Assembly: GCA_003158855.1 (NCBI GenBank)
Contig: PMLJ01000017.1
Coordinates: 1-64,000 of the forward strand
Direction of reading: 5' to 3'
DNA length: 64,000 nucleotides
From: Acidimicrobiaceae bacterium
Lineage (GTDB): Bacteria; Actinomycetota; Acidimicrobiia; Acidimicrobiales; RAAP-2
The notes beneath the pieces are model-generated. The model had not been told where the DNA came from, ran no database searches, and saw nothing but the letters and a program-made list of their open reading frames with translations. This document shows, in pieces, positions 1 to 64,000 of this stretch. How positions within the stretch are numbered: the first letter of the stretch is position 1; the number at the start of each line of letters is the position of its first letter. Both the position numbers and the translations under genes were made by a program.

Positions 1-1
1 G

Positions 2-664
2 GTGCGCCGCGTCTCGAACCTCCCGATCATTGTCGACGCCGACACTTGCTACGGCGACGTCACCTCGGTCTACGCGAACGTCCGACTCCTCGAGGCGGCG
101 GGCGCGGCGGCCATCCAGATTGAGGACCAGGTCTGGCCCAAGAAGTGCGGCCATATGGTGGGCAAGGAGGTCATCGATGCCGATGAGGCCGTGCGCAAGG
201 TCGCCACAGCCCTCGACGCTCGAACCGATTCGAGTACCGTGATCATCGCTCGCACCGACGCGCTCGGTCCACGAGGGATCGACGAGGCTATCGAGCGGGC
301 AGTGCGCTTCGCCGATGCCGGCGCGGACGTCGTCTTCCTCGATGCACCGGGTTCGCGCGAGGACCTCATTCGCATTGGTCAGACCGTCCCGGGTCTCTTG
401 ATGGCCAACGTCAGCGAGGGCGGCCGCACCCCAACACTGCCCGCGAGCGACTTCCACGAACTGGGCTTCAATCTGGTCATCTACCCGACGACGCCGCTGC
501 GCTCGGCCGCCAAGACCATCCAGGACTTCCTCACGGACCTGCGCCGCGAGGGCGATTCGTTGGCCTGGCGTGAGCGTATGTACGGTCTCGACGAATTGAA
601 CGAACTGGTCAACCTCGAGGACTACCTGGTTGTCGGCGACCGCGAGAATACCCGCCGTGTGTAG
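2..664 (+). CDS. Isocitrate lyase/PEP mutase family lyase (PrpB-like), 5' end outside the window
   Basis: The 220 residues seen are the C-terminal three quarters of an isocitrate lyase/phosphoenolpyruvate mutase superfamily enzyme; the start lies upstream of the window. The PIIVDADTCYGD strand carries the metal-binding Asp residues, the KKCGH motif near residue 48 holds the catalytic Cys of 2-methylisocitrate lyase and isocitrate lyase, and IIARTDA follows. Family members cleave or form C-C or P-C bonds in the cytoplasm, for example 2-methylisocitrate to pyruvate and succinate. A LeuD-like hydratase subunit follows after a short gap, so the pair could act on methylcitrate- or dimethylmalate-type acids. 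That substrate assignment is inference; the family assignment is firm. Confidence 0.85.
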   Translation: MRRVSNLPIIVDADTCYGDVTSVYANVRLLEAAGAAAIQIEDQVWPKKCGHMVGKEVIDADEAVRKVATALDARTDSSTVIIARTDALGPRGIDEAIERAVRFADAGADVVFLDAPGSREDLIRIGQTVPGLLMANVSEGGRTPTLPASDFHELGFNLVIYPTTPLRSAAKTIQDFLTDLRREGDSLAWRERMYGLDELNELVNLEDYLVVGDRENTRRV

Positions 665-721
665 GCGCGCGTCGACGGAGGGGTGCACACCGGGTTCGGA
701 CGGGTCCGAGACGGGGGCGTA

Positions 722-1318
722 ATGGAATCGTTCATCGTCCACGTCGGGGTCGGCGCACCACTGCGCATGAGCAGCGTTGACACTGACCAGATCATTCCTT
801 CGCGGTACTTGAAGAGTGTCGGGCGATCGGGTTTCGCCGAGGGCCTCTTCGCGGCTTGGCGAGAGTCCCCCGACTTCGTCTTGAATCAGCCGCGCTACGC
901 GAACGCCACCGTGCTCGTCGCAGGAGTTGACTTTGGCATCGGGTCCTCGCGCGAGGCGGCGGTGTGGGCGCTGCAGGGAAACGGGTTTCGCGTCGTCATC
1001 GCTCCACGCTTTGGTGACATCTTTCGAACTAACGCGGCCAAGTCGGGTCTCCTCGCGGTCGAATTGGCCGAGCCGGTGATCGAGCGACTGTGGGACTATC
1101 TCGATGCTCACCCTGGCGCGCTCGTGACGGTGGACCTCGATCGCTGTGTCGTGCTCGCGGGCGAGGACTTCCAGGAGCACTTCACGGTAGACGGCTACGT
1201 GCGTTGGCAGTTGCTCAACGGGCTGGACGAGATCTCGACGACGTTGGTATCGCTCGACGAGATCGAAGCGTTCGAGTCGCACCGGCCCCGGATCAAGCCC
1301 CGAGTGACCCCCAACTAG
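722..1318 (+). CDS. LeuD-like aconitase-family small subunit (3-isopropylmalate dehydratase type)
   Basis: A 198-aa protein of the aconitase swivel-domain family. The ESFIVHVGVGAPL N-terminus, VDTDQIIPSRYL and a FGIGSSRE loop are typical of LeuD, the small subunit that works with an iron-sulfur large subunit (LeuC) to isomerise 2- and 3-isopropylmalate. The loop reads GSSREAA where LeuD normally has GSSREHA, so specificity may differ. The ATG at 722 is preferred: it gives the canonical N-terminus, while the upstream GTG at 683 has its GGAGG only one base away. No large subunit is visible, and the preceding lyase suggests a hydratase-lyase pathway such as dimethylmaleate or methylcitrate breakdown instead of leucine synthesis. 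It ends in a 4-bp convergent overlap with the next gene. Confidence 0.82.
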   Translation: MESFIVHVGVGAPLRMSSVDTDQIIPSRYLKSVGRSGFAEGLFAAWRESPDFVLNQPRYANATVLVAGVDFGIGSSREAAVWALQGNGFRVVIAPRFGDIFRTNAAKSGLLAVELAEPVIERLWDYLDAHPGALVTVDLDRCVVLAGEDFQEHFTVDGYVRWQLLNGLDEISTTLVSLDEIEAFESHRPRIKPRVTPN

Positions 1319-2226
1319 TCGCGCGTCAGGGCGTCTGGGTAGTCAGGCGCCGGGAACCACCCGGCTCGTCCGAGCAACGCCGGTGTCGCGATACCCAACT
1401 TGGCGGTAACGAAGTCCGACGCCGCGAGGAGCCGATCGAAGTCGAGCCCCACGGACACGCCGCTACGTTCCAAGAGGTACGTGAGGTCCTCGGTGGCGAT
1501 GTTGCCCGTGGCGCTCGGAGCGAAGGGGCAGCCTCCGATGCCGCCCGAACTGGCGTCAAGGGAACTCACGCCCGCCTCGAGCGCGGCGAATGCGTTGGCG
1601 TAGCCAGTATTGCGCGTGTTGTGCAGGTGGAGTCTGAGGGGCTTCTGCGTGATCTGCTTCGCCGCCCCGACGAGGCGGCGAACGTCCACTGGCGTGCCGA
1701 CACCGATGGTGTCGGCGAGGGCTATCTCGTCGACGCCAAGTTGGTCCACCACGGTGACGATGTCCATCACCTGCTGGGTCGACACTTCACCCTCGAAGGG
1801 GCATCCGAACGCCGCGCCGATCGTGACCGATACCGAAAGGCCGCCGGCGGTCGCGCGTTCGACCATCTTCTCGGTGCCGCGCAGTGCCTCGCGTACTGAC
1901 ATTCCCTGGTTTCGCTGACAGAAGGTCTCGGTGGCCACGACCACGAGGTTCGCCTCATCGACTCCTGATGCGATGGCGCGGTCGAGACCTCGTTCGTTCA
2001 TGACGAGGCCGATGTAGCTCACCGAGTCACGCCGCGGGACACCGGCCATCACCGCCTCGGCGTCTGCCATCTGGGGAACCCGGTCCGGTCGCGCGAAGCT
2101 CACCGCCTCCAGGCGTGAGATGCCCGCGTCCACCAGTAGTTCGATGTAGGTGATCTTCTCCTCGCTGGAGAGGATCCGCTGCTCGTTCTGGAGTCCGTCG
2201 CGAGGCCCGACTTCGATGATCTTCAA
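1315..2226 (-). CDS. Hydroxymethylglutaryl-CoA lyase (HMGL-like)
   Basis: A 303-aa HMGL-like TIM-barrel enzyme, the usual length for bacterial HMG-CoA lyase (MvaB), which splits 3-hydroxy-3-methylglutaryl-CoA into acetoacetate and acetyl-CoA at the end of leucine or isovalerate catabolism. EVGPRDGLQNE at residues 5-15 is the metal- and substrate-binding start of the barrel, LHLHNTRNTG the metal-binding His pair, and GGIGGCPFAPSATGN the signature loop with the active-site Cys. It is convergent with the LeuD-like gene. Its upstream region carries a palindromic GGTCCAGACC site, repeated in front of the divergent CitE-like pseudogene. Confidence 0.9.
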   Translation of the reverse strand: MKIIEVGPRDGLQNEQRILSSEEKITYIELLVDAGISRLEAVSFARPDRVPQMADAEAVMAGVPRRDSVSYIGLVMNERGLDRAIASGVDEANLVVVATETFCQRNQGMSVREALRGTEKMVERATAGGLSVSVTIGAAFGCPFEGEVSTQQVMDIVTVVDQLGVDEIALADTIGVGTPVDVRRLVGAAKQITQKPLRLHLHNTRNTGYANAFAALEAGVSSLDASSGGIGGCPFAPSATGNIATEDLTYLLERSGVSVGLDFDRLLAASDFVTAKLGIATPALLGRAGWFPAPDYPDALTRD

Positions 2227-2374
2227 GGTATGCTCCTCCGGCAGTGGAATACGGTGTACTCCAGATTACATGCAATCGGCCGATTTTGAGAGGGTTCGGG
2301 CCCGCCTCATGGCGGGAATTGCAGTGCCGTTGGTGGCACACGCGGCGGGTACGGCAAGGATTGTATTTAATTGT

Positions 2375-2388
2375 GCGGTCCAGACCGC
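2375..2388. promoter_or_regulatory. Palindromic operator candidate, copy 1
   Basis: GCGGTC-CA-GACCGC is a perfect inverted repeat about 150 bp upstream of the HMG-CoA lyase start. Its core GGTCCAGACC recurs exactly at 2657-2666, before the divergent CitE-like gene. The shape resembles GntR/FadR-type operators; the regulator is unknown. Confidence 0.45.
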
Positions 2389-2656
2389 GAACTGACCCCG
2401 ATGACGTGGAACGGCCCGGGCCATGAGGGTGTGAAGAACCGTGAACAGTAGAGTCAGTCAGCCGGGCGAGGCCAGGTATTCGCAGTCGCGAGCGGGCCAC
2501 GTGCACGCTGCCACGGCGCACCTCGCTCATGGACCACCGTGGCGTGTGGCGAGCACCTCTCCCTTCGCCTCCAACGTCGTTAGTGGAGCGGCCATCGGGA
2601 TCTGCGGACCAGTGGGCGCCGGTTACCCTGCCCGCGGTAGGTTCCTTCGCACACTT

Positions 2657-2666
2657 GGTCCAGACC
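2657..2666. promoter_or_regulatory. Palindromic operator candidate, copy 2
   Basis: Second exact copy of the decamer GGTCCAGACC, about 70 bp upstream of the CitE-like start. The rest of 2227-2733 holds no supported gene and is best read as the divergent promoter region of the lyase and the CitE-like gene. Confidence 0.42.
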
Positions 2667-2733
2667 GTTTGGCAGTTCCCGTCGCGGCCAGTGCCAAGCT
2701 TGATCGTTCGCGTTCCAATCCGGAAAGAGAATC

Positions 2734-3329
2734 GTGAGTACCAACCACTCGTGTCGAGCAATGCTCTTCGTGCCCGGAAATTCGAAAAAGATGATGGACA
2801 AGATTCCGAGTCTCGTCCCGGGACCCTTCATCCTTGACCTCGGAGGCTCGGAACCGCCGAAGGAAAAGGAACGAGCTCGCCATTTGGTTGGCGATCCGAT
2901 TCGAAGTACAGGAAGTGACGATGAACTTCGCGTGCGGATCAACGACCTGTCCTCACCATACGCAGTCGACGATCTCGTGGCGGTGATTGGCGAGAATCTG
3001 TCGGGATCGTCGTGCCAAAAGTCGAGAGCCCGGACGATCTTCGACGCGTCAACGCGATGATTGATGAGTTCACGCAACAGCACGGACGCAACGGACGTCA
3101 CATTCGCGTGATGGCGACCATCGAAACTGCGGCGGGCCTGTACCGCGTCCACGAGATCGCCCGCGTTGGTGGTCATCTTGTGCGATTGGGCATCGGTGGT
3201 GGCGACTTCGCCCTCGATCTCGGCCTGGATTGGCCCGACGAAGAGGGAACTCCAGAGATAATGCTGTGGGCCAAGAGCCAGTTGGTCGATGAACGAGTCC
3301 GGACGGCCACTCGACGATTATCTCGGTGA
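2734..3329 (+). pseudogene. CitE-like HpcH/HpaI aldolase family gene, frameshifted
   Basis: Two overlapping reading frames together resemble a citrate-lyase-beta-like (CitE/HpcH) enzyme, a family that makes or cleaves acyl-CoA or malyl-type C-C bonds. Frame one, from GTG 2734, begins RAMLFVPGNSKKMMDK and contains the FILDLGGSEPPKEKERAR barrel start, where an LEDAV-type sequence is usual. It runs to ENLSG near 3003, where homology continues one frame over as GIVVPKVESPDDL, then ATIETAAGLYRVHEI and a GGGDFALDLG stretch. The C-terminal third after AKSQLV is missing or garbled. The frameshift, lost C-terminus and altered metal-site residues point to a pseudogene. It is divergent from the HMG-CoA lyase, a natural functional partner for a CoA-ester lyase. 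Confidence 0.72.
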
Positions 3330-3374
3330 CGCTGATTGATTCGTTCGTTCGAGCGGTCTTGAGCTGAAGACCAC

Positions 3375-3825
3375 AGTTCGCGTGAGTCGCCGACGTGAAG
3401 TGCACCCTGGACGCTGGTGTGCAGTTGCGCGGGACCATCGGCGGTGACGACGAGACACTCTCTTTTGGAAACCGGCCCGGTGGTCAGTCGTGACGACGTT
3501 GCGCTGCAAGACCAGCATCATTCCCTCTCCCAAGACCAAGTCGGGAACGGGCTCGTTGACTCGGCGCAACGAGTCCGGTATCGGCGAGAGGTTGCCGCCC
3601 CCGTAACCGTGGACGAGATCGTCGAAGGCCCTGAAGCCCGCGTCTTCGATTACCCGCGGGGCTTCAACGAGCTCGCACACGGGGGTCCCGCGCACCAGAC
3701 GCCCAACGATCTCGTGGTCGGCGACATCGTGAAGTTCGCTCAGGGGCGGAGAGTTCTCTCCGATACTGAAAGTCCGCAGTATCTGGCCGCCGTAATCGAC
3801 TTGGAATCCAGCGGTGGTTGGAAGA
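3375..3825 (-). pseudogene. C-terminal fragment of an M24-family metallopeptidase (Xaa-Pro peptidase/creatinase-like)
   Basis: On the minus strand an open stretch reads GFQVDYGGQILRTFSIGE, then ELHDVADHEIV, GFRAFDDLVHGYGGG and GMMLVLQRNVVTTDHRAGFQ. This is the C-terminal half of a pita-bread-fold M24 peptidase, with the HGYGGG metal-binding His and the VLQ-NVVT strand. After RAGFQ (near 3460-3470) homology shifts frame and continues ECLVVTADGPAQLHT, the usual C-terminal beta strands. The N-terminal half and the metal-binding Asp pair are absent. It is a remnant lying tail to tail with the CitE-like pseudogene. Confidence 0.65.
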
Positions 3826-3984
3826 TTACGACTTCTTGCGGGAAAATCCCCCCGGTGCGCATCTCGAATCTTGGGAAGAGAGTTTTACCAATGCATTACC
3901 CCTTCCGTGACGATCTCTTAGGTCGCCGCGACAGAGTGGTCCTGTTGCGGGACACGCCCGGAACCCCGAACAAAGGATTTCAAA

Positions 3985-4425
3985 ATGGCAATCAAGTCTC
4001 ATCGTCTTCGTAACCTGCTGATCAGCGGAGCGGTCATTGCGGGGGTCGGACTCGGATCAGCTGGAATTGCTTCGGCAGCCTCGTCTGGAACGTCTTCGAC
4101 TTCCAGCACGGTGTCGTCGAGCGACACTTCGACAAACGCACCGAGGGATCCGGCAACCCTGGCTCACGGTCCCAACGAGATCCTCTTGACGGGCAGCGAC
4201 CTACAGAGTGCCACTGCAGCAGCGACAGCCGCCGAGCCCGGTGCAAGCATCATTCGCGCCGAGACCGACTCGGGTGGTTCAGCCTACGAGGTTCATATGC
4301 AGAAGACTGACGGCACGGACGCGACGGTAAAGCTGGACTCCAGCTTCGCGGTCACGTCGACCGAGCAGGGCTTCGGCAGCGGCCCCGCAGTCCAGTCGAC
4401 CAAGACGGGTGTCACCACCAACTAG
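3985..4425 (+). CDS. Small secreted PepSY-like protein
   Basis: A 146-aa protein with a clear signal peptide (SHRLRNLLISGAVIAGVGLG, cleavage expected near AASA at about residue 33), a Ser/Thr-rich linker and a C-terminal domain (residues about 65-135). There DLQSATAAATAAEPGASIIRA followed by an alternating YEVHMQKTDG hairpin matches the alpha-beta-beta plan of PepSY-type secreted domains of actinobacteria. AAAGGA lies seven bases before the ATG. Function is unknown; related domains bind or inhibit proteins in the cell envelope. Two hairpins lie downstream. Confidence 0.75.
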   Translation: MAIKSHRLRNLLISGAVIAGVGLGSAGIASAASSGTSSTSSTVSSSDTSTNAPRDPATLAHGPNEILLTGSDLQSATAAATAAEPGASIIRAETDSGGSAYEVHMQKTDGTDATVKLDSSFAVTSTEQGFGSGPAVQSTKTGVTTN

Positions 4426-4436
4426 CCATCCGCCGC

Positions 4437-4486
4437 CGCGATCCGGACCACACTTCATGAAGCGAGAATGTGAGGTCCGGGTCGCG
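4437..4486 (+). terminator. Hairpin after the PepSY-like gene
   Basis: CGCGATCCGGACC (4437-4449) pairs with GGTCCGGGTCGCG (4474-4486) with one G-T-type mismatch, starting 12 nt after the stop codon. There is no U-run, so it may be a stability hairpin or an intrinsic terminator without a tail. Confidence 0.5.
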
Positions 4487-4648
4487 TGGCTGCCTCAATG
4501 ACTGAGCGATGTCCAACGACGCCGAAGAAGACGCCTCCACGTGCGCGGATGTCTCTTGGACAAGATCATCGAGAAGACACCCTGCGGTTCACAAGGCCCA
4601 TCAGAGGCGAGGTGCGGCAAAGCGCCCTTCATCATCGTCGGAAAACAC

Positions 4649-4682
4649 AAAAGGGCCAACCCGGGGGGTGGGTGGCCCTTTT
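4649..4682. terminator. Bidirectional intrinsic terminator
   Basis: AAAAGGGCCA (4649-4658) and TGGCCCTTTT (4673-4682) form a perfect 10-bp stem with A/T runs on both sides. This suits termination of the PepSY-like transcript on + and of the secreted repeat protein gene (stop at 4809) on -. The rest of 4487-4808 shows no gene. Confidence 0.8.
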
Positions 4683-4808
4683 GCAGAAACCATGATTTTC
4701 TCTTCCTAGGAAAGACAAAAGCACGCTCAAGCCAGTATGCCTGTTCGGATGCCATCTGGCAAGTCGATTTCGTTGATGCTTATCATCTGCAAAGCAGATA
4801 TGGCGAGA

Positions 4809-6242
4809 TCACCACGTGGGCCAACTGGAGGGTAGGGGGCCCGGCGGCCCGAAGGGCTGCGGGAGACCCGGTCGTGCCCCGAGGGCTTGCAGGAGGGAGC
4901 TGAAGTTCAGCCCGTAGGCGGTCGAGTTCTTCCCGTTGTACTCCAAGTGGCCAGCGCCGTGTTCCGGCGACGCCGGCGGGTCCGCCCATCCGGTTTCGAG
5001 GCAGGTCTTCGCGTCGTGCACTACGCCGACGACTGTGGCCGCGGTGACGTGCTCGCCGATCACCACTTTCGGTGTGACGTCCTCCGCCACGTAGACGTAG
5101 CGACCCTTCGCGGGACCACCCGACAATCGATAGGAAATGAACACGCCGCTCGGCCAGCCCGGATCGTAGAGATTCGTCACCACCGCGTCGCCGAGAGCGT
5201 AGATGGGTCCCGACGCGCAGTAGTCCACACCTTGGTCAATCTCTTGGGGGACGAGTGACGTGACTGCTCGTAGGGGATTGAGGTAGCCGTCGATCGGCGC
5301 CACGTCGACCGCCACGTAGTAGCCGCCCGTCGTGGGATCGACCGCGAGCGCGCTCGCAAAGCCCCCTCCCGCCAGCGCCTTCGACGCGGCGAGCGAGCCG
5401 TGCAAGGTGGACCCGTAGCTGTCGATCTCGCCATTGGCCTTCAGCACGTAGTAACCCGTTCCATCGGTCGTGGCCGCGAGGGCGGTGACGGGCACGCCGT
5501 TGTAACTACCGTGAGCGCTGGCCAGGGGCGATCCGTCGTCGGGTGCGCCAAAGCTGGCGACGTCGCCTGTAGAAGTCGCGATCCAGTAGCCACCCGTCGT
5601 GGGATCGACCGCCAAGGCGACCGCGACCACGGGGGCCGTCGTTCCGTAGTGAAGGTGAGGGGCGAGCGAGCCGTTTCCCTTGACGCCGTACGCGCCAACG
5701 GCTCCGTTCGCCCGCAGCACGTAGTAACCCGTTCCGTCGGGTGCCGCCGCGATGGCGACGGCGGCCGGATGTTGCCCCCACCCTCCCGGTGGGACGAGCG
5801 GCTGGCCGAGGAACGGAGCGTTGAATCCCTGGACCGTGCCATTGGAACTGACGACCCAGTAACCGCCAGTCGCAGAGTCGAGCGCGATTCCCGTCGCGGT
5901 GGTGCCGAGGGGGAGGCCTTGAGCAGCTGGTGAGCCGTAGTTGGTAGCACCGTAGGCGTCGACTTCGCCATTCGAACGAAGGACGTAGTAGCCATCGCCG
6001 TTTGCTCCGGCGGCGACGCCGACGACGGCCGGGTTTGAGGCCGAGGGGGATCCCAGGTATGGCGCATCGTAGGCAGCCACCGTCGGCGAAGGTGGCGCCG
6101 CAGCCTCCGCTGCCGTGATCGGTGAGAGTACGCCGATAGCGAGAGTGATGACGAGGCAATGGACGCCGGCGACAAACGCACCCCTCACGGGTACCGTACG
6201 TGTGACGTGACGTGAGAGTCCGAAGTACAACTTCTGCTCCAT
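4809..6242 (-). CDS. Secreted repeat (propeller-like) protein with degenerate M23-like C-terminal domain
   Basis: A 477-aa exported protein. A signal/anchor segment (residues about 15-48, ending AAEAAAP) is followed by six or seven repeats of the form G-YYVLR-NGEV-AYGA---GS and TGGYWVVSSNG (residues about 55-320), a pattern common in actinobacterial secreted proteins that probably forms a beta-propeller. The C-terminal 150 residues (IDQGVDYCASGPIYALGDAVV, GRYVYVAEDV, HLEYNG) resemble the strand order of M23/LytM peptidase domains but lack a complete HxxxD/HxH zinc set, so binding is more likely than catalysis. The natural role is unknown; a cell-wall-associated function is inference. Confidence 0.72.
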   Translation of the reverse strand: MEQKLYFGLSRHVTRTVPVRGAFVAGVHCLVITLAIGVLSPITAAEAAAPPSPTVAAYDAPYLGSPSASNPAVVGVAAGANGDGYYVLRSNGEVDAYGATNYGSPAAQGLPLGTTATGIALDSATGGYWVVSSNGTVQGFNAPFLGQPLVPPGGWGQHPAAVAIAAAPDGTGYYVLRANGAVGAYGVKGNGSLAPHLHYGTTAPVVAVALAVDPTTGGYWIATSTGDVASFGAPDDGSPLASAHGSYNGVPVTALAATTDGTGYYVLKANGEIDSYGSTLHGSLAASKALAGGGFASALAVDPTTGGYYVAVDVAPIDGYLNPLRAVTSLVPQEIDQGVDYCASGPIYALGDAVVTNLYDPGWPSGVFISYRLSGGPAKGRYVYVAEDVTPKVVIGEHVTAATVVGVVHDAKTCLETGWADPPASPEHGAGHLEYNGKNSTAYGLNFSSLLQALGARPGLPQPFGPPGPLPSSWPTW

Positions 6243-6373
6243 TGAATGTTGAGCATTCTGTGAGTCTTATCCAGAATTGGACCCACCGTCGAGGCTCGAC
6301 CGGGTCTCTGACTTATCGCCGGTGGAAGTCCCATTCAAGGACTCTTCCCATGCCAAGTCCTTCCAGAACGTCC

Positions 6374-6420
6374 ATTGAAGTTCAACGGGTCCAGTTTTGC
6401 AGGGCCTGTTGAACTTCAAT
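6374..6420. repeat. Perfect 13-bp inverted repeat, 21-nt loop
   Basis: ATTGAAGTTCAAC (6374-6386) is exactly mirrored as GTTGAACTTCAAT (6408-6420). It lies between the secreted repeat protein promoter (upstream of 6242, minus strand) and the 3' end of the monooxygenase remnant. It could be an operator, a terminator or a cruciform; the AT-rich arms lack a U-run. Confidence 0.6.
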
Positions 6421-6505
6421 GCTCACCGCGAACCGCACGGGTTCAAGATTTTGGCTGGCGGCAGGATGTCAATTGAACCTTCAGCAGTCTCCTCTCCGGG
6501 CTGTT

Positions 6506-6797
6506 CTATATGGCTACTTGCTCTTCGTACTCATCGAGATACTGATTGACTGGACGGGACAAGCCGTAGTGTTCGCGCAGGGTGAGCCCGGTGTATTCGT
6601 TTCGAAATAGGCCGCGCGATTGAAGGATCGGTACCACTTGTTCGACGAACAGCTCCAACCCCGACGGCAGCACGGCGGGCATGATGTTGAAGCCGTCGGC
6701 AGCTCCGTTGGTGAACCACAGCTCGATCGTGTCGGCCACCTGCTCGGCCGTACCGGCAAACGTCAGATGACCTCTACCGCCGCCGAGGAGATCGGCG
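6506..6797 (-). pseudogene. C-terminal remnant of a luciferase-like (NtaA/DszA-type) flavin monooxygenase
   Basis: The last ~95 residues match the C-terminus of the nitrilotriacetate/dibenzothiophene-sulfone monooxygenase group: GHLTFAGTAEQVADTIE, GAADGFNIMPAVLPSGLE and LREHYGLSRPVNQY. Full-length members are about 440 residues, so the N-terminal TIM barrel is gone. Upstream of about 6797 the minus-strand reading frame is only the antisense of the adjoining old-yellow-enzyme remnant, so the junction lies near 6790. Confidence 0.72.
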
Positions 6798-7213
6798 AAC
6801 GGCGTTCGGGCATCGTCATCTCTCCCGGTAACCCATTCAATGACATCGTCGAGGAGGACGTGGATGGGCTCTACCGAGCGCTGGTGCGGGCCCTCTCCCC
6901 ATTGGGTCTTGCCTATCTCAATGTCGTGCACGGGGGAGACGAGAACCTGATCCAGAAGTTTCGGCGCGAATGGCCGACGGCTCTTCTGCTGAACCGGCGC
7001 GGCGCTGACATCGAGACGCGCGTCAAGGATCTCGACGATGGCCTCGCCGACGTGATCACAGTGGGCGCGCAGACCCTTGCCAATCCGGACCTGGTCGCTC
7101 GCGTAAAGGTCGACGCGCCCCTCAATGAAGCTGATCCTTCGACGTTCTACGGGGGCGGCGAGCGAGGCTACACAGACTACCGAGCATTGGATTCAGCCCT
7201 TCACGAAGGGTGA
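6794..7213 (+). pseudogene. C-terminal remnant of an old-yellow-enzyme alkene reductase
   Basis: From GERRSGIVISPGN onward the translation follows the C-terminal ~140 residues of NADH:flavin oxidoreductase/N-ethylmaleimide-reductase family enzymes: FNDIVEEDVDGLYRALV, LAYLNVVHGGD, ADVITVGAQTLANPDLV and FYGGGERGYTDY, which contribute to the FMN phosphate site and C-terminal helix. The first ~220 residues are missing. It abuts a remnant on the other strand that has also lost its 5' part. Confidence 0.75.
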
Positions 7214-7703
7214 CGATCGTTCGAGGACGTGGGCAGCGCCTTCGGCGATTTGAACGCGGATCTCTCCGGCACTGCGAGGAGAGGAGAGGAGAGAAGACCC
7301 GCGCCTTGACCCGTGTCAGTATCCGCGAGTCGGAATACTCGTCGAATCGCAACTTGACCGTTGGTCTGAGAACCCGGCAACTTGGGATCAAGCGGAAGCA
7401 AGCGGATAGTCGGATTCGTCCGATGAGGTCGGAGGGGTCCGTGGGAAGAAGTGCGGAATGCTTGCTCAGCGACTACTCGATGTGCGTATTCGTCTCCCGG
7501 GGGCCGACATGCTCCAGCTTCTCGACGTCTTCTGACGGCCGTCAACACGTCCTTCACGAATCGCATCTCGTCGTTCGATTCGTTCATGAGTTGCTTCCTT
7601 GCGAACGGAGTCTTACGATGTCGGGTTGTGGGACAGATCGATTGCTTCCTGCCGAGTGGAGGGGTCCGAATGACGACCTATCAGTTCAAGCCCGGGTGTC
7701 GCC
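7214..7703. other. Gene-poor interval
   Basis: No supported gene. At about 7370-7440 there is a weak match to the flank of the tRNA-derived repeats (CCCGGCAACTTGGGAT then GCAAGCGGATAGTCGGATTC), possibly a very decayed copy; a similar GCGGATGGTCGGATTCGTC occurs at about 10435. Confidence 0.3.
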
Positions 7704-8147
7704 ATGCCTCTTGAGGGGGAGTACGAACCTAGCCCCGCGCAGTGGGTTCGTGACCAGGTGGCCGAGTACGAGAACTCTGGTGGCGCGCGCGCGAACACCC
7801 TGCTGGATACGGGTCTTCCGATCATCATCATCACAACCCGCGGGAATCGCACTGGCAAGGTCCGAAAGACCCCCGTCATGCGGGTGGAACACGACGGCGA
7901 GTACGCCCTCGTGGCTTCCAAGGGTGGAGCGCCTGACAACCCGGTCTGGTACAACAATCTCTTGGCTCACCCTGACGACGTCATGCTGCAAGACGGGTCC
8001 GAACCCTTCGACGTCGTCGTACGACGGGTGAGCGGCGACGAGCGAGCGCGGTGGTGGGATCGTGCCGTGCGGGCCTACCCCCCTTACGCCGAGTATCAAG
8101 TGAAGACCACACGCGAGATCCCGGTCTTCGTCGCCAGCCGCAAATGA
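7704..8147 (+). CDS. F420-dependent deazaflavin oxidoreductase, Ddn family
   Basis: A 147-aa protein of the deazaflavin-dependent nitroreductase (Ddn) family, which uses reduced coenzyme F420 to reduce quinones, nitro compounds or other electrophiles, often at the membrane. Diagnostic stretches are IIITTRGNRTGKVRKTPVMRV (cofactor phosphate region), YALVASKGGAPDNPVWYNNLLAHP and ARAYPPYAEYQ-type residues near the C-terminus (RAVRAYPPYAEYQVKT). Length is typical. It stands alone between remnants. The physiological substrate cannot be read from sequence. Confidence 0.88.
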   Translation: MPLEGEYEPSPAQWVRDQVAEYENSGGARANTLLDTGLPIIIITTRGNRTGKVRKTPVMRVEHDGEYALVASKGGAPDNPVWYNNLLAHPDDVMLQDGSEPFDVVVRRVSGDERARWWDRAVRAYPPYAEYQVKTTREIPVFVASRK

Positions 8148-8762
8148 GGTCGAACGAAGCACACGCGTAGCGGACGCCTCGGACCAAGGAAGTTCAAGCA
8201 CCGGTCGCATCAAGGACTTTCGTGCGTCAGGGTGGTGAGTTGAAGTTCTGGTTGACACGTGACGCGTAGGTGATCTGGCGCAAGTTCTGTCGGCCCGGAG
8301 GATGCCGCAGCTGTCGAGTTCGATCTCGTTGGGAAACCTCGCTGACCGGAACCGGTTCGATGTCAACGGGGAAATGCAATCACCCGTTGCGATCGGTCCA
8401 GTGGAGCGTCCAATGACAATGCACACCGTCGTAACGCATCCGGGCGGCGGCATGTCGAGTCCACTCTGGTCCCATGTCAGGGCGCCGAGTGGGACGTCGT
8501 TCGACGGTGGTGATCGATGTTCCCGGACCGCGACCTCCAGGCGGATTCGGCCCTGGAACTCGGCGCCGGTCCGTTCAGCACAGCACTCTCGAACAAGAGC
8601 GAGATCGAGGCCAGAGATCCTCGTCACGCCAAGATGCCAGGGCCCGTCACTGAGACGTATCACCAGTGACTACGATCAGCCCCCTTCAAGAGAGGAATCG
8701 CGAGTACTGCCTTGATCCTTCCATATAGATAATAATCCTTATGGATTTAGTCATCTATTGCC
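8148..8762. other. Long interval without a supported gene
   Basis: Open frames exist on both strands, the longest on the minus strand above 8160-8663, but none shows a recognisable domain or a convincing ribosome-binding site. It may be decayed coding sequence. The last 60 bp become AT-rich and lead into the carbonic anhydrase promoter. Confidence 0.3.
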
Positions 8763-8790
8763 TATACTGAACCAACTGACCGTCGGTCAG
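8763..8790 (+). promoter_or_regulatory. Promoter -10 element with TetR-type operator before carbonic anhydrase
   Basis: TATACT (8763-8768) is a good -10 box. Ten bases later CTGACCG-T-CGGTCAG (8776-8790) is a 7-bp perfect inverted repeat around one base, the form of many TetR-family operators. It would cover the start of transcription. The carbonic anhydrase ATG follows at 8810. Confidence 0.55.
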
Positions 8791-8809
8791 GCTCAATGAA
8801 AGGTCACGA

Positions 8810-9388
8810 ATGTCTGTTCTCGAAGAAGTAGTAGCTGCCAACAAGAACTACGTTGCCAACTTTGGTGACAAGGGTTCGCTGGCTCTTCCACCGGCGCGTC
8901 AATTCGCGGTCCTGACTTGCATGGATGCTCGTCTGGATCCCGCGAAGTATGCCGGGCTCTCCGAAGGTGATGCCCATGTCATTCGCAACGCCGGCGGCCG
9001 CGCGAGCGATGACGCGATCCGTTCGCTCGTCATCTCCTACAAACTGCTTGGCACAAAGGAATGGTTCGTCATCCATCACAGCGACTGCGGCATGGAGTAC
9101 TTCACCGATGAGGTGATGCGTGGTCTCCTGGAGAACAGTCTCGAGACGGCAGCTCTTGGTGCTGATGGTTTCTACGACGTAGGCAAGGGTCCTGGATCCA
9201 CGGAGGGCGCCTTCATTGACTGGCTGACGGTTTCAGATACCCAACAAGCGGTCATTGACGATGTTGCACGGATTCGCCGTCATCCGCTGGTCCCCGCCGG
9301 CATCCCAATCTACGGATACGTGTATGACGTCAAGACCGGCTCACTGATTGAAGTGCCCGCTGCGACCAAGGCTGGCGCCCCCAAATAG
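8810..9388 (+). CDS. Beta-class carbonic anhydrase
   Basis: A 192-aa beta-carbonic anhydrase, which interconverts CO2 and bicarbonate at a zinc site in the cytoplasm. The zinc ligands are visible: Cys and the Asp/Arg dyad in [10 protein letters not shown] (residues about 35-44), and His and Cys in [12 protein letters not shown] (about 86-97); [15 protein letters not shown] is the conserved active-site helix. The closest pattern is the short actinobacterial type (Rv1284-like). GAAAGG precedes the ATG by seven bases. A TetR-type palindrome in the promoter suggests repression control, and a strong terminator follows. Confidence 0.9.
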
Positions 9389-9409
9389 CCTGGTGTCTCT
9401 TGTGCGCTT

Positions 9410-9444
9410 GTCGAACACCCGGGGCTTGGGCCCGGGTGTTCGAC
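9410..9444 (+). terminator. Strong terminator hairpin after carbonic anhydrase
   Basis: GTCGAACACCCGGG (9410-9423) and CCCGGGTGTTCGAC (9431-9444) form a perfect 14-bp stem with a 7-nt loop, beginning 22 nt after the stop codon. No U-run follows. Confidence 0.75.
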
Positions 9445-9605
9445 GCCAAGCTCTACTCGCGAGGGATGCTTCTGGTCCCAATCCAATGTGCCGGCGCACC
9501 ACACTGGACGCTTCGATGGATGAGAGACGCAGAACCGCCAAGTTCAACTCTCCTTAGACTCACATCGAAGAGAGTGTCCGCGATCCGGAGAACAAGGAGA
9601 TTTCT

Positions 9606-10337
9606 GTGAAGTCTTTCTTGATTGACGTCCGGAATACCCTGGTGCCTGGCTACGACACAGAACACGGTCCTCTTCCTCCGCTGCTTGTGATGATGACCTT
9701 GACGACAGGACTCGTTGACGCGTTTAGCTACCTCACCCTCGGGCACGTCTTTGTTGCCAACATGACGGGCAACATCGTATTCTTAGGATTCGCTTTGGCG
9801 GGTGCCCAGGGATTCTCGATCACCGCATCATTGGGAGCCATCGCCGCCTTCATCTTGGGTGCCGCGTTTGGCGGGAGGCTCAACTCCCGGTTCGCTCGTC
9901 ATCGTGGACAGCTTCTCAGCGTCGCCACATTCATCCAGGCGTTGTTACTGGGCGCCTCGGTCGTGCTGGCAGTCCTAACTCCACGTTTGGTCTCGGGTGG
10001 CTACCGCTACGCGCTTATTGGGGTGCTCGGCATTGCGATGGGCCTGCAGAATGCCGTCGCACGACAACTGGCCGTGCCGGACCTCACCACCACCGTGCTG
10101 ACTCTCACGATCACGGGTATTGCGGCGGACCAGACCGTGGTGGGAGGAGTTGGATCGAAGTTTGGACGTCGTATCGTTGCCATCTCCAGCATGTTCATCG
10201 GTGGACTCATTGGAGCAGTTCTGGTGCTCCACGTCGCGATCTACTATTCCCTTCTCGTTGCCCTCGCCGCAATCGTGATTGTTGATGTCGTGATTACGCC
10301 CTCTAGAAATTCCAACGCCGAGTGGACGAAGGCTTGA
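9606..10337 (+). CDS. DUF1275 (YoaK-type) integral membrane protein
   Basis: A 243-aa inner-membrane protein of the DUF1275/YoaK family. The N-terminal LLVMMTLTTGLVDAFSYLTLGHVFVANMTGN stretch is the family hallmark (residues about 26-55), and five or six hydrophobic segments follow at about residues 27-48, 60-88, 98-120, 130-150, 178-200 and 205-228. A GLQNAVARQLAVPDLTTTVLT motif sits in the middle. The GTG start at 9606 has AAGGAG six bases upstream. The transported substrate of the family is not established. Confidence 0.85.
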   Translation: MKSFLIDVRNTLVPGYDTEHGPLPPLLVMMTLTTGLVDAFSYLTLGHVFVANMTGNIVFLGFALAGAQGFSITASLGAIAAFILGAAFGGRLNSRFARHRGQLLSVATFIQALLLGASVVLAVLTPRLVSGGYRYALIGVLGIAMGLQNAVARQLAVPDLTTTVLTLTITGIAADQTVVGGVGSKFGRRIVAISSMFIGGLIGAVLVLHVAIYYSLLVALAAIVIVDVVITPSRNSNAEWTKA

Positions 10338-10651
10338 TGTCTCGGCGAGCATCGGCGCTGCTGGAATGCTGGAGCCTTCATTGCAATACCGACGCTCGGC
10401 GACCGTGGCAAGATCCTGAAGATCGGACGAAGCATGCGGATGGTCGGATTCGTCTGGCGAGTTGGAGCCAGCCGTTGTGCAGGGCGTGAGTGGCGTTGTC
10501 GACTCTCCTGCTGATGGTGTGGATCGGCGATCAGGACCGGAACCTTGTACTGACCACTGGGACTTGGCGACCCTAGACCTTCGACTATGGGAAGGCCAGC
10601 CATCCTGGAGAAGTTCGCTGTAAAGTGAGGCCAAAATGGAGAAGGAGCAAA
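10338..10651. other. Intergenic region upstream of mscR
   Basis: No gene seen. GCATGCGGATGGTCGGATTC near 10432 resembles part of the dispersed repeat flank but is too short and diverged to be sure. GAAGGAG directly before 10652 is the ribosome-binding site of the dehydrogenase. Confidence 0.35.
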
Positions 10652-11737
10652 ATGACATCGGAGGTCCAAGGCGTCGTCGCAATGGCCAAGGGGGAGCCGG
10701 TGTCGCTGGTTACCATCATGGTGCCGGATCCTGGGCCTGGTGAAGTTGTCGTGCGCATCCAGGCGTGCGGTGTCTGCCATACCGACCTGCACTACCGCGA
10801 GGGCGCGATCAACGACGAGTTCCCGTTCCTTCTCGGACACGAGGCCGCAGGTCTCGTGGAGACCGTCGGGCGCGATGTCACATCAGTCGAGCCCGGCGAT
10901 TTCGTCGTGCTGAATTGGCGCGCGGTGTGCGGCGAATGTCGCGCCTGCCGGCGGGGCCGACCCTGGTACTGCTTTGCCACTCACAACGCATCTCAGAAGA
11001 TGACGTTGACCGACGGGACGCCACTGTCTGCGGCGTTGGGAATCGGAGCGTTCGCGGAGAAGACTCTGGTGGCGGCGGGCCAGTGCACCAAGGTGGACCC
11101 GAGGGCTCGCCCGGAAGCGGTCGGCTTGTTGGGCTGTGGCGTGATGGCCGGACTGGGCTCGGCGATATGGACTGGCGAAGTTAGAGCCGGTGACTCGGTG
11201 GCGGTCTTCGGCTGCGGCGGTGTGGGCTGCGCGGCAATTGCCGGTGCTCGTTTGGCCGGGGCCACGACGATCATCGCCATCGACCTCGATCCGCGCAAGC
11301 TCGACCGGGCTCGTGAGTTCGGCGCCACCGACGTCGTCAACGGCTCGAGTGAGGATGTCGTCGCGGCGGTGCGCCGGTTGACCGACGGGAACGGCGCGGA
11401 TGTGTGCATCGAGGCGGTGGGTAGTCCCAAGGCGATGGAGCAGGCCTTCTACGCGAGGGATCTGGCTGGCACCCTGGTGCAAGTGGGTGTGCCCACGCCC
11501 GACATGCGCATCGACCTGCCGATGATTGACTTCTTCGGACGGGGTGGACAGCTGAAGCCGAGCTGGTATGGGGACTGCCTGCCGTCACGTGACTTCCCGA
11601 TGCTGGTCGACCTCTACCTTCAGGGGCGTCTCGACCTCGACCGGTTTGTCACCGAGACCATTGGCCTCGGTGACGTCGAGGAGGCATTTCACCGGATGGA
11701 GCGCGGAGAGGTGCTGCGGTCGGTCGTGGTGATCTGA
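10652..11737 (+). CDS. mscR: S-(hydroxymethyl)mycothiol dehydrogenase
   Basis: A 361-aa zinc-dependent medium-chain dehydrogenase matching mycobacterial MscR closely along its length. It oxidises the formaldehyde-mycothiol adduct (and can reduce S-nitrosomycothiol) with NAD, the actinobacterial counterpart of glutathione-dependent formaldehyde dehydrogenase. Visible features: catalytic zinc ligands in [12 protein letters not shown] and GHEAAG, the structural-zinc loop [15 protein letters not shown], the FGCGGVG nucleotide-binding turn near residue 190, and the MscR-like [13 protein letters not shown] segment. The ATG at 10652 has a GAAGGAG site. Its stop overlaps the start of the metallo-hydrolase (ATGA), the conserved mycobacterial arrangement. 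Confidence 0.92.
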
Positions 11738-12357
11738 TGATCGAGTTGGTTACCACCTCGGGCATCTTCTCGCTGGATGGGTCGGACTTCGAGGTCGAGA
11801 ACAACATCTGGGTTGTCGGCGACGAACGAGAAGTCCTGGTGATTGACGCTGCCCACGACCATCGCCCAATCGTCGAGGCGGTCGGCGGTCGCTCGACGGT
11901 GGCCATCATCGCCACGCATGGTCACAATGATCACATCAACGCTGCGAGGTCCCTGGCGGATGTTCTGGATGCCCCAATCCTGCTACACCCCGACGATCTG
12001 ATGCTGTGGCGCGACGTCTATCCCGACGGCTCGCCCGATGGATACCTGGCCGACGGGATGACGGTATCCGCCGGCGGCACGTCGCTCGAGGTCATTCACA
12101 CGCCGGGGCACACGCCGGGGGGATGCTGTCTCTTTGACGCCTCCGGTGGTGTGCTGTTCTCAGGCGACACTCTCTTCAAAGGGGGCCCCGGAGCAACCGG
12201 GCGACGCTTCTCTGATTTCCCGACGATCATCGCGTCGATCAGGGACCGGCTCCTCGTCCTGCCCGATGCCACGCGGACGCTGCCCGGGCATGGCGACGAG
12301 ACTACGATAGGTGCCGAAGCCCCCCACCTTACCGACTGGCTGGCCAGAGGCTCGTGA
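11737..12357 (+). CDS. Metallo-beta-lactamase-fold hydrolase coupled to mscR
   Basis: A 206-aa MBL-fold protein. The metal-binding HGHNDH motif (residues about 67-72), the HTPGHTPGGCC His (about 120) and the FSGDTLF Asp (about 144) are all present, as is a C-terminal LPGHGDETTIG His. In mycobacteria the equivalent gene follows mscR, and the product is thought to help hydrolyse the S-formyl-mycothiol formed there or a related thioester; that role is inference. It overlaps mscR by one base and is surely translated from the same message. Confidence 0.88.
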   Translation: MIELVTTSGIFSLDGSDFEVENNIWVVGDEREVLVIDAAHDHRPIVEAVGGRSTVAIIATHGHNDHINAARSLADVLDAPILLHPDDLMLWRDVYPDGSPDGYLADGMTVSAGGTSLEVIHTPGHTPGGCCLFDASGGVLFSGDTLFKGGPGATGRRFSDFPTIIASIRDRLLVLPDATRTLPGHGDETTIGAEAPHLTDWLARGS

Positions 12358-12965
12358 GCGCAAGTGCTGCAGCTCTGAGGAAGCGGCGATTGTACGGCTG
12401 ACGGTCTGGCGGACCGATTCCTTCGCGAGCGACGAAGGTCACCGTGGGCACCAGCTCGGGGCGGGTCTTGACGGTGCGCGACGGGGAAACGGGGGGACTG
12501 GGTGGGTGACGGTCATGTCGAGACGAAGCGAGCGAGCCACCGGCTCCAAGACGTCTCAAGGCGTTCTCGGGTCTAGAAGTCCGAGGGGAAGTGGCGTTAG
12601 CCGCCATTCTGGGCCCGGCTCACGGCATGACCACGTGTAGTCGATTCCGATGCGCCGGCAGGTCCGTCTTCGATCCGCGTTGACAAGTCGATCAGCCACC
12701 AGTCGTTTGGACGTGACACCAAGGACTCGCGCTGCCCGTGATCGTCGTAAGGATCCGCGTGATCGTCGACGTTGGTTAGCAGGTCGTTTGCTCGGATTTG
12801 TTCACTGACTGGACGGCTTGGAGCTTCGTACCGTGGGGCCGCCGCCCCATCGAGCACGGTGCGGGGTCGTACTCCGACGACGTCTTCACGGGTAGTCGCA
12901 CCCTCTCGAGCGGGTACCAGAAACAGGAGTCGGGCCGTCAGACGACCCCGTTGTGCCGCGTCGAG
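12358..12965. other. 600-bp interval without a supported gene
   Basis: Short frames on both strands lack known motifs. Some minus-strand pieces (NDWWLIDLSTRI; in another frame RRIGIDYTWSCREPGPEW) look protein-like and may be decayed coding sequence, but no family is recognised. Confidence 0.3.
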
Positions 12966-14222
12966 CTACGCTCGGCCGAAGTGCGAAGCCGCACCGTTCA
13001 ATCGATTGGCGTCGAGGACCATCGCTCGGACGCTGTCGCCCGGATGGAGACCGTCTCCGTCAGGCACGAAGACGAGGCAGTTCGCCTCGGCGACGGCATT
13101 GAGGAGGCGGTCGCCTCGACGAGCGACGCGTTCGACGTGTAGGTGACCGTCGTCGTGGATCTGGCATACGCCGTGAACGAGGTGGAGTTTTCCATCGCGA
13201 CGACGAGGCAGCGCACAGTCCAGCACCATGGGGAACGTCGGCCGTTCAATGTCACGGTGGCCGGCGAGGACACGAAGTGCGGGTCGCACAAAGAGCTCGA
13301 AGCCAACGAGGGTTGATATCGGATTGCCCGCGAGGCCGAAGAAAGGCGTGCTCGTTGATTCGGCGTAGGCGTAGGCGAAGGGTCTTCCGGGCTTGATCGC
13401 AACTTGCATTGAACGCGCCTCGTCACCAAAGAGATCGGCGAGCACTGACTTGACGTAGTCAGCGTCGCCCACACTCACCCCACCCGTGGAGATGACTGCG
13501 TCACATTCGTGGATTCCGCGCTCGAAGGCTTCGCGGATTGCCGCGTGCGTGTCTCGAACAATCCCTAGATCAACCGGGGAGAAGTCAGATTGGCGCAATG
13601 AGGCGAGCAGGGTCGGTCGGTTGGAGTCGCGGATCGCGCCTGGCCCAAGTGGGTTCGCGCCGTCGCGGAGTTCGTTGCCCGTCGAGAGCACGCCCACTCG
13701 CGGTCGAGGATGCACGGACACCGACCGAATGCCTTGACTGGTGAGGAGACCGAGTAGTGCCGGTCCGATCACGTCACCGGGTTCGACTAGTGTCTCTCCC
13801 GTTGCGACGTCTTCGCCAGCGTTGCGCACCGACTCGCCGACCTCGACGGCACGATGGATAGCGACGTGGGTGCCGTCGGATTCGACGGTGGCCTCTTCTC
13901 TCATGCAGACACTGTCGGCGCCGTCGGGCATCGGAGCGCCGGTCATGATGTGCGCCGCCTCGCCTTTGCCAACGCGCACGCTGCTTGGATCGCCGGCGAA
14001 GATCGAGTCGATGACGCGCAGGCGCGCCTGACCCGATGCGGTGTCGCTCGATCGCAGTGCGAAGCCGTCCATCGCCGAGTTCGCGAAGCTCGGCGATGGT
14101 TCTTGCGCGGTGACGAAGCCCGCCGACACGCAGCCCACTACCTCGCTCAGCGCGAGATCAACGGGAGCGAGCGCCGTGAGCCGATGAAGAACGAATCCTC
14201 TGGCCTCGTCAGCAGAGATCAT
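12966..14222 (-). CDS. moeA: Molybdopterin molybdotransferase MoeA
   Basis: A 418-aa MoeA, which inserts molybdate into adenylylated molybdopterin in the last common step of molybdenum cofactor synthesis. The order is typical: N-terminal SFANSAMDGFALRS, the AHIMTGAPMPDGAD loop, GVLSTGNELRDG starting the MoaB/MogA-like catalytic domain (residue about 185), STGGVSVGDADYVK at about 245-258, KPGRPFAYA and FGLAGNPIS. Its ATG follows the moaE stop with no gap, so translation is coupled. It serves the formate-dehydrogenase-like enzyme encoded next door. Confidence 0.93.
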   Translation of the reverse strand: MISADEARGFVLHRLTALAPVDLALSEVVGCVSAGFVTAQEPSPSFANSAMDGFALRSSDTASGQARLRVIDSIFAGDPSSVRVGKGEAAHIMTGAPMPDGADSVCMREEATVESDGTHVAIHRAVEVGESVRNAGEDVATGETLVEPGDVIGPALLGLLTSQGIRSVSVHPRPRVGVLSTGNELRDGANPLGPGAIRDSNRPTLLASLRQSDFSPVDLGIVRDTHAAIREAFERGIHECDAVISTGGVSVGDADYVKSVLADLFGDEARSMQVAIKPGRPFAYAYAESTSTPFFGLAGNPISTLVGFELFVRPALRVLAGHRDIERPTFPMVLDCALPRRRDGKLHLVHGVCQIHDDGHLHVERVARRGDRLLNAVAEANCLVFVPDGDGLHPGDSVRAMVLDANRLNGAASHFGRA

Positions 14223-14732
14223 CTAACCAACGGCGTTCACGTTGACGAGATGCCAGGGTCCTCTTGCGAAGATGTTCGTGACGGGCGAGGTGTCCTTGCT
14301 CCAGGCCGATCCGCCGTCCCCATTTCCACGTTTCAACATCGAAACGATCACCTTCGAGGTGTCGAAACAGGAATGCGCCTCCTCGAGGGCTTCGTCGCGC
14401 CGCGGTGATGGCACGGCCACGAGCACCGTCGGTTGAGCGAGGCCGACTCGTCCGACACGATGATGAATGGCGACGGCAGCGGTCGCGGGCCATCGATGAC
14501 GCGCTTCAGCGGCAAATTCGGGCACCCGCCGTCCGGCGTGTTCGGTGCTGGTCTCGCACTCCAAGGTGCGAAGCGTGTCGAGGGTACTCGAATGGCCTCT
14601 CAAGACGCCACTGAATGTGACGACCGCGCCGCAATCAGCCTTCGTCGCCCACATCGCAAGTGCTTCCAACGATAAGGAAGTTGGTGTGATCGAGATCCAG
14701 TCAGATGGTGGAGTTGTCGACACTCGGGTCAT
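14223..14732 (-). CDS. moaE: Molybdopterin synthase catalytic subunit MoaE
   Basis: About 169 aa, resembling MoaE, which with sulfurylated MoaD converts precursor Z to molybdopterin. CGAVVTFSGVLRGHS near residue 32-46, the AAEARHRWP helix, VAIHHRVGRVGLAQPTVLVAV and the C-terminal KVIVSMLKR with SAWSKD carry the family pattern including the catalytic Lys region. The frame is open further upstream; the ATG at 14732 is chosen because homology begins shortly after it, and ATG 14753 is possible. Coupled to moeA by an abutting stop and start. MoaD is not in the window. Confidence 0.82.
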   Translation of the reverse strand: MTRVSTTPPSDWISITPTSLSLEALAMWATKADCGAVVTFSGVLRGHSSTLDTLRTLECETSTEHAGRRVPEFAAEARHRWPATAAVAIHHRVGRVGLAQPTVLVAVPSPRRDEALEEAHSCFDTSKVIVSMLKRGNGDGGSAWSKDTSPVTNIFARGPWHLVNVNAVG

Positions 14733-15035
14733 CCTACAGTCGCCTAGCGACATTTCCGATGCCCCAATTTCGCACGGGTAGTTCTGCCGAGGTCGGCGCA
14801 ACGATGAAGCCGCCAATCGTCGTCGGAACGTGTCGGACCGTGGAGTTGCCGACGGCAAAAGCACAAGTGCGTTGGAGGCGATGACGTTCTGAGTCGTATG
14901 ACCCACTGCGGACGCGAAGCTGCGGCATTTGCCGCGGGTCATCAACGCGTCTCTCTACGGTAGAGTCAACCTCGACGCCTCCTTAGTGGCAATATCGCTC
15001 GCGAGTCATCCCCTTGGAAAGTGCAGGTGCGAGAA

Positions 15036-17309
15036 ATGGTCGTGAATTCAGACGACGAAATCGAGGTTGGAAAGCCGAAAACCTACGCGGTAGGGATACC
15101 GGCCCTGCGCGACTCAATGCAGTACGCGTTGGGTGAGATGGGCGTGTCGCGAGCAGCGAAAACGCTGCTTGCGATGAATCAGATTGACGGTTTTGACTGT
15201 CCGAGTTGCGCGTGGGCCGATCCGATTCCTGGCGAAAGGAGCCACGCGGAGTTTTGCGAGAACGGTGCCAAGGCCGTTGCGTGGGAGGCGACGCGTGATC
15301 GAGTCGGAAGAGAGTTCTTTGCCACGCACTCCGTAGCTGAGCTGTTGGCCGATGACGATCACTCCCTCGAGCATCACGGTCGACTCGCCGAGCCGATGTA
15401 CCTGGCCCCTGGAGCGAGTCACTACACCCCGATCTCGTGGGTCGACGCCCTTCGACTGAGCGCCGATCGGCTCAAGGAGCTGCCCGACCCGAACCGCGCC
15501 GCCTTCTATACCAGCGGTCGCGCCAGTAACGAGGCAGCGTTTGTCTATCAGCTTCTCGCGCGCCGTCTTGGGACGAACAACTTGCCGGACTGTTCGAACA
15601 TGTGTCACGAGTCGAGCGGTGCCGCGCTCACCGAGACCATTGGAGTCGGCAAGGGTACCGTCAGCCTCGAGGACATCACTGACCACGCCGAGTTGATCGT
15701 GATCATTGGTCAGAACCCCGGCACCAATCACCCCCGTATGCTCACCGCGTTGGAGACGGCGAAAAGACGTGGTGCTCGAATCGTGTCAGCCAATCCGCTG
15801 CCAGAGGCGGGACTGGTGCGCTTCAAGAATCCCCAGAGCGCCCGTGGACTGCTCGGACGCGGTACGAAGCTGACCGATCGGTTCCTGGCGGTGCGCGTGA
15901 ACGGCGATCTCGCCATGTTCGCTGGCGTCAGCAAGGCGTTGCTGGCGCTCGAAGAGGACGCGCCGGGCACGATTTTCGACCACTCGTTCATCGAGACGTA
16001 CTGCGACGGGTTTGACGAGGCGTGTCAAGGCTGGCGCGACCTCGAATGGCCTGCGATCGAGGTCCTGAGCGGACTGACGCGTGAGGAGATGGAAGGCTTC
16101 GCTGCCGACGTCGTGGCGGCGAAGAGCGTCGTCGTCTGCTGGGCCATGGGCATCACCCAGCACCGAAACGCCGTGGCCACCATTCACGAGATCGTGAACT
16201 TTCTCCTCCTGCGGGGCAATATTGGGCGACCAGGCGCTGGCCCGTCACCCATTCGCGGGCACAGCAACGTCCAAGGTGACCGCACTATGGGCATCTGGGA
16301 GAAGATGCCCGATTCCTTCCTGGACCGACTGCGGGACGAGTTCGGATTCGAACCACCCCGCGAGCACGGTTACGACACTGTGAACACGATCCGTGCCATG
16401 CGCGACGGCAAGATTGACGTCTTCTTTGCCTTGGGCGGAAACTTTGTTGCCGCGACTCCCGACACGGCCGTGAGTGAGGCAGCGATGAAGAACTGCAAGC
16501 TGACGGTCCACGTCGCAACCAAGTTGAACCGGTCCCACCTCTGCCACGGCACCGAAGCGTTGTTGCTGCCGTGCTTGAGTCGCTCCGAACGCGACGTGCA
16601 AGCGACTGGTGAACAGTTCGTCACGGTCGAAGACTCAATGGCCATGGTTCACGAGTCGAAGGGACGTCTCGCCCCGGGGTCGGAACATCTTCGCAGCGAA
16701 GTCGCGATCGTGGCCGGCCTCGGCGAAGCTCTCTTTGGTACGGACGTTGGGTGGAGCACGATGTCGAGTGACTATCGAGTGATCCGTCGCCACATTGAGA
16801 ATGTTGTCGTTGGCTTCGAAGACTTTGAACAGCGCGTGAGCAAGTCGGGCGGATTCATGTTGCCCCGTGGCCCCCACGACTCGCGGACCTTCGAGACCGC
16901 TACCGGTAAAGCGCGTTTCACGCGCAACCAACTTGACGCGGTTGAGGTTCCCGAAGGACACCTCGTCTTGCAGACCGTTCGCTCCCACGATCAGTTCAAT
17001 ACCACGGTGTACGGGCTCGACGACCGCTATCGCGGCATCAAGGGTGGGCGTCGGGTGGTCTTCGTGAATGAAGCCGACCTCGCCGAAAGGGGACTGCACG
17101 ACGCTGACATGGTCGATCTCATCAGTGTCTGGTCTGACGGTGAGCGATACGCCAAGGGATTTCGCGCCGTCGCGTACCCGACGCCCAAGGGTTGCGCCGC
17201 GGCGTACTTTCCGGAGGCCAACGTGTTGGTGCCCTTGGACTCGACCGCGTTGGGCAGCAACACGCCGACGTCAAAGTCAATCATCATCCGGATCGAATCG
17301 GCGTCGTGA
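15036..17309 (+). CDS. FdhF/YdeP-family molybdopterin oxidoreductase (formate-dehydrogenase-like)
   Basis: A ~757-aa molybdopterin-dependent oxidoreductase of the YdeP (FdhF-like) branch. The start GKPKTYAVGIPAL, FDCPSCAWADP (the family CxxC), TSGRASNEAAFVYQLLARR, NMCHESSG (Cys at the likely Mo-ligand position), IIGQNPGTNHPRM and RGHSNVQGDRTMGIWEKMP are all diagnostic; the C-terminal 120 residues form the dinucleotide-binding beta-barrel. No iron-sulfur N-terminal extension or signal peptide is seen, so it is cytoplasmic. It is surrounded by moeA, moaE, fdhD and mobA, which supply cofactor. GTG 15021 is an alternative start. The physiological substrate of this branch is unsettled. Confidence 0.87.
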   Translation: MVVNSDDEIEVGKPKTYAVGIPALRDSMQYALGEMGVSRAAKTLLAMNQIDGFDCPSCAWADPIPGERSHAEFCENGAKAVAWEATRDRVGREFFATHSVAELLADDDHSLEHHGRLAEPMYLAPGASHYTPISWVDALRLSADRLKELPDPNRAAFYTSGRASNEAAFVYQLLARRLGTNNLPDCSNMCHESSGAALTETIGVGKGTVSLEDITDHAELIVIIGQNPGTNHPRMLTALETAKRRGARIVSANPLPEAGLVRFKNPQSARGLLGRGTKLTDRFLAVRVNGDLAMFAGVSKALLALEEDAPGTIFDHSFIETYCDGFDEACQGWRDLEWPAIEVLSGLTREEMEGFAADVVAAKSVVVCWAMGITQHRNAVATIHEIVNFLLLRGNIGRPGAGPSPIRGHSNVQGDRTMGIWEKMPDSFLDRLRDEFGFEPPREHGYDTVNTIRAMRDGKIDVFFALGGNFVAATPDTAVSEAAMKNCKLTVHVATKLNRSHLCHGTEALLLPCLSRSERDVQATGEQFVTVEDSMAMVHESKGRLAPGSEHLRSEVAIVAGLGEALFGTDVGWSTMSSDYRVIRRHIENVVVGFEDFEQRVSKSGGFMLPRGPHDSRTFETATGKARFTRNQLDAVEVPEGHLVLQTVRSHDQFNTTVYGLDDRYRGIKGGRRVVFVNEADLAERGLHDADMVDLISVWSDGERYAKGFRAVAYPTPKGCAAAYFPEANVLVPLDSTALGSNTPTSKSIIIRIESAS

Positions 17310-17344
17310 GATGAACGCAACATGCGAACGCTGGATGCAGCCAG

Positions 17345-18223
17345 CTACGAGAGTTCGTTAGCAACGCGATCGGCTCTGGCGTACACCACCATTGATGGAT
17401 CGCGTAGGAAGCCCACCAGGGTCATGCCTGACTCCTCGGCCAAATCAACGGCGAGTGACGACGGCGCGGACACCGCACAGAGCATGGGGACGCCCGCCAT
17501 GACGGCCTTCTGCACCAGTTCGAACGACGCCCGGCCCGAGACCAGCAGGAGAGTGCCACGTAACGGCAGTCGTCCTTCGCGCAGGGCCCATCCGATGACC
17601 TTGTCGACGGCGTTGTGCCGTCCGACATCTTCTCGAAGCACGAGAAGTTCACCCGTGGCGCTGAAGAGTGCCGCCGCGTGCAGCCCGCCGGTCTTGTCGA
17701 ACACCTTCTGGGCCGCGCGAAGCCGTTCGGGCAAGGACGCGAGCATCGTTGGCGTGACGCGCAGTGCGTCGTCGCGAACCTCAAAGATCGAGCGCGTGTG
17801 TACCGCGGCAATGGAGGCTTTGCCGCAGAGCCCGCACGAACTCGAAGTGAAAAACGCCCTCGCCACGGAGTCGTTCGGGGGCGCTACTCCGCTCGCGAGG
17901 TCGAGATCGAGCACGTTGAATCGGTCGGCGGCGTCCCCATTCTTCCCGGCGCAGTAGCGCATGGCGACGAGTTCTTCAGTGCGTGAGATCACGCCTTCAC
18001 TCACGAGAAACCCGGCGGCCAGATCGAAGTCGGCGCCCGGCGTTCTCATGGTGACCGCCATCGAACGACCACCGACTCTCAGTTCCAGCGGCTCCTCGCC
18101 GGCGAGGGTGTCGCGCTGACGCACCGGCGACGATCCCACGGTCATTCGAACGACCGGTCGTTCTGGCGATATTCGGCTCACGTCTTCCCCTTGTCGTCTC
18201 GACGGCTGGCCCGTTGCGAACAT
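17345..18223 (-). CDS. fdhD: Formate dehydrogenase sulfurtransferase FdhD
   Basis: A 292-aa FdhD, the sulfur carrier that passes sulfur from a cysteine desulfurase to the molybdenum centre of formate dehydrogenases. The key SSSCGLCGKASI motif (residues about 127-138) has both catalytic cysteines; EEPLELRVGG, TPGADFDLAAGFLVSEG, REDVGRHNAVDKVIGWAL and LVSGRASFELVQKA complete the family pattern. It is convergent with the oxidoreductase gene 35 bp away and is presumably its dedicated maturase. Confidence 0.93.
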   Translation of the reverse strand: MFATGQPSRRQGEDVSRISPERPVVRMTVGSSPVRQRDTLAGEEPLELRVGGRSMAVTMRTPGADFDLAAGFLVSEGVISRTEELVAMRYCAGKNGDAADRFNVLDLDLASGVAPPNDSVARAFFTSSSCGLCGKASIAAVHTRSIFEVRDDALRVTPTMLASLPERLRAAQKVFDKTGGLHAAALFSATGELLVLREDVGRHNAVDKVIGWALREGRLPLRGTLLLVSGRASFELVQKAVMAGVPMLCAVSAPSSLAVDLAEESGMTLVGFLRDPSMVVYARADRVANELS

Positions 18224-18351
18224 TTTCGGATGCGCGCCGGGTCGTTGCCTACCGAGCCTAACGATCGTTGCGTCTGCAATATATGGTGCACGGGCAAGGT
18301 CGCCACCAGCTGTCTGTTGCCTCCAAGAGGCTGTTCGCTACAATCCTCGTA

Positions 18352-18597
18352 ATGAATAGGTCGGCTGCCGAATGGCTCAGCGCATTTGCGGCGCAGCTTG
18401 GCGTGGACGCGCCCGGCGACGACGAGCGTGACGCAATCCTGGCACTCGCCGGTGTCGCCGCGCACTCTTCAGAACGAATGGCCGCGCCCGTGGCGTGCTG
18501 GCTCGCCGCCAAGGCGGGAGTGACTGCGCAAGAGGCACGGACGATTGCGCTTCAGATTGATGCGCTGGACGTCGGCGACGACGCGAAGCTCGATTGA
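18352..18597 (+). CDS. DUF6457-type small protein linked to molybdopterin biosynthesis
   Basis: An 81-aa protein starting at ATG 18352 (MNRSAAEWLSAFAAQLGVD). The all-helical pattern with ILALAGVAAHSSERMAAPVACWLAAKAG matches the DUF6457 domain, found alone or fused to MobA in actinobacteria. The catalytic role is unknown; the neighbouring mobA supports a part in molybdopterin guanine dinucleotide synthesis. An upstream in-frame ATG at 18268 adds 28 unrelated residues and is not preferred. Confidence 0.75.
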   Translation: MNRSAAEWLSAFAAQLGVDAPGDDERDAILALAGVAAHSSERMAAPVACWLAAKAGVTAQEARTIALQIDALDVGDDAKLD

Positions 18598-18716
18598 CCA
18601 GGAGATTGATCGGGAATAAGGGTGATGACCTCGCTTCGCCAGACCGTGATCGTGCGACGCGCAAATTTGCTGAGCTTGTTCCTCGTCGCACTACTGCCAC
18701 CGACGATCGGCGTGTC

Positions 18717-19304
18717 TCACGTCGAAAGGCCCAGTCGTTGAAGATCAGCGGGACTGTCAACGTCAGAAAACGTCGCTTCGCTCGCGACGTGGCCCCAGTT
18801 CGACGTATGCAGGAGTGTCACGTCCAGTTGAGTGGAGAGATGCTTCAAAGACCGAACCCCGCGGCTGACTAAGTGGCTTGCGTTGTCGAGATCGTGACGT
18901 CCCCATTTTGCGCACAGTGGCTGAGGTCTGCCACGAACCACCGGCAGGACCGATCCCGGAGCGACCCATTCAACGAGGTAGCGCAGTAGCTCTTCACGCA
19001 GCAGCGGTAAGTCACAGGCGATCACCAAGGCGCTGCCAGTGTGGCCACTCTCGCGCAGCGCGCGACAGCCAGCAGCGATCGCGACGAGTGGCCCGCCGCC
19101 GGGAGGCTGTTCGCGTGTCGAGGGGAGCCCCGATACCCCAGGTCCGACTTCTATGGCGGTCGTGACGACGCGTTGGAGTAGTGAGGACGCGCGAATGGCG
19201 AGCGTTGAGCCTTCAATGATCAGTTGAGACTTGTCCTGCCCCATTCGTCGACTCGCTCCTCCAGTGAGCAAGATCGCCGCGACGCTGTGGGAGGGTTCGG
19301 ACAC
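18717..19304 (-). CDS. mobA: Molybdenum cofactor guanylyltransferase MobA-like
   Basis: About 195 aa. AAILLTGGASRRMGQDKSQL near the N-terminus is the MobA nucleotide-binding loop (LaGG-SsRMG-dK), GPLVAIAAGCRAL and VIACDLPLL follow (the Asp of ACDLP binds Mg), with VVRGRPQPLCAKW and a C-terminal FSDVDSPADLQRLG matching the usual DVNTPEDL end. It attaches GMP to molybdopterin to make the bis-MGD cofactor used by formate-dehydrogenase-type enzymes. GTG 19304 is chosen because it precedes the fold by few residues; the frame is open to 19376. Confidence 0.85.
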   Translation of the reverse strand: MSEPSHSVAAILLTGGASRRMGQDKSQLIIEGSTLAIRASSLLQRVVTTAIEVGPGVSGLPSTREQPPGGGPLVAIAAGCRALRESGHTGSALVIACDLPLLREELLRYLVEWVAPGSVLPVVRGRPQPLCAKWGRHDLDNASHLVSRGVRSLKHLSTQLDVTLLHTSNWGHVASEATFSDVDSPADLQRLGLST

Positions 19305-20099
19305 AGGTTCATAGTACAAAAGGGAAATGCCCGAACTGCACGGCGAGATCCCTAAGTGGGTCGTTCGTCCCACCATTCAACGGTGAGCTCCTCTGTCAGC
19401 AGAAGAGCAAGTCCAATGCCGAATGAAGTCATGACCTGGCTGGGCATTGCAGTGGTAGCAGTCGCATCAGTCGTGTTCGCCGAGCATCCGACAGCGAAGC
19501 AAGTGAGACGGGCAATTCTCGACACTTTGGAGTTTGGGTCATGCTCACGGTGCGCTATTCACGAATTCGCCCGAGGACACTGCTGCCTCGCGCCCGCTTC
19601 TGAAGCCGATCGCGTCTTGACCAGCACCGGATCGAGACCGTGGCGCACGAGGGCGCGATAGACCGCACGTGCGACGGCGAACGGGTTCGCGTTGTCGCTT
19701 GTCGGTCTGGTCCTGTGGTGTCACAGGTATATGACGCCTGAGATGAGGCTTGCTTCGGGTCCGTGACATCGCCCCCGTTCCTCATCCCGGTTCGCAGGGC
19801 CGAGTCCAAAAAACACGGAACATCCAGCCGGGATGGTCATGCCGGCAATCTCGACGTCCTCGGTGGTGACACGCGGGGTGAGCGGTGCGGTGAAAAGACC
19901 TCAAAACGTTCCGAAACCAAATCTTCATCGTTGTGATAAGCATGCCGGAGCAATTATTTCCGTGTGCGACTTGACTCGTTGAATGAGGGCGCGAATTCCA
20001 TGAAAGATTCGATGAATCGCAAGGGAGATTCCCGCTCGATTGGAACATCGCGGGCTGAAGCCCGAACGCCCGCGGACGAGTTCGCTTTCGAGGTGCAAT
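19305..20099. other. Intergenic region with a partial repeat copy
   Basis: No confident gene. A short frame from ATG 19417 (MPNEVMTWLGIAVVAVASVVFAEHP) has one hydrophobic segment but no recognised family. GTCGGTCTGGTCCTGTGGTG to GATGAGGCTTG at 19698-19770 is a partial copy of the dispersed repeat flank. CGGGCTGAAGCCCG at 20051-20064 is a short hairpin. Confidence 0.35.
19690..19790 (+). repeat. Dispersed repeat flank, partial copy
   Basis: TGTCGGTCTGGTC, GTGGTGT, the GACGCCTGAGATGAGGC doublet and GGGTCCGTGACATCGCCCC align with the 3' part of the flank seen at 41.9-42.1 and 52.8-52.95 kb. The tRNA-like half is not present. Confidence 0.5.
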
Positions 20100-20218
20100 C
20101 GGTTGGGAATCTCGCGTTGAACGTCAACCATCGGGTAATTGATGATGGGCGCGCGGATCGGTTCGTGACCTGCGCCCAGGAGAACATCGTGGGGCGCCCC
20201 TGGAGCGAGGACCTTTGA
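20100..20218 (+). pseudogene. Possible C-terminal remnant of a 2-oxoacid dehydrogenase E2-type acyltransferase
   Basis: The last 40 residues of an open frame read LALNVNHRVIDDGRADRF, close to the catalytic DHRVIDG-A-RF motif of dihydrolipoamide acyltransferases, ending 17 residues later. The rest of the domain is missing and the usual catalytic DH pair is NH here. Its stop overlaps the TTG start of the amidohydrolase (TTGA), as in coupled operon genes. Weak evidence from one short motif. Confidence 0.35.
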
Positions 20219-21909
20219 GCGTCGATGCCATCTACCTCAACGGTCACATTTGGCCCGGTGCTCCCCTGTACGGCAACGTCGGAGGGGGCGCGCGCGAGGA
20301 CGACACCGGTGTCGGCGAGCCCACTGCATTGGCCGTTGGGCTCGGCCGGGTTGTGGCCTGTGGCAGCACCGCCGAGATACTGGAACTTGCTGGCCCCGGC
20401 ACCGAGATCATTGACCTCGCAGGACGCCGTGTGGTTCCCGGTCTGATTGACGGGCACATCCATGCGGTACGAGCCGGTGTCACCTGGGACCAGGAGCTCC
20501 ACTGGACGGGTATGCCCGACGTGGCATCTGCGCTGGACAGCATCCGGCGGGCGGCGGCCACGGCTCCACCCGGCGCGTGGATTCGTGCTGTTGGCGGATG
20601 GCATCCCTGTCAGTTCCAGGAGGGGCGTCCGCCGACGCGCCGGGAGCTCGACGAGGTCAGCGGAAGTCACCCCGTTTACGTGCAGGCGCTCTACGAGGTG
20701 GCGGTGCTCAACACTGCCGGACTTCGCGCCACCGGCCTTGACAGTTTCGTCGGCGACCCGCCAGGGGGAGTGATTCAGCGTCACCCGAACGGTGAACCCA
20801 CTGGTTGCATCAGCGGTATGGGTGGATTCGCGCGGTGCCTAGAGGCGATGGGAGCGCGCAGCGCCGACGACCAGCGCGCGAGCACAACCGCCATGATGAG
20901 CGAACTCCACGCGGTCGGTTTGACTGGTTTGGTTGATCCAGGTGGCTTCGGCATGCCGCCGGAGCGCTACAACGCACTCTTCGACCTGTGGCGACGAGGG
21001 GGTCTGACCATGCGGATGCGACTGTTCGTCTCCGCCGTCGACGCGGGGATGGAGTACCAGCAGTTGAACGACTGGCTGCGTCACGGGCAGAGTCAGTTCG
21101 GTGACGACATGCTCCGGCTGATCGGTATCGGCGAAGTGGTGCACTACGGTTGCCACGACTTTGAAGGTCTCGATCCGTCCTTTGCTATCGCGGCGGGCGC
21201 TCGCGAGGAACTCCTGGCAATTAGTCGGCGAACGGCGGAACGTGGTTGGCCAATGCACATCCACGCGATTCTCGATAGCAGCATCGACGTCATCCTGGAG
21301 TGCTGGGAGACGGTCAACAAGGAATTCCCCCTCCGCGATCTGCGGTTCTCGATCGCCCACGCAGACACGATCAGTCTGGGCAACATCGCCCGGCTTCACT
21401 CACTCGGTGCCGGTGTGGTGGTCGACGACCACCTAGTCTTCAAGTCGGCGCTTTCCGAGGAGGCGTGGGGCACCAAGGCGATTCGTCGGGCGCCTCCGTT
21501 GGCTGATCTGCTCGGCGCCGGTGTTCCCGTGGCTGCCAGCACCGATGCGGCCCGGGCGTCCTCGTACAGCCCGTGGCTTGCCCTGTGGTGGCTCGTTGCC
21601 GGCCGCTCGCTCGACGGTGTCCTTCGCCGAGCGCCCGAGCAGCTGATGACCCGCCAACAAGCGTTGCACGCCTATACCGCCGGAAGCGCCTGGCTCTCGT
21701 TCGAGGAAGGCGACCGCGGTCACCTTCACGTTGGTGCCCGCGCCGACTTCGCCGTGCTCGACGCCGACTACCTCACCATCCCGACTGACGAGATTCCCGC
21801 GCTCACGTCGGACCTTACCGTCGTCGGTGGTCGCCACGTGCACTCAAGCGGCGTAATCACGGCGCAGAATGCTGACCGTCGGACCAGTGTGGCGAACCAT
21901 ATTCTGTAG
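20215..21909 (+). CDS. Amidohydrolase family 3 (YtcJ-like) metal-dependent hydrolase
   Basis: A 564-aa amidohydrolase. The layout is typical: N-terminal beta-sandwich (VDAIYLNGHIW, then IIDLAGRRVVPGLID), metal-binding GHIH near residue 80, a FQEGRPPTRRELDEVSG segment typical of YtcJ-like enzymes, WPMHIHAILD with further metal His residues (about 345), FSIAHADT, and AASTDAARASSYSPW with the catalytic Asp; C-terminal GSAWLSFEEGDRGHLHVGARADFAVLD closes the barrel. The start is TTG, preceded by GGAGCGAGGAC. These enzymes hydrolyse amide-type bonds of unknown substrates. A second, similar-sized family member lies at 58.5-60.2 kb. Confidence 0.85.
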   Translation: MSVDAIYLNGHIWPGAPLYGNVGGGAREDDTGVGEPTALAVGLGRVVACGSTAEILELAGPGTEIIDLAGRRVVPGLIDGHIHAVRAGVTWDQELHWTGMPDVASALDSIRRAAATAPPGAWIRAVGGWHPCQFQEGRPPTRRELDEVSGSHPVYVQALYEVAVLNTAGLRATGLDSFVGDPPGGVIQRHPNGEPTGCISGMGGFARCLEAMGARSADDQRASTTAMMSELHAVGLTGLVDPGGFGMPPERYNALFDLWRRGGLTMRMRLFVSAVDAGMEYQQLNDWLRHGQSQFGDDMLRLIGIGEVVHYGCHDFEGLDPSFAIAAGAREELLAISRRTAERGWPMHIHAILDSSIDVILECWETVNKEFPLRDLRFSIAHADTISLGNIARLHSLGAGVVVDDHLVFKSALSEEAWGTKAIRRAPPLADLLGAGVPVAASTDAARASSYSPWLALWWLVAGRSLDGVLRRAPEQLMTRQQALHAYTAGSAWLSFEEGDRGHLHVGARADFAVLDADYLTIPTDEIPALTSDLTVVGGRHVHSSGVITAQNADRRTSVANHIL

Positions 21910-22010
21910 CAGCCAGCCGAGTCAACGGAAGCTGGGGCACACCTACAGCGGACGCACTGTTGGCGTGGTTGACAATTGGTCGAGCGGACAGCATTCCGCT
22001 CGTGCACCCT

Positions 22011-24104
22011 TCACGGCAACTGATGGACAACCAGTGGCAGAACGGCGGTTGCGCCGGCTTCTCGCAGGATTGACGACGCAACTGTTGCAGTCCAACCAGA
22101 TCGATACGAGTCATCCACTAGTAGCAACGGCCCACGAGGAAGATCGGTGCCCGGCCTCAAACGAAGCGCAGTGACAAGATTCTCGACGCGAAGTGCGGAC
22201 GAGAGATCTCCGGCCGGTGTTGGGCCCTCGAGTTCGAGCGCGTCAAGCAGGGGCAATCGACCTGCCGCGGCGATGTGCTGGGCTAGGTCGTCAATCATCC
22301 TCGAGTGATGGCGCGAAGGCATGGTCACGACGCCCAGAGGGCGGGTTCCCCACGAGCCCTTCCACCTTGTCAGGACCGCAACGACACCCCGTACGACATC
22401 CTCGGGCAGCGCCAGGTCTGGGCCAGCAACCAGTCTGGCCACTCGATTCCAACCTGGTGTGTCGGCGTACGTCAACGCACGCCCTTGGGACGCACCAACA
22501 ATCCTTCCGCGCAAGCCGTTGCTAAGGCCGGTGGGCCACAACTTGCGTGGCTCGATGATTACATCGATGCCGCGCAGCTTCAGCCGGGCACCCTCTACGC
22601 GATCGGGGGCGACGTGATGGCCTGGATCCGGCAGGAGCCCTGTGCAAACCGAACAGGTTCCACATGGTCCCGCGTCGATATCGTCCAGTGCGCGTTGAAG
22701 GAACTCCATCAGGCAGCCTGCGCCAGCGGCGTAATTGCGCATCAGGTCGGCCTCTGCACGGCGTGCATCAACGATGCCTCCCCATTTCACGGGGTCAAAC
22801 ACGTATCTCTTACCGGTGGATCTCCAGCCATCGCTTACTCGCTCGACCGCATCCTCGACGGCCATTATCTTGAGCAGTGCTTCGAGGCGTCCTCTTCGAA
22901 TTCCTGTTACGTCGGTGAGTCGAGGAAGGCTAAGGGGTTCACTGGCTGCTTCGAGCGCAGCTGTCACCTTCTCGACATTCGAAGGTTCCGGGATCGACGA
23001 CGTCGCAAAATAATCCCAGAGTCGCTCATCCGTTTCAGCCGGAAGCAATATGGCCTCAGCTCGTTCGATTGCGCGCCCTGCTCTACCCACCTGCTGGTAG
23101 TAAGCGACTGGCGAAGCCGGCGACCCAACGTGGATGCAGAAGCCCAGATCCGGCTTGTCATATCCCATGCCAAGCGCAGAGGTTGCCACAACGGCCTTCA
23201 GTTTGTTATCCCGGAGATCATCTTCCACGCGCTCCCTAATCACGGAGTCAAGTTGACCCGAATAGGCCGCCACCTTGTGGCCTTGCGATTCCAGGAACCC
23301 CGCAAGCCTGGTCGTTTCGGCAACGGTTGGTACGTACACAATCCCTGAGCCGGCAATCCGTCCGAGTGCTTCGTCGACCCAGGCGTAGCGCTCAAGTCCA
23401 TCGAGGCCCGGCACGACGGAAAGGCGCAACGAGGTTCGCGCAAGGCTTCCCCTCAATACCAAGGTATTGACTCCCAATTGTCGGGCGACATCAGCTGTCA
23501 CTCGACTGTTTGCGGTTGCTGTGGTTGCCAACACCGGGGTTGACGGTGAAGCCGTGAGCACCTTACTGAGTCGTTGATAATCCGGACGGAAGTCGAAACC
23601 CCAATCCGAAATGCAGTGTGCCTCGTCAATGACGATCAAGCCGGCCGATGCAATGATGGGAGCCATGTGGCGGATAAACGTGGGGTTGGCCAAGCGTTCC
23701 GGGGAGACCAGCAGGACGTCAATCGCCCCCCTCGATGAGTCAGCCATAACAGCATTCCATTCGTCGACATTCGTGGAGTTGATAGTCGCCGCGGACAGTC
23801 CACCACCAACGGCTGCACTTACCTGATTTCGCATTAGCGCCAGCAAGGGGGACACCACCAGGGTCGGACCCTTTCCGAGCGAGCGGAGAGCAGAAGTGGC
23901 GGCCCAATACACAGCAGACTTCCCCCAACCGGTCGCCTGGACAACGAGTACTCGAGCTTCATCCGCCACCAGTGCACGAACTGCTTCATACTGATCTGGA
24001 TGTGGGACCGCCTCCGACCCGGCCATCTCCTTCAGGACTGATTCCAGGTGGCTGTCGGCGGTGGCAAGCCTCTCTGCGCGACCGCTTGCACTTGAAGCTG
24101 GCAT
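22011..24104 (-). CDS. RecQ-like DNA helicase with C-terminal phosphoribosyltransferase-like domain
   Basis: A 697-aa superfamily 2 helicase. Motif I is VVQATGWGKSAVYW (residues about 55-68, GKS with a Trp-Gly variant of the Walker A), Ia VVSPLLALMRNQ, II IDEAHCISDWGFDFRPDY, III ATTATAN, V VVATSALGMGYDKPDL and VI YYQQVGRAGRA, the RecQ set. A Cys group (GPCGTCSVCTG, about 500-510) may bind zinc. The last 160 residues end in GPLLLVDDSYRSGWT, a PRPP-binding loop as in ComF-type phosphoribosyltransferases. This fusion occurs in actinobacteria. A role in recombination or repair is likely; the tail's function is unknown. Confidence 0.87.
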   Translation of the reverse strand: MPASSASGRAERLATADSHLESVLKEMAGSEAVPHPDQYEAVRALVADEARVLVVQATGWGKSAVYWAATSALRSLGKGPTLVVSPLLALMRNQVSAAVGGGLSAATINSTNVDEWNAVMADSSRGAIDVLLVSPERLANPTFIRHMAPIIASAGLIVIDEAHCISDWGFDFRPDYQRLSKVLTASPSTPVLATTATANSRVTADVARQLGVNTLVLRGSLARTSLRLSVVPGLDGLERYAWVDEALGRIAGSGIVYVPTVAETTRLAGFLESQGHKVAAYSGQLDSVIRERVEDDLRDNKLKAVVATSALGMGYDKPDLGFCIHVGSPASPVAYYQQVGRAGRAIERAEAILLPAETDERLWDYFATSSIPEPSNVEKVTAALEAASEPLSLPRLTDVTGIRRGRLEALLKIMAVEDAVERVSDGWRSTGKRYVFDPVKWGGIVDARRAEADLMRNYAAGAGCLMEFLQRALDDIDAGPCGTCSVCTGLLPDPGHHVAPDRVEGARLKLRGIDVIIEPRKLWPTGLSNGLRGRIVGASQGRALTYADTPGWNRVARLVAGPDLALPEDVVRGVVAVLTRWKGSWGTRPLGVVTMPSRHHSRMIDDLAQHIAAAGRLPLLDALELEGPTPAGDLSSALRVENLVTALRLRPGTDLPRGPLLLVDDSYRSGWTATVASSILREAGATAVLPLVVHQLP

Positions 24105-25049
24105 CTGCCCTCAGTTCTTGGCTCGATTGGTGGACCATCTCTGGTTTCTCGTCCAGCCTCTCAAGAGTGACAGATCGTTGTGACGAGAGAAGAGACTTTC
24201 TCGGGTTGGCACACCAAGGCCCTGCGGCGACACCGGCCGGTGGTGGAGAGTTGGAATCGAATCTGACCAACTGTTGACCCACTGGAAATGAGAAGGAGCG
24301 CCGAGAAACGGGGAGGAATGGAGAAGTCAAACTCTTTGCGAAGTTCCAAACATCAATGAATCAAAGGAATACTCCCTAGGAATCAAAGATGTTTCAGGTT
24401 GGTGGACCGCCCGGGTCTCGATCCCGGCGCCTTGGAATCCGAACAAGATCATCCAAGTGCATCCCTAGTGGTCTGTCTCTGAATTACCTAAAGCCAGTTT
24501 CGCTCGGTCCCGCTTGAACTTCGTGATGATCTCGCGACTTCGCGAACTTCTCGAGATGCGAGCGTTCGTGATCGGTCATCGACAGGGGTCGTGCGGCCAA
24601 GGAGTGGGTCATGGACCCACTCCAATCCCCTCACGTTATTTCATTGACGGACCACTAGTCGTCCGTCTGTCCTGGTCAGCGTCATCGGTTGTCCACCGAT
24701 GTCCGAACAAGTCCTGTCGAATATTGGACTTGGGCACAAAACTGGCTGCATGAACTCGGTACTGGCGTCGTCGGGGTTATGCAATCTGAATATTCGGATG
24801 GCGCGTTGTTCGAATTGCGACTTGGAGGTTGATCGCATTGCTAGCTGAGGTCTCGCCATTTTCAACGCGGACCGCGATTCGTCTGAATCGCGCCGAAGGT
24901 GCCCGACAGTGGTGGCCAGTGGTTAAGGTCGGTGATGAGATCCCAAATGGGAGAGTTGCCCCTCGAAGTCAAACGACCTCATCGGTGGTCGCTCACAGAG
25001 GGTGATCTCAACGCCGCCAACAATGACGTCGCGTACGAGGGGAGCCACA
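24105..25049. other. Long intergenic region with one tRNA-like repeat
   Basis: No gene is supported in these 945 bp. The main feature is the tRNA 3'-half-like sequence at 24400-24440, described separately. The rest is AT-richer than the neighbours and carries stop codons in all frames. Confidence 0.45.
24400..24440 (-). repeat. tRNA 3'-half-like att candidate, copy 1
   Basis: Read on the minus strand: variable region AGGCG, T stem CCGGG, T loop ATCGAGA, T stem CCCGG, acceptor strand GCGGTCC, discriminator A, then CCA. Lengths are exactly 5-5-7-5-7-1-3 as in a tRNA, and the T stem is fully paired. No 5' half (D arm) is present. It is the leftmost clear member of the series at 41.9, 52.75, 56.6 and 60.7 kb. 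Confidence 0.6.
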
Positions 25050-25166
25050 ATGGCCGATAAATCACCGAACCAACACAATGTCAAGAAGGTCGGCAAGTCG
25101 CTGAAAGAAAAGCGTAACGAGAAGCACGCCAAGAAGGAATCGAAGAAGGGTCTCCTCGGCGAGTGA
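25050..25166 (+). CDS. Very small basic protein (38 aa)
   Basis: ATG 25050 opens a 38-residue frame, MADKSPNQHNVKKVGKSLKE then RNEKHAKKESKK and a GLLGE end, more than a third Lys/Arg. CGAGGGGAG lies six bases before the ATG, an excellent ribosome-binding site. Short lysine-rich proteins of this kind recur in actinobacterial genomes without assigned function. It has no membrane segment and is predicted to be disordered or helical and perhaps nucleic-acid-binding (inference). Confidence 0.6.
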   Translation: MADKSPNQHNVKKVGKSLKEKRNEKHAKKESKKGLLGE

Positions 25167-25243
25167 GGCACCGTCGTCAGTAGCGCGCAACTTTGATTGG
25201 ATTGGCTGTGCGTCTTGGCTGCGCCGTCGGTTAGGGCGCGGGT

Positions 25244-25257
25244 GTCATCGCGATGAC
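25244..25257. repeat. 14-bp perfect palindrome
   Basis: GTCATCGCGATGAC reads the same on both strands. It lies between the 38-aa gene and the stop codon of the minus-strand peptidase (25296), so it may be an operator or part of a convergent terminator. Confidence 0.4.
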
Positions 25258-25295
25258 CGCGAGAATGCGTCTCCAGTGAGGTAGCCCGAGGCCGT

Positions 25296-27209
25296 CTACT
25301 CGGGGCTGTCGGTGAACGAGGTGCCGTCAGGGCTGAGCAATCCAGGAAGCAGGGAGACGTTGCTGGGCCCGCTTCCCAGTTCGATCCCGAAATTGGGGGT
25401 TGAGGAGATCGATCCGGTGACCCCGTTCGCGGTAGCCGAAGCGTTCGCGAAGGTGACACTGGTGGTGCTCGCGAGGGAGGACTGCGAACAGCTCGAGGTG
25501 CACACGTCCGGGCTCTCCACAATCCATTCAGCTGATGTCTGCTCCGGAGCAGGTGACGGATCGGCGATGGAGGTGGACGACGACCATCCGGCCGTTTCGT
25601 CCGTCACCACCAGTGACCATGTGGAGCCCGAGAGGCTGACCGAGGCGCGTACCACGTCGCCGGGGGCCACGGGGTATCTCGACGTGGCGAGGTCCACCGC
25701 ATAGCCGCCATTGACAGCGGCGTCACCGTACATCTCGTACCATGCGCCGTAGGTGGGCGTGCCATTGCTGCATCCGGTGGAGGTGCCGGCCTGCTCGACC
25801 GTCGAGCTGCCCTCACCGTCGATGCCGACCCACTGCGCAGATTGAGCGTCGGAGGATGTCCCGCAGGTGACGGTGGGTACTGTCCATTGCCCGCTCACTG
25901 CGCTGAACGTCGAGCCGTAGTCGACATAGCCGGACCAGTTCGATGACGTTTCGAGGAAGGTCAGGGTCGCCGACTGGGTGGTCGCTACACCTGCGGTGTT
26001 GGAGAAGACGGCACGGTATTCGTAGCCGTTCACGGACCAGGCGGCGGGAACTGAGTAGGTGGTGGATGCCGCGCCTCCGATGACGCTCCAGTTTGCGCCG
26101 GCGTTGGTTGAGGACTCCCATTGCACCGATGGGGCGGGAGATCCTGACGCCGCGGCGTTGAATACCGCATTCGAGCCAGACGCAAGGGCCACGCTTGACG
26201 GCTGCAGTGTGATGACGGGTCCCTGTCCGCTTGCCGACCACTGGGCATAGAGGGTGATCGATGCCGTAAACCCGTACCTAGCGCCGTTGGCGTAGCCGGT
26301 TCCAGTCCCGCCGGCTTGGGTGTTCCAGCCCGTGAAGGTATGGCCCGTTCGGGTGAAGATGTTCGCCGAGATCGTCTCCGCGATGCTCGACGACTCAGAA
26401 ACCATGGAACCACCACCGCCATTGGCGTTGAAGGTGATGGTGTAGGAGATGGGGGTTGTCGTAGTGGTTGTCGGAGCCGGAGTCGTGGGGGTTGTCGTAG
26501 TGGTTGTCGGAGCCGGAGTCGTGGGGGTAGTCGTAGTGGTTGTCGGGGTAGTGGTTCCATTACCGGCGACGACCCACTGGGCGTAGAGGGTCAGCGACGC
26601 AGCGAAGGCGCAGCGCGATCCGTTGAGGTAGTCGGTCCCTGAGCCGTTGGCCTTGACACTCCAGTAGGTGAAGTTGTAACCCGGGCGTTCAAACCCGTTA
26701 AGGGTAAGCGCAGACGTCACACTCTCCGTCTCGGCGCGCATCGTGCCAGCGCCGCCGTTTGCGTTGAAGGTGACGGTGTGCGAGGCACTCGACGTCGGCA
26801 CCGCGTTGATGGGTGAGCCGACCGCGGCGAGGGTGATCCAGTTGGAGGGTGCCGAGGACGGCCCAGTGCCCGTCCGGTTGCTCGCCGTGACGGTGAACGT
26901 ATATGGCGTTGCCACCTTGAGACCGGCAAGCACGCACGAGGTCACCACCGTGACGCATGACGCGCCTGCAGGACGGGATGCAGCGACGTACTTGGTGATT
27001 GATGCGCCGCCGTCCGATACCGGTGGGGTCCAGGAAAGAACGGCGCTTCTTCCATTCACGGCAGCGTGCGTGCCACGCACCGCCGAGGGAGCACCGATCC
27101 CTCTGTCTGATGCTCCGGCCGTCGGGCTGGTGGCCAGTCCAAGCGCGAGCACCACCACTGCTCCTGTGAGCAGCCTGGTTGTCCTCAAGGTCATCGAGAT
27201 CGTGTGCAT
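25296..27209 (-). CDS. Secreted G1 (eqolisin-type) glutamic peptidase with Fn3 and InlB-type repeats
   Basis: A 637-aa exported protein. Order: signal peptide (residues 1-33, RTTRLLTGAVVVLALGLATS), a fibronectin-III-like domain (about 40-130), an InlB B-repeat (VTFNANGGAGTM to TLYAQW), a Thr/Pro linker from a 36-bp tandem repeat, a second InlB B-repeat, an Ig-like domain (ITLQPSSVALASGS), then the C-terminal 225-residue peptidase domain. The last has SSNWSGYV, VSGQWTVPTVTC (candidate catalytic Gln), AQWVGIDGEGS and SAEWIVESP (candidate catalytic Glu), the eqolisin signature pair. Such enzymes digest proteins at acidic pH, which would suit an acid environment. AGGA precedes the ATG. Confidence 0.82.
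   Translation of the reverse strand: MHTISMTLRTTRLLTGAVVVLALGLATSPTAGASDRGIGAPSAVRGTHAAVNGRSAVLSWTPPVSDGGASITKYVAASRPAGASCVTVVTSCVLAGLKVATPYTFTVTASNRTGTGPSSAPSNWITLAAVGSPINAVPTSSASHTVTFNANGGAGTMRAETESVTSALTLNGFERPGYNFTYWSVKANGSGTDYLNGSRCAFAASLTLYAQWVVAGNGTTTPTTTTTTPTTPAPTTTTTTPTTPAPTTTTTTPISYTITFNANGGGGSMVSESSSIAETISANIFTRTGHTFTGWNTQAGGTGTGYANGARYGFTASITLYAQWSASGQGPVITLQPSSVALASGSNAVFNAAASGSPAPSVQWESSTNAGANWSVIGGAASTTYSVPAAWSVNGYEYRAVFSNTAGVATTQSATLTFLETSSNWSGYVDYGSTFSAVSGQWTVPTVTCGTSSDAQSAQWVGIDGEGSSTVEQAGTSTGCSNGTPTYGAWYEMYGDAAVNGGYAVDLATSRYPVAPGDVVRASVSLSGSTWSLVVTDETAGWSSSTSIADPSPAPEQTSAEWIVESPDVCTSSCSQSSLASTTSVTFANASATANGVTGSISSTPNFGIELGSGPSNVSLLPGLLSPDGTSFTDSPE
26455..26547 (-). repeat. 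36-bp tandem repeat, about 2.6 copies
   Basis: GTTGTCGTAGTGGTTGTC plus GGAGCCGGAGTCGTGGGG is repeated at 26455-26490 and 26491-26526 with a partial third copy. It encodes the TTTTTTPTTPAP linker between the two InlB-type repeats. Slippage here would change linker length in frame. Confidence 0.8.
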
Positions 27210-27319
27210 GGCGTCGTCCTATGCCGTATGCGGCGTACACCCCGGAGCGTATATCGGCTGGTAACAACGAGTGACAACGAAATCACAACTTCTGTACACA
27301 TCCACGTGCTGCCTTCATC

Positions 27320-27470
27320 GAATGCAATCGAATCATTGCGACGCGTCGATCTCGTCGTGCAAGTCGTTTGATTTCAAGGAAACGTGTTGCCTCATGTCGG
27401 TCTCGTTGCGTGGTGTTGCAGAAACATGGGGCCTGCAATGAGGCCTGCGTGGACCTGGAAGTGTCGCGAC
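27320..27470 (+). repeat. Dispersed repeat flank, copy without tRNA half
   Basis: GTCGATCTCGTCGTGC, AAGTCGTTTGATTTCAAGGAAACG, TGTTGCCTCATGTCGGTCTC, GTGGTGTTGCAGAAA and GGGCCTGCAATGAGGCCT follow, in order and spacing, the flank present at 42.0, 52.8, 56.6 and 60.7 kb. It lies in the promoter interval between the peptidase and the following secreted protein; nothing else is seen in 27210-27578. Confidence 0.7.
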
Positions 27471-27578
27471 ATCATTGCTTTCGCCCGTGCTGAATCGCGC
27501 TGACATTCGATCCGCAATGTTCTCGTAGTCGTCATATTCGCTGGTGACCCTGTCGTTGAAGGTTTAGAATTGGCTTAG

Positions 27579-29540
27579 TTGTCGATTCGTGCAAGGCGAT
27601 GGCGATGTCGAGGCGTAGAATTATTAATCGTGTTCACTCAATTGGTGAAGGTTGCTGCCGCAACCGCCTTGGTCGCGTCGAGCCTTATTGTCTCGGTGAA
27701 CTTGGCGACCGCGACTTCGACGGTACCCTCGACGTCGTACGGCTATGACATCAGCTTCCCCCAATGTGGTGGCAGCCTGCCCACCGGCGTGGGCTTTGGC
27801 ATCGTGGGGGTGAACTACGGGCACCCACTGTCCACGAATCCCTGTCTCAACACCGAGTTGCAGTGGGACCAGACCACCCTGAGCGGTCAGATCAACTTCT
27901 ACACCAACACCGACAATCCCGGTCCCGCGGGTAATGGGGCGTGGCCCACCTCTCAGCAAACGCCCCAGGTCTGTAGCGGAGGGAACACCTCGGTCTGCGC
28001 GTACGACTATGGCTGGAACTCTGCGCAGGGGGCGTTCAACAACGCGATCACGGCGGAGACCGCTACTGGTTCCCAGAGCCCCATCGCAACGGCGACCGCA
28101 GCGCACTGGTGGCTTGACGTCGAGACCGGCAACGCTTGGCAGTCCATTGAGACCATCTATGGGCCTACGGCCACGTCATTCGCGAACGATCAGGCGGTCA
28201 TACGAGGTGAGCTGGCGTACTTCGCGAGCGTCGGCGTCAACTCAGTGGGCATCTACGCGACGGGGCATCAATGGGGGGTCATCATGGGCAGCACCGGTAA
28301 CGCCTTCGCTTCGACCCCCGCGTGGATGCCGGGCTATGCCACCATCGCCGAAGCGCAGGCAGCCTGCGTCGGCCCCTCATTCCTCGGTGGGCGAGTGGCC
28401 ATGATCCAGTACCCACTCAACAGACTCGACGGCGACTTCAGCTGTGGACTGCTGAGCTCGCCAGCGACCACATCGGTGTCGGTAGCGACCACGCCGACGT
28501 TCACGAGCCAACTCACCGTGTTCGGTGACACCGCGACGGTTTCGTACGTGCAGACCGCCGGGGCACCTTCGCTCCTGGTGTCACCGACCGGACTCGTCTC
28601 GACGAGCGGGACGTTGCCGCCGGGTACCTACACCGCAGCTGGCACCACCAGCGACACGATGGGCAACAACGGTGTCTTTGCCTTCTCACTGGTCGTCGGC
28701 GTCATCACCCAGAACACTCCCACCAGCGCGTCGGTGTCAGCAGCGACATCGTCATCGTTTACCAGTCAACTCGTCGTCGCCGGGAGTAACGGTTCACTGA
28801 CGTTCACGAAGACCGCCGGCTCTCCATCGGTGGTGGTCTCGCCCACCGGGCTCGTGTCGACGATTGGCCCGCTGTCGGCCGGGAACTACACGATTAGCGG
28901 AACGATGCTTGACGCGAGCGGCGACAACGGCGCATTCACCTTCAAACTCTCGGTCGGTCTGCTCAACCAGAGTCCGCCGCAGTTCGCAAATATCACGGCG
29001 GACAATACCGCCGCTTTCACGCATCGACTCGTCGTCACGGGTGGCGTTGGTCCGGTTACGTTCACTCAGACCACCGGCGCGCCGACCATGCTGGTCTCGA
29101 CCACCGGACTCGTGAGCGTGATCAGTTCCTTGGTGGCCGGCTCCTACGTCGTGCGCGGCACAATGCTTGACTCGAGCGGTGACAGCGGCACGTTCTTCTT
29201 CAATCTCCGAGTGAGTGTTTCCGCCACGTCGCCGACCACGACCACGACCAGTACTACAACGACGACCGTGCCAAGCATTGCGCAGCCGGTGGCGTATCGA
29301 GCGATAGGTCACGCCGTCGCGGGCTCGACGGTGCCGCTCGAGATCACCGGGTTGGGATTCTTCGGGCGCCCGCGGGTGACCAGTCACGCCGGCACGAGTG
29401 CGCTGGTCACGAAAGACTCCGGCAGGTTGCTCACGCTGAGGGTCTCGGTGAAGCCCCGGTCGCGAAATGGCATCTTCACCTTCATTATCTCGCTGGCGAA
29501 CGGGACCACCTGCCAGGTTCGCTACGTCCAGCGGCCCTGA
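27579..29540 (+). CDS. Secreted GH25/DUF1906-like protein with C-terminal repeat domains
   Basis: Up to 653 aa. A signal segment (VKVAAATALVASSLIVSVN) precedes an N-terminal ~240-residue domain: YGYDISFPQCGG, GFGIVGVNYGHPL, WWLDVETGNAW, GIYATGHQWGVIMG and AMIQYPLNRLDGDFSC. This is the TIM-barrel plan of GH25/DUF1906 wall-active or Rv2525c-like proteins, with DVE and D-D acids as candidate active-site residues. Three ~85-residue beta repeats follow (each ending SPTGLVST...GTY...GNNG-FAF), then a Thr-rich linker and a small final beta domain. The start is uncertain: TTG 27579 or GTG 27630; neither has a good ribosome-binding site. A wall-hydrolytic role is inference. Confidence 0.7.
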   Translation: MSIRARRWRCRGVELLIVFTQLVKVAAATALVASSLIVSVNLATATSTVPSTSYGYDISFPQCGGSLPTGVGFGIVGVNYGHPLSTNPCLNTELQWDQTTLSGQINFYTNTDNPGPAGNGAWPTSQQTPQVCSGGNTSVCAYDYGWNSAQGAFNNAITAETATGSQSPIATATAAHWWLDVETGNAWQSIETIYGPTATSFANDQAVIRGELAYFASVGVNSVGIYATGHQWGVIMGSTGNAFASTPAWMPGYATIAEAQAACVGPSFLGGRVAMIQYPLNRLDGDFSCGLLSSPATTSVSVATTPTFTSQLTVFGDTATVSYVQTAGAPSLLVSPTGLVSTSGTLPPGTYTAAGTTSDTMGNNGVFAFSLVVGVITQNTPTSASVSAATSSSFTSQLVVAGSNGSLTFTKTAGSPSVVVSPTGLVSTIGPLSAGNYTISGTMLDASGDNGAFTFKLSVGLLNQSPPQFANITADNTAAFTHRLVVTGGVGPVTFTQTTGAPTMLVSTTGLVSVISSLVAGSYVVRGTMLDSSGDSGTFFFNLRVSVSATSPTTTTTSTTTTTVPSIAQPVAYRAIGHAVAGSTVPLEITGLGFFGRPRVTSHAGTSALVTKDSGRLLTLRVSVKPRSRNGIFTFIISLANGTTCQVRYVQRP

Positions 29541-29997
29541 GGCATCGCGTGGCGCTCGGGGTTATCCGTCCCGCGGTGCAGAGTTCGTCGGCGTTGGACC
29601 GCGCGTCGCGGTGACGACGACGCGTTGAGTCTGATTGGCGCTTCTTGTTGTCGACGTGGTGGCACACGTCTACAGCCAAGAAAGACAGTGCTACGGCCAG
29701 AAAGATGACCAACACATGAAGTCGAAACTGTGCGTCGTGGGCACAACGCACGCGAGTACCAGTACGGCGTTTACAGAATCCCTGTGGTCCGAGTGCGGGT
29801 TCACGTTGGGCCTTCGAGGTGAATTCGCACTCTGTCAAGCGGATAGTCAGTCGTAGCCATCATCGCGAAGGCCTGTGCGGCTATCTGAAAGGAGAATGGA
29901 AGATCCAAGTGTCGGGCACCTTTGGAACTCGGTCTCGTAACGACGGCCCTCTGACGCACCCCTGGATTATGACGCCGCCTTATGGGTACAGTGGAGA
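29541..29997. other. Intergenic region, no gene seen
   Basis: No supported frame, tRNA or clear terminator in about 450 bp between the two secreted protein genes. Confidence 0.4.
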
Positions 29998-30519
29998 GTG
30001 CGAAAGACTTCAAAATCCCTGATTCTGGCGGTTTTTGTTCTTGCCCTCTCCGCAGCGTCGGCTTCGGCATCCACGAAGAGTTTGCAGGCACGGGTCGACT
30101 TCAAGATCTACTCTCCATCGTATTTTGCTGGCTTCTCTTTTAAGACGTTCACCCTGAGCGATGGGAAGTCGTGCGCTGATCACTCGCGACCCGTCTTCGT
30201 TCTAGGGGGCAAAGGAACCTTTGGCAACAACTATCCCGGTGTCGACATATTTGAGAAGGCGGCCAAGACCTGCGGAAGCGGAACCGGCTTCAATACCAGG
30301 ATTGCGAATGTGCTCATCAACGGTCACAGCGCTCAGGTCTGGAGTAACTGTGCGGGAGTGCCCGCCGGCAAGTGTGGCGCCGTCCAAGTAAAGGCCAACG
30401 GTGGCTTGATCACGTGGACGGTTTCCGCGGTCACTGGCTACAAGCCCACAACAGTCAGTGTCACAACGTACAACCTCGCCTATTCGGTGCTCCTCGCTGT
30501 GGCGCGAGGGATTAAGTAG
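29998..30519 (+). CDS. Secreted protein of unknown function
   Basis: A 173-aa protein with a clean signal peptide (RKTSKSLILAVFVLALSAAS, cleavage near ASASTK at about residue 26). The mature part has Cys at about 59, 91, 118 and 126 that could form disulfides, and beta-rich stretches (FKTFTLSDGKSC, RIANVLINGHSAQVW, GLITWTVSAVTGYKPTTVSV). I do not recognise a family. The GTG start at 29998 has GGAG very close, so the true start may be a few codons away. It follows another exported protein gene on the same strand. Confidence 0.6.
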   Translation: MRKTSKSLILAVFVLALSAASASASTKSLQARVDFKIYSPSYFAGFSFKTFTLSDGKSCADHSRPVFVLGGKGTFGNNYPGVDIFEKAAKTCGSGTGFNTRIANVLINGHSAQVWSNCAGVPAGKCGAVQVKANGGLITWTVSAVTGYKPTTVSVTTYNLAYSVLLAVARGIK

Positions 30520-30626
30520 AAGATGTCGCGAACTAGGGGAATTGGCGAATCTTCGAGTAACTCATTGGTCACCGCGGACCCCTGGGGGTTGGGTCTGACC
30601 ACTGGGGCGAGGATTGGGCCACGACA

Positions 30627-31163
30627 GTGACAAGTCCTGAGCATTCATCGGTAACCGCGGACCGACGTCAGATTCGCCGCAGGCGACGAGCCCGAGCGGT
30701 CTACCTGACCCGCCAGGGTTGGGACGTGACGGGAGTTGACGCCTCGAAAGTTGGGCTCCAGATGGCCACCGACCAAGCCGCTCGCGAGGGTCTGCGGATC
30801 ACCACCGAGCAGGTGAACCTTGCCACCTACCAACCGGCTCCCGGGTACTACGACCTCGTAGTCATCGCTAATATCCACCTCGCTCCCGAACTGCGTGACG
30901 TCGTCTTCGATCGCGCCGGCGCGACAGTGGCGACGGGCGGCCACCTGTACATCATCGGTCACCACGTTGACGCGTTCGGGCGATCCGGCCCGCCCTCGCG
31001 CGAGTGCCTCTTTGAGGAGTCGCTCTTTCGTGACCGCTTCGACGCGTTCACGATTGTGACGTTGGAACGTCGTGAGACCACTTCCGACGACGGCGAGATG
31101 GCGGATGTTTCGATGCTGCTGTGGGCCTTAAAGAACAGCCGAGAGGACGGAGTCGAACGGTGA
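30627..31163 (+). pseudogene. SAM-dependent methyltransferase, N-terminally damaged
   Basis: From residue 24 the frame matches a class I methyltransferase of the tellurite-resistance-like type: RAVYLTRQGWDVTGVDASKVGLQMA, YYDLVVIANIHLAPELRDVV and GGHLYIIGHHVDAFGRSGPP. The SAM-binding glycine motif is absent from this frame, but the adjacent frame reads RFAAGDEPER at the right place, so a 1-nt frameshift has cut the N-terminus away; upstream homology is lost. CATTGGTCACCGCGGACC and CATCGGTAACCGCGGACC, 82 bp apart, suggest a local duplication. The stop overlaps the start of the MFS gene. Could still be translated, but probably without activity. Confidence 0.55.
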
Positions 31164-32665
31164 ACGCCCTCACCAGCACGGACCGTTCAACGCGCGAGCG
31201 TCGCGACCTCGCGCTTGCTGTCATTGCGGCCGCTCAGTTGATGGTCATGCTCGACTTGACAATCACAAACGTGGCCCTCCCGTCGATTCAGCACAGTCTG
31301 CATTTCTCGACGACTAATCTGACGTGGGTCATCGATGCCTACGTTCTCGTCTTCGGTGGTCTGCTCTTACTGGGGGGACGAGCGGGTGACATCCTGGGTC
31401 GACGTCGAATGTTCTTCGTCGGTATCACCTTGTTCGCGCTGGCCTCGCTCGCGGGTGGTCTCGCCACGACCCAGTTGTTGCTGGTGACGGCTCGTGCCGT
31501 TCAAGGCGTTGGCGCCGCCATCGCGTCACCCACGGCCCTCGCGCTGATTGCCGTCACATTCCCCGAGGGTTCGGCCAGAAACCGGGCAATGGCCGTCTAC
31601 GCCAGCATGACGGCGGCCGGCGGCGCCCTGGGCCTCATCTTGGGTGGTGCCCTCGTCGAGTGGGCGTCGTGGCGATGGGTCTTCTTCGTCAATGTTCCGA
31701 TCGGACTCTTGGTAATGGCCGCAACGCCCTTCGTGCTACCGAAGGTCGATGGTCACGGTGGACGCCCTGATATCCCCGGTGCCATAACCGCCTCGAGCGG
31801 CGTGGCCTTTTTGGTCTACGGACTCGTCCACGCGCCGACGGCGGGGTGGACGGCTACCACGACACTCTTGTCCTTTGGTGCCGCGGCGTTGTTGCTGGCG
31901 GTGTTCGCGCTCATTGAGCAGCGCGTGTCCCAACCCCTGGTTCCGCTGAGCTTCTTGCGCCACCGAAACCGTGCCGGTGGCTACGCCATCATGATGTTGA
32001 TCGGTGCGTCGATGCTGTCACTGTTGTTCTTCTTGACTCAGTTCCTGCAAGAAGAGATGCACTACAGTTCGCTGCGAGCTGGTGTCTCGTATCTGCCGGT
32101 CCCAGTGATGGTGGCCTCAACCAGCATCTTCCTGTCTCACAGGATTAGGAGGTTCGGAGTACGGGTCTTTCTGACGACTGGGCCGCTGATGGTGGCGGTG
32201 GGCATCTTTTGGGCATCGTTTCTGACTCCCACCTCGTCGTACTGGCACGTCCTCGGACCGCTCGCCATCTTTGGCTTGGGTATGGGGCTCTCCATTGTTC
32301 CCCTCACGTTGAACGCCGTGTCGTCGGTGCGCAACCACGAGCAGGGCCTCGCTTCTTCGTTATTGAACACCAGCCAGCAGATTGGCGGCTCCCTCGGACT
32401 GGCGGTCCTGGTGACCGTTGCGGCTACCGTGCGAAATTACCAACTCGCCACGTCCACCCACGTGACGTCGTCGATGTTGGTAAAGGCACAACTCGCCGCC
32501 ACGGTGCAAGGTTTCCAAGCGGCGCTGCGAGTGAGCGCGCTGAGTGCGCTGATCGCCTTCTTGATAGCGCTGCTCGTCGTGCGAACTCCGCGATCGGTGG
32601 TGCAGCCGGAGAGCGTGCCCGGGGCCGTTCCCGTGGGCGAGGCCCCCCTGGGGTGGGACTCGTAG
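31160..32665 (+). CDS. MFS drug exporter, DHA2 (EmrB/QacA) type
   Basis: A 501-aa inner-membrane antiporter with about 14 hydrophobic segments. Family marks are LDLTITNVALPSIQHSLHFS in helix 1, WVIDAYVLVFGGLLLLGGRAGDILGRRRMF (motif A after helix 2) and AVQGVGAAIASPTALALI (motif C-like helix 5 region), with VEWASWRWVFFVNVPIG after. GTG 31160 is chosen for its GGAG spacing and 4-bp overlap with the methyltransferase stop. Members expel hydrophobic drugs or small metabolites using the proton gradient; substrate unknown. Confidence 0.87.
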   Translation: MNALTSTDRSTRERRDLALAVIAAAQLMVMLDLTITNVALPSIQHSLHFSTTNLTWVIDAYVLVFGGLLLLGGRAGDILGRRRMFFVGITLFALASLAGGLATTQLLLVTARAVQGVGAAIASPTALALIAVTFPEGSARNRAMAVYASMTAAGGALGLILGGALVEWASWRWVFFVNVPIGLLVMAATPFVLPKVDGHGGRPDIPGAITASSGVAFLVYGLVHAPTAGWTATTTLLSFGAAALLLAVFALIEQRVSQPLVPLSFLRHRNRAGGYAIMMLIGASMLSLLFFLTQFLQEEMHYSSLRAGVSYLPVPVMVASTSIFLSHRIRRFGVRVFLTTGPLMVAVGIFWASFLTPTSSYWHVLGPLAIFGLGMGLSIVPLTLNAVSSVRNHEQGLASSLLNTSQQIGGSLGLAVLVTVAATVRNYQLATSTHVTSSMLVKAQLAATVQGFQAALRVSALSALIAFLIALLVVRTPRSVVQPESVPGAVPVGEAPLGWDS

Positions 32666-32716
32666 CGAAAGCACCGCGACGTCACTGGCGTGGGTACGAC
32701 GGCCCGGTCATCCGCC

Positions 32717-32737
32717 GTGGCCTCGCGGCGAGGCCAC
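32717..32737 (+). terminator. Terminator hairpin after the MFS gene
   Basis: GTGGCCTCG (32717-32725) pairs perfectly with CGAGGCCAC (32729-32737) around a 3-nt loop, 52 nt after the MFS stop. No U-run. Confidence 0.55.
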
Positions 32738-33247
32738 CCCAGTCCGCGACTCTGACGTCAAAGAAGAGACGTCTACCCCGCGATGAAGTCAGCGGCAACC
32801 AGACCACTTGCGAACTCTTCATTCATAATCAGGTACGCCGAACTCTCGGATCCGTCGTGGCGAGATCCAATCGTCTCGCCGATGCGTCGGACGTCACTGC
32901 GAACCCAAACGCCGCGAGAGCGGACCGCCCGACTTCGGTTCGCCCAGATACTGATCTCCGGCGTCACTTGGGGTCGGACAGGGGTCACGGCTGGTCGCAC
33001 GACTCCGACCTGCCAGGCTATTGGCTGCCTGCGTAGGCGGGCAGAGTTATTGCGCCTTGCGGAACGCGATGCCGGTTGGTCGTACGGCGACCGGTATGGC
33101 GGTGGAGTGTCGAAACCTGGCCCGCGCCCACTCGACGAACCACCCCCTCATCCGGTGATCGCTAGAACTGGCCGACCCTGAAACGCGATATCACTTGTCC
33201 AATGTCGGGTACCATGCGCGTGAATTCAATTCGATGGGTGACGATGC
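32738..33247. other. Intergenic region, no gene seen
   Basis: About 500 bp. A minus-strand frame at 32773-33000 has no recognised domain. GACGATGCATG before 33248 gives no strong ribosome-binding site. Confidence 0.35.
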
Positions 33248-33709
33248 ATGAAAGCCTTCCAGGACTACTACCCGGAACATCTCTCGCACTGCTACGGCTG
33301 CGGCAACTTGAACAAACGCGGCTACGGAATCAGAACGTTCTGGGACGGCGACGAAAGTGTGACGCGCTTCTTGCCCCAGCCCTTTCACACGGCGGTTCCG
33401 GGCCTTGTCTACGGCGGGCTGCTGGCCTCGCTTATCGATTGCCACAGTACGGGTACCGCCTCCGCCGCGATGTACCGCGACGAGGGGCGCGAGATGGACA
33501 GCCTCCCGTCGTTTCGCTTCGTCACGGGATCGTTGCAGGTTCGCTATCTTGCGCCGACGCCGCTCGGCCCGGAGCTGGTGATTCGCGGGCGGGTGCAGGA
33601 GATTCGCGAGCGTAAGGTGATCATCGAGTCAACCGTGCTGGCTGACGGCGTGGTGACGGTTCGCGGTGAGGTGATCGCCGTTCGGATGCCCGATGACTTC
33701 GGTACCTAA
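33248..33709 (+). CDS. PaaI-type hotdog thioesterase
   Basis: A 153-aa hotdog-fold protein. CYGCGNLNKRGYGIR at residues 15-29 and AVPGLVYGGLLASLIDCHSTGTA (about 50-72) match the PaaI/YigI-like thioesterase family, where the HG-G/A helix end and an Asp/Glu on the central helix (here Asp63 or nearby) activate water to cleave acyl-CoA. RYLAPTPLGPELVIRGRVQEI is the usual second half. A cytoplasmic acyl-CoA thioesterase is likely; chain-length preference cannot be read. Confidence 0.83.
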   Translation: MKAFQDYYPEHLSHCYGCGNLNKRGYGIRTFWDGDESVTRFLPQPFHTAVPGLVYGGLLASLIDCHSTGTASAAMYRDEGREMDSLPSFRFVTGSLQVRYLAPTPLGPELVIRGRVQEIRERKVIIESTVLADGVVTVRGEVIAVRMPDDFGT

Positions 33710-33824
33710 CGGCCCTTAGCCGCCCAAGGCACTGGCCTACGCAGCCGTTCGCGGTATTCGGTCGGACGCCTCCCACCCGGCCAAGGGACCCTTCGCGATC
33801 GGCAGTCTCACCCGGGCCTGACGA

Positions 33825-33970
33825 TTAGGGTCCAACCATTCGCGCATCAGGATGAAATACTCGCCGAAGCTTTGTTGCGTCGCCATCTGATCCCTCTATG
33901 TAGGGCTGGATCAGTTCGTGCACATCCTGCAAGTCTTCGATTGTTGTCACGTGCCCCGGACGTCCCCTGT
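33825..33970 (-). pseudogene. N-terminal remnant of an NTF2-like (lumazine-binding type) protein
   Basis: On the minus strand DVHELIQPYIEGSDGDATKLRRVFHPDARMVG matches the first ~35 residues of the DUF4440/lumazine-binding-2 fold (helix 1 and the FHPDA turn), then a stop at 33825 truncates it; downstream 33710-33824 shows no continuation. Family length is about 120-130 residues. The rest of 33710-34191 holds no gene. Confidence 0.45.
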
Positions 33971-34191
33971 TCGGAGAGTCTTTCATATGTGCCCAGGAAG
34001 GGCCACGGGAAATGGTCACCCCGATGGTCGAGATCTGATGCTGGAAGCGCACTCTGGCTGCACCGAGTCAAGATGCCCTTGACACTGGATAGCCTCTGGC
34101 TTGCGTTTGCCAATCGCCAGTTCCTAGTGTCGAACCTTGCGAGTTGGGCCTCCGACGCTGGGAGAACTTGAGAGAGTCAAGGCTCGCTTCG

Positions 34192-34482
34192 TCACAGCGA
34201 GGCGGAAGCGATGTCCACGTCTTCCACGTCGCGTCGCTGAGGAATTCCGGTGAATCCACCGGACACTTGGCTGAGCGTCGGCAAGAGGGTTTCGGACATG
34301 AAGTGATCGTACGATTCTTTTGAGTCCCATACCGCGACAACGAGCCACCCATCCTCGGTTGGACCCGAGAAATGGTACTTCTGGCCGGCAGGAAGAACCC
34401 CGTTGGGATGTGCGGCACCCAGCACGACCCGATACTGGTCTGCGGTACCGCCTTCGAAGAAGTTAGTGGTGAGATAAGCCAT
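34192..34482 (-). CDS. Small dimeric alpha/beta-barrel (ABM-like) protein
   Basis: A 96-aa protein of the dimeric ferredoxin-like barrel fold: MAYLTTNFFEGGTADQYRVV, then SGPTEDGWLVVAVWDSKESYDHFMSE with the V-W-S-E-F pattern of antibiotic-biosynthesis-monooxygenase-like domains. Such small proteins bind or oxidise aromatic substrates, but no catalytic residues can be assigned. Two other members of the fold lie at 35619 and 56079. Confidence 0.65.
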   Translation of the reverse strand: MAYLTTNFFEGGTADQYRVVLGAAHPNGVLPAGQKYHFSGPTEDGWLVVAVWDSKESYDHFMSETLLPTLSQVSGGFTGIPQRRDVEDVDIASASL

Positions 34483-34615
34483 AGTTCCCCGCAGTGAATT
34501 GACGTTCGGCGAAGGCTAGTCGGTTCTAGCGACGACTGTGAGGAGATCTTCCTTGGTCATGCGGTGCCATCGTCAGCGCCACAAGCTCACTCGCCTCTCC
34601 GAAATCGTGATCGTC

Positions 34616-34675
34616 AGTCCTCCAACACTAATCAAGACTCGCGACCTCAAGCCGCAGTGCAAGGTTGCACTTCTA
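34616..34675. repeat. Hairpin repeat family B, copy 1
   Basis: CCTCCAACACTAATCAAGACT, then AAGCCGCAGTGCAAGGTTGCA matches the B units at 37.4 and 38.2 kb. It abuts the stop codon of the membrane protein gene (34673, minus strand). Confidence 0.55.
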
Positions 34676-35248
34676 ATGGGTTTGGCCATCGATCGCACAC
34701 CGTGAGAAACTGCCCCCATGATCGAGTGAAGAGGGTCGTCCGTCAAACCGGATCAAGCCCAGGGCTTTCCTCGCCGACTGCCAGAAGTAGTCCCAGGCAC
34801 CGAACATCACCCACACAATGATGGCGATGAATTCCAGCGTTACGAGATATATTCCACCGCCTCGACGCATAATCAGACTCACCCCCGCCGCAACACCTAC
34901 CAGATTGAGAGGAATTGAAAAGAACGGTCGCCATGGTAAACGAAGACCGGCTCGCAGGACTCCGACCATCGTTCTGATTAGGAACAAGATGAACACGATG
35001 GCTGGTACGCAGAGCTCGACGCCAAGAGCGGTTGTGTCCTGGGGGGTCAGCACCAGCGCCGCGTTGACCACCAACATGACGATGAGGAACGTGTTAGCCC
35101 AAGCGCGAGCCCGGAAGATAGGCGATTTTGCAATCCGACCGATTTGTATCGACACGGCGACAAACAGGAGACCCGCCAATGCTGCCGCGGAGCCGCCGAG
35201 CATTGCGTAGAGATCGTGCCAAGGACCGAGCTGATACGCGTTATGCAT
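34673..35248 (-). CDS. Integral membrane protein of unknown function
   Basis: A 191-aa protein with four or five membrane segments (about residues 14-36, 50-70, 78-98, 107-127, 133-155). LGPWHDLYAMLGGSAAALAGLLFVAVSI at the N-terminus is a recurring sequence in uncharacterised bacterial membrane proteins. No enzymatic motif seen. The C-terminus is hydrophilic and ends within a family B repeat, so the last residues (DGQTH) may be repeat-derived. The interval 35249-35618 contains no gene. Confidence 0.65.
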   Translation of the reverse strand: MHNAYQLGPWHDLYAMLGGSAAALAGLLFVAVSIQIGRIAKSPIFRARAWANTFLIVMLVVNAALVLTPQDTTALGVELCVPAIVFILFLIRTMVGVLRAGLRLPWRPFFSIPLNLVGVAAGVSLIMRRGGGIYLVTLEFIAIIVWVMFGAWDYFWQSARKALGLIRFDGRPSSLDHGGSFSRCAIDGQTH

Positions 35249-35618
35249 TGCCCTCCATTTTCAGTAAAGCCTGATCCCTCCGGGAGAGTTAACTCTAATT
35301 CGGACCATCTGTCCAGGATTAGGCAAGTCCAGAGCCAACTCACCTGTTTGTAACCTGAAGTGCGGACATACGTGACTGATAGGGATCGGTCACGGATCCA
35401 AGTGCTTCGATGGGAAAGTGACCATCAAGTGGCCTTCGGCAAGAATCACTGAAATGAAGAAGTCGCTCGGGTGCCGCAAACCAGAATTGCCTGAACAGAT
35501 TCTCATTAATTCCCAAAGTGTTCAATCAATTCACCAAAAGATTGGTGGTACGACCGACAATAACCTGTGACACTCTGAGCGGTGCCAAAGGGCATGTTTG
35601 CGAATGAAAAGGGAGCCA

Positions 35619-35924
35619 ATGACTGTTGAATTGATTTTGGAGTTCGAGGGAGTAGCTGCGGCGGAATACCATGCCGTTAATAAGGAACTCGGGATCGACC
35701 CCATAAGCGGAGAGGGCGATTGGCCCAAAGGAATGTTGACGCATTCGGCTGGTCTGAACGCAAGTGGCCGTTTAGTCGTGACTGAGGTTTGGGATTCGGT
35801 GGAAGATCAAGAAGAATTCATGCATGATCGCCTTGGCGAGGCTCTTGCCAAAGGTGGGATTTCTGGTCCACCCTTGAGCGTCACATGGATTGAGTTGATT
35901 TCTCGCCAAAATCTCGAGAGCTGA
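35619..35924 (+). CDS. Small dimeric alpha/beta-barrel (ABM-like) protein
   Basis: A 101-aa protein. The start at ATG 35619 has AAGGGAG five bases upstream. MTVELILEFEGVAAAEYHAV, GMLTHSAGLNASGRLVVTEVWDS and EDQEEFMHDRLGEALAKGGI follow the beta-alpha-beta-beta pattern of ABM/EthD-like barrels that dimerise. No active-site residues can be assigned. It is paralogous in fold, not closely in sequence, to the gene at 34192. Confidence 0.68.
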   Translation: MTVELILEFEGVAAAEYHAVNKELGIDPISGEGDWPKGMLTHSAGLNASGRLVVTEVWDSVEDQEEFMHDRLGEALAKGGISGPPLSVTWIELISRQNLES

Positions 35925-36034
35925 ATCTCCTCACTCCGTACAAGCCTCGCAGGTTGGTTTCCTCGCCGTTGTTCAATCGTCTAATTGGACAACGGCGAGG
36001 ATCGCCACGATTCCAGACTCAACACTGAAATCAG

Positions 36035-36105
36035 TCGCCAGCGCATGGTGGCAGACCTATTGCGTCGGGCCTCCGACATCACGGGTTTGCAGCCTTGCGT
36101 GGGTC
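36035..36105. repeat. Hairpin repeat family B, copy 2
   Basis: CGCCAGCGCATGGTGGCAGA, TTGCGTCGGGCCTCCGACA and GGGTTTGCAGCCTTGCGTG. GTCGG-GCCT-CCGAC is a 5-bp hairpin. It lies beyond the 3' end of the membrane protein gene at 36243. Confidence 0.6.
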
Positions 36106-36242
36106 TCGCTTTCTTGAATGTCAAAGATCTAGACAGGTGCACGAGCCAACTAGTCGGTGGAAAATTCAACGACAGTAGCGCCTTGACTAAGGTCGCTGCG
36201 AAGCCAGACGGCCACGACATACCGCCCGCGTCGCCGGCATCC

Positions 36243-36926
36243 TTACTCTTCGACGTTTACGGCGGCACTCGGCGTCGACGAACCGCGCGGCAGAAGTCGC
36301 AGGGCCGACGGCGCCAGCGCCTGATGGACGAAGAAGACAAACGCCGTCGCACCGACTATGTACACCAAATCGATAATCGACGACAGCGTGTCGACACGCG
36401 ATCCGGCCGCCCCGAAGACGCCCGGCGCCACGAGCTGGAAAATGAGGTACCCGAGGACCATGGTCGAGATGAGGACGATGAGCACTGAGATGAAACTGAC
36501 TGCGGCCACGTAACTGCGCATGACTCGCTTGGTCGGACTCGATGGATCCGTCTCGGAATCGGAAAGGGCCAAACCCCGCTGTCGGTGGAGCATGTGGGCG
36601 ACACCGCCGACCAGAACCATAAGGAATCCGACCACCACCATTCGCGCAACGGTGTTGGAACTAGGCGTGCTGGAGTGCATGAGGCTTACCAACGCCTCGA
36701 CGACGATGATCGAACCCATGTAGGCAATCCAAAGCGAGAGGAACGAGCCGCCGAACAAGTACGCGGCCATCGGCCGCTTGCCCGACGGGTCCGGGTCTGC
36801 TCGATTGGCGATCACGATGATGACGTACGTCATAATCGATCCGACGCCCGAAATGAGTAGCAGGAACATGATTGCGATAAATACCACCGCATCGCTTCCG
36901 AGGATTGCACCTGAAATCGAAGACAT
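36243..36926 (-). CDS. Multi-pass membrane protein of unknown function
   Basis: A 227-aa protein with five hydrophobic segments (about residues 12-38, 54-80, 92-112, 138-165, 180-202). No family is recognised and no catalytic or binding motif stands out. Charged connecting loops (NRADPDPSGKRP, RQRGLALSDSETDPSSPTKR) would be cytoplasmic by the positive-inside rule. It sits between two family B repeats in the accessory block. Confidence 0.6.
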   Translation of the reverse strand: MSSISGAILGSDAVVFIAIMFLLLISGVGSIMTYVIIVIANRADPDPSGKRPMAAYLFGGSFLSLWIAYMGSIIVVEALVSLMHSSTPSSNTVARMVVVGFLMVLVGGVAHMLHRQRGLALSDSETDPSSPTKRVMRSYVAAVSFISVLIVLISTMVLGYLIFQLVAPGVFGAAGSRVDTLSSIIDLVYIVGATAFVFFVHQALAPSALRLLPRGSSTPSAAVNVEE

Positions 36927-37020
36927 GAAACCCCCTCCATTGAAGACGTATGGCCTTCTCGCTTTGACCTTAAGCCAATTGTTGTTTCAGGGACGACCAA
37001 TCTGGAATTTCTCCGAGTCG

Positions 37021-37064
37021 CCAGTGAAGGGTTGCATACCTGTCACGTCGGGCCTCCGACACTT
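37021..37064. repeat. Hairpin repeat family B, copy 3 (short)
   Basis: GGTTGCATACCTGTCACGTCG followed by GGCCTCCGACACTTG, again with the GTCGG/CCGAC hairpin. It lies about 100 bp upstream of the 36243-36926 gene. Confidence 0.55.
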
Positions 37065-37410
37065 GTAGTTGCGCTCAATGCCCCTCGACCAAGACTTCTT
37101 TCAAGGGGCAGTCGTTTTGGGTCTTAACCAACGGTCTTCGTCCGGTCTCGGAGGGTCACCGGACTCGTCTACCGAGACTTCGACTTGGATTGAGATCTTG
37201 GGATTGGTCGACCAGTGGTCGGTCAAGTTGGCTTTGGGCTGAAAGATTGTACCGAAGCCAAGAAGGGCCGGACCAAGGACCTTCAAGACGACCTTGAAGA
37301 CGGACGAAAGACTCACATCGGGATTCTAAGAGTTGGGAGAGTAGATTCAATCGAATGAGTCTTTCTGCTGCGGGGGGCGACACAAGACAGGTCAGACCTG
37401 GAGACCGTTG

Positions 37411-37545
37411 AGCCGCCAGCGCAAGGTTGCAGAACTGTTGCGTCGGGCCTCCGACACCAATCAGACCTTGGCTAGGCAAGGCCGCCAAAGCAAGGTTGCA
37501 GAACTGTTGCGTCGGGCAATTTCTACTACGGGCTTGCAATCTTGC
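37411..37545. repeat. Hairpin repeat family B, tandem pair
   Basis: CAAGGTTGCAGAACTGTTGC plus GTCGGGC occurs at 37422-37448 and again at 37491-37517, 69 bp apart. Each is preceded by GCCGCCA. Between them CCTTGGCTAGGCAAGG forms a second small hairpin. The second copy ends GGGCTTGCAATCTTGCGTG, as in copy 2. The rest of 36927-37791 shows no gene. Confidence 0.75.
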
Positions 37546-37791
37546 GTGAGCCCCATCTCGCCCAGCGCCTTTGGCGGCGGATTGGCGTGGGGAGGAACAT
37601 GGCGGCCGAAACGGTGAAAGTAATTCTCGATGAGAAAGTGACGTGCCACGGGTCGCTGCACGCCATTCGGCTCGCAAGATAAGGCGTGAAGACCAGAGAC
37701 TATCCTCGGCATGCGAGAATGGAAAATTTTCCTCGGTCCTGTCAGACCGTCGCTGACATGGCTGATCCCGAATGACGGTATGGGACTATCG

Positions 37792-38226
37792 ATGAACGTC
37801 GTTGGCTATGAGATCTCCACCGACCGAGATCGAATCGATGTCGATGCAGTTTTCCACTTTCTTTCTGAAGAGTCGTACTGGTGCCCGGGTATTCCCCGGG
37901 CCGTTGTCGAGCGGTCGATCGACAATTCACTTTGCTTCGGTGCCTACCATGGCGAGACTCAAGTCGGCTTCGCACGTATCGTCACCGATAAGGCGACATT
38001 CGCACTCGTGGCAGACATGTTCGTTCTGGAGCCGCATCGTGGCAAGGGGCTATCGAAGTGGCTGATGCATGAAGTCATAAGCCACCCCGACCTGCAAGGG
38101 CTCCGTCGTTTACTTCTGCTGACTTCCGATGCTCACTCGCTCTACGCACAATATGGCTTCACCGAGATCGGCAACGCGTGGCGCTTCATGGAACTGTTGC
38201 GCACCGACGTCAACCAGATCACTTGA
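37792..38226 (+). CDS. GNAT-family N-acetyltransferase
   Basis: A 144-aa GNAT acetyltransferase, which moves an acetyl group from acetyl-CoA to an amine. VFHFLSEESYWCPGIPRAVVERSIDNSLCFG is the N-terminal region of a common subfamily; VADMFVLEPHRGKGLSKWL (residues about 78-96) holds the CoA pyrophosphate-binding R-GKG loop, and LYAQYGFTEI is the conserved C-terminal turn. The frame is open from 37711, but ATG 37792 starts at the family N-terminus. It is convergent with the GrpB-like gene, with a family B repeat between. Substrate unknown. Confidence 0.85.
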   Translation: MNVVGYEISTDRDRIDVDAVFHFLSEESYWCPGIPRAVVERSIDNSLCFGAYHGETQVGFARIVTDKATFALVADMFVLEPHRGKGLSKWLMHEVISHPDLQGLRRLLLLTSDAHSLYAQYGFTEIGNAWRFMELLRTDVNQIT

Positions 38227-38308
38227 GATCACGCCTCCGACACTAATCAGGCTTTGGTTATGCCAAGTCGCCAATGCTTGGTTGCAGAACTGTCACGTCG
38301 GGCCGCGG
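38227..38308. repeat. Hairpin repeat family B between convergent genes
   Basis: CCTCCGACACTAATCAGGCTTTGG, TTGGTTGCAGAACTGTCACGTCGGGC. It fills the 83-bp gap between two convergent stop codons (38226 and 38310), where it could act as a two-way terminator or RNA-stabilising element. Confidence 0.7.
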
Positions 38309-38309
38309 C

Positions 38310-38882
38310 TCACACTACCCAATTAACACGATCAGCCCATTCTTCGGCGACCACGTTTACCAGGTCGACGACGGGATCCTTGACGTCCGCGTAGGTGCCG
38401 GTGTCGTTCGTGATCGCTGCGATCGACTGTTTGATCGCGCCGTACGGCGCTACGGCGGCGGGATGGACACGAAACCAGTCCCTGAACAACAGCGCAAGGC
38501 GTTCGTTGGGGGAGCCAGCCCTTCGGACATGGAGGTTGACGCTGCTTGCCGTGGCATTGCGACGCGTCCACAGGCGTTTCCTCCAGTTGGCGGGGTCGTT
38601 GTCAAGGCCAGCCGGGACGTGGTCCGCTTGGAAGGGGGATTGCTCAAAACCAAGAGCGCTAAGCGGACCGTCAAAGGTCAAGGTTGCCGATTCAAGGTCG
38701 AGGACGCTGACTTGTAGGTCAATGACATCCTTAGAAGTCATCGAAGGAATCGCCGTGCTCCCGACATGTTCGATTCGGACGGCAGCATGGCCCAACTTCG
38801 CGCGCAGGATTGAGATCAATTCGGCGGACCCGGTCTCCCACTCGACTCGATAGGGGACCAACAGTGGCTTCTGCGACGTCAT
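38310..38882 (-). CDS. GrpB-family (UPF0157) nucleotidyltransferase-like protein
   Basis: A 190-aa GrpB-family protein. VPYRVEWETGSAELISIL, IEHVGSTAIPSMTSKDVIDLQV (residues about 38-60, the GS-x-A-x-K-x-IDL nucleotidyltransferase-like core) and SVNLHVRRAGSPNERLALLFRDW are typical. The family belongs to the nucleotidyltransferase superfamily and occurs alone or fused to dephospho-CoA kinase; its substrate is not established. ATG 38882 is preferred over 38915 because homology starts there. Confidence 0.82.
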   Translation of the reverse strand: MTSQKPLLVPYRVEWETGSAELISILRAKLGHAAVRIEHVGSTAIPSMTSKDVIDLQVSVLDLESATLTFDGPLSALGFEQSPFQADHVPAGLDNDPANWRKRLWTRRNATASSVNLHVRRAGSPNERLALLFRDWFRVHPAAVAPYGAIKQSIAAITNDTGTYADVKDPVVDLVNVVAEEWADRVNWVV

Positions 38883-39027
38883 CCCATGATTCTGCCTCGC
38901 TCGGCTTGCATCCACCGTTCTTCATTTCCGAAACTGTTGGGTTGTCAGATTTGGGGTTGGCGAGCAACTTCTCGCACAGGTTACCGATACTTCTAGATTC
39001 CTGCCGTCACCGCATGGTGTCAGTCCA

Positions 39028-39108
39028 ATCACGTCGGGCATCCGTCAAGAGTCGCGCCTCGGCGTTGTCAAGCCGCCAGTGCCGGGTGGCTGAGTTGATA
39101 GGTCTTCA
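39028..39108. repeat. Hairpin repeat family B, degenerate copy
   Basis: AATCACGTCGGGCATCCGTCA and GTTGTCAAGCCGCCAGTGCC resemble B units. It touches the stop codon of the sigma-factor partner gene (39106, minus strand), again a 3'-end position. Confidence 0.5.
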
Positions 39109-40164
39109 CTGATGTTGACCCCATAAGTGAGTGGGTGTCACCGCGGTCGACGAGTCAACGACTTCGCTCGCTTCGTACGATGTCCAACTGGTGACCACGT
39201 ATCCGGCCAGCGACGTGGTGCCGACCTTTGGCGTTTCCGTTGACGGCGTGCCGGCGAGCGTCTGCTCGCCCAGCAGGACACTCGTGGTCGGATCGAAGAT
39301 GAGCTCGAAGAGGCCGGAGGAGCCTTGGGCTGGGTTGCTCGGAGTCTCCGCGATGGCGAGTCCGATGCCCTTGCGACCGAGGTGATCAGTCGTCGGTCCG
39401 ATCGACAGCACTCCGGGGACCGCCGAAGCGACCTTGAGGAGCGCGACGCGAAGTGCCGGGGGCGCGTACGTCGCCCGCAGCAGGTCGCCAATCTGCGTGA
39501 AGTCCTCGAGCGCACCCGGCGGGCCTGCCTCGATGCTTCGACTGCTGACCATGCTCGCCAACTGCGTCGGGTTGGTTGGCAAGGCCCATAGGTCGATTGG
39601 CGCAGTGGCCCCGGTCCCTGGAGCCATCGTCTCGACGACGGGCGCCTGGGTCAACGAGGGCGATCCGGACCGGAGCCAGTTGGAGCGGTCGTGAGCAGTG
39701 GGGAAGGTGGGGTCGGACCAGGACTCGATGAGTCGTCCGGAACCGTTGACGCTGACCCAGACTTGGCGTTGCTCGAGGTAGTTCACGAAGAACGGATACT
39801 GCAGCAGGTCCACGTACTCAGCCGAGTTGACCGACACCGACTTGGTGTACTGGTATTGCCCAGATGCCGGGGCCTCGGCCCTCGCCAATGTCGAGGCGAC
39901 GCGCGAGAGGTTGAGGAGGGCTGCTGCTGCCGGCGACGGTTGGCCCACGGGGCTTGGTAGAACCTGGAGCATGAACACGGTGAGCGCCGCCGCCGCAACT
40001 AGGCCCATGGCGACGGCGCGGCGACGGCGGATCTTGGCGACGGTGACTGGTGTCGCCAAGATCTGGTTGAGACGACCACGAGACGACTCCGCGTCGATGG
40101 TGGGTACTCCGAAGCGGCCGACGGGATCGGCTTGTCGTATGAGGTCTTCGATCGTCATGGTCAC
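39106..40164 (-). CDS. CU044_5270-type membrane protein, coupled to ECF sigma factor
   Basis: A 352-aa protein with a ~50-residue N-terminal cytoplasmic part, one membrane span (AVAMGLVAAAALTVFMLQVL, residues about 50-69) and a large extracytoplasmic domain. The overall plan and its place behind a sigma factor match the CU044_5270 family of actinobacteria. It has no clear zinc-binding anti-sigma motif (HxxxCxxC). Its ATG overlaps the sigma stop by 4 bp. A sensing or anti-sigma role is inferred from context. Confidence 0.72.
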   Translation of the reverse strand: MTMTIEDLIRQADPVGRFGVPTIDAESSRGRLNQILATPVTVAKIRRRRAVAMGLVAAAALTVFMLQVLPSPVGQPSPAAAALLNLSRVASTLARAEAPASGQYQYTKSVSVNSAEYVDLLQYPFFVNYLEQRQVWVSVNGSGRLIESWSDPTFPTAHDRSNWLRSGSPSLTQAPVVETMAPGTGATAPIDLWALPTNPTQLASMVSSRSIEAGPPGALEDFTQIGDLLRATYAPPALRVALLKVASAVPGVLSIGPTTDHLGRKGIGLAIAETPSNPAQGSSGLFELIFDPTTSVLLGEQTLAGTPSTETPKVGTTSLAGYVVTSWTSYEASEVVDSSTAVTPTHLWGQHQ

Positions 40165-40730
40165 GAGGTTTGTCCTTCCGGGAAGAGCGGACTGTTGGCA
40201 GGCGAAGAGGACTCTGGCCTCGGTGCGACCGCGGACTCGCCATCCACCGCGTGGCGCACGCTGTTACGGGCGCGCCGGTAGCGCAGCTCGAAGGCATTCA
40301 CACTGCAGTCCATGACGATGGCGGCTTCGGCGTGCGAGAGTTCGTCCCAGAGCACGAGTTGGAGCACCTCGCGGTCGAGTGGTTTGAGTCGTTCCATCGC
40401 CTTCAGCACAAGATCAAGACGGTGATCGACGATCTGCGACGGCTGGATTTGAACGATGGTTATCTGGTTGACCAAGCGCATGCGAAGACGGGCCTGGCGC
40501 AGACTGCTTCGAAGGTGGTGGGCCACGCAGCGCCGAGCGACGCCAAAAAGCCAGAGCCGGTCCTCGGGCGCCGCCGGTACACCCTCGAAGCGCCGCCAGG
40601 CGACGACGAAGACCTTGGCTACCACGTCGTCGACCTCGTCCCTCGGGACTCGGCGTGCCACGTACGCGGTGATGTCGCGGAGATGGAGCGAGTACGCTCG
40701 CTCGAACTCCGTCGTTCTCTGATCGCTCAC
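40161..40730 (-). CDS. ECF RNA polymerase sigma factor
   Basis: A 189-aa extracytoplasmic-function sigma factor. Region 2 contains YSLHLRDITAYVARRV, DVVAKVFVVAWRRFEGVP and LWLFGVARRCVAHHLR; region 4 contains LKPLDREVLQLVLWDELSHAEAAIVMDCSVNAFELRYRRARNSVR with the DNA-recognition helix. GTG 40730, with GGGGATCC upstream, gives the usual ECF length; the frame is open to 40856. It likely directs RNA polymerase to stress genes in response to the coupled membrane partner. Confidence 0.9.
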   Translation of the reverse strand: MSDQRTTEFERAYSLHLRDITAYVARRVPRDEVDDVVAKVFVVAWRRFEGVPAAPEDRLWLFGVARRCVAHHLRSSLRQARLRMRLVNQITIVQIQPSQIVDHRLDLVLKAMERLKPLDREVLQLVLWDELSHAEAAIVMDCSVNAFELRYRRARNSVRHAVDGESAVAPRPESSSPANSPLFPEGQTS

Positions 40731-40949
40731 CCGGATCCCCGTTCGTAGAGCGCCCGGTATCTTCTCATCACAACTACACATGCCCGGGAGCATCGGAAAT
40801 CCGTCAACTTCAGGGTTGTGCTCGCGACGTTGACTGGACCTCGCCCCTTCGGCCAACTCGGGACTGGGTGACCATCCCTAAAGGTCATCGTCCTGGGTGA
40901 GTCGGCATTCGTGAAGCGCGAGAGCCTCCATTTCATGGGCGAGACGGAC

Positions 40950-41344
40950 TCAACACCTCACGTAGTCGAGTAGTGCCGTCCCGGGTGCGAAACCCTGTGG
41001 CTTCGTCCACGCCACGCCGATGGTTATCTTGCGCCCCGTGTCGACCGCTTTGAGGCAGCCGTGGGTCCGCTGGTGTGCACAACGCCGGTAGCGGAGATCC
41101 ACACGGTGTCACTGCTATAGGCATAGGAGGTACCCGTTGTCTTCCCCTCGGGTTGAAATGTCAGACTCCCGCCGTCGATGCTGAGACCCATGAACTTGCC
41201 CGTAATCACTTGCGGGCGTGCCGTCGTAGAGCTCGACGCTTCAACCGCGATGAAGACCGCAAAGATGAGCGCCGCACAAAAGATGGCCGTCACTACTGCA
41301 CAGTTCCTTTGAAGCGGCCTGACCCTTTCCTCCACTTCAGGCAT
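40950..41344 (-). pseudogene. Small membrane-anchored DUF5666-like protein, frameshifted near the 3' end
   Basis: ATG 41344 has an excellent AGGAG site. The product has one membrane span (AVVTAIFCAALIFAVFIAVE, residues about 15-34) and a beta domain (VITGKFMGLSIDGGSLTFQP, SSDTVWISATGVVHT). In this frame it stops at 41024 after SKRSTRGAR, but from about 41070 the neighbouring frame continues naturally as GCLKAVDTGRKITIGVAW and ends LLDYVRC at 40950. A single-base indel best explains this; it may be a real mutation or a sequencing error. Function unknown. Confidence 0.55.
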
Positions 41345-41690
41345 CTGGTAGCTCCTCCCCCGACGACAGTCGTAGCCCTTCACACGACAGTACTGGCGCA
41401 CAGCATCAAGGCTCGACGATCTCAAGCAGATGGTCTCGCACGCGTCGAGTGCCTCACTTGGATCCATTGGATGAGGTTGAAGGTCTATGGCACTTGCCTT
41501 ACGCCGCTAGGGACCGAGTTTGCCGGAGGGCGGACCTCGCTGCAGCGGGCTCCAGACGTCGGTCGTCCAATCCTGGGTCACAACTGCCCTGGGTCGAAGA
41601 CCTTAACGCGCTACAACTCTGCCAGGAGTCCATTCAGTCGGGGTGGCCTCCTGGGCTCCGGTAAGGGCAGCCAGGTTCAGGTGACCAAGA
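41345..41690. other. Interval without a supported gene
   Basis: Only short unsupported frames. The left end of the 420-bp direct repeat begins at about 41690. Confidence 0.35.
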
Positions 41691-42100
41691 CTTGTGAATC
41701 GCGCCGGGAGGTCGGGAGACCATTTCATATCCAAGGCGGTGTTGACATTCGTCACTCTGGGATTTGAACGACTGCGAAATTGTGAGGCCTGAAATGACGC
41801 CTATCGCGCTGCGCAACATGGATCACAAGTCAAGTAGACCTCGCTTCGCAATCGCATCCAAACCCAATCACTTCGATTTCGTTCAGAAGTACCGCGACCG
41901 TTGGGGTCCAAGAGCGTGAACGTTCACCTACTTATAGTGGGCCGCCTGGGTCTCGATCCCAGCGCCTGAGGATTAGAAGAAGCTTGCGGATGGCTATTGT
42001 GCGTCGGTCTCGTCGCGTAGGTCTTCAGTTTTCAAGAAATTGCGTTGTCCTGCGTCGGTTTCGTCGGGTGGTGTTGCGGAAATATGAGACCTAGAATGAG
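41690..42100 (+). repeat. Long direct repeat, left copy (partner at 52510-52945)
   Basis: About 410 bp shared in order with 52510-52945: GAATCGCG..CGGGAG, GTCACTC, GTGAGGCCTGAAATGA-GCCTATCGCGCTG, ACTTCGATTTCGTTCAGAA, CGCGACCGTTGG, the palindrome GTGAACGTTCAC (41916-41927), the tRNA-like half (41935-41980) and the GTCGGTCTCGTCGCG / AATGAGGCCT flank. The two copies bracket the arsenic, Fic, GGDEF and HD-GYP genes. Confidence 0.78.
41935..41979 (-). repeat. tRNA 3'-half-like att candidate, copy 2
   Basis: Minus strand: loop CTTCTAA, stem TCCTC, variable AGGCG, T stem CTGGG, loop ATCGAGA, T stem CCCAG (fully paired), acceptor GCGGCCC, A, then CTA in place of CCA. Geometry is exactly that of a tRNA 3' half. 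The anticodon-loop triplet is altered compared with the 56.6 and 60.7 kb copies. Confidence 0.65.
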
Positions 42101-42162
42101 GCCTGTTCGGGTCCGTGGCGTCGACCACGTGTCATTGACACCGCGCACCTCCGAGGTTCTCT

Positions 42163-43947
42163 TTAATGGATCAGAACGGCTGCCTGGCGATCGGAATTCA
42201 TGAGGGACGCGAGCGAGTCTGGCCCAGCAGGCGACGTCGGCTGCCAGGAGACAAGTGCGACATCAGGATGGTAACTGAGGACCTCCCTAAGCCATCGAGT
42301 CTCATGAAGGGCGCGTGCGGCCAATACTGGGTCGTTAGTGCCGGAGGCCGAAAGGCTTTGGTTGACAATCCATGCCGCGGGGCGAATTCCGGCGCGCCCG
42401 AGATCCTCCTGAAGGGCCATCGCTTCGTGAACGGGAGTCGGCTCTGGAATGGTGACGAGCAGGATTGAAGTGAACTCCGGGTCTCGTAACCGACCGAGGA
42501 GCTCCGTGACATCATTCGGCACTTGGTCTTGTAGGCGGTTGACCTCGCGGCTGTAGCTCTCGGCTGCGTCGAGTAGCAACAAGGTGTGACCCGTGGGTGC
42601 GGTGTCGAGCACGACGATTCGGTCGGTCGCGCATGCCACGGTGGCGGCGAAAGCCTTGAAGACAGCAATCTCTGCGGTGCACGGGGACCGAAGGTCCTCT
42701 TCCAGCACGGCCCGGCTGGCGACGTCGAGATCGGCACCAGCCGTGGCGAGCACGTCCGCGATATACGCGGCCGTCGCCGCGTCCGGGTCGACTCGCTCGA
42801 CCAGCAGCCCCGCGGGCCAATCCCGTCCTTCTCCGAGCGCGTCTTGCAGGTGCGCGGCGGGGTCAGTCGTCGATAACGTGACCGGTAGCCCATGACGTGC
42901 GAGGTCGACCGCAAGTGCCGCGGCAATCGTGGTCTTGCCAACGCCACCCTTGCCCATTGTCATAACGAGTCCGTGACCTCTTGCTGCAATGTCCTCAGCG
43001 ATTTTGGCCAGGGTCGTGTTGGCCGCGTAGAATTCATCAACGGCGACGCCATTAGGGCTGCGGCCCTCAAGAAGATCTCGTAGCGCGTTCGCACCAATTG
43101 GAGCTCCAGCGAGCAGAGGCAGGGTTTCGCGACGGAGCCCCGCCAGGGATGAGGGCAGCGCCTCGAGCGCTTCGCGGTGGCGCGCCTCGAGCGCACGGGC
43201 GGTCGGATCGTGAGCGTCTTGCGCCGTGAAGACACCGTTGACCAAGAGGTGCTGGTTCGTGAGCCCCAACGTCTCGAGCTCAGCACGTGCCCGATCGGCT
43301 TCGTTGATTGCTGCGCGGTCGGGACGAGTGACGAGCACCAGCGTAGTAATCGTCGGATCGGCAAGGGCATTGAGGGCGACGCGGTAGCGGTCCTGTGCCT
43401 GGGTGAGCCCCGAGAGGGGACCGATGCAGGTGGCACCCACGGTGCTCGTGTCGAGGAATCCCGTCCATGCCGCCGGGAGTGCGAGGAGTCTCAGGGTGTG
43501 CCCGGTCGGTGCGGTGTCGAAGATGACGTGGTCGTAGACGGCGGTGGCTGCGGGATCAGCCAGTAACGCGGTGAACTCGTCGAAGGCGGCAATCTCCACG
43601 GTGCACGCGCCAGAGAGCTGCTCTTCAATGCCACTCACGATTGAGTCTGGGAGAACACCTCGAATCGGGCCGACGACCCGGTCCCGGTACGCTGCGGCAG
43701 CCGCTTCGGGATCGATGTCGAGCGCGTCGAGTCCCGAGACGTCGTTGACTGGGCTCGCGGTGCGTCCAATTGGAGTTGCGAGGACCTCGGAGAGGTTCGA
43801 CGCCGGATCGGTCGACACGAGCAGCACCCGGTGACCCATTCCGGCGAGGGCAATCGCCGTGGCCGACGAAAGTGAGGTCTTGCCGACACCACCCTTGCCG
43901 GTGAAGAACATGAACCGAGTCGGTGCAGCCAAGAGACCTTCAAGCAT
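42163..43947 (-). CDS. arsA: Arsenical pump-driving ATPase ArsA (two-domain)
   Basis: A 594-aa double ATPase. Both halves have a Walker A GKGGVGKT (near residues 17-24 and 327-334) and the DTAPTGHT signature. The Cys residues that bind As(III)/Sb(III) are present in GACTVEIAAF and ATCIGPLSG of the first half and SPCTAEIAVF of the second, matching the three ligands of plasmid ArsA. It normally powers ArsB for arsenite efflux, receiving metalloid from ArsD. The ATG at 43947, with GAGGGTGG upstream, follows the arsD stop by 13 bp. No arsB or acr3 is visible here. Confidence 0.92.
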   Translation of the reverse strand: MLEGLLAAPTRFMFFTGKGGVGKTSLSSATAIALAGMGHRVLLVSTDPASNLSEVLATPIGRTASPVNDVSGLDALDIDPEAAAAAYRDRVVGPIRGVLPDSIVSGIEEQLSGACTVEIAAFDEFTALLADPAATAVYDHVIFDTAPTGHTLRLLALPAAWTGFLDTSTVGATCIGPLSGLTQAQDRYRVALNALADPTITTLVLVTRPDRAAINEADRARAELETLGLTNQHLLVNGVFTAQDAHDPTARALEARHREALEALPSSLAGLRRETLPLLAGAPIGANALRDLLEGRSPNGVAVDEFYAANTTLAKIAEDIAARGHGLVMTMGKGGVGKTTIAAALAVDLARHGLPVTLSTTDPAAHLQDALGEGRDWPAGLLVERVDPDAATAAYIADVLATAGADLDVASRAVLEEDLRSPCTAEIAVFKAFAATVACATDRIVVLDTAPTGHTLLLLDAAESYSREVNRLQDQVPNDVTELLGRLRDPEFTSILLVTIPEPTPVHEAMALQEDLGRAGIRPAAWIVNQSLSASGTNDPVLAARALHETRWLREVLSYHPDVALVSWQPTSPAGPDSLASLMNSDRQAAVLIH

Positions 43948-43960
43948 CAGAGTGCCACCC

Positions 43961-44482
43961 TCAGCAACAGCTGGGTGCGTCGGTCGGCTTTGCACCTAGT
44001 GCAACCGACTCGGACGGCGCACAGCACGACGGGGCGTCGGACTCTGTTGCCGAGGTTTCGCGCGGTGCACAGCACGACGCGGTCGGCGGCTCACTCGCCA
44101 GTTCGCCACTTACTTCGTTGGTGGTTGAGCCAATGAGTTCCTTGACGTTGACCGAGAGTTGGTCGGCGGGTAGTACCGGAACCTCGGCTGAGGCCCACGC
44201 GGCCAACTCCTCACGGACTGGGAATCGACCGGTGGCGCGCAACTCGCCGTCGGCGAAGATGACTGGGAGTGCTGCTTCGCCCCTCTCGGTCAGGAGTGCT
44301 CGTACCTGCTCGTTCTCGCCAAAAGCCACTGGCTCTTGGCCAAGGTTGAATCGTCGGACGGTCGCTCCGGTCGACGCCAACCAGTCGAGGTCGGCGGCGA
44401 ACTTCACGAGGGCGGGATCGACACTCGGGCCACACACTCCGGTCGAGCAACACATGGCGGGGTCGAATACTTCAATCTGCAC
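43961..44482 (-). CDS. arsD: Arsenic metallochaperone ArsD
   Basis: A 173-aa ArsD, which hands As(III) to ArsA. The N-terminal thioredoxin-like domain begins IEVFDPAMCCSTGVCGPSVDP, carrying the three cysteines (residues 11, 12 and 17) needed for binding. GEAALPVIFADGELRATGRFP is the usual core. The C-terminal tail is long, with three vicinal Cys pairs (TASCCAP, APSCCAP, and a terminal SCC), as in ArsD proteins with extra metalloid-binding pairs. A palindromic TATCGT-ACGATA site lies just upstream. Confidence 0.92.
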   Translation of the reverse strand: MQIEVFDPAMCCSTGVCGPSVDPALVKFAADLDWLASTGATVRRFNLGQEPVAFGENEQVRALLTERGEAALPVIFADGELRATGRFPVREELAAWASAEVPVLPADQLSVNVKELIGSTTNEVSGELASEPPTASCCAPRETSATESDAPSCCAPSESVALGAKPTDAPSCC

Positions 44483-44501
44483 GACTGCTCCTCTGGATTC
44501 T

Positions 44502-44519
44502 TATCGTTAATCGACGATA
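44502..44519. promoter_or_regulatory. Operator candidate between arsR and arsD
   Basis: TATCGT-taatcg-ACGATA, a perfect 6-bp inverted repeat 20 bp upstream of the arsD start. Its half-site core (ATCGT) matches that of the site in front of arsR, so both may bind the local ArsR, giving arsDA its own promoter. Confidence 0.5.
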
Positions 44520-44561
44520 GCCGATAGATTTACGTATGTCAATCAGTTCAGAGGACCTAGT

Positions 44562-44906
44562 TCAGAGCGCCGCGACGCCGGCCTTGAGTGCGGCGAGGCC
44601 CGTGGCACTCACGCAGTATCGCGTACGGGGACCCTCGATCTCGCTTTGGATCAGGCCCGCCTCGCGCAGTATTCGCAGGTGTTCGGACACTGTCGATTGG
44701 GCCAGCGCCAGCTCGGCAACAACGTCACCGGTGACGCAGGTCCGGTGGGCGTCGAGAACCCGAAGGATCCTCACTCGAGTCGGATGCGCAATCGCCTTGG
44801 CCATGACCGCCAGGGTGTCGTCGTCTCGTACTTCAACTTCAAGCGAAGTGGCATCGACGTCGCAGCACTCCGACGAGTTCACGGTGGGTCCAGATTGCAA
44901 GGTCAT
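44562..44906 (-). CDS. arsR: ArsR/SmtB-family arsenic-responsive repressor
   Basis: A 114-aa winged-helix repressor. AKAIAHPTRVRILRVLDAHRTCVTGDVV and ELALAQSTVSEHLRILREAGLI are the DNA-binding core with recognition helix. Possible As(III) ligands are the SECCDVD pair near residue 14 and the Cys in RTCVTGD (about 57), the non-canonical layout known from actinobacterial ArsR types. The operator-like palindrome at 44905-44921 overlaps the start codon, so the transcript may be leaderless, or a later start is used. Confidence 0.87.
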   Translation of the reverse strand: MTLQSGPTVNSSECCDVDATSLEVEVRDDDTLAVMAKAIAHPTRVRILRVLDAHRTCVTGDVVAELALAQSTVSEHLRILREAGLIQSEIEGPRTRYCVSATGLAALKAGVAAL

Positions 44907-44921
44907 CGTTCTACGAACGAT
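44905..44921. promoter_or_regulatory. Operator candidate at the arsR start
   Basis: ATCGTTC-TAC-GAACGAT, a 7-bp perfect inverted repeat overlapping the first base of the arsR start codon. Shares the ATCGTT half-site with the site before arsD. Confidence 0.55.
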
Positions 44922-44993
44922 AACTCATTAATGTCGCCCGAATCGCACCCAAAGTTGAGCAGGGACTTGGCAGACTTGTCCGAGATGAAATTT

Positions 44994-45011
44994 ACTCAAG
45001 AAATATTGAGT
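44994..45011. promoter_or_regulatory. Operator candidate before the ArsR-phosphatase gene
   Basis: ACTCAA-gaaata-TTGAGT, a 6-bp inverted repeat with the TCAA-N6-TTGA form common to ArsR-type operators, 15 bp before the GTG at 45026. Its half-site differs from the ATCGT sites, suggesting that the two divergent transcripts answer to different ArsR proteins. Confidence 0.5.
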
Positions 45012-45025
45012 GATAATGTCACTTC

Positions 45026-45698
45026 GTGATTCGAAATCCAGTGGTCGAACATCGAGCAGCCCTGCACGCCGCGCTTGGCGATGCGGTCCGACTCTCGATT
45101 GTCGACGAGCTCATGGTCTCGGACCGTGCGCCAGTTGAACTCCAGGCTCTGACTGGTCTCGAGTCGAACCTGCTGGCCCACCACCTGGACATGCTCGAAG
45201 AGGCAGGTCTCATAGTGCGCTCGCATTCGAGCGGCGACGCCCGGCGCCGTTACGTTCGCCTCGTCCGTGGCGCCCTCGGCGAACTCGAGCTCTCCGTTGA
45301 CCGGACGCCGAATGACGCCCTCTTTATCTGCACGAGGAACTCTGCGCGCAGCCAGCTCGCTGCGGCGCTGTGGAGAGAGATCACCGGATGTGGCGCCCAG
45401 TCCGCGGGAACTCATCCGGCGCAGAGAGTGCACCCCGGTGCCATCGCCGCCGCAGAGCGTTCGGGGCTCGACCTCCGCGACGCGATACCGCGCCGATTTG
45501 ACGAAGTCGCGGTTGTGCCACTGCTGGTGATCACGGTGTGCGATCGGGCACATGAGGAGATCGGTTCGGATCAGGGATGGTGGCACTGGTCAGTGCCCGA
45601 CCCGTTGCAGCGAGCAACGAAGCGCGAGTTCGACGACCGTCGCCGATCTGCGAGAGCGAATCGAAGCGATCTTCGAGGCCGGAGAGAGTCTTCCATGA
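45026..45698 (+). pseudogene. ArsR-LMW-phosphatase (arsenate reductase-like) fusion gene, 1-nt frameshift near its end
   Basis: Residues 1-90 form an ArsR-type winged helix (ALGDAVRLSIVDELM, LLAHHLDMLEEAGLIVRSH); residues about 95-205 form a low-molecular-weight phosphatase/arsenate-reductase domain with the CTRNSARSQLAAALW active-site loop. After HWSVPDP the given frame runs into nonsense (RRRSARANRSDLRGRR) and joins the aquaporin. One base over, the natural tail is intact: VADLRERIEAIFEAGESLP then TGA at 45696-45698. A one-base insertion just before 45639 explains this. The intended stop overlaps the aquaporin ATG (ATGA). Confidence 0.75.
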
Positions 45699-46444
45699 GC
45701 AGTCGCGACGCTGAGAATGCGATCAAGCAGCTCGGCGTACTGCCAGAGACCGGCACGGGCCAGCTCCGGCTCAACCTGACGCGACGACTGATCGCCGAGA
45801 CTTTGGGGACGGCTTTCTTGTTGATTGCGGTGGTCGGATCGGGAATCATGGCGAGCCGCCTCTCTCCGAGTGACACGGGACTCCAGTTGCTCGAGAATGC
45901 GGCGGCGACGGTCGCGGCGCTGATTGGGCTGATCCTCATGTTCGGGGCGGTCTCGGGAGCCCATTTCAATCCCGTCGTTACTCTCGTCGACCGATTGCTC
46001 GGGACCATCAGAACCCGGGATGCTCTGCTCTACGTGGTCGCCCAGATCGCGGGCGGCTGTCTCGGAACCATTTGCGCGAACGTCATGTTTTCGCTCCCCG
46101 TCGTCGCCCTTTCGACAAAGGTTCGCTCGTCGGGCGCGCTGTGGTTTTCTGAGGTGCTCGCGACCATCGGGCTGCTCCTCGTCATCCACGGCTGCGTCCG
46201 TACCGGACGGGCCAACGCCGTTCCTTTCGCGGTCGGGATCTGGATCGGCGGTGCGTACTTCTTTACGTCGTCGACGAGTTTCGCCAATCCCGCAGCCGCA
46301 ATCGGCCGATCCCTGTCGAACTCGTTCGCGGGAATAAGGCCGAGCTCAGTGCCGATGTTCGTCGTAATGGAGGTCATCGGCGCCCTCATTGCGTACGCAC
46401 TGATCCGGTTCATCTTCCCGCACAACCACTCGGAGGCCCCATGA
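45695..46444 (+). CDS. Aquaporin (MIP family) in the arsenic operon
   Basis: A 249-aa major-intrinsic-protein channel with six membrane helices. The first half-helix motif is SGAHFNPVVTL (NPV in place of NPA), the second is SFANPAAAIGRSL (NPA), each at the expected distance. ATG 45695 overlaps the intended stop of the upstream gene. In ars operons such AqpS-like channels let arsenite leave the cell down its gradient after arsenate reduction. Because of the upstream frameshift the present sequence would read it as a C-terminal extension of the ArsR-phosphatase unless it starts at its own ATG. It overlaps arsC by 4 bp. Confidence 0.85.
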   Translation: MSSRDAENAIKQLGVLPETGTGQLRLNLTRRLIAETLGTAFLLIAVVGSGIMASRLSPSDTGLQLLENAAATVAALIGLILMFGAVSGAHFNPVVTLVDRLLGTIRTRDALLYVVAQIAGGCLGTICANVMFSLPVVALSTKVRSSGALWFSEVLATIGLLLVIHGCVRTGRANAVPFAVGIWIGGAYFFTSSTSFANPAAAIGRSLSNSFAGIRPSSVPMFVVMEVIGALIAYALIRFIFPHNHSEAP

Positions 46445-46854
46445 GCGTCAATCGACCCGAAGTCCTTTTCTTGTGCGTGCACAATGCCGGCCGGTCCCAG
46501 ATGGCCGCGGCATTCGCGCGCGAGATCGGCGCCGGCCGCGTCGTTGTTCACTCGGCCGGTTCCGCGCCGGGTGAGACCCTCAACCCCGCGGTCGTCGAGG
46601 TGATGCGCGAGAAAGGCATTGACATCACGGGCGAGCGCCCGCAGAAGTTGACCGACGAGATGGCCCTGAGCGCCGACGTGGTGGTCACCATGGGCTGCGG
46701 CGACGCCTGTCCGGTCTATCCGGGCAAGCGCTATGTCGATTGGGAGCTCATCGATCCGGCCGGCAAGCAGATCGAGGACGTCCGGCCGATCCGCGATGAC
46801 GTCGAGCGGCGCGTGACGGCGCTCATTGACGAACTGCTCGACGTGAAGAACTAA
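46441..46854 (+). CDS. arsC: Arsenate reductase ArsC, LMW-phosphatase type
   Basis: A 137-aa arsenate reductase. The active-site loop LCVHNAGRSQMA gives the nucleophilic Cys (residue 12), and TMGCGDACPVYPGKRYVDWEL has two further Cys (about 83 and 87), the arrangement of enzymes recycled by a thiol cascade (thioredoxin or mycothiol/mycoredoxin). It reduces As(V) to As(III) for export. Starts in a 4-bp overlap with the aquaporin gene; a second arsC follows 13 bp after its stop. Confidence 0.9.
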   Translation: MSVNRPEVLFLCVHNAGRSQMAAAFAREIGAGRVVVHSAGSAPGETLNPAVVEVMREKGIDITGERPQKLTDEMALSADVVVTMGCGDACPVYPGKRYVDWELIDPAGKQIEDVRPIRDDVERRVTALIDELLDVKN

Positions 46855-46867
46855 GGAGAAAGAAACC

Positions 46868-47518
46868 GTGTCCGACAACCGTCTCATTGAAGAACTTCCA
46901 CCGAGCGACCAGCGTCCGCTCCGTCCCGCACTGGCGGATCTACTCAAAGAATTTCACGGCACCTTCGACGACGAGACTATCGAACACTTCCTGGTCGACT
47001 CCTACGACCGACTCGCCGCCAATTCGAAATCGAGGAACTTCTTGAGCGTTCTCTCGGAGCGATTCGCACGTGAACGCCTTGTGGCGATGACCAGAGTCGA
47101 TGCAGTGGCCAAAGGCAAGCCCGGCGTTCTGTTCCTTTGCGTCCATAACGCTGGCCGTTCGCAAATGGCTGCAGGTTGGCTGCGGAGCATCGCTGGCGAT
47201 CGCGTCGAGGTCTTCACCGGTGGCTCGGAGCCAGCGGCCGCGTTGAATCCGATAGTCGTCGAAGCCATGGCCGAAGTCGGCGTCGACATTCATGAGGAAT
47301 TCCCCAAGCCTTGGACCGTCGAAGTCGTGCGCGCGGTGGATGTTGTCATTGCCATGGGCTGCGGTGATGTCTGTCCCGTCTACCCCGGAAAGAGCTACGT
47401 TGACTGGGAGTTGAACGACCCCGAAGGAATGAGTCTTGAGGGCGTGCGTCAGGTCCGAGATGAACTGAGAGATCGGGTGCAGAGCTTGGCTCACGAATTA
47501 TTGTCGCCTACACCCTGA
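46868..47518 (+). CDS. Arsenate reductase with N-terminal three-helix-bundle domain
   Basis: A 216-aa protein. Residues about 15-78 (LRPALADLLKEFHGTFDDETIEHFLVDSYDRLA) are the three-helix dimerisation bundle found on some actinobacterial ArsC proteins; residues about 85-216 repeat the ArsC domain with LCVHNAGRSQMAAGWL and AMGCGDVCPVYPGKSYVDWEL. All active-site Cys are kept, so it should be active, probably with mycothiol as partner (inference). GTG 46868 is preceded by AAGGAG. Last gene of the arsenic operon. Confidence 0.88.
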   Translation: MSDNRLIEELPPSDQRPLRPALADLLKEFHGTFDDETIEHFLVDSYDRLAANSKSRNFLSVLSERFARERLVAMTRVDAVAKGKPGVLFLCVHNAGRSQMAAGWLRSIAGDRVEVFTGGSEPAAALNPIVVEAMAEVGVDIHEEFPKPWTVEVVRAVDVVIAMGCGDVCPVYPGKSYVDWELNDPEGMSLEGVRQVRDELRDRVQSLAHELLSPTP

Positions 47519-47589
47519 ATCGCGATATATATCTGGAGACCGAGTCCTTTGAGGGAATAACTCCCTGTGCGGATGAGTCCGCACCTTCG

Positions 47590-47873
47590 CGGGTTCTGGG
47601 AAACAGGACCTGTACCCAGACGTCGCCGACAAAGTGGCAGTGCTCTTCGTGCGACTCGCGAAGAACTATCTACTGCTCGACGGCAACAAGCGCGCCGCGT
47701 GGCTGACGCTTCGACTCTTCATTGACATGAATGGTTGGTCGTGGAATCCCTATCCGTCCATCGACGAAGCTGAGCAGGCAGTGGTGTCGGTCGCTTCGGG
47801 GGAGTGGAACGAGGAGCGCACGGCTGAGTGGCTGCGAACGTATCTCATTCCACCGCACGTACCAGAGCCCTGA
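47590..47873 (+). pseudogene. Fic/Doc-family toxin, 5' end damaged
   Basis: The C-terminal half matches Doc: KQDLYPDVADKVAVLFVRLAKNYLLLDGNKRAAWLTLRLFI. The Fic loop is normally HxFxDGNKR; here the His is replaced (NYLLLDGNKR), which would abolish AMP or phosphate transfer. In frame there is a TGA only about 60 bp upstream, and the adjacent frame reads DESAPSRVLG where Doc has its preceding helix, so the N-terminal ~50 residues are lost by frameshift. No antitoxin gene is visible. Confidence 0.6.
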
Positions 47874-48048
47874 CCCGCGAACTCACGTTTCGAGTCGTAG
47901 TCCCGAATTGACCCATTCGCGCCAACAGTGGTATTCATCAGTGCCGCTTGCTCCTCCGAGGCGCACGGTGAAGCGGCAACATGGCTGGCGTGTTCAGCGT
48001 TCACGCGACGAAGAAGTTGCTCGATCGAATCGAAGAGCCGATCGAAGT

Positions 48049-48687
48049 TCAAGTTACCGAGCCCACGACGAAGCTCGGCAATTGGTATGCCAAGCCCCTC
48101 TCCTGTTCGTCGTTGGCACGCTCTTCCCAGGAGCGCCGGTTCGGCAGACCCGTCAGCGAGTCCTCTCTACCGTATTTGACGAGCGTGGCCACGAGACCGT
48201 ACACCACTGCGGCCAGCACCACCGCTGTGCCAAAAATCGAGTTCCACGCAAGGAACTCTGCTCGGAGGCTCGAATGGCCGGCAAGCAGCACGATTGCGTA
48301 GGCCACTCCCGCGGCACCGGTCTGCAGAACAATGGCGACTGGCCCGAAGTAGAGCGCAACGTACACCGCGACCCAGATGTAGAGCACCGCCAGATTGTCG
48401 TGCACACTCGGCCCTATAGCGGCTGCCACGGTAATGATTCCAACGCTCGCGGTAAGAGCGATCTGGGCACCGAGAGGGGAGAGTCGGTGGCCGTGCTTGA
48501 GCCGCAGGCACGCTGCGAGCAAGGTCAAACTGACGAGGGCGAAGACGATCATCAGGGAACGGTGCGACCCGTGCCAGCCAGGCGGCAAAGCGAGCCCCGC
48601 CCCGGCACCCGCTAGACAGAAGACGACGGCAACCTTGTTGGGGTCGGGGACGATCGATTCCAGGAGATTCCTACGGTTATCTCTCAT
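48049..48687 (-). CDS. Membrane sensor with truncated GGDEF domain
   Basis: A 212-aa protein with about six membrane segments between residues 18 and 165 (VAVVFCLAGAGAGLALPP, LMIVFALVSLTLLAACL, IALTASVGIITVAAAIG, LAVLYIWVAVYVALYFG, TGAAGVAYAIVLLAG, SIFGTAVVLAAVVYGLVATLV). After YGREDSLTGLPNRRSWEER, the exact opening of a diguanylate cyclase domain, homology stops within about 15 residues; the GGDEF active site (~150 residues) is missing. It cannot make cyclic di-GMP as it stands. It precedes, on the same strand, no other gene but lies beside two HD-GYP genes of related function. Confidence 0.72.
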   Translation of the reverse strand: MRDNRRNLLESIVPDPNKVAVVFCLAGAGAGLALPPGWHGSHRSLMIVFALVSLTLLAACLRLKHGHRLSPLGAQIALTASVGIITVAAAIGPSVHDNLAVLYIWVAVYVALYFGPVAIVLQTGAAGVAYAIVLLAGHSSLRAEFLAWNSIFGTAVVLAAVVYGLVATLVKYGREDSLTGLPNRRSWEERANDEQERGLAYQLPSFVVGSVT

Positions 48688-48946
48688 CAGCGCTGTTCGG
48701 CCTTCACGAAATCCTCAGTTCGCCGGCCCAGCGTGCTCTTACGGGTGCGACCGGCGTTGAAATCGGAGAGTCGGAATGCCCTTGCGGACCTCCGGTGGTT
48801 GCGATTATGGCCAAAGTGTTTGGTCTCCGGGCGTGCGTTGACGGATAGCTCGTGCACACCAGGCGAAGTGCGACCCACGTCGTGCAGGAATCCTCCAAAG
48901 GAACCGGTGCTCCGTGACGCTGGTCAGTTCTCACCGGATCCATCAC

Positions 48947-50458
48947 CTACTCGAAACTGTATCCATCGGCGAAGACAGCAAGACAAGCTGCCACGACGTC
49001 ACCGTCGAACTTGGTCCCGGCTCCCTTAGAAACCTCCGCGAGGGCCACATCGAGTCCAAGTCCGGGACGATAGGGACGATGCTGGGTCATGGCCTCGACG
49101 ACGTCGGCCACCGCGATGATGCGCGCCGGCAAGATGATCTCGCTACCGCGCAGCGCGCTGGGATAGCCTGACCCGTCGAGACGCTCGTGGTGCTGGAGTG
49201 CGACCTCGGCCAAAGGCCAGGGCAACGAGGCCTTGGACAAGATGTCGCTGCCGACAGTTGTGTGACGCTTGATTATCGCGAAGTCGAGATCAGTGAGCCT
49301 TCCCGGCCGGGTGAGTATCTCAGCCGGCACGGCGATTTTTCCCACGTCGTGCAATTCGCCGCTTTGGCGGATCAAGGCAGCCGTCTTGGTGTCAAGGCCC
49401 AACTGAAGCGCGATCTTCTCCGCAAGGGCGCCGACGTGAATCTGATGACCCGCCGTGTAGGGGTCCCGAGTCTCGGTCATGCGACCTAGCGCCGTAATGG
49501 TCCCCGTCAGCGCCGTTTCCAACTGCCGAACCGAACGGACGAACTCGGCCCCGAACTTAGCTTCCTTGGCAATCTCTTCGAGACCTCGGACTGTTGCATC
49601 GTCGAACGCGTTGATGTACCGGTCGTAGATGGAAAGCGCCAACGTTCTGGCACCGAGACCGAAAGGAATGGCAACGGTCGAGGATACGCCGAACTTTGCG
49701 GCGGTGTCGCGCCACGGTTCGTAATCGGGTTGGGTTGCCACATCGTTGACGACCTCGGTCTTCCCGGTACGCAGTGCCGTTCCGCTGGGACCGCGACCAT
49801 CCGCTTCAGTTTCTGACCAGAAGAACTCTTTGTCGGAGGCCTGATTGGTATACCCGGCGATGTGGAGAGTCTCCACCGAGTACTGGCGATCATGATTCGC
49901 GGCGTCAAGTCGGGCGAGCGCGTAACCTCCGATGCTGACGAGCGCATTGCATACGCTCTGGAGAAACTCCTCCTCGTCGACCACGGAGGTCAGAAGTCGG
50001 CTCACCTCGAGAAGCAGCCGAAGATGTTGCTCACTTCGTTTGTGCCGAGTGACGTCGTCAAAAACTACGACCAACCCTGCAGTCCGCCCTTCGAACGAGA
50101 GGGGCGTGGTACCGACCATCACCCACCGGCGTGCCATGTTCGGAGCGTCGAATCCAACCATCAGGTTCGAAAGGCCTTCACCGTGTTCCAACGTGATCGT
50201 GACTGGATTTTGGCTCGAGGGCAACGGGGAGCCGTCCTCCCTCACGAAGCCCCAATCGGATACTGACAAACTCTTGCCCAGGTGATCCTCAACCTTGCCG
50301 CCGAGTATTGCCGCGGCGTTCGTGTTGAGGTCAGCGATCTTGCCCTCGGCGTCAATGAGTATGACGCCCTCTGAAAGACTCTCCAAGAACCTCGCTTGAA
50401 AGATCAGGTGATCAAGTCGCCTTCGCGGATTGTCATCGAATTGAGATGCACCCTCCAA
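48947..50458 (-). CDS. PAS-GAF-HD-GYP protein (cyclic di-GMP phosphodiesterase-like), paralogue 1
   Basis: A 503-aa cytoplasmic protein. A PAS domain (residues about 20-140, FLESLSEGVILIDAEGKIADLN), a GAF domain (about 145-315, with SGTALRTGKTEVVND) and a C-terminal HD-GYP domain (about 320-500). The last has ETRDPYTAGHQIHVGALA, GELHDVGKIAVPAEIL, HHERLDGSGYP and AVADVVEAMTQHRPYRPG, including the HD metal pair and the GYP motif, so it is probably an active phosphodiesterase for cyclic di-GMP or a related dinucleotide. No membrane segments. A close paralogue lies directly upstream. Confidence 0.88.
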   Translation of the reverse strand: MEGASQFDDNPRRRLDHLIFQARFLESLSEGVILIDAEGKIADLNTNAAAILGGKVEDHLGKSLSVSDWGFVREDGSPLPSSQNPVTITLEHGEGLSNLMVGFDAPNMARRWVMVGTTPLSFEGRTAGLVVVFDDVTRHKRSEQHLRLLLEVSRLLTSVVDEEEFLQSVCNALVSIGGYALARLDAANHDRQYSVETLHIAGYTNQASDKEFFWSETEADGRGPSGTALRTGKTEVVNDVATQPDYEPWRDTAAKFGVSSTVAIPFGLGARTLALSIYDRYINAFDDATVRGLEEIAKEAKFGAEFVRSVRQLETALTGTITALGRMTETRDPYTAGHQIHVGALAEKIALQLGLDTKTAALIRQSGELHDVGKIAVPAEILTRPGRLTDLDFAIIKRHTTVGSDILSKASLPWPLAEVALQHHERLDGSGYPSALRGSEIILPARIIAVADVVEAMTQHRPYRPGLGLDVALAEVSKGAGTKFDGDVVAACLAVFADGYSFE

Positions 50459-50781
50459 AGTCCCCCCTTGGACTAGCTCTAGATTTCGAAATGCGATCTA
50501 GTCAATGGTCCCACACTCTTCGCAAGATGGCTCGTTCGCAACCTCGAACTCTTCATGCGATTGCTCTGCCAATTCTGGCAGATTCCCAGAAGATGTGGAG
50601 GCCCACCGATATGTATCGGACCGATGTTTGAAGCGCGGTCAACCTCGGCTCTGTCGGCTTTGCGACAAGGAAACCTTCAGTATTCGCGCCGCTCTCGAGA
50701 TTTCTGTTGACCTCTTCTTCAAGGCCTGACGGGGTTCTTGCAGAGCCCAATGGTGTTCGCCGACTCTCTGATCTCAATGTC
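50459..50781. other. Gap between the two HD-GYP genes
   Basis: About 320 bp without a supported gene; promoter of paralogue 1 is expected here, but no confident boxes are seen. Confidence 0.4.
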
Positions 50782-52311
50782 TCATGTCGTTCGACCATCG
50801 TCAGCTGATTCGAAGATGAACCCCGCCTCGAATGTGGCGATGCACGCTTCGACGACTTCGGCGTCGTACAGCGATGAGGCGCCTCGTTCGATTTCAGCGA
50901 GGGCCACGTCGATCCCCAGTCCCGCCCGATACGGGCGGTGGTGCGTCATGGCCTCGACGACGTCCGCAACGGCGATGATCCTCGCAGGTTGAATGATCTC
51001 GCCACCGCGCAATCCATTGGGGTAACCCGAACCGTCAATCCGTTCATGGTGTTGCAGGGCGACTTCGGTGATCGGCCAAGGAAGTGAAGCCTTGGCGAGG
51101 ATGTTGGCACCAGCCGTGGTGTGGCTCTTGACCATTTCGAAATCGAGGGTACTGAGTCGACCGGGGCGAGTGAGAATCTCGGCGGGCACACCAATCTTGC
51201 CGACATCGTGCACCTCTCCGCTTTGGCGGACAAGATCGGTCATGGTCGAGTCCATTCCTAGGCGGGCGGCGATGGCTGCGCCCAGAGCGCCGACACGAAT
51301 CTGGTGGCCCGCCGTGTACGGGTCTCGGGTCTCGGTCATCTGCCCCAGGGCGGCGAGGGTCCCGTTGAGGCTCCTGGCGAGCTTCTCGACGGACTGGAAA
51401 TGTGAGATGCCGAATTCAATCTCTCTCGCGACCGCTTCGAGGCCGTCTATTGCAAATTGGTCGAACGCGTGAGGGTGAATGCTGATGAGAGTCAGCACCG
51501 CAGGTCGTTGCCCGAGAGTGAAGGGGATAGCAGCGAGTGAGTTGAAGCCGAAGCCTTGCGCGCGTTCTTGCCACGGTCCGTAGGCGGGTAGGTCACCCAG
51601 TCGGTTCGCCACTTGTGTGTTTCTGGTACGCAGTGCGGTCCCGGTGGGGCCATGTCCAAGCTTGCTGGAGCCCGACCACGACACGATCCCTTCGTATAGA
51701 AAGTCGGTGGCTCCCGCCGCAAAGGGAAACTTTACTTCGCCAAGATTGTCGCTGCCACCAACACTGACCACGGCGAGGGCACATCGCCCCAACTCGACGA
51801 ACGCCGTGCACAGGCGCTCAAGGAATTCGGACGTCCCGGTGGACGAAACCGTGAGTCGGTTGACGTGGAGAAGAAACTGAAAGTTCCTCTCCCTCCACAC
51901 TTGAGCCGTGATGTTCGTCAACCGGACGATCGCGCCTTTCGATGGGTGTTTGACCATGCATGGGGATGTGGTGATGCTGAGCCAGCGACGCTCAGTCGGA
52001 AGGTCCACCCCGATAATGACACCGGCGGTGGGCTTCCTTTCTCGTAGGGTGACCATCACCGGATGCTCTTCGCGGGAAAGCGGGGATCCGTCTTCAAAGG
52101 TGCTGCCCAACTGCGGCTCGAAGATGTTGACACCCACTAGGTCATGAGCATCGATGAGAAGTATCTCACCAGCGGCTCTATTGCAGTCGACGATGACGCC
52201 TTCCTGGTCCACGAGAAGTATCCCCTCGACGAGCGTGTCGAGAAAACCAGTGCGGAACGCTAGGGAGTCAAGTCCTTCGCGAACGTCGACGTCTTCGTGA
52301 AGCTGATCCAC
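50782..52311 (-). CDS. PAS-GAF-HD-GYP protein, paralogue 2
   Basis: A 509-aa protein with the same order as its neighbour: PAS (GFLDTLVEGILLVDQEGVIVDCN), GAF (LTVSSTGTSEFLERLCTAFVELG, GPTGTALRTRNTQVANRLGDLPAYGPW) and HD-GYP (TRDPYTAGHQIRVGALG, GEVHDVGKIGVPAEIL, HHERIDGSGYP). The HD-GYP parts are the most alike, the PAS and GAF sensors more diverged, as expected of a tandem duplication tuned to different signals. All metal and GYP residues are present. Confidence 0.88.
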   Translation of the reverse strand: MDQLHEDVDVREGLDSLAFRTGFLDTLVEGILLVDQEGVIVDCNRAAGEILLIDAHDLVGVNIFEPQLGSTFEDGSPLSREEHPVMVTLRERKPTAGVIIGVDLPTERRWLSITTSPCMVKHPSKGAIVRLTNITAQVWRERNFQFLLHVNRLTVSSTGTSEFLERLCTAFVELGRCALAVVSVGGSDNLGEVKFPFAAGATDFLYEGIVSWSGSSKLGHGPTGTALRTRNTQVANRLGDLPAYGPWQERAQGFGFNSLAAIPFTLGQRPAVLTLISIHPHAFDQFAIDGLEAVAREIEFGISHFQSVEKLARSLNGTLAALGQMTETRDPYTAGHQIRVGALGAAIAARLGMDSTMTDLVRQSGEVHDVGKIGVPAEILTRPGRLSTLDFEMVKSHTTAGANILAKASLPWPITEVALQHHERIDGSGYPNGLRGGEIIQPARIIAVADVVEAMTHHRPYRAGLGIDVALAEIERGASSLYDAEVVEACIATFEAGFIFESADDGRTT

Positions 52312-52509
52312 GTCCCACTCCCTCCACGTGCCGCTCTTGATTCATTATGTTATGTAAGGCGCGACCAGCTCCACAACAAGTGTCTCTCTACCGAGGCCTC
52401 GACGCAAATGGAGACTTCAACAGAATGTACAGAAGCAACTTGAGATTCTCGAAGGTCTCGATGCTCGCCATTGAGATGGTCGTAGATCGAGATCCCAGTT
52501 GAGCTCGCC

Positions 52510-52945
52510 AACTGAATCGCGACGGGAAAGCGGGAGATTACCTCATTTCCAAGACGTGTTGTCGCTCGTCACTCGGGGAATTGAAGGGTGGTGAAAATGT
52601 GAGGCCTGAAATGAGGCCTATCGCGCTGGGCATCGTCGATCGCGACGATGAATGGACCTCGTTGCGTAATTGAGTCCAAATCAAGATACTTCGATTTCGT
52701 TCAGAAATGCCGCGACCGTTGGGATCCACGAGCGTGAACGTTCACCTTCTCATAGTGGGCTGCATGGGTCTCGATCCCAGCGCCTGAGGATTAAACGAAC
52801 TTTGCGGATCGTTGCGACGTGTCGGTCTGGTCGCGCATGTCGTTTGTTTTCAAGGAATCGTGTTGCGTCATGTCGGTCTCATCGCGTGGTGTTGGAGAAA
52901 TAGGAGGCCTAGAATGAGGCCCGTCGCGGGTTCGCGACATCGCCC
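52510..52945 (+). repeat. Long direct repeat, right copy (partner at 41690-42100)
   Basis: Same order of blocks as the left copy, including GTGAGGCCTGAAATGAGGCCT, the palindrome GTGAACGTTCAC (52734-52745), the tRNA-like half and the GTCGGTCTGGTCGCG / GAATGAGGCC flank. Nothing else is recognised in 52312-53227. Confidence 0.78.
52753..52797 (-). repeat. tRNA 3'-half-like att candidate, copy 3
   Basis: Minus strand: stem TCCTC, variable AGGCG, T stem CTGGG, loop ATCGAGA, CCCAT (one mismatch), acceptor GCAGCCC, A, CTA. The anticodon loop is degenerate (CGTTTAA). More decayed than the 56.6 and 60.7 kb copies. Confidence 0.62.
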
Positions 52946-53227
52946 CTTACGATTCCGCCTCTGACGGGACGGCTTGGAAACGGCGGCTTGACTATGACGC
53001 CAGTTGTTCCGCGGGCTGTTCGCTATTCCCATCTTCCGAACGGAATTACTTCTTGACGGGAAGGCAAAATCCAAGCAACTTAGGGAACTTGAGAGAGCGG
53101 GATTCTCAAGAAGTCTGTTCTCAAACCTTCTCGGCGAGATTTGCCTTCTTCGCTTGACTTCGAACTCGGTGCTGGGCGTCCTGGCGTCGTTCCAGCGTGT
53201 TCGAATGCTGTGTTCTGCCTAGAGGAC

Positions 53228-53462
53228 GCCTGATACTCCGTGCAATCCCCGCAGGGGATGCCGAGAGCGGCGCGGTGACTGCGCACGGCTTCGGCGTCCA
53301 GTGCCTCGAGCAAGCAGTACAAGTGACCACCGCCGTTGCGAAACAATTCGACCTGACGAACGCTGAACTGATCAACCTCTCGTCCTTGGCCTCCTGCGCG
53401 AAATGCTGAATCGCCTCGTCGGGGAACTTGAGGTAATCGTGGAAGCCCATGAACTGTGGGAT
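53228..53462 (-). pseudogene. DUF4242 (nickel-binding-type) small protein, frameshifted
   Basis: On the minus strand one frame reads PQFMGFHDYLKFPDEAIQHF then AQEAKDE; the adjacent frame continues VDQFSVRQVELFRNGGGHLY and CLLEALDAEAVRSHRAALGI then PCGD. Joined, they give a complete DUF4242 protein of about 78 residues. The break is near 53385. The codon at the expected start is ATC, not ATG, so start and frame are both damaged. Confidence 0.62.
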
Positions 53463-53498
53463 TGCTACCTCCCTCGGTGGTGAGCGCGCCGGGGGAAG

Positions 53499-53516
53499 CG
53501 TAACTTGACGTAACTT
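53499..53516 (+). promoter_or_regulatory. Direct-repeat operator candidate before the TetR gene
   Basis: CGTAACTT at 53499-53506 and again at 53509-53516, one helical turn apart, just upstream of the regulator start. Could serve autoregulation. Confidence 0.35.
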
Positions 53517-53523
53517 TAACATT

Positions 53524-54186
53524 GTGCAAGTATTAGGAACGATGATAAATTCGATTGAGACAACGGACTGGCGCGAAGCCCGCCGACGCTCGGCTCACGA
53601 TGCGATCATTGATGCCGCCTGGTCGCTCGTAAGCGAAGAAGGTCTGGCTGGTTTGACGCTCCGGGACCTGGCCCATCGGGCGGGAATCACTGCACCAACC
53701 GTGTACGTCTATTTCGATTCTAAAAACGCTATCTACGATGCAATGTTCGGTCGGGCGGCAACGGAGTTCGACGAAAGAATGGCCGAACCGTTCCACTACG
53801 AAGACCCTCGCGAAGTACTTGCGGCGAGTGTGAGACGGTTCTCTGAGTTCTGCACAAATTCTCCAGCGCGCTACCAGTTGCTGTTCCAACGCACTATCCC
53901 CGGATTTGAACCGTCACCCGAGTCCTATGCACCTGCGGTGCGTGCCTTGGCGGGCGCTCGAGAGCGGCTCGCCCTCAACGGGATCACCGAGGCGCGCCAT
54001 GTTGACATGTGGACCGCACTGATAACCGGCCTAGTAGACCAGCAGGTCTCCAACGATCCCGGAGGGGATCGTTGGACCCGTCTTATCGACGAATCGGTGG
54101 ATATGTTCCTTGCCCATTGCCAGTCAACTCCTCCCTCGCGAAAGCCTGCGTCTCGCCCAACTCGAACTAGAGGAATTCAAACATGA
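53524..54186 (+). CDS. TetR-family transcriptional regulator
   Basis: Up to 220 aa (GTG 53524; ATG 53542 is equally likely and has AGGAAC before it). The N-terminal helix-turn-helix AIIDAAWSLVSEEGLAGLTLRDLAHRAGITAPTVYVYFDSKNAIYDAMF is a textbook TetR DNA-binding domain, and the C-terminal part follows the WHG-like ligand-binding type with CTNSPARYQLLFQRTIPGFEPS. It probably represses its own operon with the two enzymes downstream; the next gene starts within its stop codon (ATGA). A perfect 11-bp hairpin lies inside the coding sequence at 54050-54075. Confidence 0.88.
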   Translation: MQVLGTMINSIETTDWREARRRSAHDAIIDAAWSLVSEEGLAGLTLRDLAHRAGITAPTVYVYFDSKNAIYDAMFGRAATEFDERMAEPFHYEDPREVLAASVRRFSEFCTNSPARYQLLFQRTIPGFEPSPESYAPAVRALAGARERLALNGITEARHVDMWTALITGLVDQQVSNDPGGDRWTRLIDESVDMFLAHCQSTPPSRKPASRPTRTRGIQT

Positions 54187-54944
54187 CGACGACCGAAATC
54201 ACGACTATCGAGCCGTTGACGCATCATGAGGCCATGCGCCTTCAAAAGGATGAATTGGAATGCACGCTCGCATCGCTCCGATCCATCGACGATCCTGCGT
54301 GGTCGGCCGCGACCGACTGTCCCGCATGGGATCTCCGAGCGATGTACCAACATGTCCTCGGCGCATGTGAATCGGGCGCGTCCATGCGCGAGAACATCCA
54401 CCAACTGCGTCGGGCTCGGGTCTACCGCAAACAACAAGGTGGACCGCTCGAAGCCGCACTGTCGGCGGTGCAGGTCAGCGAGCGTAGGGACCTCAGCCCC
54501 GTCCAGATTGTCGAACGACTGGCGGCCATAGCGCCCAAGACCGTCCGTGGCCGCAACCGCACACCGGGGTTCGTGCGCAATCACGCGAAACTCGCCGTGG
54601 ACGGGCCGGTATACGAGACGTGGAAACTTGGCTACCTCATCGACACGATCTATCTACGCGACCTGTGGATGCACCGCGTCGACTTGTCCCACGCCCTCAG
54701 CCGGCCACTCGTCCTGAGCGCCGACCACGATGGTCGCATCGTCGCCGACGTGGTCGCCGAATGGGCGCGCCGCCATGGCAAGCGCTTCGTGCTCGAGCTC
54801 TCTGGTCCTGCTGGCGGTACCTACGCGCACGAGCCCGACCTCCCCGGGGCTGAGCACCTATCGATGGACGCCGTCGAGTTCTGCCGCACGCTCGCTGGCC
54901 GCGTGCCCGCAGCCGGCCTGCTCACCACCGTCGTCCCGTTCTGA
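54183..54944 (+). CDS. Mycothiol-dependent maleylpyruvate isomerase-family protein
   Basis: A 253-aa DinB-superfamily protein. ATDCPAWDLRAMYQHVLGACES (residues about 40-61) is the conserved N-terminal helix with the first metal-binding His; MHRVDLSHAL (about 164) supplies the later His. A C-terminal segment (VLELSGPAGGTYAHEPD, DAVEFCRTLAGR) matches the SCP2-like cap of this family. Members are mycothiol-dependent isomerases or transferases; the exact reaction is unknown. It lies between a TetR regulator and an MBL hydrolase in one operon, pointing to inducible breakdown or detoxification of a small molecule. Confidence 0.82.
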   Translation: MTTTEITTIEPLTHHEAMRLQKDELECTLASLRSIDDPAWSAATDCPAWDLRAMYQHVLGACESGASMRENIHQLRRARVYRKQQGGPLEAALSAVQVSERRDLSPVQIVERLAAIAPKTVRGRNRTPGFVRNHAKLAVDGPVYETWKLGYLIDTIYLRDLWMHRVDLSHALSRPLVLSADHDGRIVADVVAEWARRHGKRFVLELSGPAGGTYAHEPDLPGAEHLSMDAVEFCRTLAGRVPAAGLLTTVVPF

Positions 54945-54975
54945 TCGAACATACCAAGCCCCTACGAAGGAGAAC

Positions 54976-55704
54976 ATGATGGAAACACGCATCAACGAGG
55001 TCGCCAACCGCATCTACCGACTGTCGACCTTCGTCCCCGATATCGGACCCGCTGGCTTCACCTTCAACCAGTACCTCATCGACGACGATGAGCCCTTGCT
55101 GTTCCACACTGGTCCTCGAGCCATATTCCCTCTCGTGGCCGCGGCCATCTCCTCGATCACCCCACTCGCGCGACTTCGCTGGATCACTTTTGGCCACGTT
55201 GAAGCCGACGAGTGCGGCGCCATGAACGAGCTGCTCGCTGCGGCGCCCCACGCGGTAGTCGCCCACGGGGCTCTCGGGTGCATGGTGTCGTTGAACGACT
55301 TGGCCGACCGTGCCCCAGTGCCGCTCGCCGACGGTCAAGTCATCGAGTTGGGACAGCACCGAGTGCGCCACATCGACACGCCGCACGTCCCCCACGGCTG
55401 GGAGGCCCGGGTGCTGTATGAGGAGACGACCAAGACTCTCCTGTGCGGCGATCTATTCACCCAACTTGGAGACCCGCCCGCCATCACGAGCGACGACATC
55501 GTCGGGTCCGCCTCGCAGGCCGAAGACGTTTTTGGAGCCACATGCCTCACGCCGCGGACTGGGCCAACCATTCGGAGCCTTGCCGGTCTCGCCCCCACCA
55601 CACTGGCCGTGATGCACGGCTCATGCTTCGCTGGCGACGGGGCCAAGTCACTTTTCGCACTCGCTGACGAGTACGACGCTCGCCTTGCCAAGGCTATCGA
55701 GTGA
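54976..55704 (+). CDS. MBL-fold hydrolase, flavodiiron/ODP-like type
   Basis: A 242-aa metallo-beta-lactamase-fold protein. The metal site reads TFGHVEADECGAM, i.e. H-x-E-x-D as in oxygen-binding di-iron (ODP/FprA-type) domains, not the hydrolytic HxHxDH. Further ligands are expected at the His of IDTPHVPHG (about 133), the Asp of LLCGDLF (about 157) and the His of AVMHGSCF (about 214). GAAGGAG precedes the ATG. No flavodoxin domain follows, so it is the stand-alone type. Likely a redox or oxygen-sensing partner of the operon (inference). Confidence 0.8.
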   Translation: MMETRINEVANRIYRLSTFVPDIGPAGFTFNQYLIDDDEPLLFHTGPRAIFPLVAAAISSITPLARLRWITFGHVEADECGAMNELLAAAPHAVVAHGALGCMVSLNDLADRAPVPLADGQVIELGQHRVRHIDTPHVPHGWEARVLYEETTKTLLCGDLFTQLGDPPAITSDDIVGSASQAEDVFGATCLTPRTGPTIRSLAGLAPTTLAVMHGSCFAGDGAKSLFALADEYDARLAKAIE

Positions 55705-56078
55705 CTCACGCTGCATCAGGACACATTCGCAAGGTCTCCTCGAGAAACTGATCAATGTACTGTCCTCGAGCGAAACTGTGCTTGCGTTCGAGCATCTCGA
55801 AGGTCCTACCCGCGGAGACCGCGATGCAACTCGGGAAGCGCGTGGGACGTACAGTGTCCGGGTTCATTCTTTCATGAGGAGCAATCGTCGCAAACCGGGT
55901 GACACCTATTCCTTCAACATCAGTGCCAAGTCGGCCAGGACTCCACAGTCCGTACGTGGGACCAGGTGCGTCAATCAAGTGGTGATGATTGGCGAGTGCC
56001 GTGCGTCACCGGCTCGGCGTGCTGGGACATTGAACTGGTCATCAGCCGCCGTCGCCTCTGGTCACGCGAACGGACGAT
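55705..56078. other. Intergenic region, no gene seen
   Basis: About 370 bp. A minus-strand frame at 55706-55978 has no recognised domain. Lies between two convergent genes (stops at 55704 and 56079). Confidence 0.35.
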
Positions 56079-56372
56079 TCAGGAAACGACTTCGTAGAGG
56101 TTCTGCGTGACGCCTTCATCCAGGACGGCAAGTACTTTTTCCAGATGTCCGCTAGCCAGAATAAGTTGTCCGAAAGCGTCATCGTGAGCCTCACGGGAAG
56201 CCCAAGTCTGGACAAAGACGAACGATTGGGGATCGGACTGATCACGAAGGATGTCAAACGCTTCGCATCCATCGGCGGCCAACATCCTCCTCGGCCCCTC
56301 GGTTTTCAGCTCGAGAAGAGTCTCCTCGTGGCCGGCGGCCGCATGGAATTGAGTCACGGTGGTGATGCTCAT
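56079..56372 (-). CDS. ABM-domain (antibiotic biosynthesis monooxygenase-like) protein
   Basis: A 97-aa protein of the YgiN/ABM type: ITTVTQFHAAAGHEETLLELK, GCEAFDILRDQSDPQSFVFVQTWASREAHDDAF. It has the strand-helix-strand-strand order with the conserved W (QTW) and a conserved acidic-aromatic core. Such proteins form dimers and oxidise quinone-like substrates without cofactor; substrate unknown. It stands alone, upstream of the next tRNA-like repeat. Confidence 0.78.
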   Translation of the reverse strand: MSITTVTQFHAAAGHEETLLELKTEGPRRMLAADGCEAFDILRDQSDPQSFVFVQTWASREAHDDAFGQLILASGHLEKVLAVLDEGVTQNLYEVVS

Positions 56373-56544
56373 GGGGTCACCTTGATTTCGGTTCGGAGAA
56401 TGGGCTCGAAGGGAAGTGCAACCGCCCCTTAGACACTATGTACGGTCTATCCAGCGTCCACTCAACCAAGTCATTTGGTGGCCCACCTCCTGGCCGATCG
56501 ATCTTCTGAGCGATCCTGTAGCAGATCGTCGAATTCGTTCGAAA

Positions 56545-56760
56545 TGGATTACTCGAAGCGTTTCAAGACCCTTGGTATTGCTGGTGGGCTGCCTCGGTCT
56601 CGATCCCAGCGCCTGAGGATTAAAAGGAACTGTCAAACGGTTGCGGTGTGTCGGTCTCGTAGCGCATGTCGTTTGTTTTCAAGGAATCGTGTTGCCTCAT
56701 GTCGGTCTCGTCGCGTGGTGTTATGGAGATGTGAGGCCTGAAATGAGGCGTGTCGAGATT
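56545..56760 (+). repeat. Dispersed repeat with tRNA-like half, copy at 56.6 kb
   Basis: TTTCAAGACCCTTGGTATTG, the tRNA-like half, then TGTGTCGGTCTCGTAGCGC, ATGTCGTTTGTTTTCAAGGA, TGTTGCCTCATGTCGGTCTC, GTGGTGTT and TGAGGCCTGAAATGAGGC. The left border resembles that at 60.66 kb. No other gene is seen in 56373-56991. Confidence 0.78.
56582..56630 (-). repeat. tRNA-Lys(UUU)-like 3' half, att candidate, copy 4
   Basis: Minus strand: anticodon loop CTTTTAA, stem TCCTC, variable AGGCG, T stem CTGGG, T loop ATCGAGA, CCGAG (one mismatch), acceptor GCAGCCC, discriminator A, then CCA (plus 56584-56582). The preceding five bases (AGTTC) do not pair with the anticodon stem and there is no D arm, so it is only the 3' half. 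Confidence 0.7.
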
Positions 56761-56880
56761 CCGAAACGCCTCTCGCAACGAAATCGCCCGCGCTACTCTG
56801 GAGACTTTCATGACGAAGAGACCCGGCTCGATTGACGCCATTACAGTGAACTGAGGAGCGGCGCCACCATGCCCTTGGGT

Positions 56881-56901
56881 CCGTGGACGTGATGTCCACG
56901 G
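56881..56901. promoter_or_regulatory. Operator candidate before the aldehyde dehydrogenase gene
   Basis: CCGTGGAC-gtgat-GTCCACGG, a perfect 8-bp inverted repeat, 90 bp upstream of the dehydrogenase ATG. Confidence 0.5.
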
Positions 56902-56991
56902 CGTCGTGAATTAAGTTGATCGATTGCAATACCGTCGGCCAGGTATGAGGGCTCTTTGGCCCCCTGCCACAATTGAAAGAGGAATTTCACC

Positions 56992-58377
56992 ATGAGCCTG
57001 TACCAAGTCGTCAATCCCGCCACCGGCGAGACCGTGAGTGAATTCCCGACTGCGACAGACGCCACGATCGCCGACGTCCTCGCTCGCGTTCACGAGAGCT
57101 ACCAATCATGGCGTACATCGGCGAAGACGGAACGCTCGAAGATATTGCATCGAGTGGCCGATCTCTATCGTGACCGGGCCGACGCGCTCGCCGCAGTCAT
57201 CACGCGCGAAATGGGTAAGACGACCGCCGAAGCACTGGGCGAAATTAGTTTTGTGGTCGATATTTACCGGTATTACGCCGACCAGGGGCCGGCCCTGCTA
57301 GCGGACGCGCCCCTCGCATCCAACACGGGCGGCACCGCGTGGGTTCGCAAAGCTCCAGTCGGCGCGCTACTGGGCATCATGCCGTGGAACTACCCGTACT
57401 ACCAGGTTGCTCGGTTCGCTGCACCCAACATCATGATTGGTAACACCATCTTGCTCAAGCACGCGCCGCAGTGTCCCGAGTCGGCGCTCGCGATGGAGCG
57501 GATCTTTCACGACGCTGGACTTCCCGCCGATGTGTACATCAATATTTTCGCTACGAACGAACAGGTCGCCGAGATCATTGCCGACCCTCGAATTTGTGGC
57601 GTGTCCGTGACCGGAAGTGAACGCGCCGGAACGGCCGTCGCGGCCATTGCGGGAAAGAACTTGAAAAAGGTCGTCCTCGAGCTCGGTGGGTCAGATCCGT
57701 TCATTGTCCTGGACACTGACGATCTAGCAAAAGTGGTTGGTGAGGCGGTCGGCGCGCGTATGGAGAACGGCGGTCAGGCCTGTAACGCATCAAAGCGCTT
57801 CATCGTTGCCGACGCCATCTACGACGAGTTCGTCGAACAGTTCACCGCCGCGATGGCGTCCTGCAAGACCGGTGACCCGACTCACCCGGACACCTCGTAT
57901 GGCCCACTGTCTTCCGAGCAGGCTGCGCGGAACTTGCAAGAGCAAGTTGAAGACGCCGTTAGCAAGGGCGCGACCGTGCGGACCGGCGGACGTCGGGTGA
58001 GCGGACCGGGTGCTTTCTTCGAACCTAGTGTGCTCACTGACGTAGTACCCGAGATGCGCGCGTTTCGTGAGGAGCTTTTTGGACCAGTCGCAGTGGTTTA
58101 CCGTGTCGCTAACGCCGACGAAGCCGTGGCCCTAGCGAACGACACGCCCTACGGCCTCGGCGCGAGTGTCTACAGCGCCAATGAGGAATTGGCGCTCGAC
58201 GTGGCCGACCGCCTCGACACCGGCATGGTGTGGATCAACGCGCCCGAGGGCGGCGGCGCCGAGTTGCCATTCGGTGGCACGAAGCGGTCCGGCGTGGGTC
58301 GCGAACTTGGTCCCTACGGCATAGAGGAGTTTGTGAACAAGAAACTGATCCATACTCCGAGTGCAACCAAGGATTAA
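56992..58377 (+). CDS. NAD(P)-dependent succinate-semialdehyde dehydrogenase-like aldehyde dehydrogenase
   Basis: A 461-aa aldehyde dehydrogenase of the short GabD2/succinate-semialdehyde group. MPWNYPYYQVARFAAPNIMIGN (residues about 129-150) is the cofactor-binding N-terminal core, VSVTGSERAG the Rossmann turn, LELGGSDPFIVL the catalytic Glu (about 228-239) and NGGQACNASKRF the catalytic Cys (about 262). PFGGTKRSGVGRELG near the C-terminus is typical. GAGG lies eight bases before the ATG. It oxidises an aldehyde to an acid, plausibly succinate semialdehyde; the adjacent amidohydrolase may supply substrate (inference). Confidence 0.9.
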   Translation: MSLYQVVNPATGETVSEFPTATDATIADVLARVHESYQSWRTSAKTERSKILHRVADLYRDRADALAAVITREMGKTTAEALGEISFVVDIYRYYADQGPALLADAPLASNTGGTAWVRKAPVGALLGIMPWNYPYYQVARFAAPNIMIGNTILLKHAPQCPESALAMERIFHDAGLPADVYINIFATNEQVAEIIADPRICGVSVTGSERAGTAVAAIAGKNLKKVVLELGGSDPFIVLDTDDLAKVVGEAVGARMENGGQACNASKRFIVADAIYDEFVEQFTAAMASCKTGDPTHPDTSYGPLSSEQAARNLQEQVEDAVSKGATVRTGGRRVSGPGAFFEPSVLTDVVPEMRAFREELFGPVAVVYRVANADEAVALANDTPYGLGASVYSANEELALDVADRLDTGMVWINAPEGGGAELPFGGTKRSGVGRELGPYGIEEFVNKKLIHTPSATKD

Positions 58378-58518
58378 CACGGTCATCGACTTGGAGGTGG
58401 TCGCTCACCAGGCAACCAGACGAAGTTCAGCGGCCTTAGACCTGGTCAGTCGGCTGAAAACCAGTCTGCAATAGGCCACGACAATAGTCCGTGTGGGGCT
58501 GATCACGGCACGGTCAGG

Positions 58519-60213
58519 TTAGTCATCTACTGTCGTATCGCTGCGGGCGTCGTAGGTCAGCCGGCCGTCCATCATGGTTAACACGAGGGGCACCATGTGA
58601 ATGTCGCTGGGGTCCACGTCGAACAGATTCTGAGACCATACTGTGAGGTCGGCCCGCTTGCCGACCTCGAGGGATCCAACCTCGTCGTCGAGACGCAGTT
58701 GGAATGCTCCATTGATTGTGTAGCCCCTCAGGGCGTCATGGAGGTCGACCCGTTGGCGTTCCACGAGGGCTCGATCGTCGCGGTGTCCCGGTCGCTTTCG
58801 CGTGACCGCGGCCTCGATCTGCATGAGCGGCGCGATTTCGTGAATCTGCGAACCCGGCAGATCGGCGCCGTACGTGACGACGGCGCCCGAGCGCACGAGG
58901 TCGCCGTAAGGGTAGAGACGCTCCTCCATCCTCTCGGGCCCGAGTCGCCTCTCGTACACGTCGTACTGGTGGCCCTCGTAGTCGGTGCCCCAAATTGGGG
59001 TGCAGTTGGCGATCACTCCCAACTCGGCGAATCGGCGAACATCGTCTGGGTGCACAAGCGTGTTGTGGCAGATCGTGTGACGGCTACCCTCGTTCCCGAT
59101 TCTTGATCGAACGGCCTCAAAGGCGTCTAGTACGGTTCGGACCGATCCATCCCCATCGACGTGAATGTGCATGTCAAAACCGGCGAGTTGCGCCAACTCG
59201 GTCTGACGTTCGATCTGCTCCTTCGTGAAGGTCATTGTTCCGCGGTCCATTTGAGTGGGATCGTCCGTCAGGGGTTCGAGCAGCAGGGCACCGCCGCTCA
59301 TAAAGGTTCCGTCGGCCCAGACCTTCAGCACGCTGATCTTGATGTGTTCGGAACGGATTCGATGGTTCCAATCCTTGAGTGTCGCTACCACCGCGGCGGG
59401 GTCGTCACTGGCTTCGCGGGACCATACGGTGCCGACGATTCGTACGGGGATTGTTCCGGCCCCGTCCCGGTCCACCAGGTCCTGATAGACGAACTCCGCG
59501 TACTCGTTGGGCCCGAGGATGACACCGGCCTCCATGTACGAAGTGACGCCCCATGATGGAGCAGCGTCGATCGTGAGCCGCTGAGCGTCACGAAGGCCTT
59601 CGTAGCTCGCGGCACCGATCGCGGCGAGGATCGGAATCATCGCCTCGGGCTCCACCGCGTGTCCCGTGGGCCATCCCTCGTGATCGCGAGGATAGTACTG
59701 GATGCCCGGATCCGGGTCTGGTGAGTCGGGCGTCAGCTCCGCCGCCCGCATCGCCGCCGTGTTGAACCAGCCGTCGTGTCCGTGCCAACTCAGAATCACG
59801 CAGGGGCGATCATTGATCGCCTGGTCGAGCAGAGCCCTCGTCGGCGAGCCACCATCGAAGGTGGCGTTAGTCCACCCAAAGCCTTGGATGAATGGCTTCT
59901 CAGGATGGTCAAGGGCGAACTGGCGAATGCGTGCGACGATGACGTCGGGGTTCGTGAGTCCAGTGACATCGACGCCGATCTTCGTCATCGCCAGGTTTCC
60001 GTAGTGGTCGTGGGCGTCGATGAAGCCGGGTAGGCATAGGCCGCCCTCAAGGTCAATGACCTCGGTCGCCTTGTCGGTCACCTGTTCAGATCCAGTCTCG
60101 GGCCCTACGTAGACGATCGTGTTGCCGCGCACGACAAGACACTGGGCCCAGGGTCGTCGTGGGTCCATCGTGTAGATGGAGCCGCCCTTCACCAGAAAAG
60201 ACGTTGAGTTCAT
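58519..60213 (-). CDS. Amidohydrolase family 3 (YtcJ-like) hydrolase
   Basis: A 564-aa amidohydrolase. Metal ligands: FIDAHDHYGN near residue 70 (HxH as HDH), GFDMHIHVDGDG (about 330) and SRHTICHNTLVHPDD (about 365); ADLPGSQIHEIAPL carries the catalytic Asp region, and VGSLEVGKRADLTVWSQNL closes the fold. FIQGFGWTNATFDGG is typical of the YtcJ-like branch. ATG 60213 has AAGGAG at optimal spacing; the longer frame from 60297 is not preferred. Substrate unknown. It is convergent with the aldehyde dehydrogenase, 140 bp between stops. Confidence 0.86.
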   Translation of the reverse strand: MNSTSFLVKGGSIYTMDPRRPWAQCLVVRGNTIVYVGPETGSEQVTDKATEVIDLEGGLCLPGFIDAHDHYGNLAMTKIGVDVTGLTNPDVIVARIRQFALDHPEKPFIQGFGWTNATFDGGSPTRALLDQAINDRPCVILSWHGHDGWFNTAAMRAAELTPDSPDPDPGIQYYPRDHEGWPTGHAVEPEAMIPILAAIGAASYEGLRDAQRLTIDAAPSWGVTSYMEAGVILGPNEYAEFVYQDLVDRDGAGTIPVRIVGTVWSREASDDPAAVVATLKDWNHRIRSEHIKISVLKVWADGTFMSGGALLLEPLTDDPTQMDRGTMTFTKEQIERQTELAQLAGFDMHIHVDGDGSVRTVLDAFEAVRSRIGNEGSRHTICHNTLVHPDDVRRFAELGVIANCTPIWGTDYEGHQYDVYERRLGPERMEERLYPYGDLVRSGAVVTYGADLPGSQIHEIAPLMQIEAAVTRKRPGHRDDRALVERQRVDLHDALRGYTINGAFQLRLDDEVGSLEVGKRADLTVWSQNLFDVDPSDIHMVPLVLTMMDGRLTYDARSDTTVDD

Positions 60214-60661
60214 CGTGCTCCTTCGTGACACTGTCTGCCGACGCGGAGCAGGTGCTGACTCCACTATGTACCAGAGGTGGTGCCGGTCACCAGTCAAGCA
60301 TGGCGTCCCGAAGCAAGGAGGTGGGCACCGGTGAAGACGGTCACCGGCAGGGCCAGTAGCTCGGCAAAGAATCCGAGGGCCAATCTTCGCTTCTCCGCCG
60401 AGAATTCCACCAATGAGCGCCTTGAAGGCGGAGTTATCTCTCAGGTTGGCGAAGTAGTCGTCAAGATGGTTAGCTGAGTCGCGACGGAAAAGCTGTAGAG
60501 CAGTTCATTTGTGATGACCGCTCCCCATCGGGGTCCACTCCATGCTTTTAGCCGATCCGCAATGAGTTCGAACGGTCGACGAGGAGCAAGCACTTTTGGT
60601 GCGCCTAGATTGCGTTTCTCGTAGCTTGGTGGGACAGAATGTGGGATTTGAGCGGTACAAT

Positions 60662-60880
60662 TCCGTGAGAACTTTCGAAAGTCGTTGGTGCTACTGGTGG
60701 GCCAGCCGAGTCTCGATCCCGGCACCTTGGGATTAAAAGAAGCTTGCTAACGGTTGTTAGGTGTCGGTCTGGTCGCGTATGTCGTTTATTTTCAGGGAAA
60801 TGTGTTGTCCTGTGTCGGTCTCGTCGCGTGGTGTTGGAGAAATATGAGGCCTAAAATGAGGCCTGTTGCCCTGCCTCTGA
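60662..60880 (+). repeat. Dispersed repeat with tRNA-like half, copy at 60.7 kb
   Basis: ACTTTCGAAAGTCGTTGGTG, the tRNA-like half, then GTGTCGGTCTGGTCGCGTAT, GTCGTTTATTTTCAGGGAAA, TGTGTCGGTCTCGTCGCG, GTGGTGTTGGAGAAATATGA and GGCCTAAAATGAGGCCTG. The unit contains the GTCGGTCTSGTCGCG block twice. Nothing else is recognised in 60214-60954. Confidence 0.78.
60695..60742 (-). repeat. tRNA-Lys(UUU)-like 3' half, att candidate, copy 5
   Basis: Minus strand: anticodon loop CTTTTAA, stem TCCCA, variable AGGTG, T stem CCGGG, T loop ATCGAGA, CTCGG (all pairs with one G-U), acceptor CTGGCCC, discriminator A, CCA. The G-U pair is only possible on this strand. No 5' half precedes it. Confidence 0.72.
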
Positions 60881-60954
60881 TCATTCGATTGAAGGAATCT
60901 GGTCGACGGTCAGCGATGGTGCGTGATCGAAATCGGCATGACCCACAACGAACC

Positions 60955-62763
60955 TCACCGTCGATTGCGACGGCGTGCAATCAAGGTGATCAGTCCGAGG
61001 GGGAGTGCGACCGTGAGAACATCAAGGAGGTGGGGCAGTCGAAGGCGGTAGAGCTGATCGTCGATCCGTCCGAGTCGTCGGAGCCACGCAGGTTTGTGCT
61101 GAGCGATGACCGTCACATCGGGCTCGATGAGTTGGGCCGCGCGCCGTCCACTCTCGACGGCTGCTTCAATGCTCCAGACGTCGGCAGCGGTACGCGTGTG
61201 CGCTCCGGCGAGAACGAGATTCGGTACCGGGGTTGCTTGGGTCGGCTGGAACGGCTGGGTGTGTGTGGAGTTGACCCACTTCGGGTCGGGTCCGCGGATG
61301 CCGTCGGGGGAGAAGGTCCATTCGTGCCAGACTTCGATCCGCACGAGCGGGAATGACGCCAAGTCGCGACCTTGGTTGGCTTGGCGGATGAGGGCGTCGA
61401 GCGAGCCACATCGCAAGAGCTGAGCGTGGACTTCGTCGACGAATTGCTCTCTCGTGCAGAGCGCGACGGGCAGCCCGTGCACGCGTCCGGGGACGCTGGA
61501 GACGCATGACGTGCCGGTCCACAGCGAAGCGACGCCGTCGCCGAGATCGACGCTGGACGGCCAGACCTGTTCCTCGGCGAAGATGGTCAGATCGAACTCG
61601 GAATCGGCGACGACGAGGGCGCAGCGTGGGCGGGGCCACTCAATGCGCTCACTGAACGCGATGCGAAACGACACCTGGACGTGGGGACCATCGGCCGTCA
61701 ACGGCTCGAACAGACAGAGTTGATCGAGTCGGGCGAGGTCCGGACTGCGTTCGAGAATCTCGACAGCCGCGAACGGGTTGGTCGCGAAGACGTGAACGTC
61801 GGCTTCGACACGTTCTGCCGACTCGAGATGGGCTGCCGTGATCACGCTACCGTCGTAGTCGAAGTGATGCAGCGTTTGTTCCCAATGAAAGGTGACGCCA
61901 GCCGTGGTCAGGTGCTGTATCCATTTGTCGAACCAGAACTCGCTGCTCGGGCCCCGTAGCAGCAACCAACCTGAGCGTGCGCCGTGAACCCAGGCCGCAC
62001 CTTCGGAATCAGCGGCGTGCGGGTGCGATGGTTGCGAAGTGAGTTGCTTGAGGAAGAACTGTCCGGCTTGATGCAATGAAACCTGGGTCCAGTCCGAACC
62101 GATCCAAGGACCAAAGCACGCCGACCACGTCGACGAAGCCTCGGCGCTCAGGCGCTTGCCCCACTGCGCAGCGGCGTTGCGTGTTGCGTAGCGCTCGGTG
62201 CTGCGACGATTGGCGGTCCATTCCTTGAGCATGAGGCGCGTCCACCAGAACCAATCGACGCGGGTCATGCGAAACATCCTGCTCACGTCGATCAGAAAGT
62301 CAGACGGGTCATCAAACTCGGCGGTGCCGTCATCGGGGGCGACACCGAAGTCGATCGGCCGCGACAAGGCGCGGTCGTAGACGCTTCCCTCCGCATCGAA
62401 CGGGATTTGTCGCATCACGTCGAACACATTGTGGTACCAGGGTCCCATCCCGTGCCACGAATACTCCGATGGCATCGCGTGATCGCCCGAACCTCGTGCC
62501 GAGCGAAAGAAGCCCCCGGCCTCGCTGTGGGCTTCGTAGACCGACACCGCCCAACCGCGACGAATGAACTCGTGAGCAGCCGTCAGTCCAGCGATGCCGG
62601 CACCGTAGACGACAACCGTACGGCCCGTCGGGGATGTCACGCTGAAACGAACTGGTTCAGTGTGCGAGTGGTCGACTGCGCCCCAAAGGTCCCCGGCGAG
62701 CTCCGCGGCGTCGAAAGTACGGTCACGACGAACGGCTCCTGAGCCCAGAGCGGTTCTGGCCAA
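60955..62763 (-). CDS. FAD-dependent amine-oxidase/desaturase-type oxidoreductase, C-terminally membrane-anchored
   Basis: A 602-aa flavoprotein. TVVVYGAGIAGLTAAHEFIRRGWAVSVYEA (residues about 48-77) is the FAD dinucleotide-binding fold, and GAHTRTAADVWSIEAAVESGRRAA near residue 540 the second FAD-binding end, as in phytoene-desaturase and protoporphyrinogen-oxidase-like enzymes. A single hydrophobic segment VLTVALPLGLITLIARRRNRR ends the protein, implying anchoring in the membrane with a basic stop. Substrate not identifiable; isoprenoid or porphyrin oxidation is possible. Start is uncertain (TTG 62763, no good ribosome-binding site; an in-frame GTG lies just before the FAD fold). Confidence 0.75.
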   Translation of the reverse strand: MARTALGSGAVRRDRTFDAAELAGDLWGAVDHSHTEPVRFSVTSPTGRTVVVYGAGIAGLTAAHEFIRRGWAVSVYEAHSEAGGFFRSARGSGDHAMPSEYSWHGMGPWYHNVFDVMRQIPFDAEGSVYDRALSRPIDFGVAPDDGTAEFDDPSDFLIDVSRMFRMTRVDWFWWTRLMLKEWTANRRSTERYATRNAAAQWGKRLSAEASSTWSACFGPWIGSDWTQVSLHQAGQFFLKQLTSQPSHPHAADSEGAAWVHGARSGWLLLRGPSSEFWFDKWIQHLTTAGVTFHWEQTLHHFDYDGSVITAAHLESAERVEADVHVFATNPFAAVEILERSPDLARLDQLCLFEPLTADGPHVQVSFRIAFSERIEWPRPRCALVVADSEFDLTIFAEEQVWPSSVDLGDGVASLWTGTSCVSSVPGRVHGLPVALCTREQFVDEVHAQLLRCGSLDALIRQANQGRDLASFPLVRIEVWHEWTFSPDGIRGPDPKWVNSTHTQPFQPTQATPVPNLVLAGAHTRTAADVWSIEAAVESGRRAAQLIEPDVTVIAQHKPAWLRRLGRIDDQLYRLRLPHLLDVLTVALPLGLITLIARRRNRR

Positions 62764-62815
62764 TCTGAAGACCTTGTTCGACAGATTTCCGCTTCGACGT
62801 TCATTGTTCTATTGC

Positions 62816-62857
62816 CGCCGACGAGAACCAAGGGGTAGTTCTTGGTTCTCGTCGGCG
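62816..62857 (-). terminator. Strong hairpin downstream of the CsbD-like gene
   Basis: CGCCGACGAGAACCAAG (62816-62832) pairs with CTTGGTTCTCGTCGGCG (62841-62857): a perfect 17-bp stem with an 8-nt loop, 36 nt after the CsbD-like stop and before the oxidoreductase start. No clear U-run. Confidence 0.72.
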
Positions 62858-62892
62858 AGAACTGGTTGGCGCTCTGCGCGTAACCAAGTGCG

Positions 62893-63066
62893 TTACTTCT
62901 TGAGGGCATCCTTGACCTTCTCACCGGCTTGCTTGACGTTGCCTTTCACCTTGTCTACCTTGCCTTCGGCTTCGAGACTCTGGTCGCCAGTGGCCTTGCC
63001 AGCGACCTCCTTGATCTTGCCTTTGGTTATCTGGCCCGTATTCTTGGCTTTGTCTATGTTGGTCAC
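62893..63066 (-). CDS. CsbD-like stress protein (57 aa)
   Basis: GTG 63066 with GGAG five bases upstream opens a 57-aa frame: TNIDKAKNTGQITKGKIKEV then AGKATGDQSLEAEGKVDKVK and GNVKQAGEKVKDALKK. This is the CsbD-like family: a Lys-rich, helical, hydrophilic small protein induced by general stress in many bacteria. Its molecular role is unsettled. Neighbouring small membrane proteins suggest a stress-responsive set. Confidence 0.85.
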   Translation of the reverse strand: MTNIDKAKNTGQITKGKIKEVAGKATGDQSLEAEGKVDKVKGNVKQAGEKVKDALKK

Positions 63067-63267
63067 TGTCACTCCATTTCACATTTGTCGAAGAGAGAAA
63101 ATTGCTCTCTCACATGTCTTAAATTGCCGTTCGATCCCTCTAACGTGAGCAAGAACCGGCCATCATCCCTGTCGGATTGGCTATCGGCGCCTTCAATTCC
63201 GCACTGAGGAGGGCTACAGCGTTGCCAGAGCCCTTCTCTGATCAGTATTGAAGCACGTGCCGTGCCG

Positions 63268-63690
63268 TCAACAGAATTTCATCGCCTCACGAGAAAGACG
63301 ATGAGGATGATGACGAGAATCAAAACGACTGCTCCGCCTCCTATATACATGGCGTGTACTCCTTTCTGTAGAGGCCTTGGTCATTGACGATTGGGTCTTC
63401 GATTCGCCGGTGGCCATAACAGGTGCTGAGTGGCCAACAACGCGCCAGTCGGCAATCGCTACGTCGAGTCTTCCTGCAGTGAACTCGAATTTCCGTGAGA
63501 GTCGACCACTTGACGACTCGTTGAGTGCGTAGCCAACCTTCGAAGTTGCAAACCCGAATGCACCGACAATCATGGGGGCGACCCCAATGGTTGAGGGTCG
63601 AAATCCCGTGCCTTGGGAGGTAACGGTCCAGCACACAATCGCGCCGACAGCGGCTGCAACTTCGCTGAACACCATTTCGGGTAGTCCCAT
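63268..63690 (-). CDS. DUF6458-like small membrane protein, extended C-terminus
   Basis: From ATG 63690 (GGAAGAAAG upstream) the protein begins GLPEMVFSEVAAAVGAIVCW, then TVTSQGTGFRPSTIGVAPMIVGAFGFATS, the two-helix plan of DUF6458 proteins (about 50-80 residues, two membrane spans). The given frame runs on to 140 aa through a hydrophilic tail, and its last third overlaps the 23-aa peptide gene in another frame, so the natural stop may have been lost. Function unknown. Confidence 0.5.
   Translation of the reverse strand: MGLPEMVFSEVAAAVGAIVCWTVTSQGTGFRPSTIGVAPMIVGAFGFATSKVGYALNESSSGRLSRKFEFTAGRLDVAIADWRVVGHSAPVMATGESKTQSSMTKASTERSTRHVYRRRSSRFDSRHHPHRLSREAMKFC
63279..63350 (-). CDS. 23-aa hydrophobic membrane peptide
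   Basis: ATG 63350 to TGA encodes MYIGGGAVVLILVIILIVFL then VRR: one membrane helix with a basic cytoplasmic end. AAAGGAG lies eight bases before the ATG, a near-perfect ribosome-binding site. Single-helix peptides of this form are often found with CsbD-like genes in actinobacteria. The gene is read in another frame of the preceding membrane protein tail. Function unknown. Confidence 0.6.
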   Translation of the reverse strand: MYIGGGAVVLILVIILIVFLVRR

Positions 63691-63706
63691 CTCGCACTTT
63701 CTTCCG

Positions 63707-63731
63707 CTTCCCTGACTAACTGTCAGGGAAG
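63707..63731. repeat. 10-bp perfect inverted repeat before the small membrane protein gene
   Basis: CTTCCCTGAC-taact-GTCAGGGAAG lies 17 bp upstream of ATG 63690 (minus strand). It is likely an operator or a 5'-leader hairpin. No gene is seen from 63735 to the end of the window. Confidence 0.5.
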
Positions 63732-64000
63732 AAAGGATGTGAGGTCTTGACGTCCTAACTTTGAGCGTAACACCCGTTTCGCGACTTGCACAAAGCAATG
63801 GCGCGACATTTCGCGGCGTCAACGATGCCCATTTCGTTCGCCCATCTTTGAGCAAGTTGAAGTAGCGGCATTCGTTGGCTCAAGAATGCTTCGGTGAACA
63901 ACGAAGATGGCGGCGGCGACTTTTTGCGAGCGACCTTTTACCCATTCAATCTGCGTTCGCCGACTCCTCATGTAGCCAGTTCAGCGAAGCACTTGCCAGG

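Follow-up and report, generated by a model that had tools for sequence, protein, structure and literature searches.

An open frame across ArsR, phosphatase and aquaporin genes in an Acidimicrobiaceae genome: probably two overlapping genes that lack two bases in this sequence only

Passages of PMC6205960 report ArsR-ArsC fusion proteins from L. ferriphilum, Microbacterium and Sinorhizobium. The same passages describe the AqpS-ArsC channel-enzyme fusion of Salinispora tropica (Wu et al. 2010), in which the channel comes first and which was reported to work. In Frankia, according to a portion of PMC4531530, aqpS adjoins arsR and arsC. Unclustered frame breaks have been attributed, in part of PMC3711429, to sequencing errors, recent indels, false positives or orphan recoding, with breaks near a gene's 3' end leaning toward indels. 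A protein that joins ArsR, ArsC and an aquaporin was not found by title in full-text literature searches, a result that is no proof of absence.

The DNA analysed here (the window) covers positions 1-64000 of the 68,266-base contig 38. The Acidimicrobiaceae assembly to which it belongs has 2.7 Mb in 50 contigs, is 96.5% complete and is apparently a MAG. The arsenic operon of the window seems to consist of an ArsR-like regulator fused to a low-molecular-weight (LMW) phosphatase or ArsC-like domain, followed by an aquaporin and a pair of ArsC genes. By description, the intact first gene of relatives is like the ArsR-ArsC fusions, in that it encodes a single protein whose ArsR-like domain precedes an ArsC-like one; however, only two cysteines are invariant in the ArsR-phosphatase family, and the last helix of the window copy is lost to a frameshift. 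Like AqpS-ArsC, the window record places an aquaglyceroporin-like channel and an arsenate reductase in one chain. Unlike AqpS-ArsC, the window frame has the enzyme before the channel (a fusion order shared by no relative among 33 distinct ones), owes its join to a frameshift and carries a damaged enzyme half; a channel-first fusion common to relatives is not what this locus represents. As in the Frankia neighborhoods, regulator, aquaporin and reductase genes stand together, but here the regulator has its own phosphatase domain and two further arsC genes lie downstream. The locus adds no new kind of arrangement, being an already known one, an ordinary overlapping pair from which two bases are missing in this sequence only. 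Very probably the two genes were joined by a recent indel private to this genome or by a sequence or assembly error, and the join is not an evolved architecture.

Layout of the open frame

The original prediction read a 472-amino-acid frame at 45026-46444 (plus strand) as ArsR, LMW phosphatase and aquaporin, and this description holds. The frame has a GTG start, 472 codons and no internal stop, and Pfam places LMWPc at residues 99-193 and MIP at residues 250-407 of the product. The NCBIfam model HTH_metalloreg matches residues 12-84 with 34.2 bits, under its cut-off of 55. HTH_5 and HTH_20 are likewise under cut-off in the window and in its nearest relative, L040, whereas HTH_20 is above cut-off in L045. 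The L040 ArsR-phosphatase protein also matches the solved repressor 6j0e (E 6.4e-6). The support for a winged-helix (ArsR/SmtB-type) domain in the first gene is weak but consistent. No cysteine of an ArsR/SmtB metal site is present in this half (residues 1-101 of the window protein), and alignment A1 (33 rows including the window) has no invariant cysteine there. The P-loop C-x5-R and the DP motif of the LMW phosphatase/ArsC-like fold are present, and C102, R108 and D192 are invariant in 33 of 33 rows.

The nearest named relatives are the Acidimicrobiaceae MAGs palsa_646 (L040) and bog_576 (L041), whose nucleotide identities over the gene pair are 93% and 86%; matches indicate that L040 is the same record as G011:C8 and L041 the same as G016:C69. 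The part of the ArsR-phosphatase gene upstream of the lesion (45026..45637, plus strand, 204 codons from the GTG start) is 91% identical to palsa_646 and 88% identical to bog_576. Past the lesion, the native phosphatase tail, VADLRERIEAIFEAGESLP, can be read from 45639 in the next frame (45639..45698, plus strand), and its stop, TGA at 45696-45698, overlaps the aquaporin ATG at 45695-45697. This out-of-frame tail had also been recognized in the original prediction. Its counterpart closes the ArsR-phosphatase gene in the relatives compared, so that the tail is beyond chance. In the fused frame, the same stretch (45638..45694, plus strand) is translated after FDD as a 19-residue linker, RRRSARANRSDLRGRRESS, which has 8 arginines and stands in place of the end of the last helix.

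The aquaporin (45695..46444, plus strand) is an intact MIP-family gene with its own ATG and 249 codons plus a stop (Pfam PF00230, 77.9 bits), and it is 97% identical to that of palsa_646. Two NPA-type loops, HFNPVV and FANPAA, can be read from the window sequence. The first of these motifs (45962-45979) is NPV rather than NPA, and the second is NPA. Relative to the window, the aquaporin gene of bog_576 is shorter by 69 nt, in frame, close to the 3' end. The window gene retains both its ATG and a GGAG ten bases 5' of the start, so that independent aquaporin starts could still take place. The next gene of the operon is an ArsC with three cysteines (46441..46854, plus strand), whose start overlaps the aquaporin stop (ATGA), and a second ArsC with an N-terminal extension follows (46868..47518, plus strand). 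Overlaps of the form ATGA thus chain successive genes at 45695-45698 and 46441-46444, a pattern that suggests translational coupling along the operon.

Cysteine content differs between these proteins. In the ArsR-phosphatase family, as represented by alignment A1, the only invariant cysteines are C102, in the P-loop, and C172. The second resolving cysteine of the neighboring ArsC proteins (CGDAC in 46441-46854, CGDVC in 46868-47518) has no counterpart in this family.

The gene pair in relatives

After removal of 19 duplicates and plain contig pieces from 126 loci, 107 were left. A near full-length ArsR-phosphatase match with an aquaporin directly downstream occurs in 37 of these, namely the window and 36 relatives, of which three (L099, L100 and L106) are identical copies, leaving 33 distinct relatives; the remaining 70 loci are without one of the two genes by the cut-offs used and were excluded from the count. 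The aquaporin start was taken as the in-frame ATG, GTG or TTG closest to the stop. The two genes are in different frames in all 36 relatives (33 of 33 distinct), and they overlap by four nucleotides (ATGA or GTGA) in 35 of the 36 (32 of the 33); the overlap in L045 is 1 nt. This NTGA overlap resembles that of the translationally coupled adjacent genes treated in part of PMC3711429. Such an overlap would usually be understood as putative coupling, by which a ribosome that ends gene one would restart on gene two. Only in the window sequence is the frame relation abolished: the overlapping stop and start letters are kept, but the frame is shifted. No in-frame ArsR-phosphatase-aquaporin fusion occurs among the 33 distinct relatives, and the window is the only one of the 37 loci in which the two genes are in frame. 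The earlier proposal that a frameshift joins a normal two-gene overlap is therefore well founded, in that the separate pair is the normal state. In four further loci (L007-L010), the ArsR-phosphatase gene ends in ATGA, and no aquaporin match was found in the stretch examined.

In a second comparison, which covered 112 of 138 loci, stop-to-stop frames of at least 180 codons were translated. An aquaporin match falls in a single open frame in 105 of the 112, and only in the window does that frame also include ArsR and phosphatase upstream of the aquaporin. Genome searches at four ranks, with 99 genomes for the genus, 172 for the family, 395 for the class and 396 for the phylum, gave the same picture (the sets overlap, and those for class and phylum were sampled and E-limited): among the matches listed, residues 1-472 are covered only in the window's own genome, and an evolved triple fusion was rejected on this ground. 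Also listed was a weak match in G130 (residues 142-470, 30% identity) with three TGA codons. A match in G410 (L120) spans residues 97-466 with a TAG inside; it was considered as a phosphatase-aquaporin fusion and rejected, as its two parts belong to different genes, an ordinary ArsC and, downstream, an aquaporin.

In three other loci (L011 on the minus strand, L061 4240- and L062 4240-), the aquaporin continues into a downstream ArsC in one open frame of 443, 523 and 519 codons, respectively, from stop to stop. From their sequences, these are apparent AqpS-ArsC channel-enzyme fusions with the channel first.

The openness of the triple frame is not in itself a sign of selection. The aquaporin frame is open for at least 60 nt upstream of its start in 25 of the 33 distinct relatives, in which a like shift would also join the frames; in palsa_646, the nearest, a stop would have ended the joined frame. 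Relative to palsa_646, dN/dS is 0.14 for the ArsR-phosphatase part and 0.09 for the aquaporin, and by this measure both halves are under purifying selection. The native-frame tail has 5 nonsynonymous and 4 synonymous changes (dN/dS 0.41) over just 19 codons, too few to date the lesion. This ratio could reflect some relaxation after an older lesion; the tail is also variable among relatives.

The topology of a MIP channel would allow a cytoplasmic fusion at its N-terminus, and the window frame is open with both halves conserved. A regulator-reductase-channel protein that evolved as such and functions would also have parallels in the ArsR-ArsC and AqpS-ArsC fusions described in passages of PMC6205960 and in the three loci in which an aquaporin runs into ArsC. 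Such an origin is nonetheless highly improbable: none of the 33 distinct relatives is fused in the enzyme-then-channel order, composition leads one to expect an open frame, the native tail can still be recognized, and the last phosphatase helix is replaced by an arginine-rich stretch of low predicted confidence.

The lesion and the phosphatase domain

The frame break had been attributed to a one-base insertion just before 45639, and the comparative evidence goes against this. At the lesion site (45634..45637, plus strand), the DNA of both palsa_646 and bog_576 is two bases longer, GACGCGACC as compared with GACGACC in the window. The 1419-base alignment of the window with palsa_646 has no further internal gap, and that with bog_576 has two more, both in frame and within the aquaporin gene. 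A blastn alignment with G011:C8 puts the gap at 45636, but gap placement inside the CG repeat (45634..45637) is arbitrary. The helix spacing FD-x5-[LIM]-x2-[RW]-[IV] is kept in 36 of 36 relatives tested (32 of alignment A1 plus 4, out of 37 distinct ones with L104 left out), and reading the window with a single base skipped makes the helix one residue too short. Because of the longer DNA in both relatives and the helix spacing, the most suitable reading of the lesion is that a CG repeat has lost two bases. A one-base gain, which has the same frame arithmetic modulo 3, was rejected on the same two lines of evidence.

The sequence around the lesion is otherwise clean. Over the stretch from ArsA to the first ArsC gene (about 41937-46854), the window differs from G011 by three other gaps, of which one, of 48 nt, lies within the ArsD gene and is in frame, and two, of 1 and 2 nt, are intergenic. 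Beyond 46854, a gap of 2 nt falls between the two ArsC genes, and the second of these has a diverged stretch with small gaps that offset one another.

The intact native tail one frame over could also be explained by programmed ribosomal frameshifting, by which both the tail and the fusion would be made. The chance of this is negligible. The relatives compared encode the tail without a shift, so that there is no conserved frame break; re-pairing of tRNA-Asp from GAC to ACC would, as reasoned from the sequence, lose two of three pairs; and no known shift motif was recognized at the site by eye. Programmed frameshifting was rejected on these three points.

The two-base loss leaves the phosphatase domain incomplete. 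In palsa_646, LMWPc matches model positions 1-140 of 144, whereas the window match stops at position 94 or 121, and a complete domain including the last helix is absent from the window. The predicted structure of the palsa_646 protein has a mean pLDDT of 88.6, with block means of 94 and 97 up to residue 210 and 76 for residues 211-220, and a terminal helix at 199-218. Foldseek matches this model to ArsC and LMW phosphatases, the best being Deinococcus ArsC2 (8p5n), with pI258 ArsC (1jf8) also found. In the fused model, block means for residues 191-250 are 38-53, and a helix is nonetheless drawn at 199-220. The two models come from unlike alignments (33 rows, as against 24 rows mixing two families), so that the low values around the junction are no more than suggestive. 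Together, these predictions suggest that the lesion puts an arginine-rich segment in place of the greater part of the final phosphatase helix. On the grounds of its sequence, the phosphatase half of the ArsR-phosphatase protein may be an arsenic sensor rather than a full reductase.

Origin and consequences of the lesion

The preferred reading, a small indel or error in an ordinary pair, would act as follows. Two bases appear to have been lost in a CG repeat about 60 bases upstream of the overlap, in a single MAG consensus. A ribosome thus shifted would leave the last phosphatase helix, pass its stop and enter the aquaporin frame by chance. If cells carry the deletion, the likely results are loss of that helix and a damaged regulator tethered to the membrane; some aquaporin would perhaps still be made from its own ATG.

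An even chance is given to the deletion being real in the sampled population, as a recent contraction by slippage that has both damaged the ArsR-phosphatase and run it into the aquaporin. Contraction of a CG repeat is a typical slippage event, and this is the sole uncompensated coding indel in the G011-aligned stretch from ArsA to the first ArsC gene. Loss of this copy could be tolerated, as a further Acr3-ArsC locus lies on contig 39 of this genome. The position of the break near the end of the gene also fits the lean toward indels noted in part of PMC3711429. Against this stand its occurrence in one MAG only and the apparent constraint on both genes relative to palsa_646.

An assembly or sequencing error, with cells carrying the normal two-gene overlap, is rated somewhat short of even. 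It is favored by the MAG-like consensus, by the uniqueness of the deletion among 33 distinct relatives and by purifying selection on both genes. However, two-base errors would be unusual if this is a short-read consensus, and the local error rate looks low, as the rest of the aligned ars region has no other uncompensated coding indel. A real recent indel is placed slightly ahead of error.

It is very unlikely that the deletion is both genuine and fixed in a living lineage in which a membrane-anchored ArsR-phosphatase-aquaporin chimera is expressed and alters arsenic regulation. If this were so, a membrane-tethered repressor might, for example, derepress the operon, and the locus would be a snapshot of a small indel at a 4-nt overlap making a fusion protein.

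Alone, the locus is of little importance. It illustrates that a spectacular chimera can enter the record when genes are called on an assembly, even though 33 distinct relatives speak against it. It also illustrates that, where genes in GC-rich DNA overlap by 4 nt, two frames can be joined by a small indel, as would be possible in 25 of those 33. ArsR-ArsC-aquaporin should not be entered as a domain architecture from the window record alone.

Elsewhere in the operon region, the ArsD-like protein encoded at 43961-44482 (minus strand) has a C-terminus with three SCC pairs (SCCAPRE..SCCAPSE..PSCC). Since the window ArsD gene has 48 nt in frame beyond that of G011, the number of cysteine-pair repeats probably differs between close relatives.
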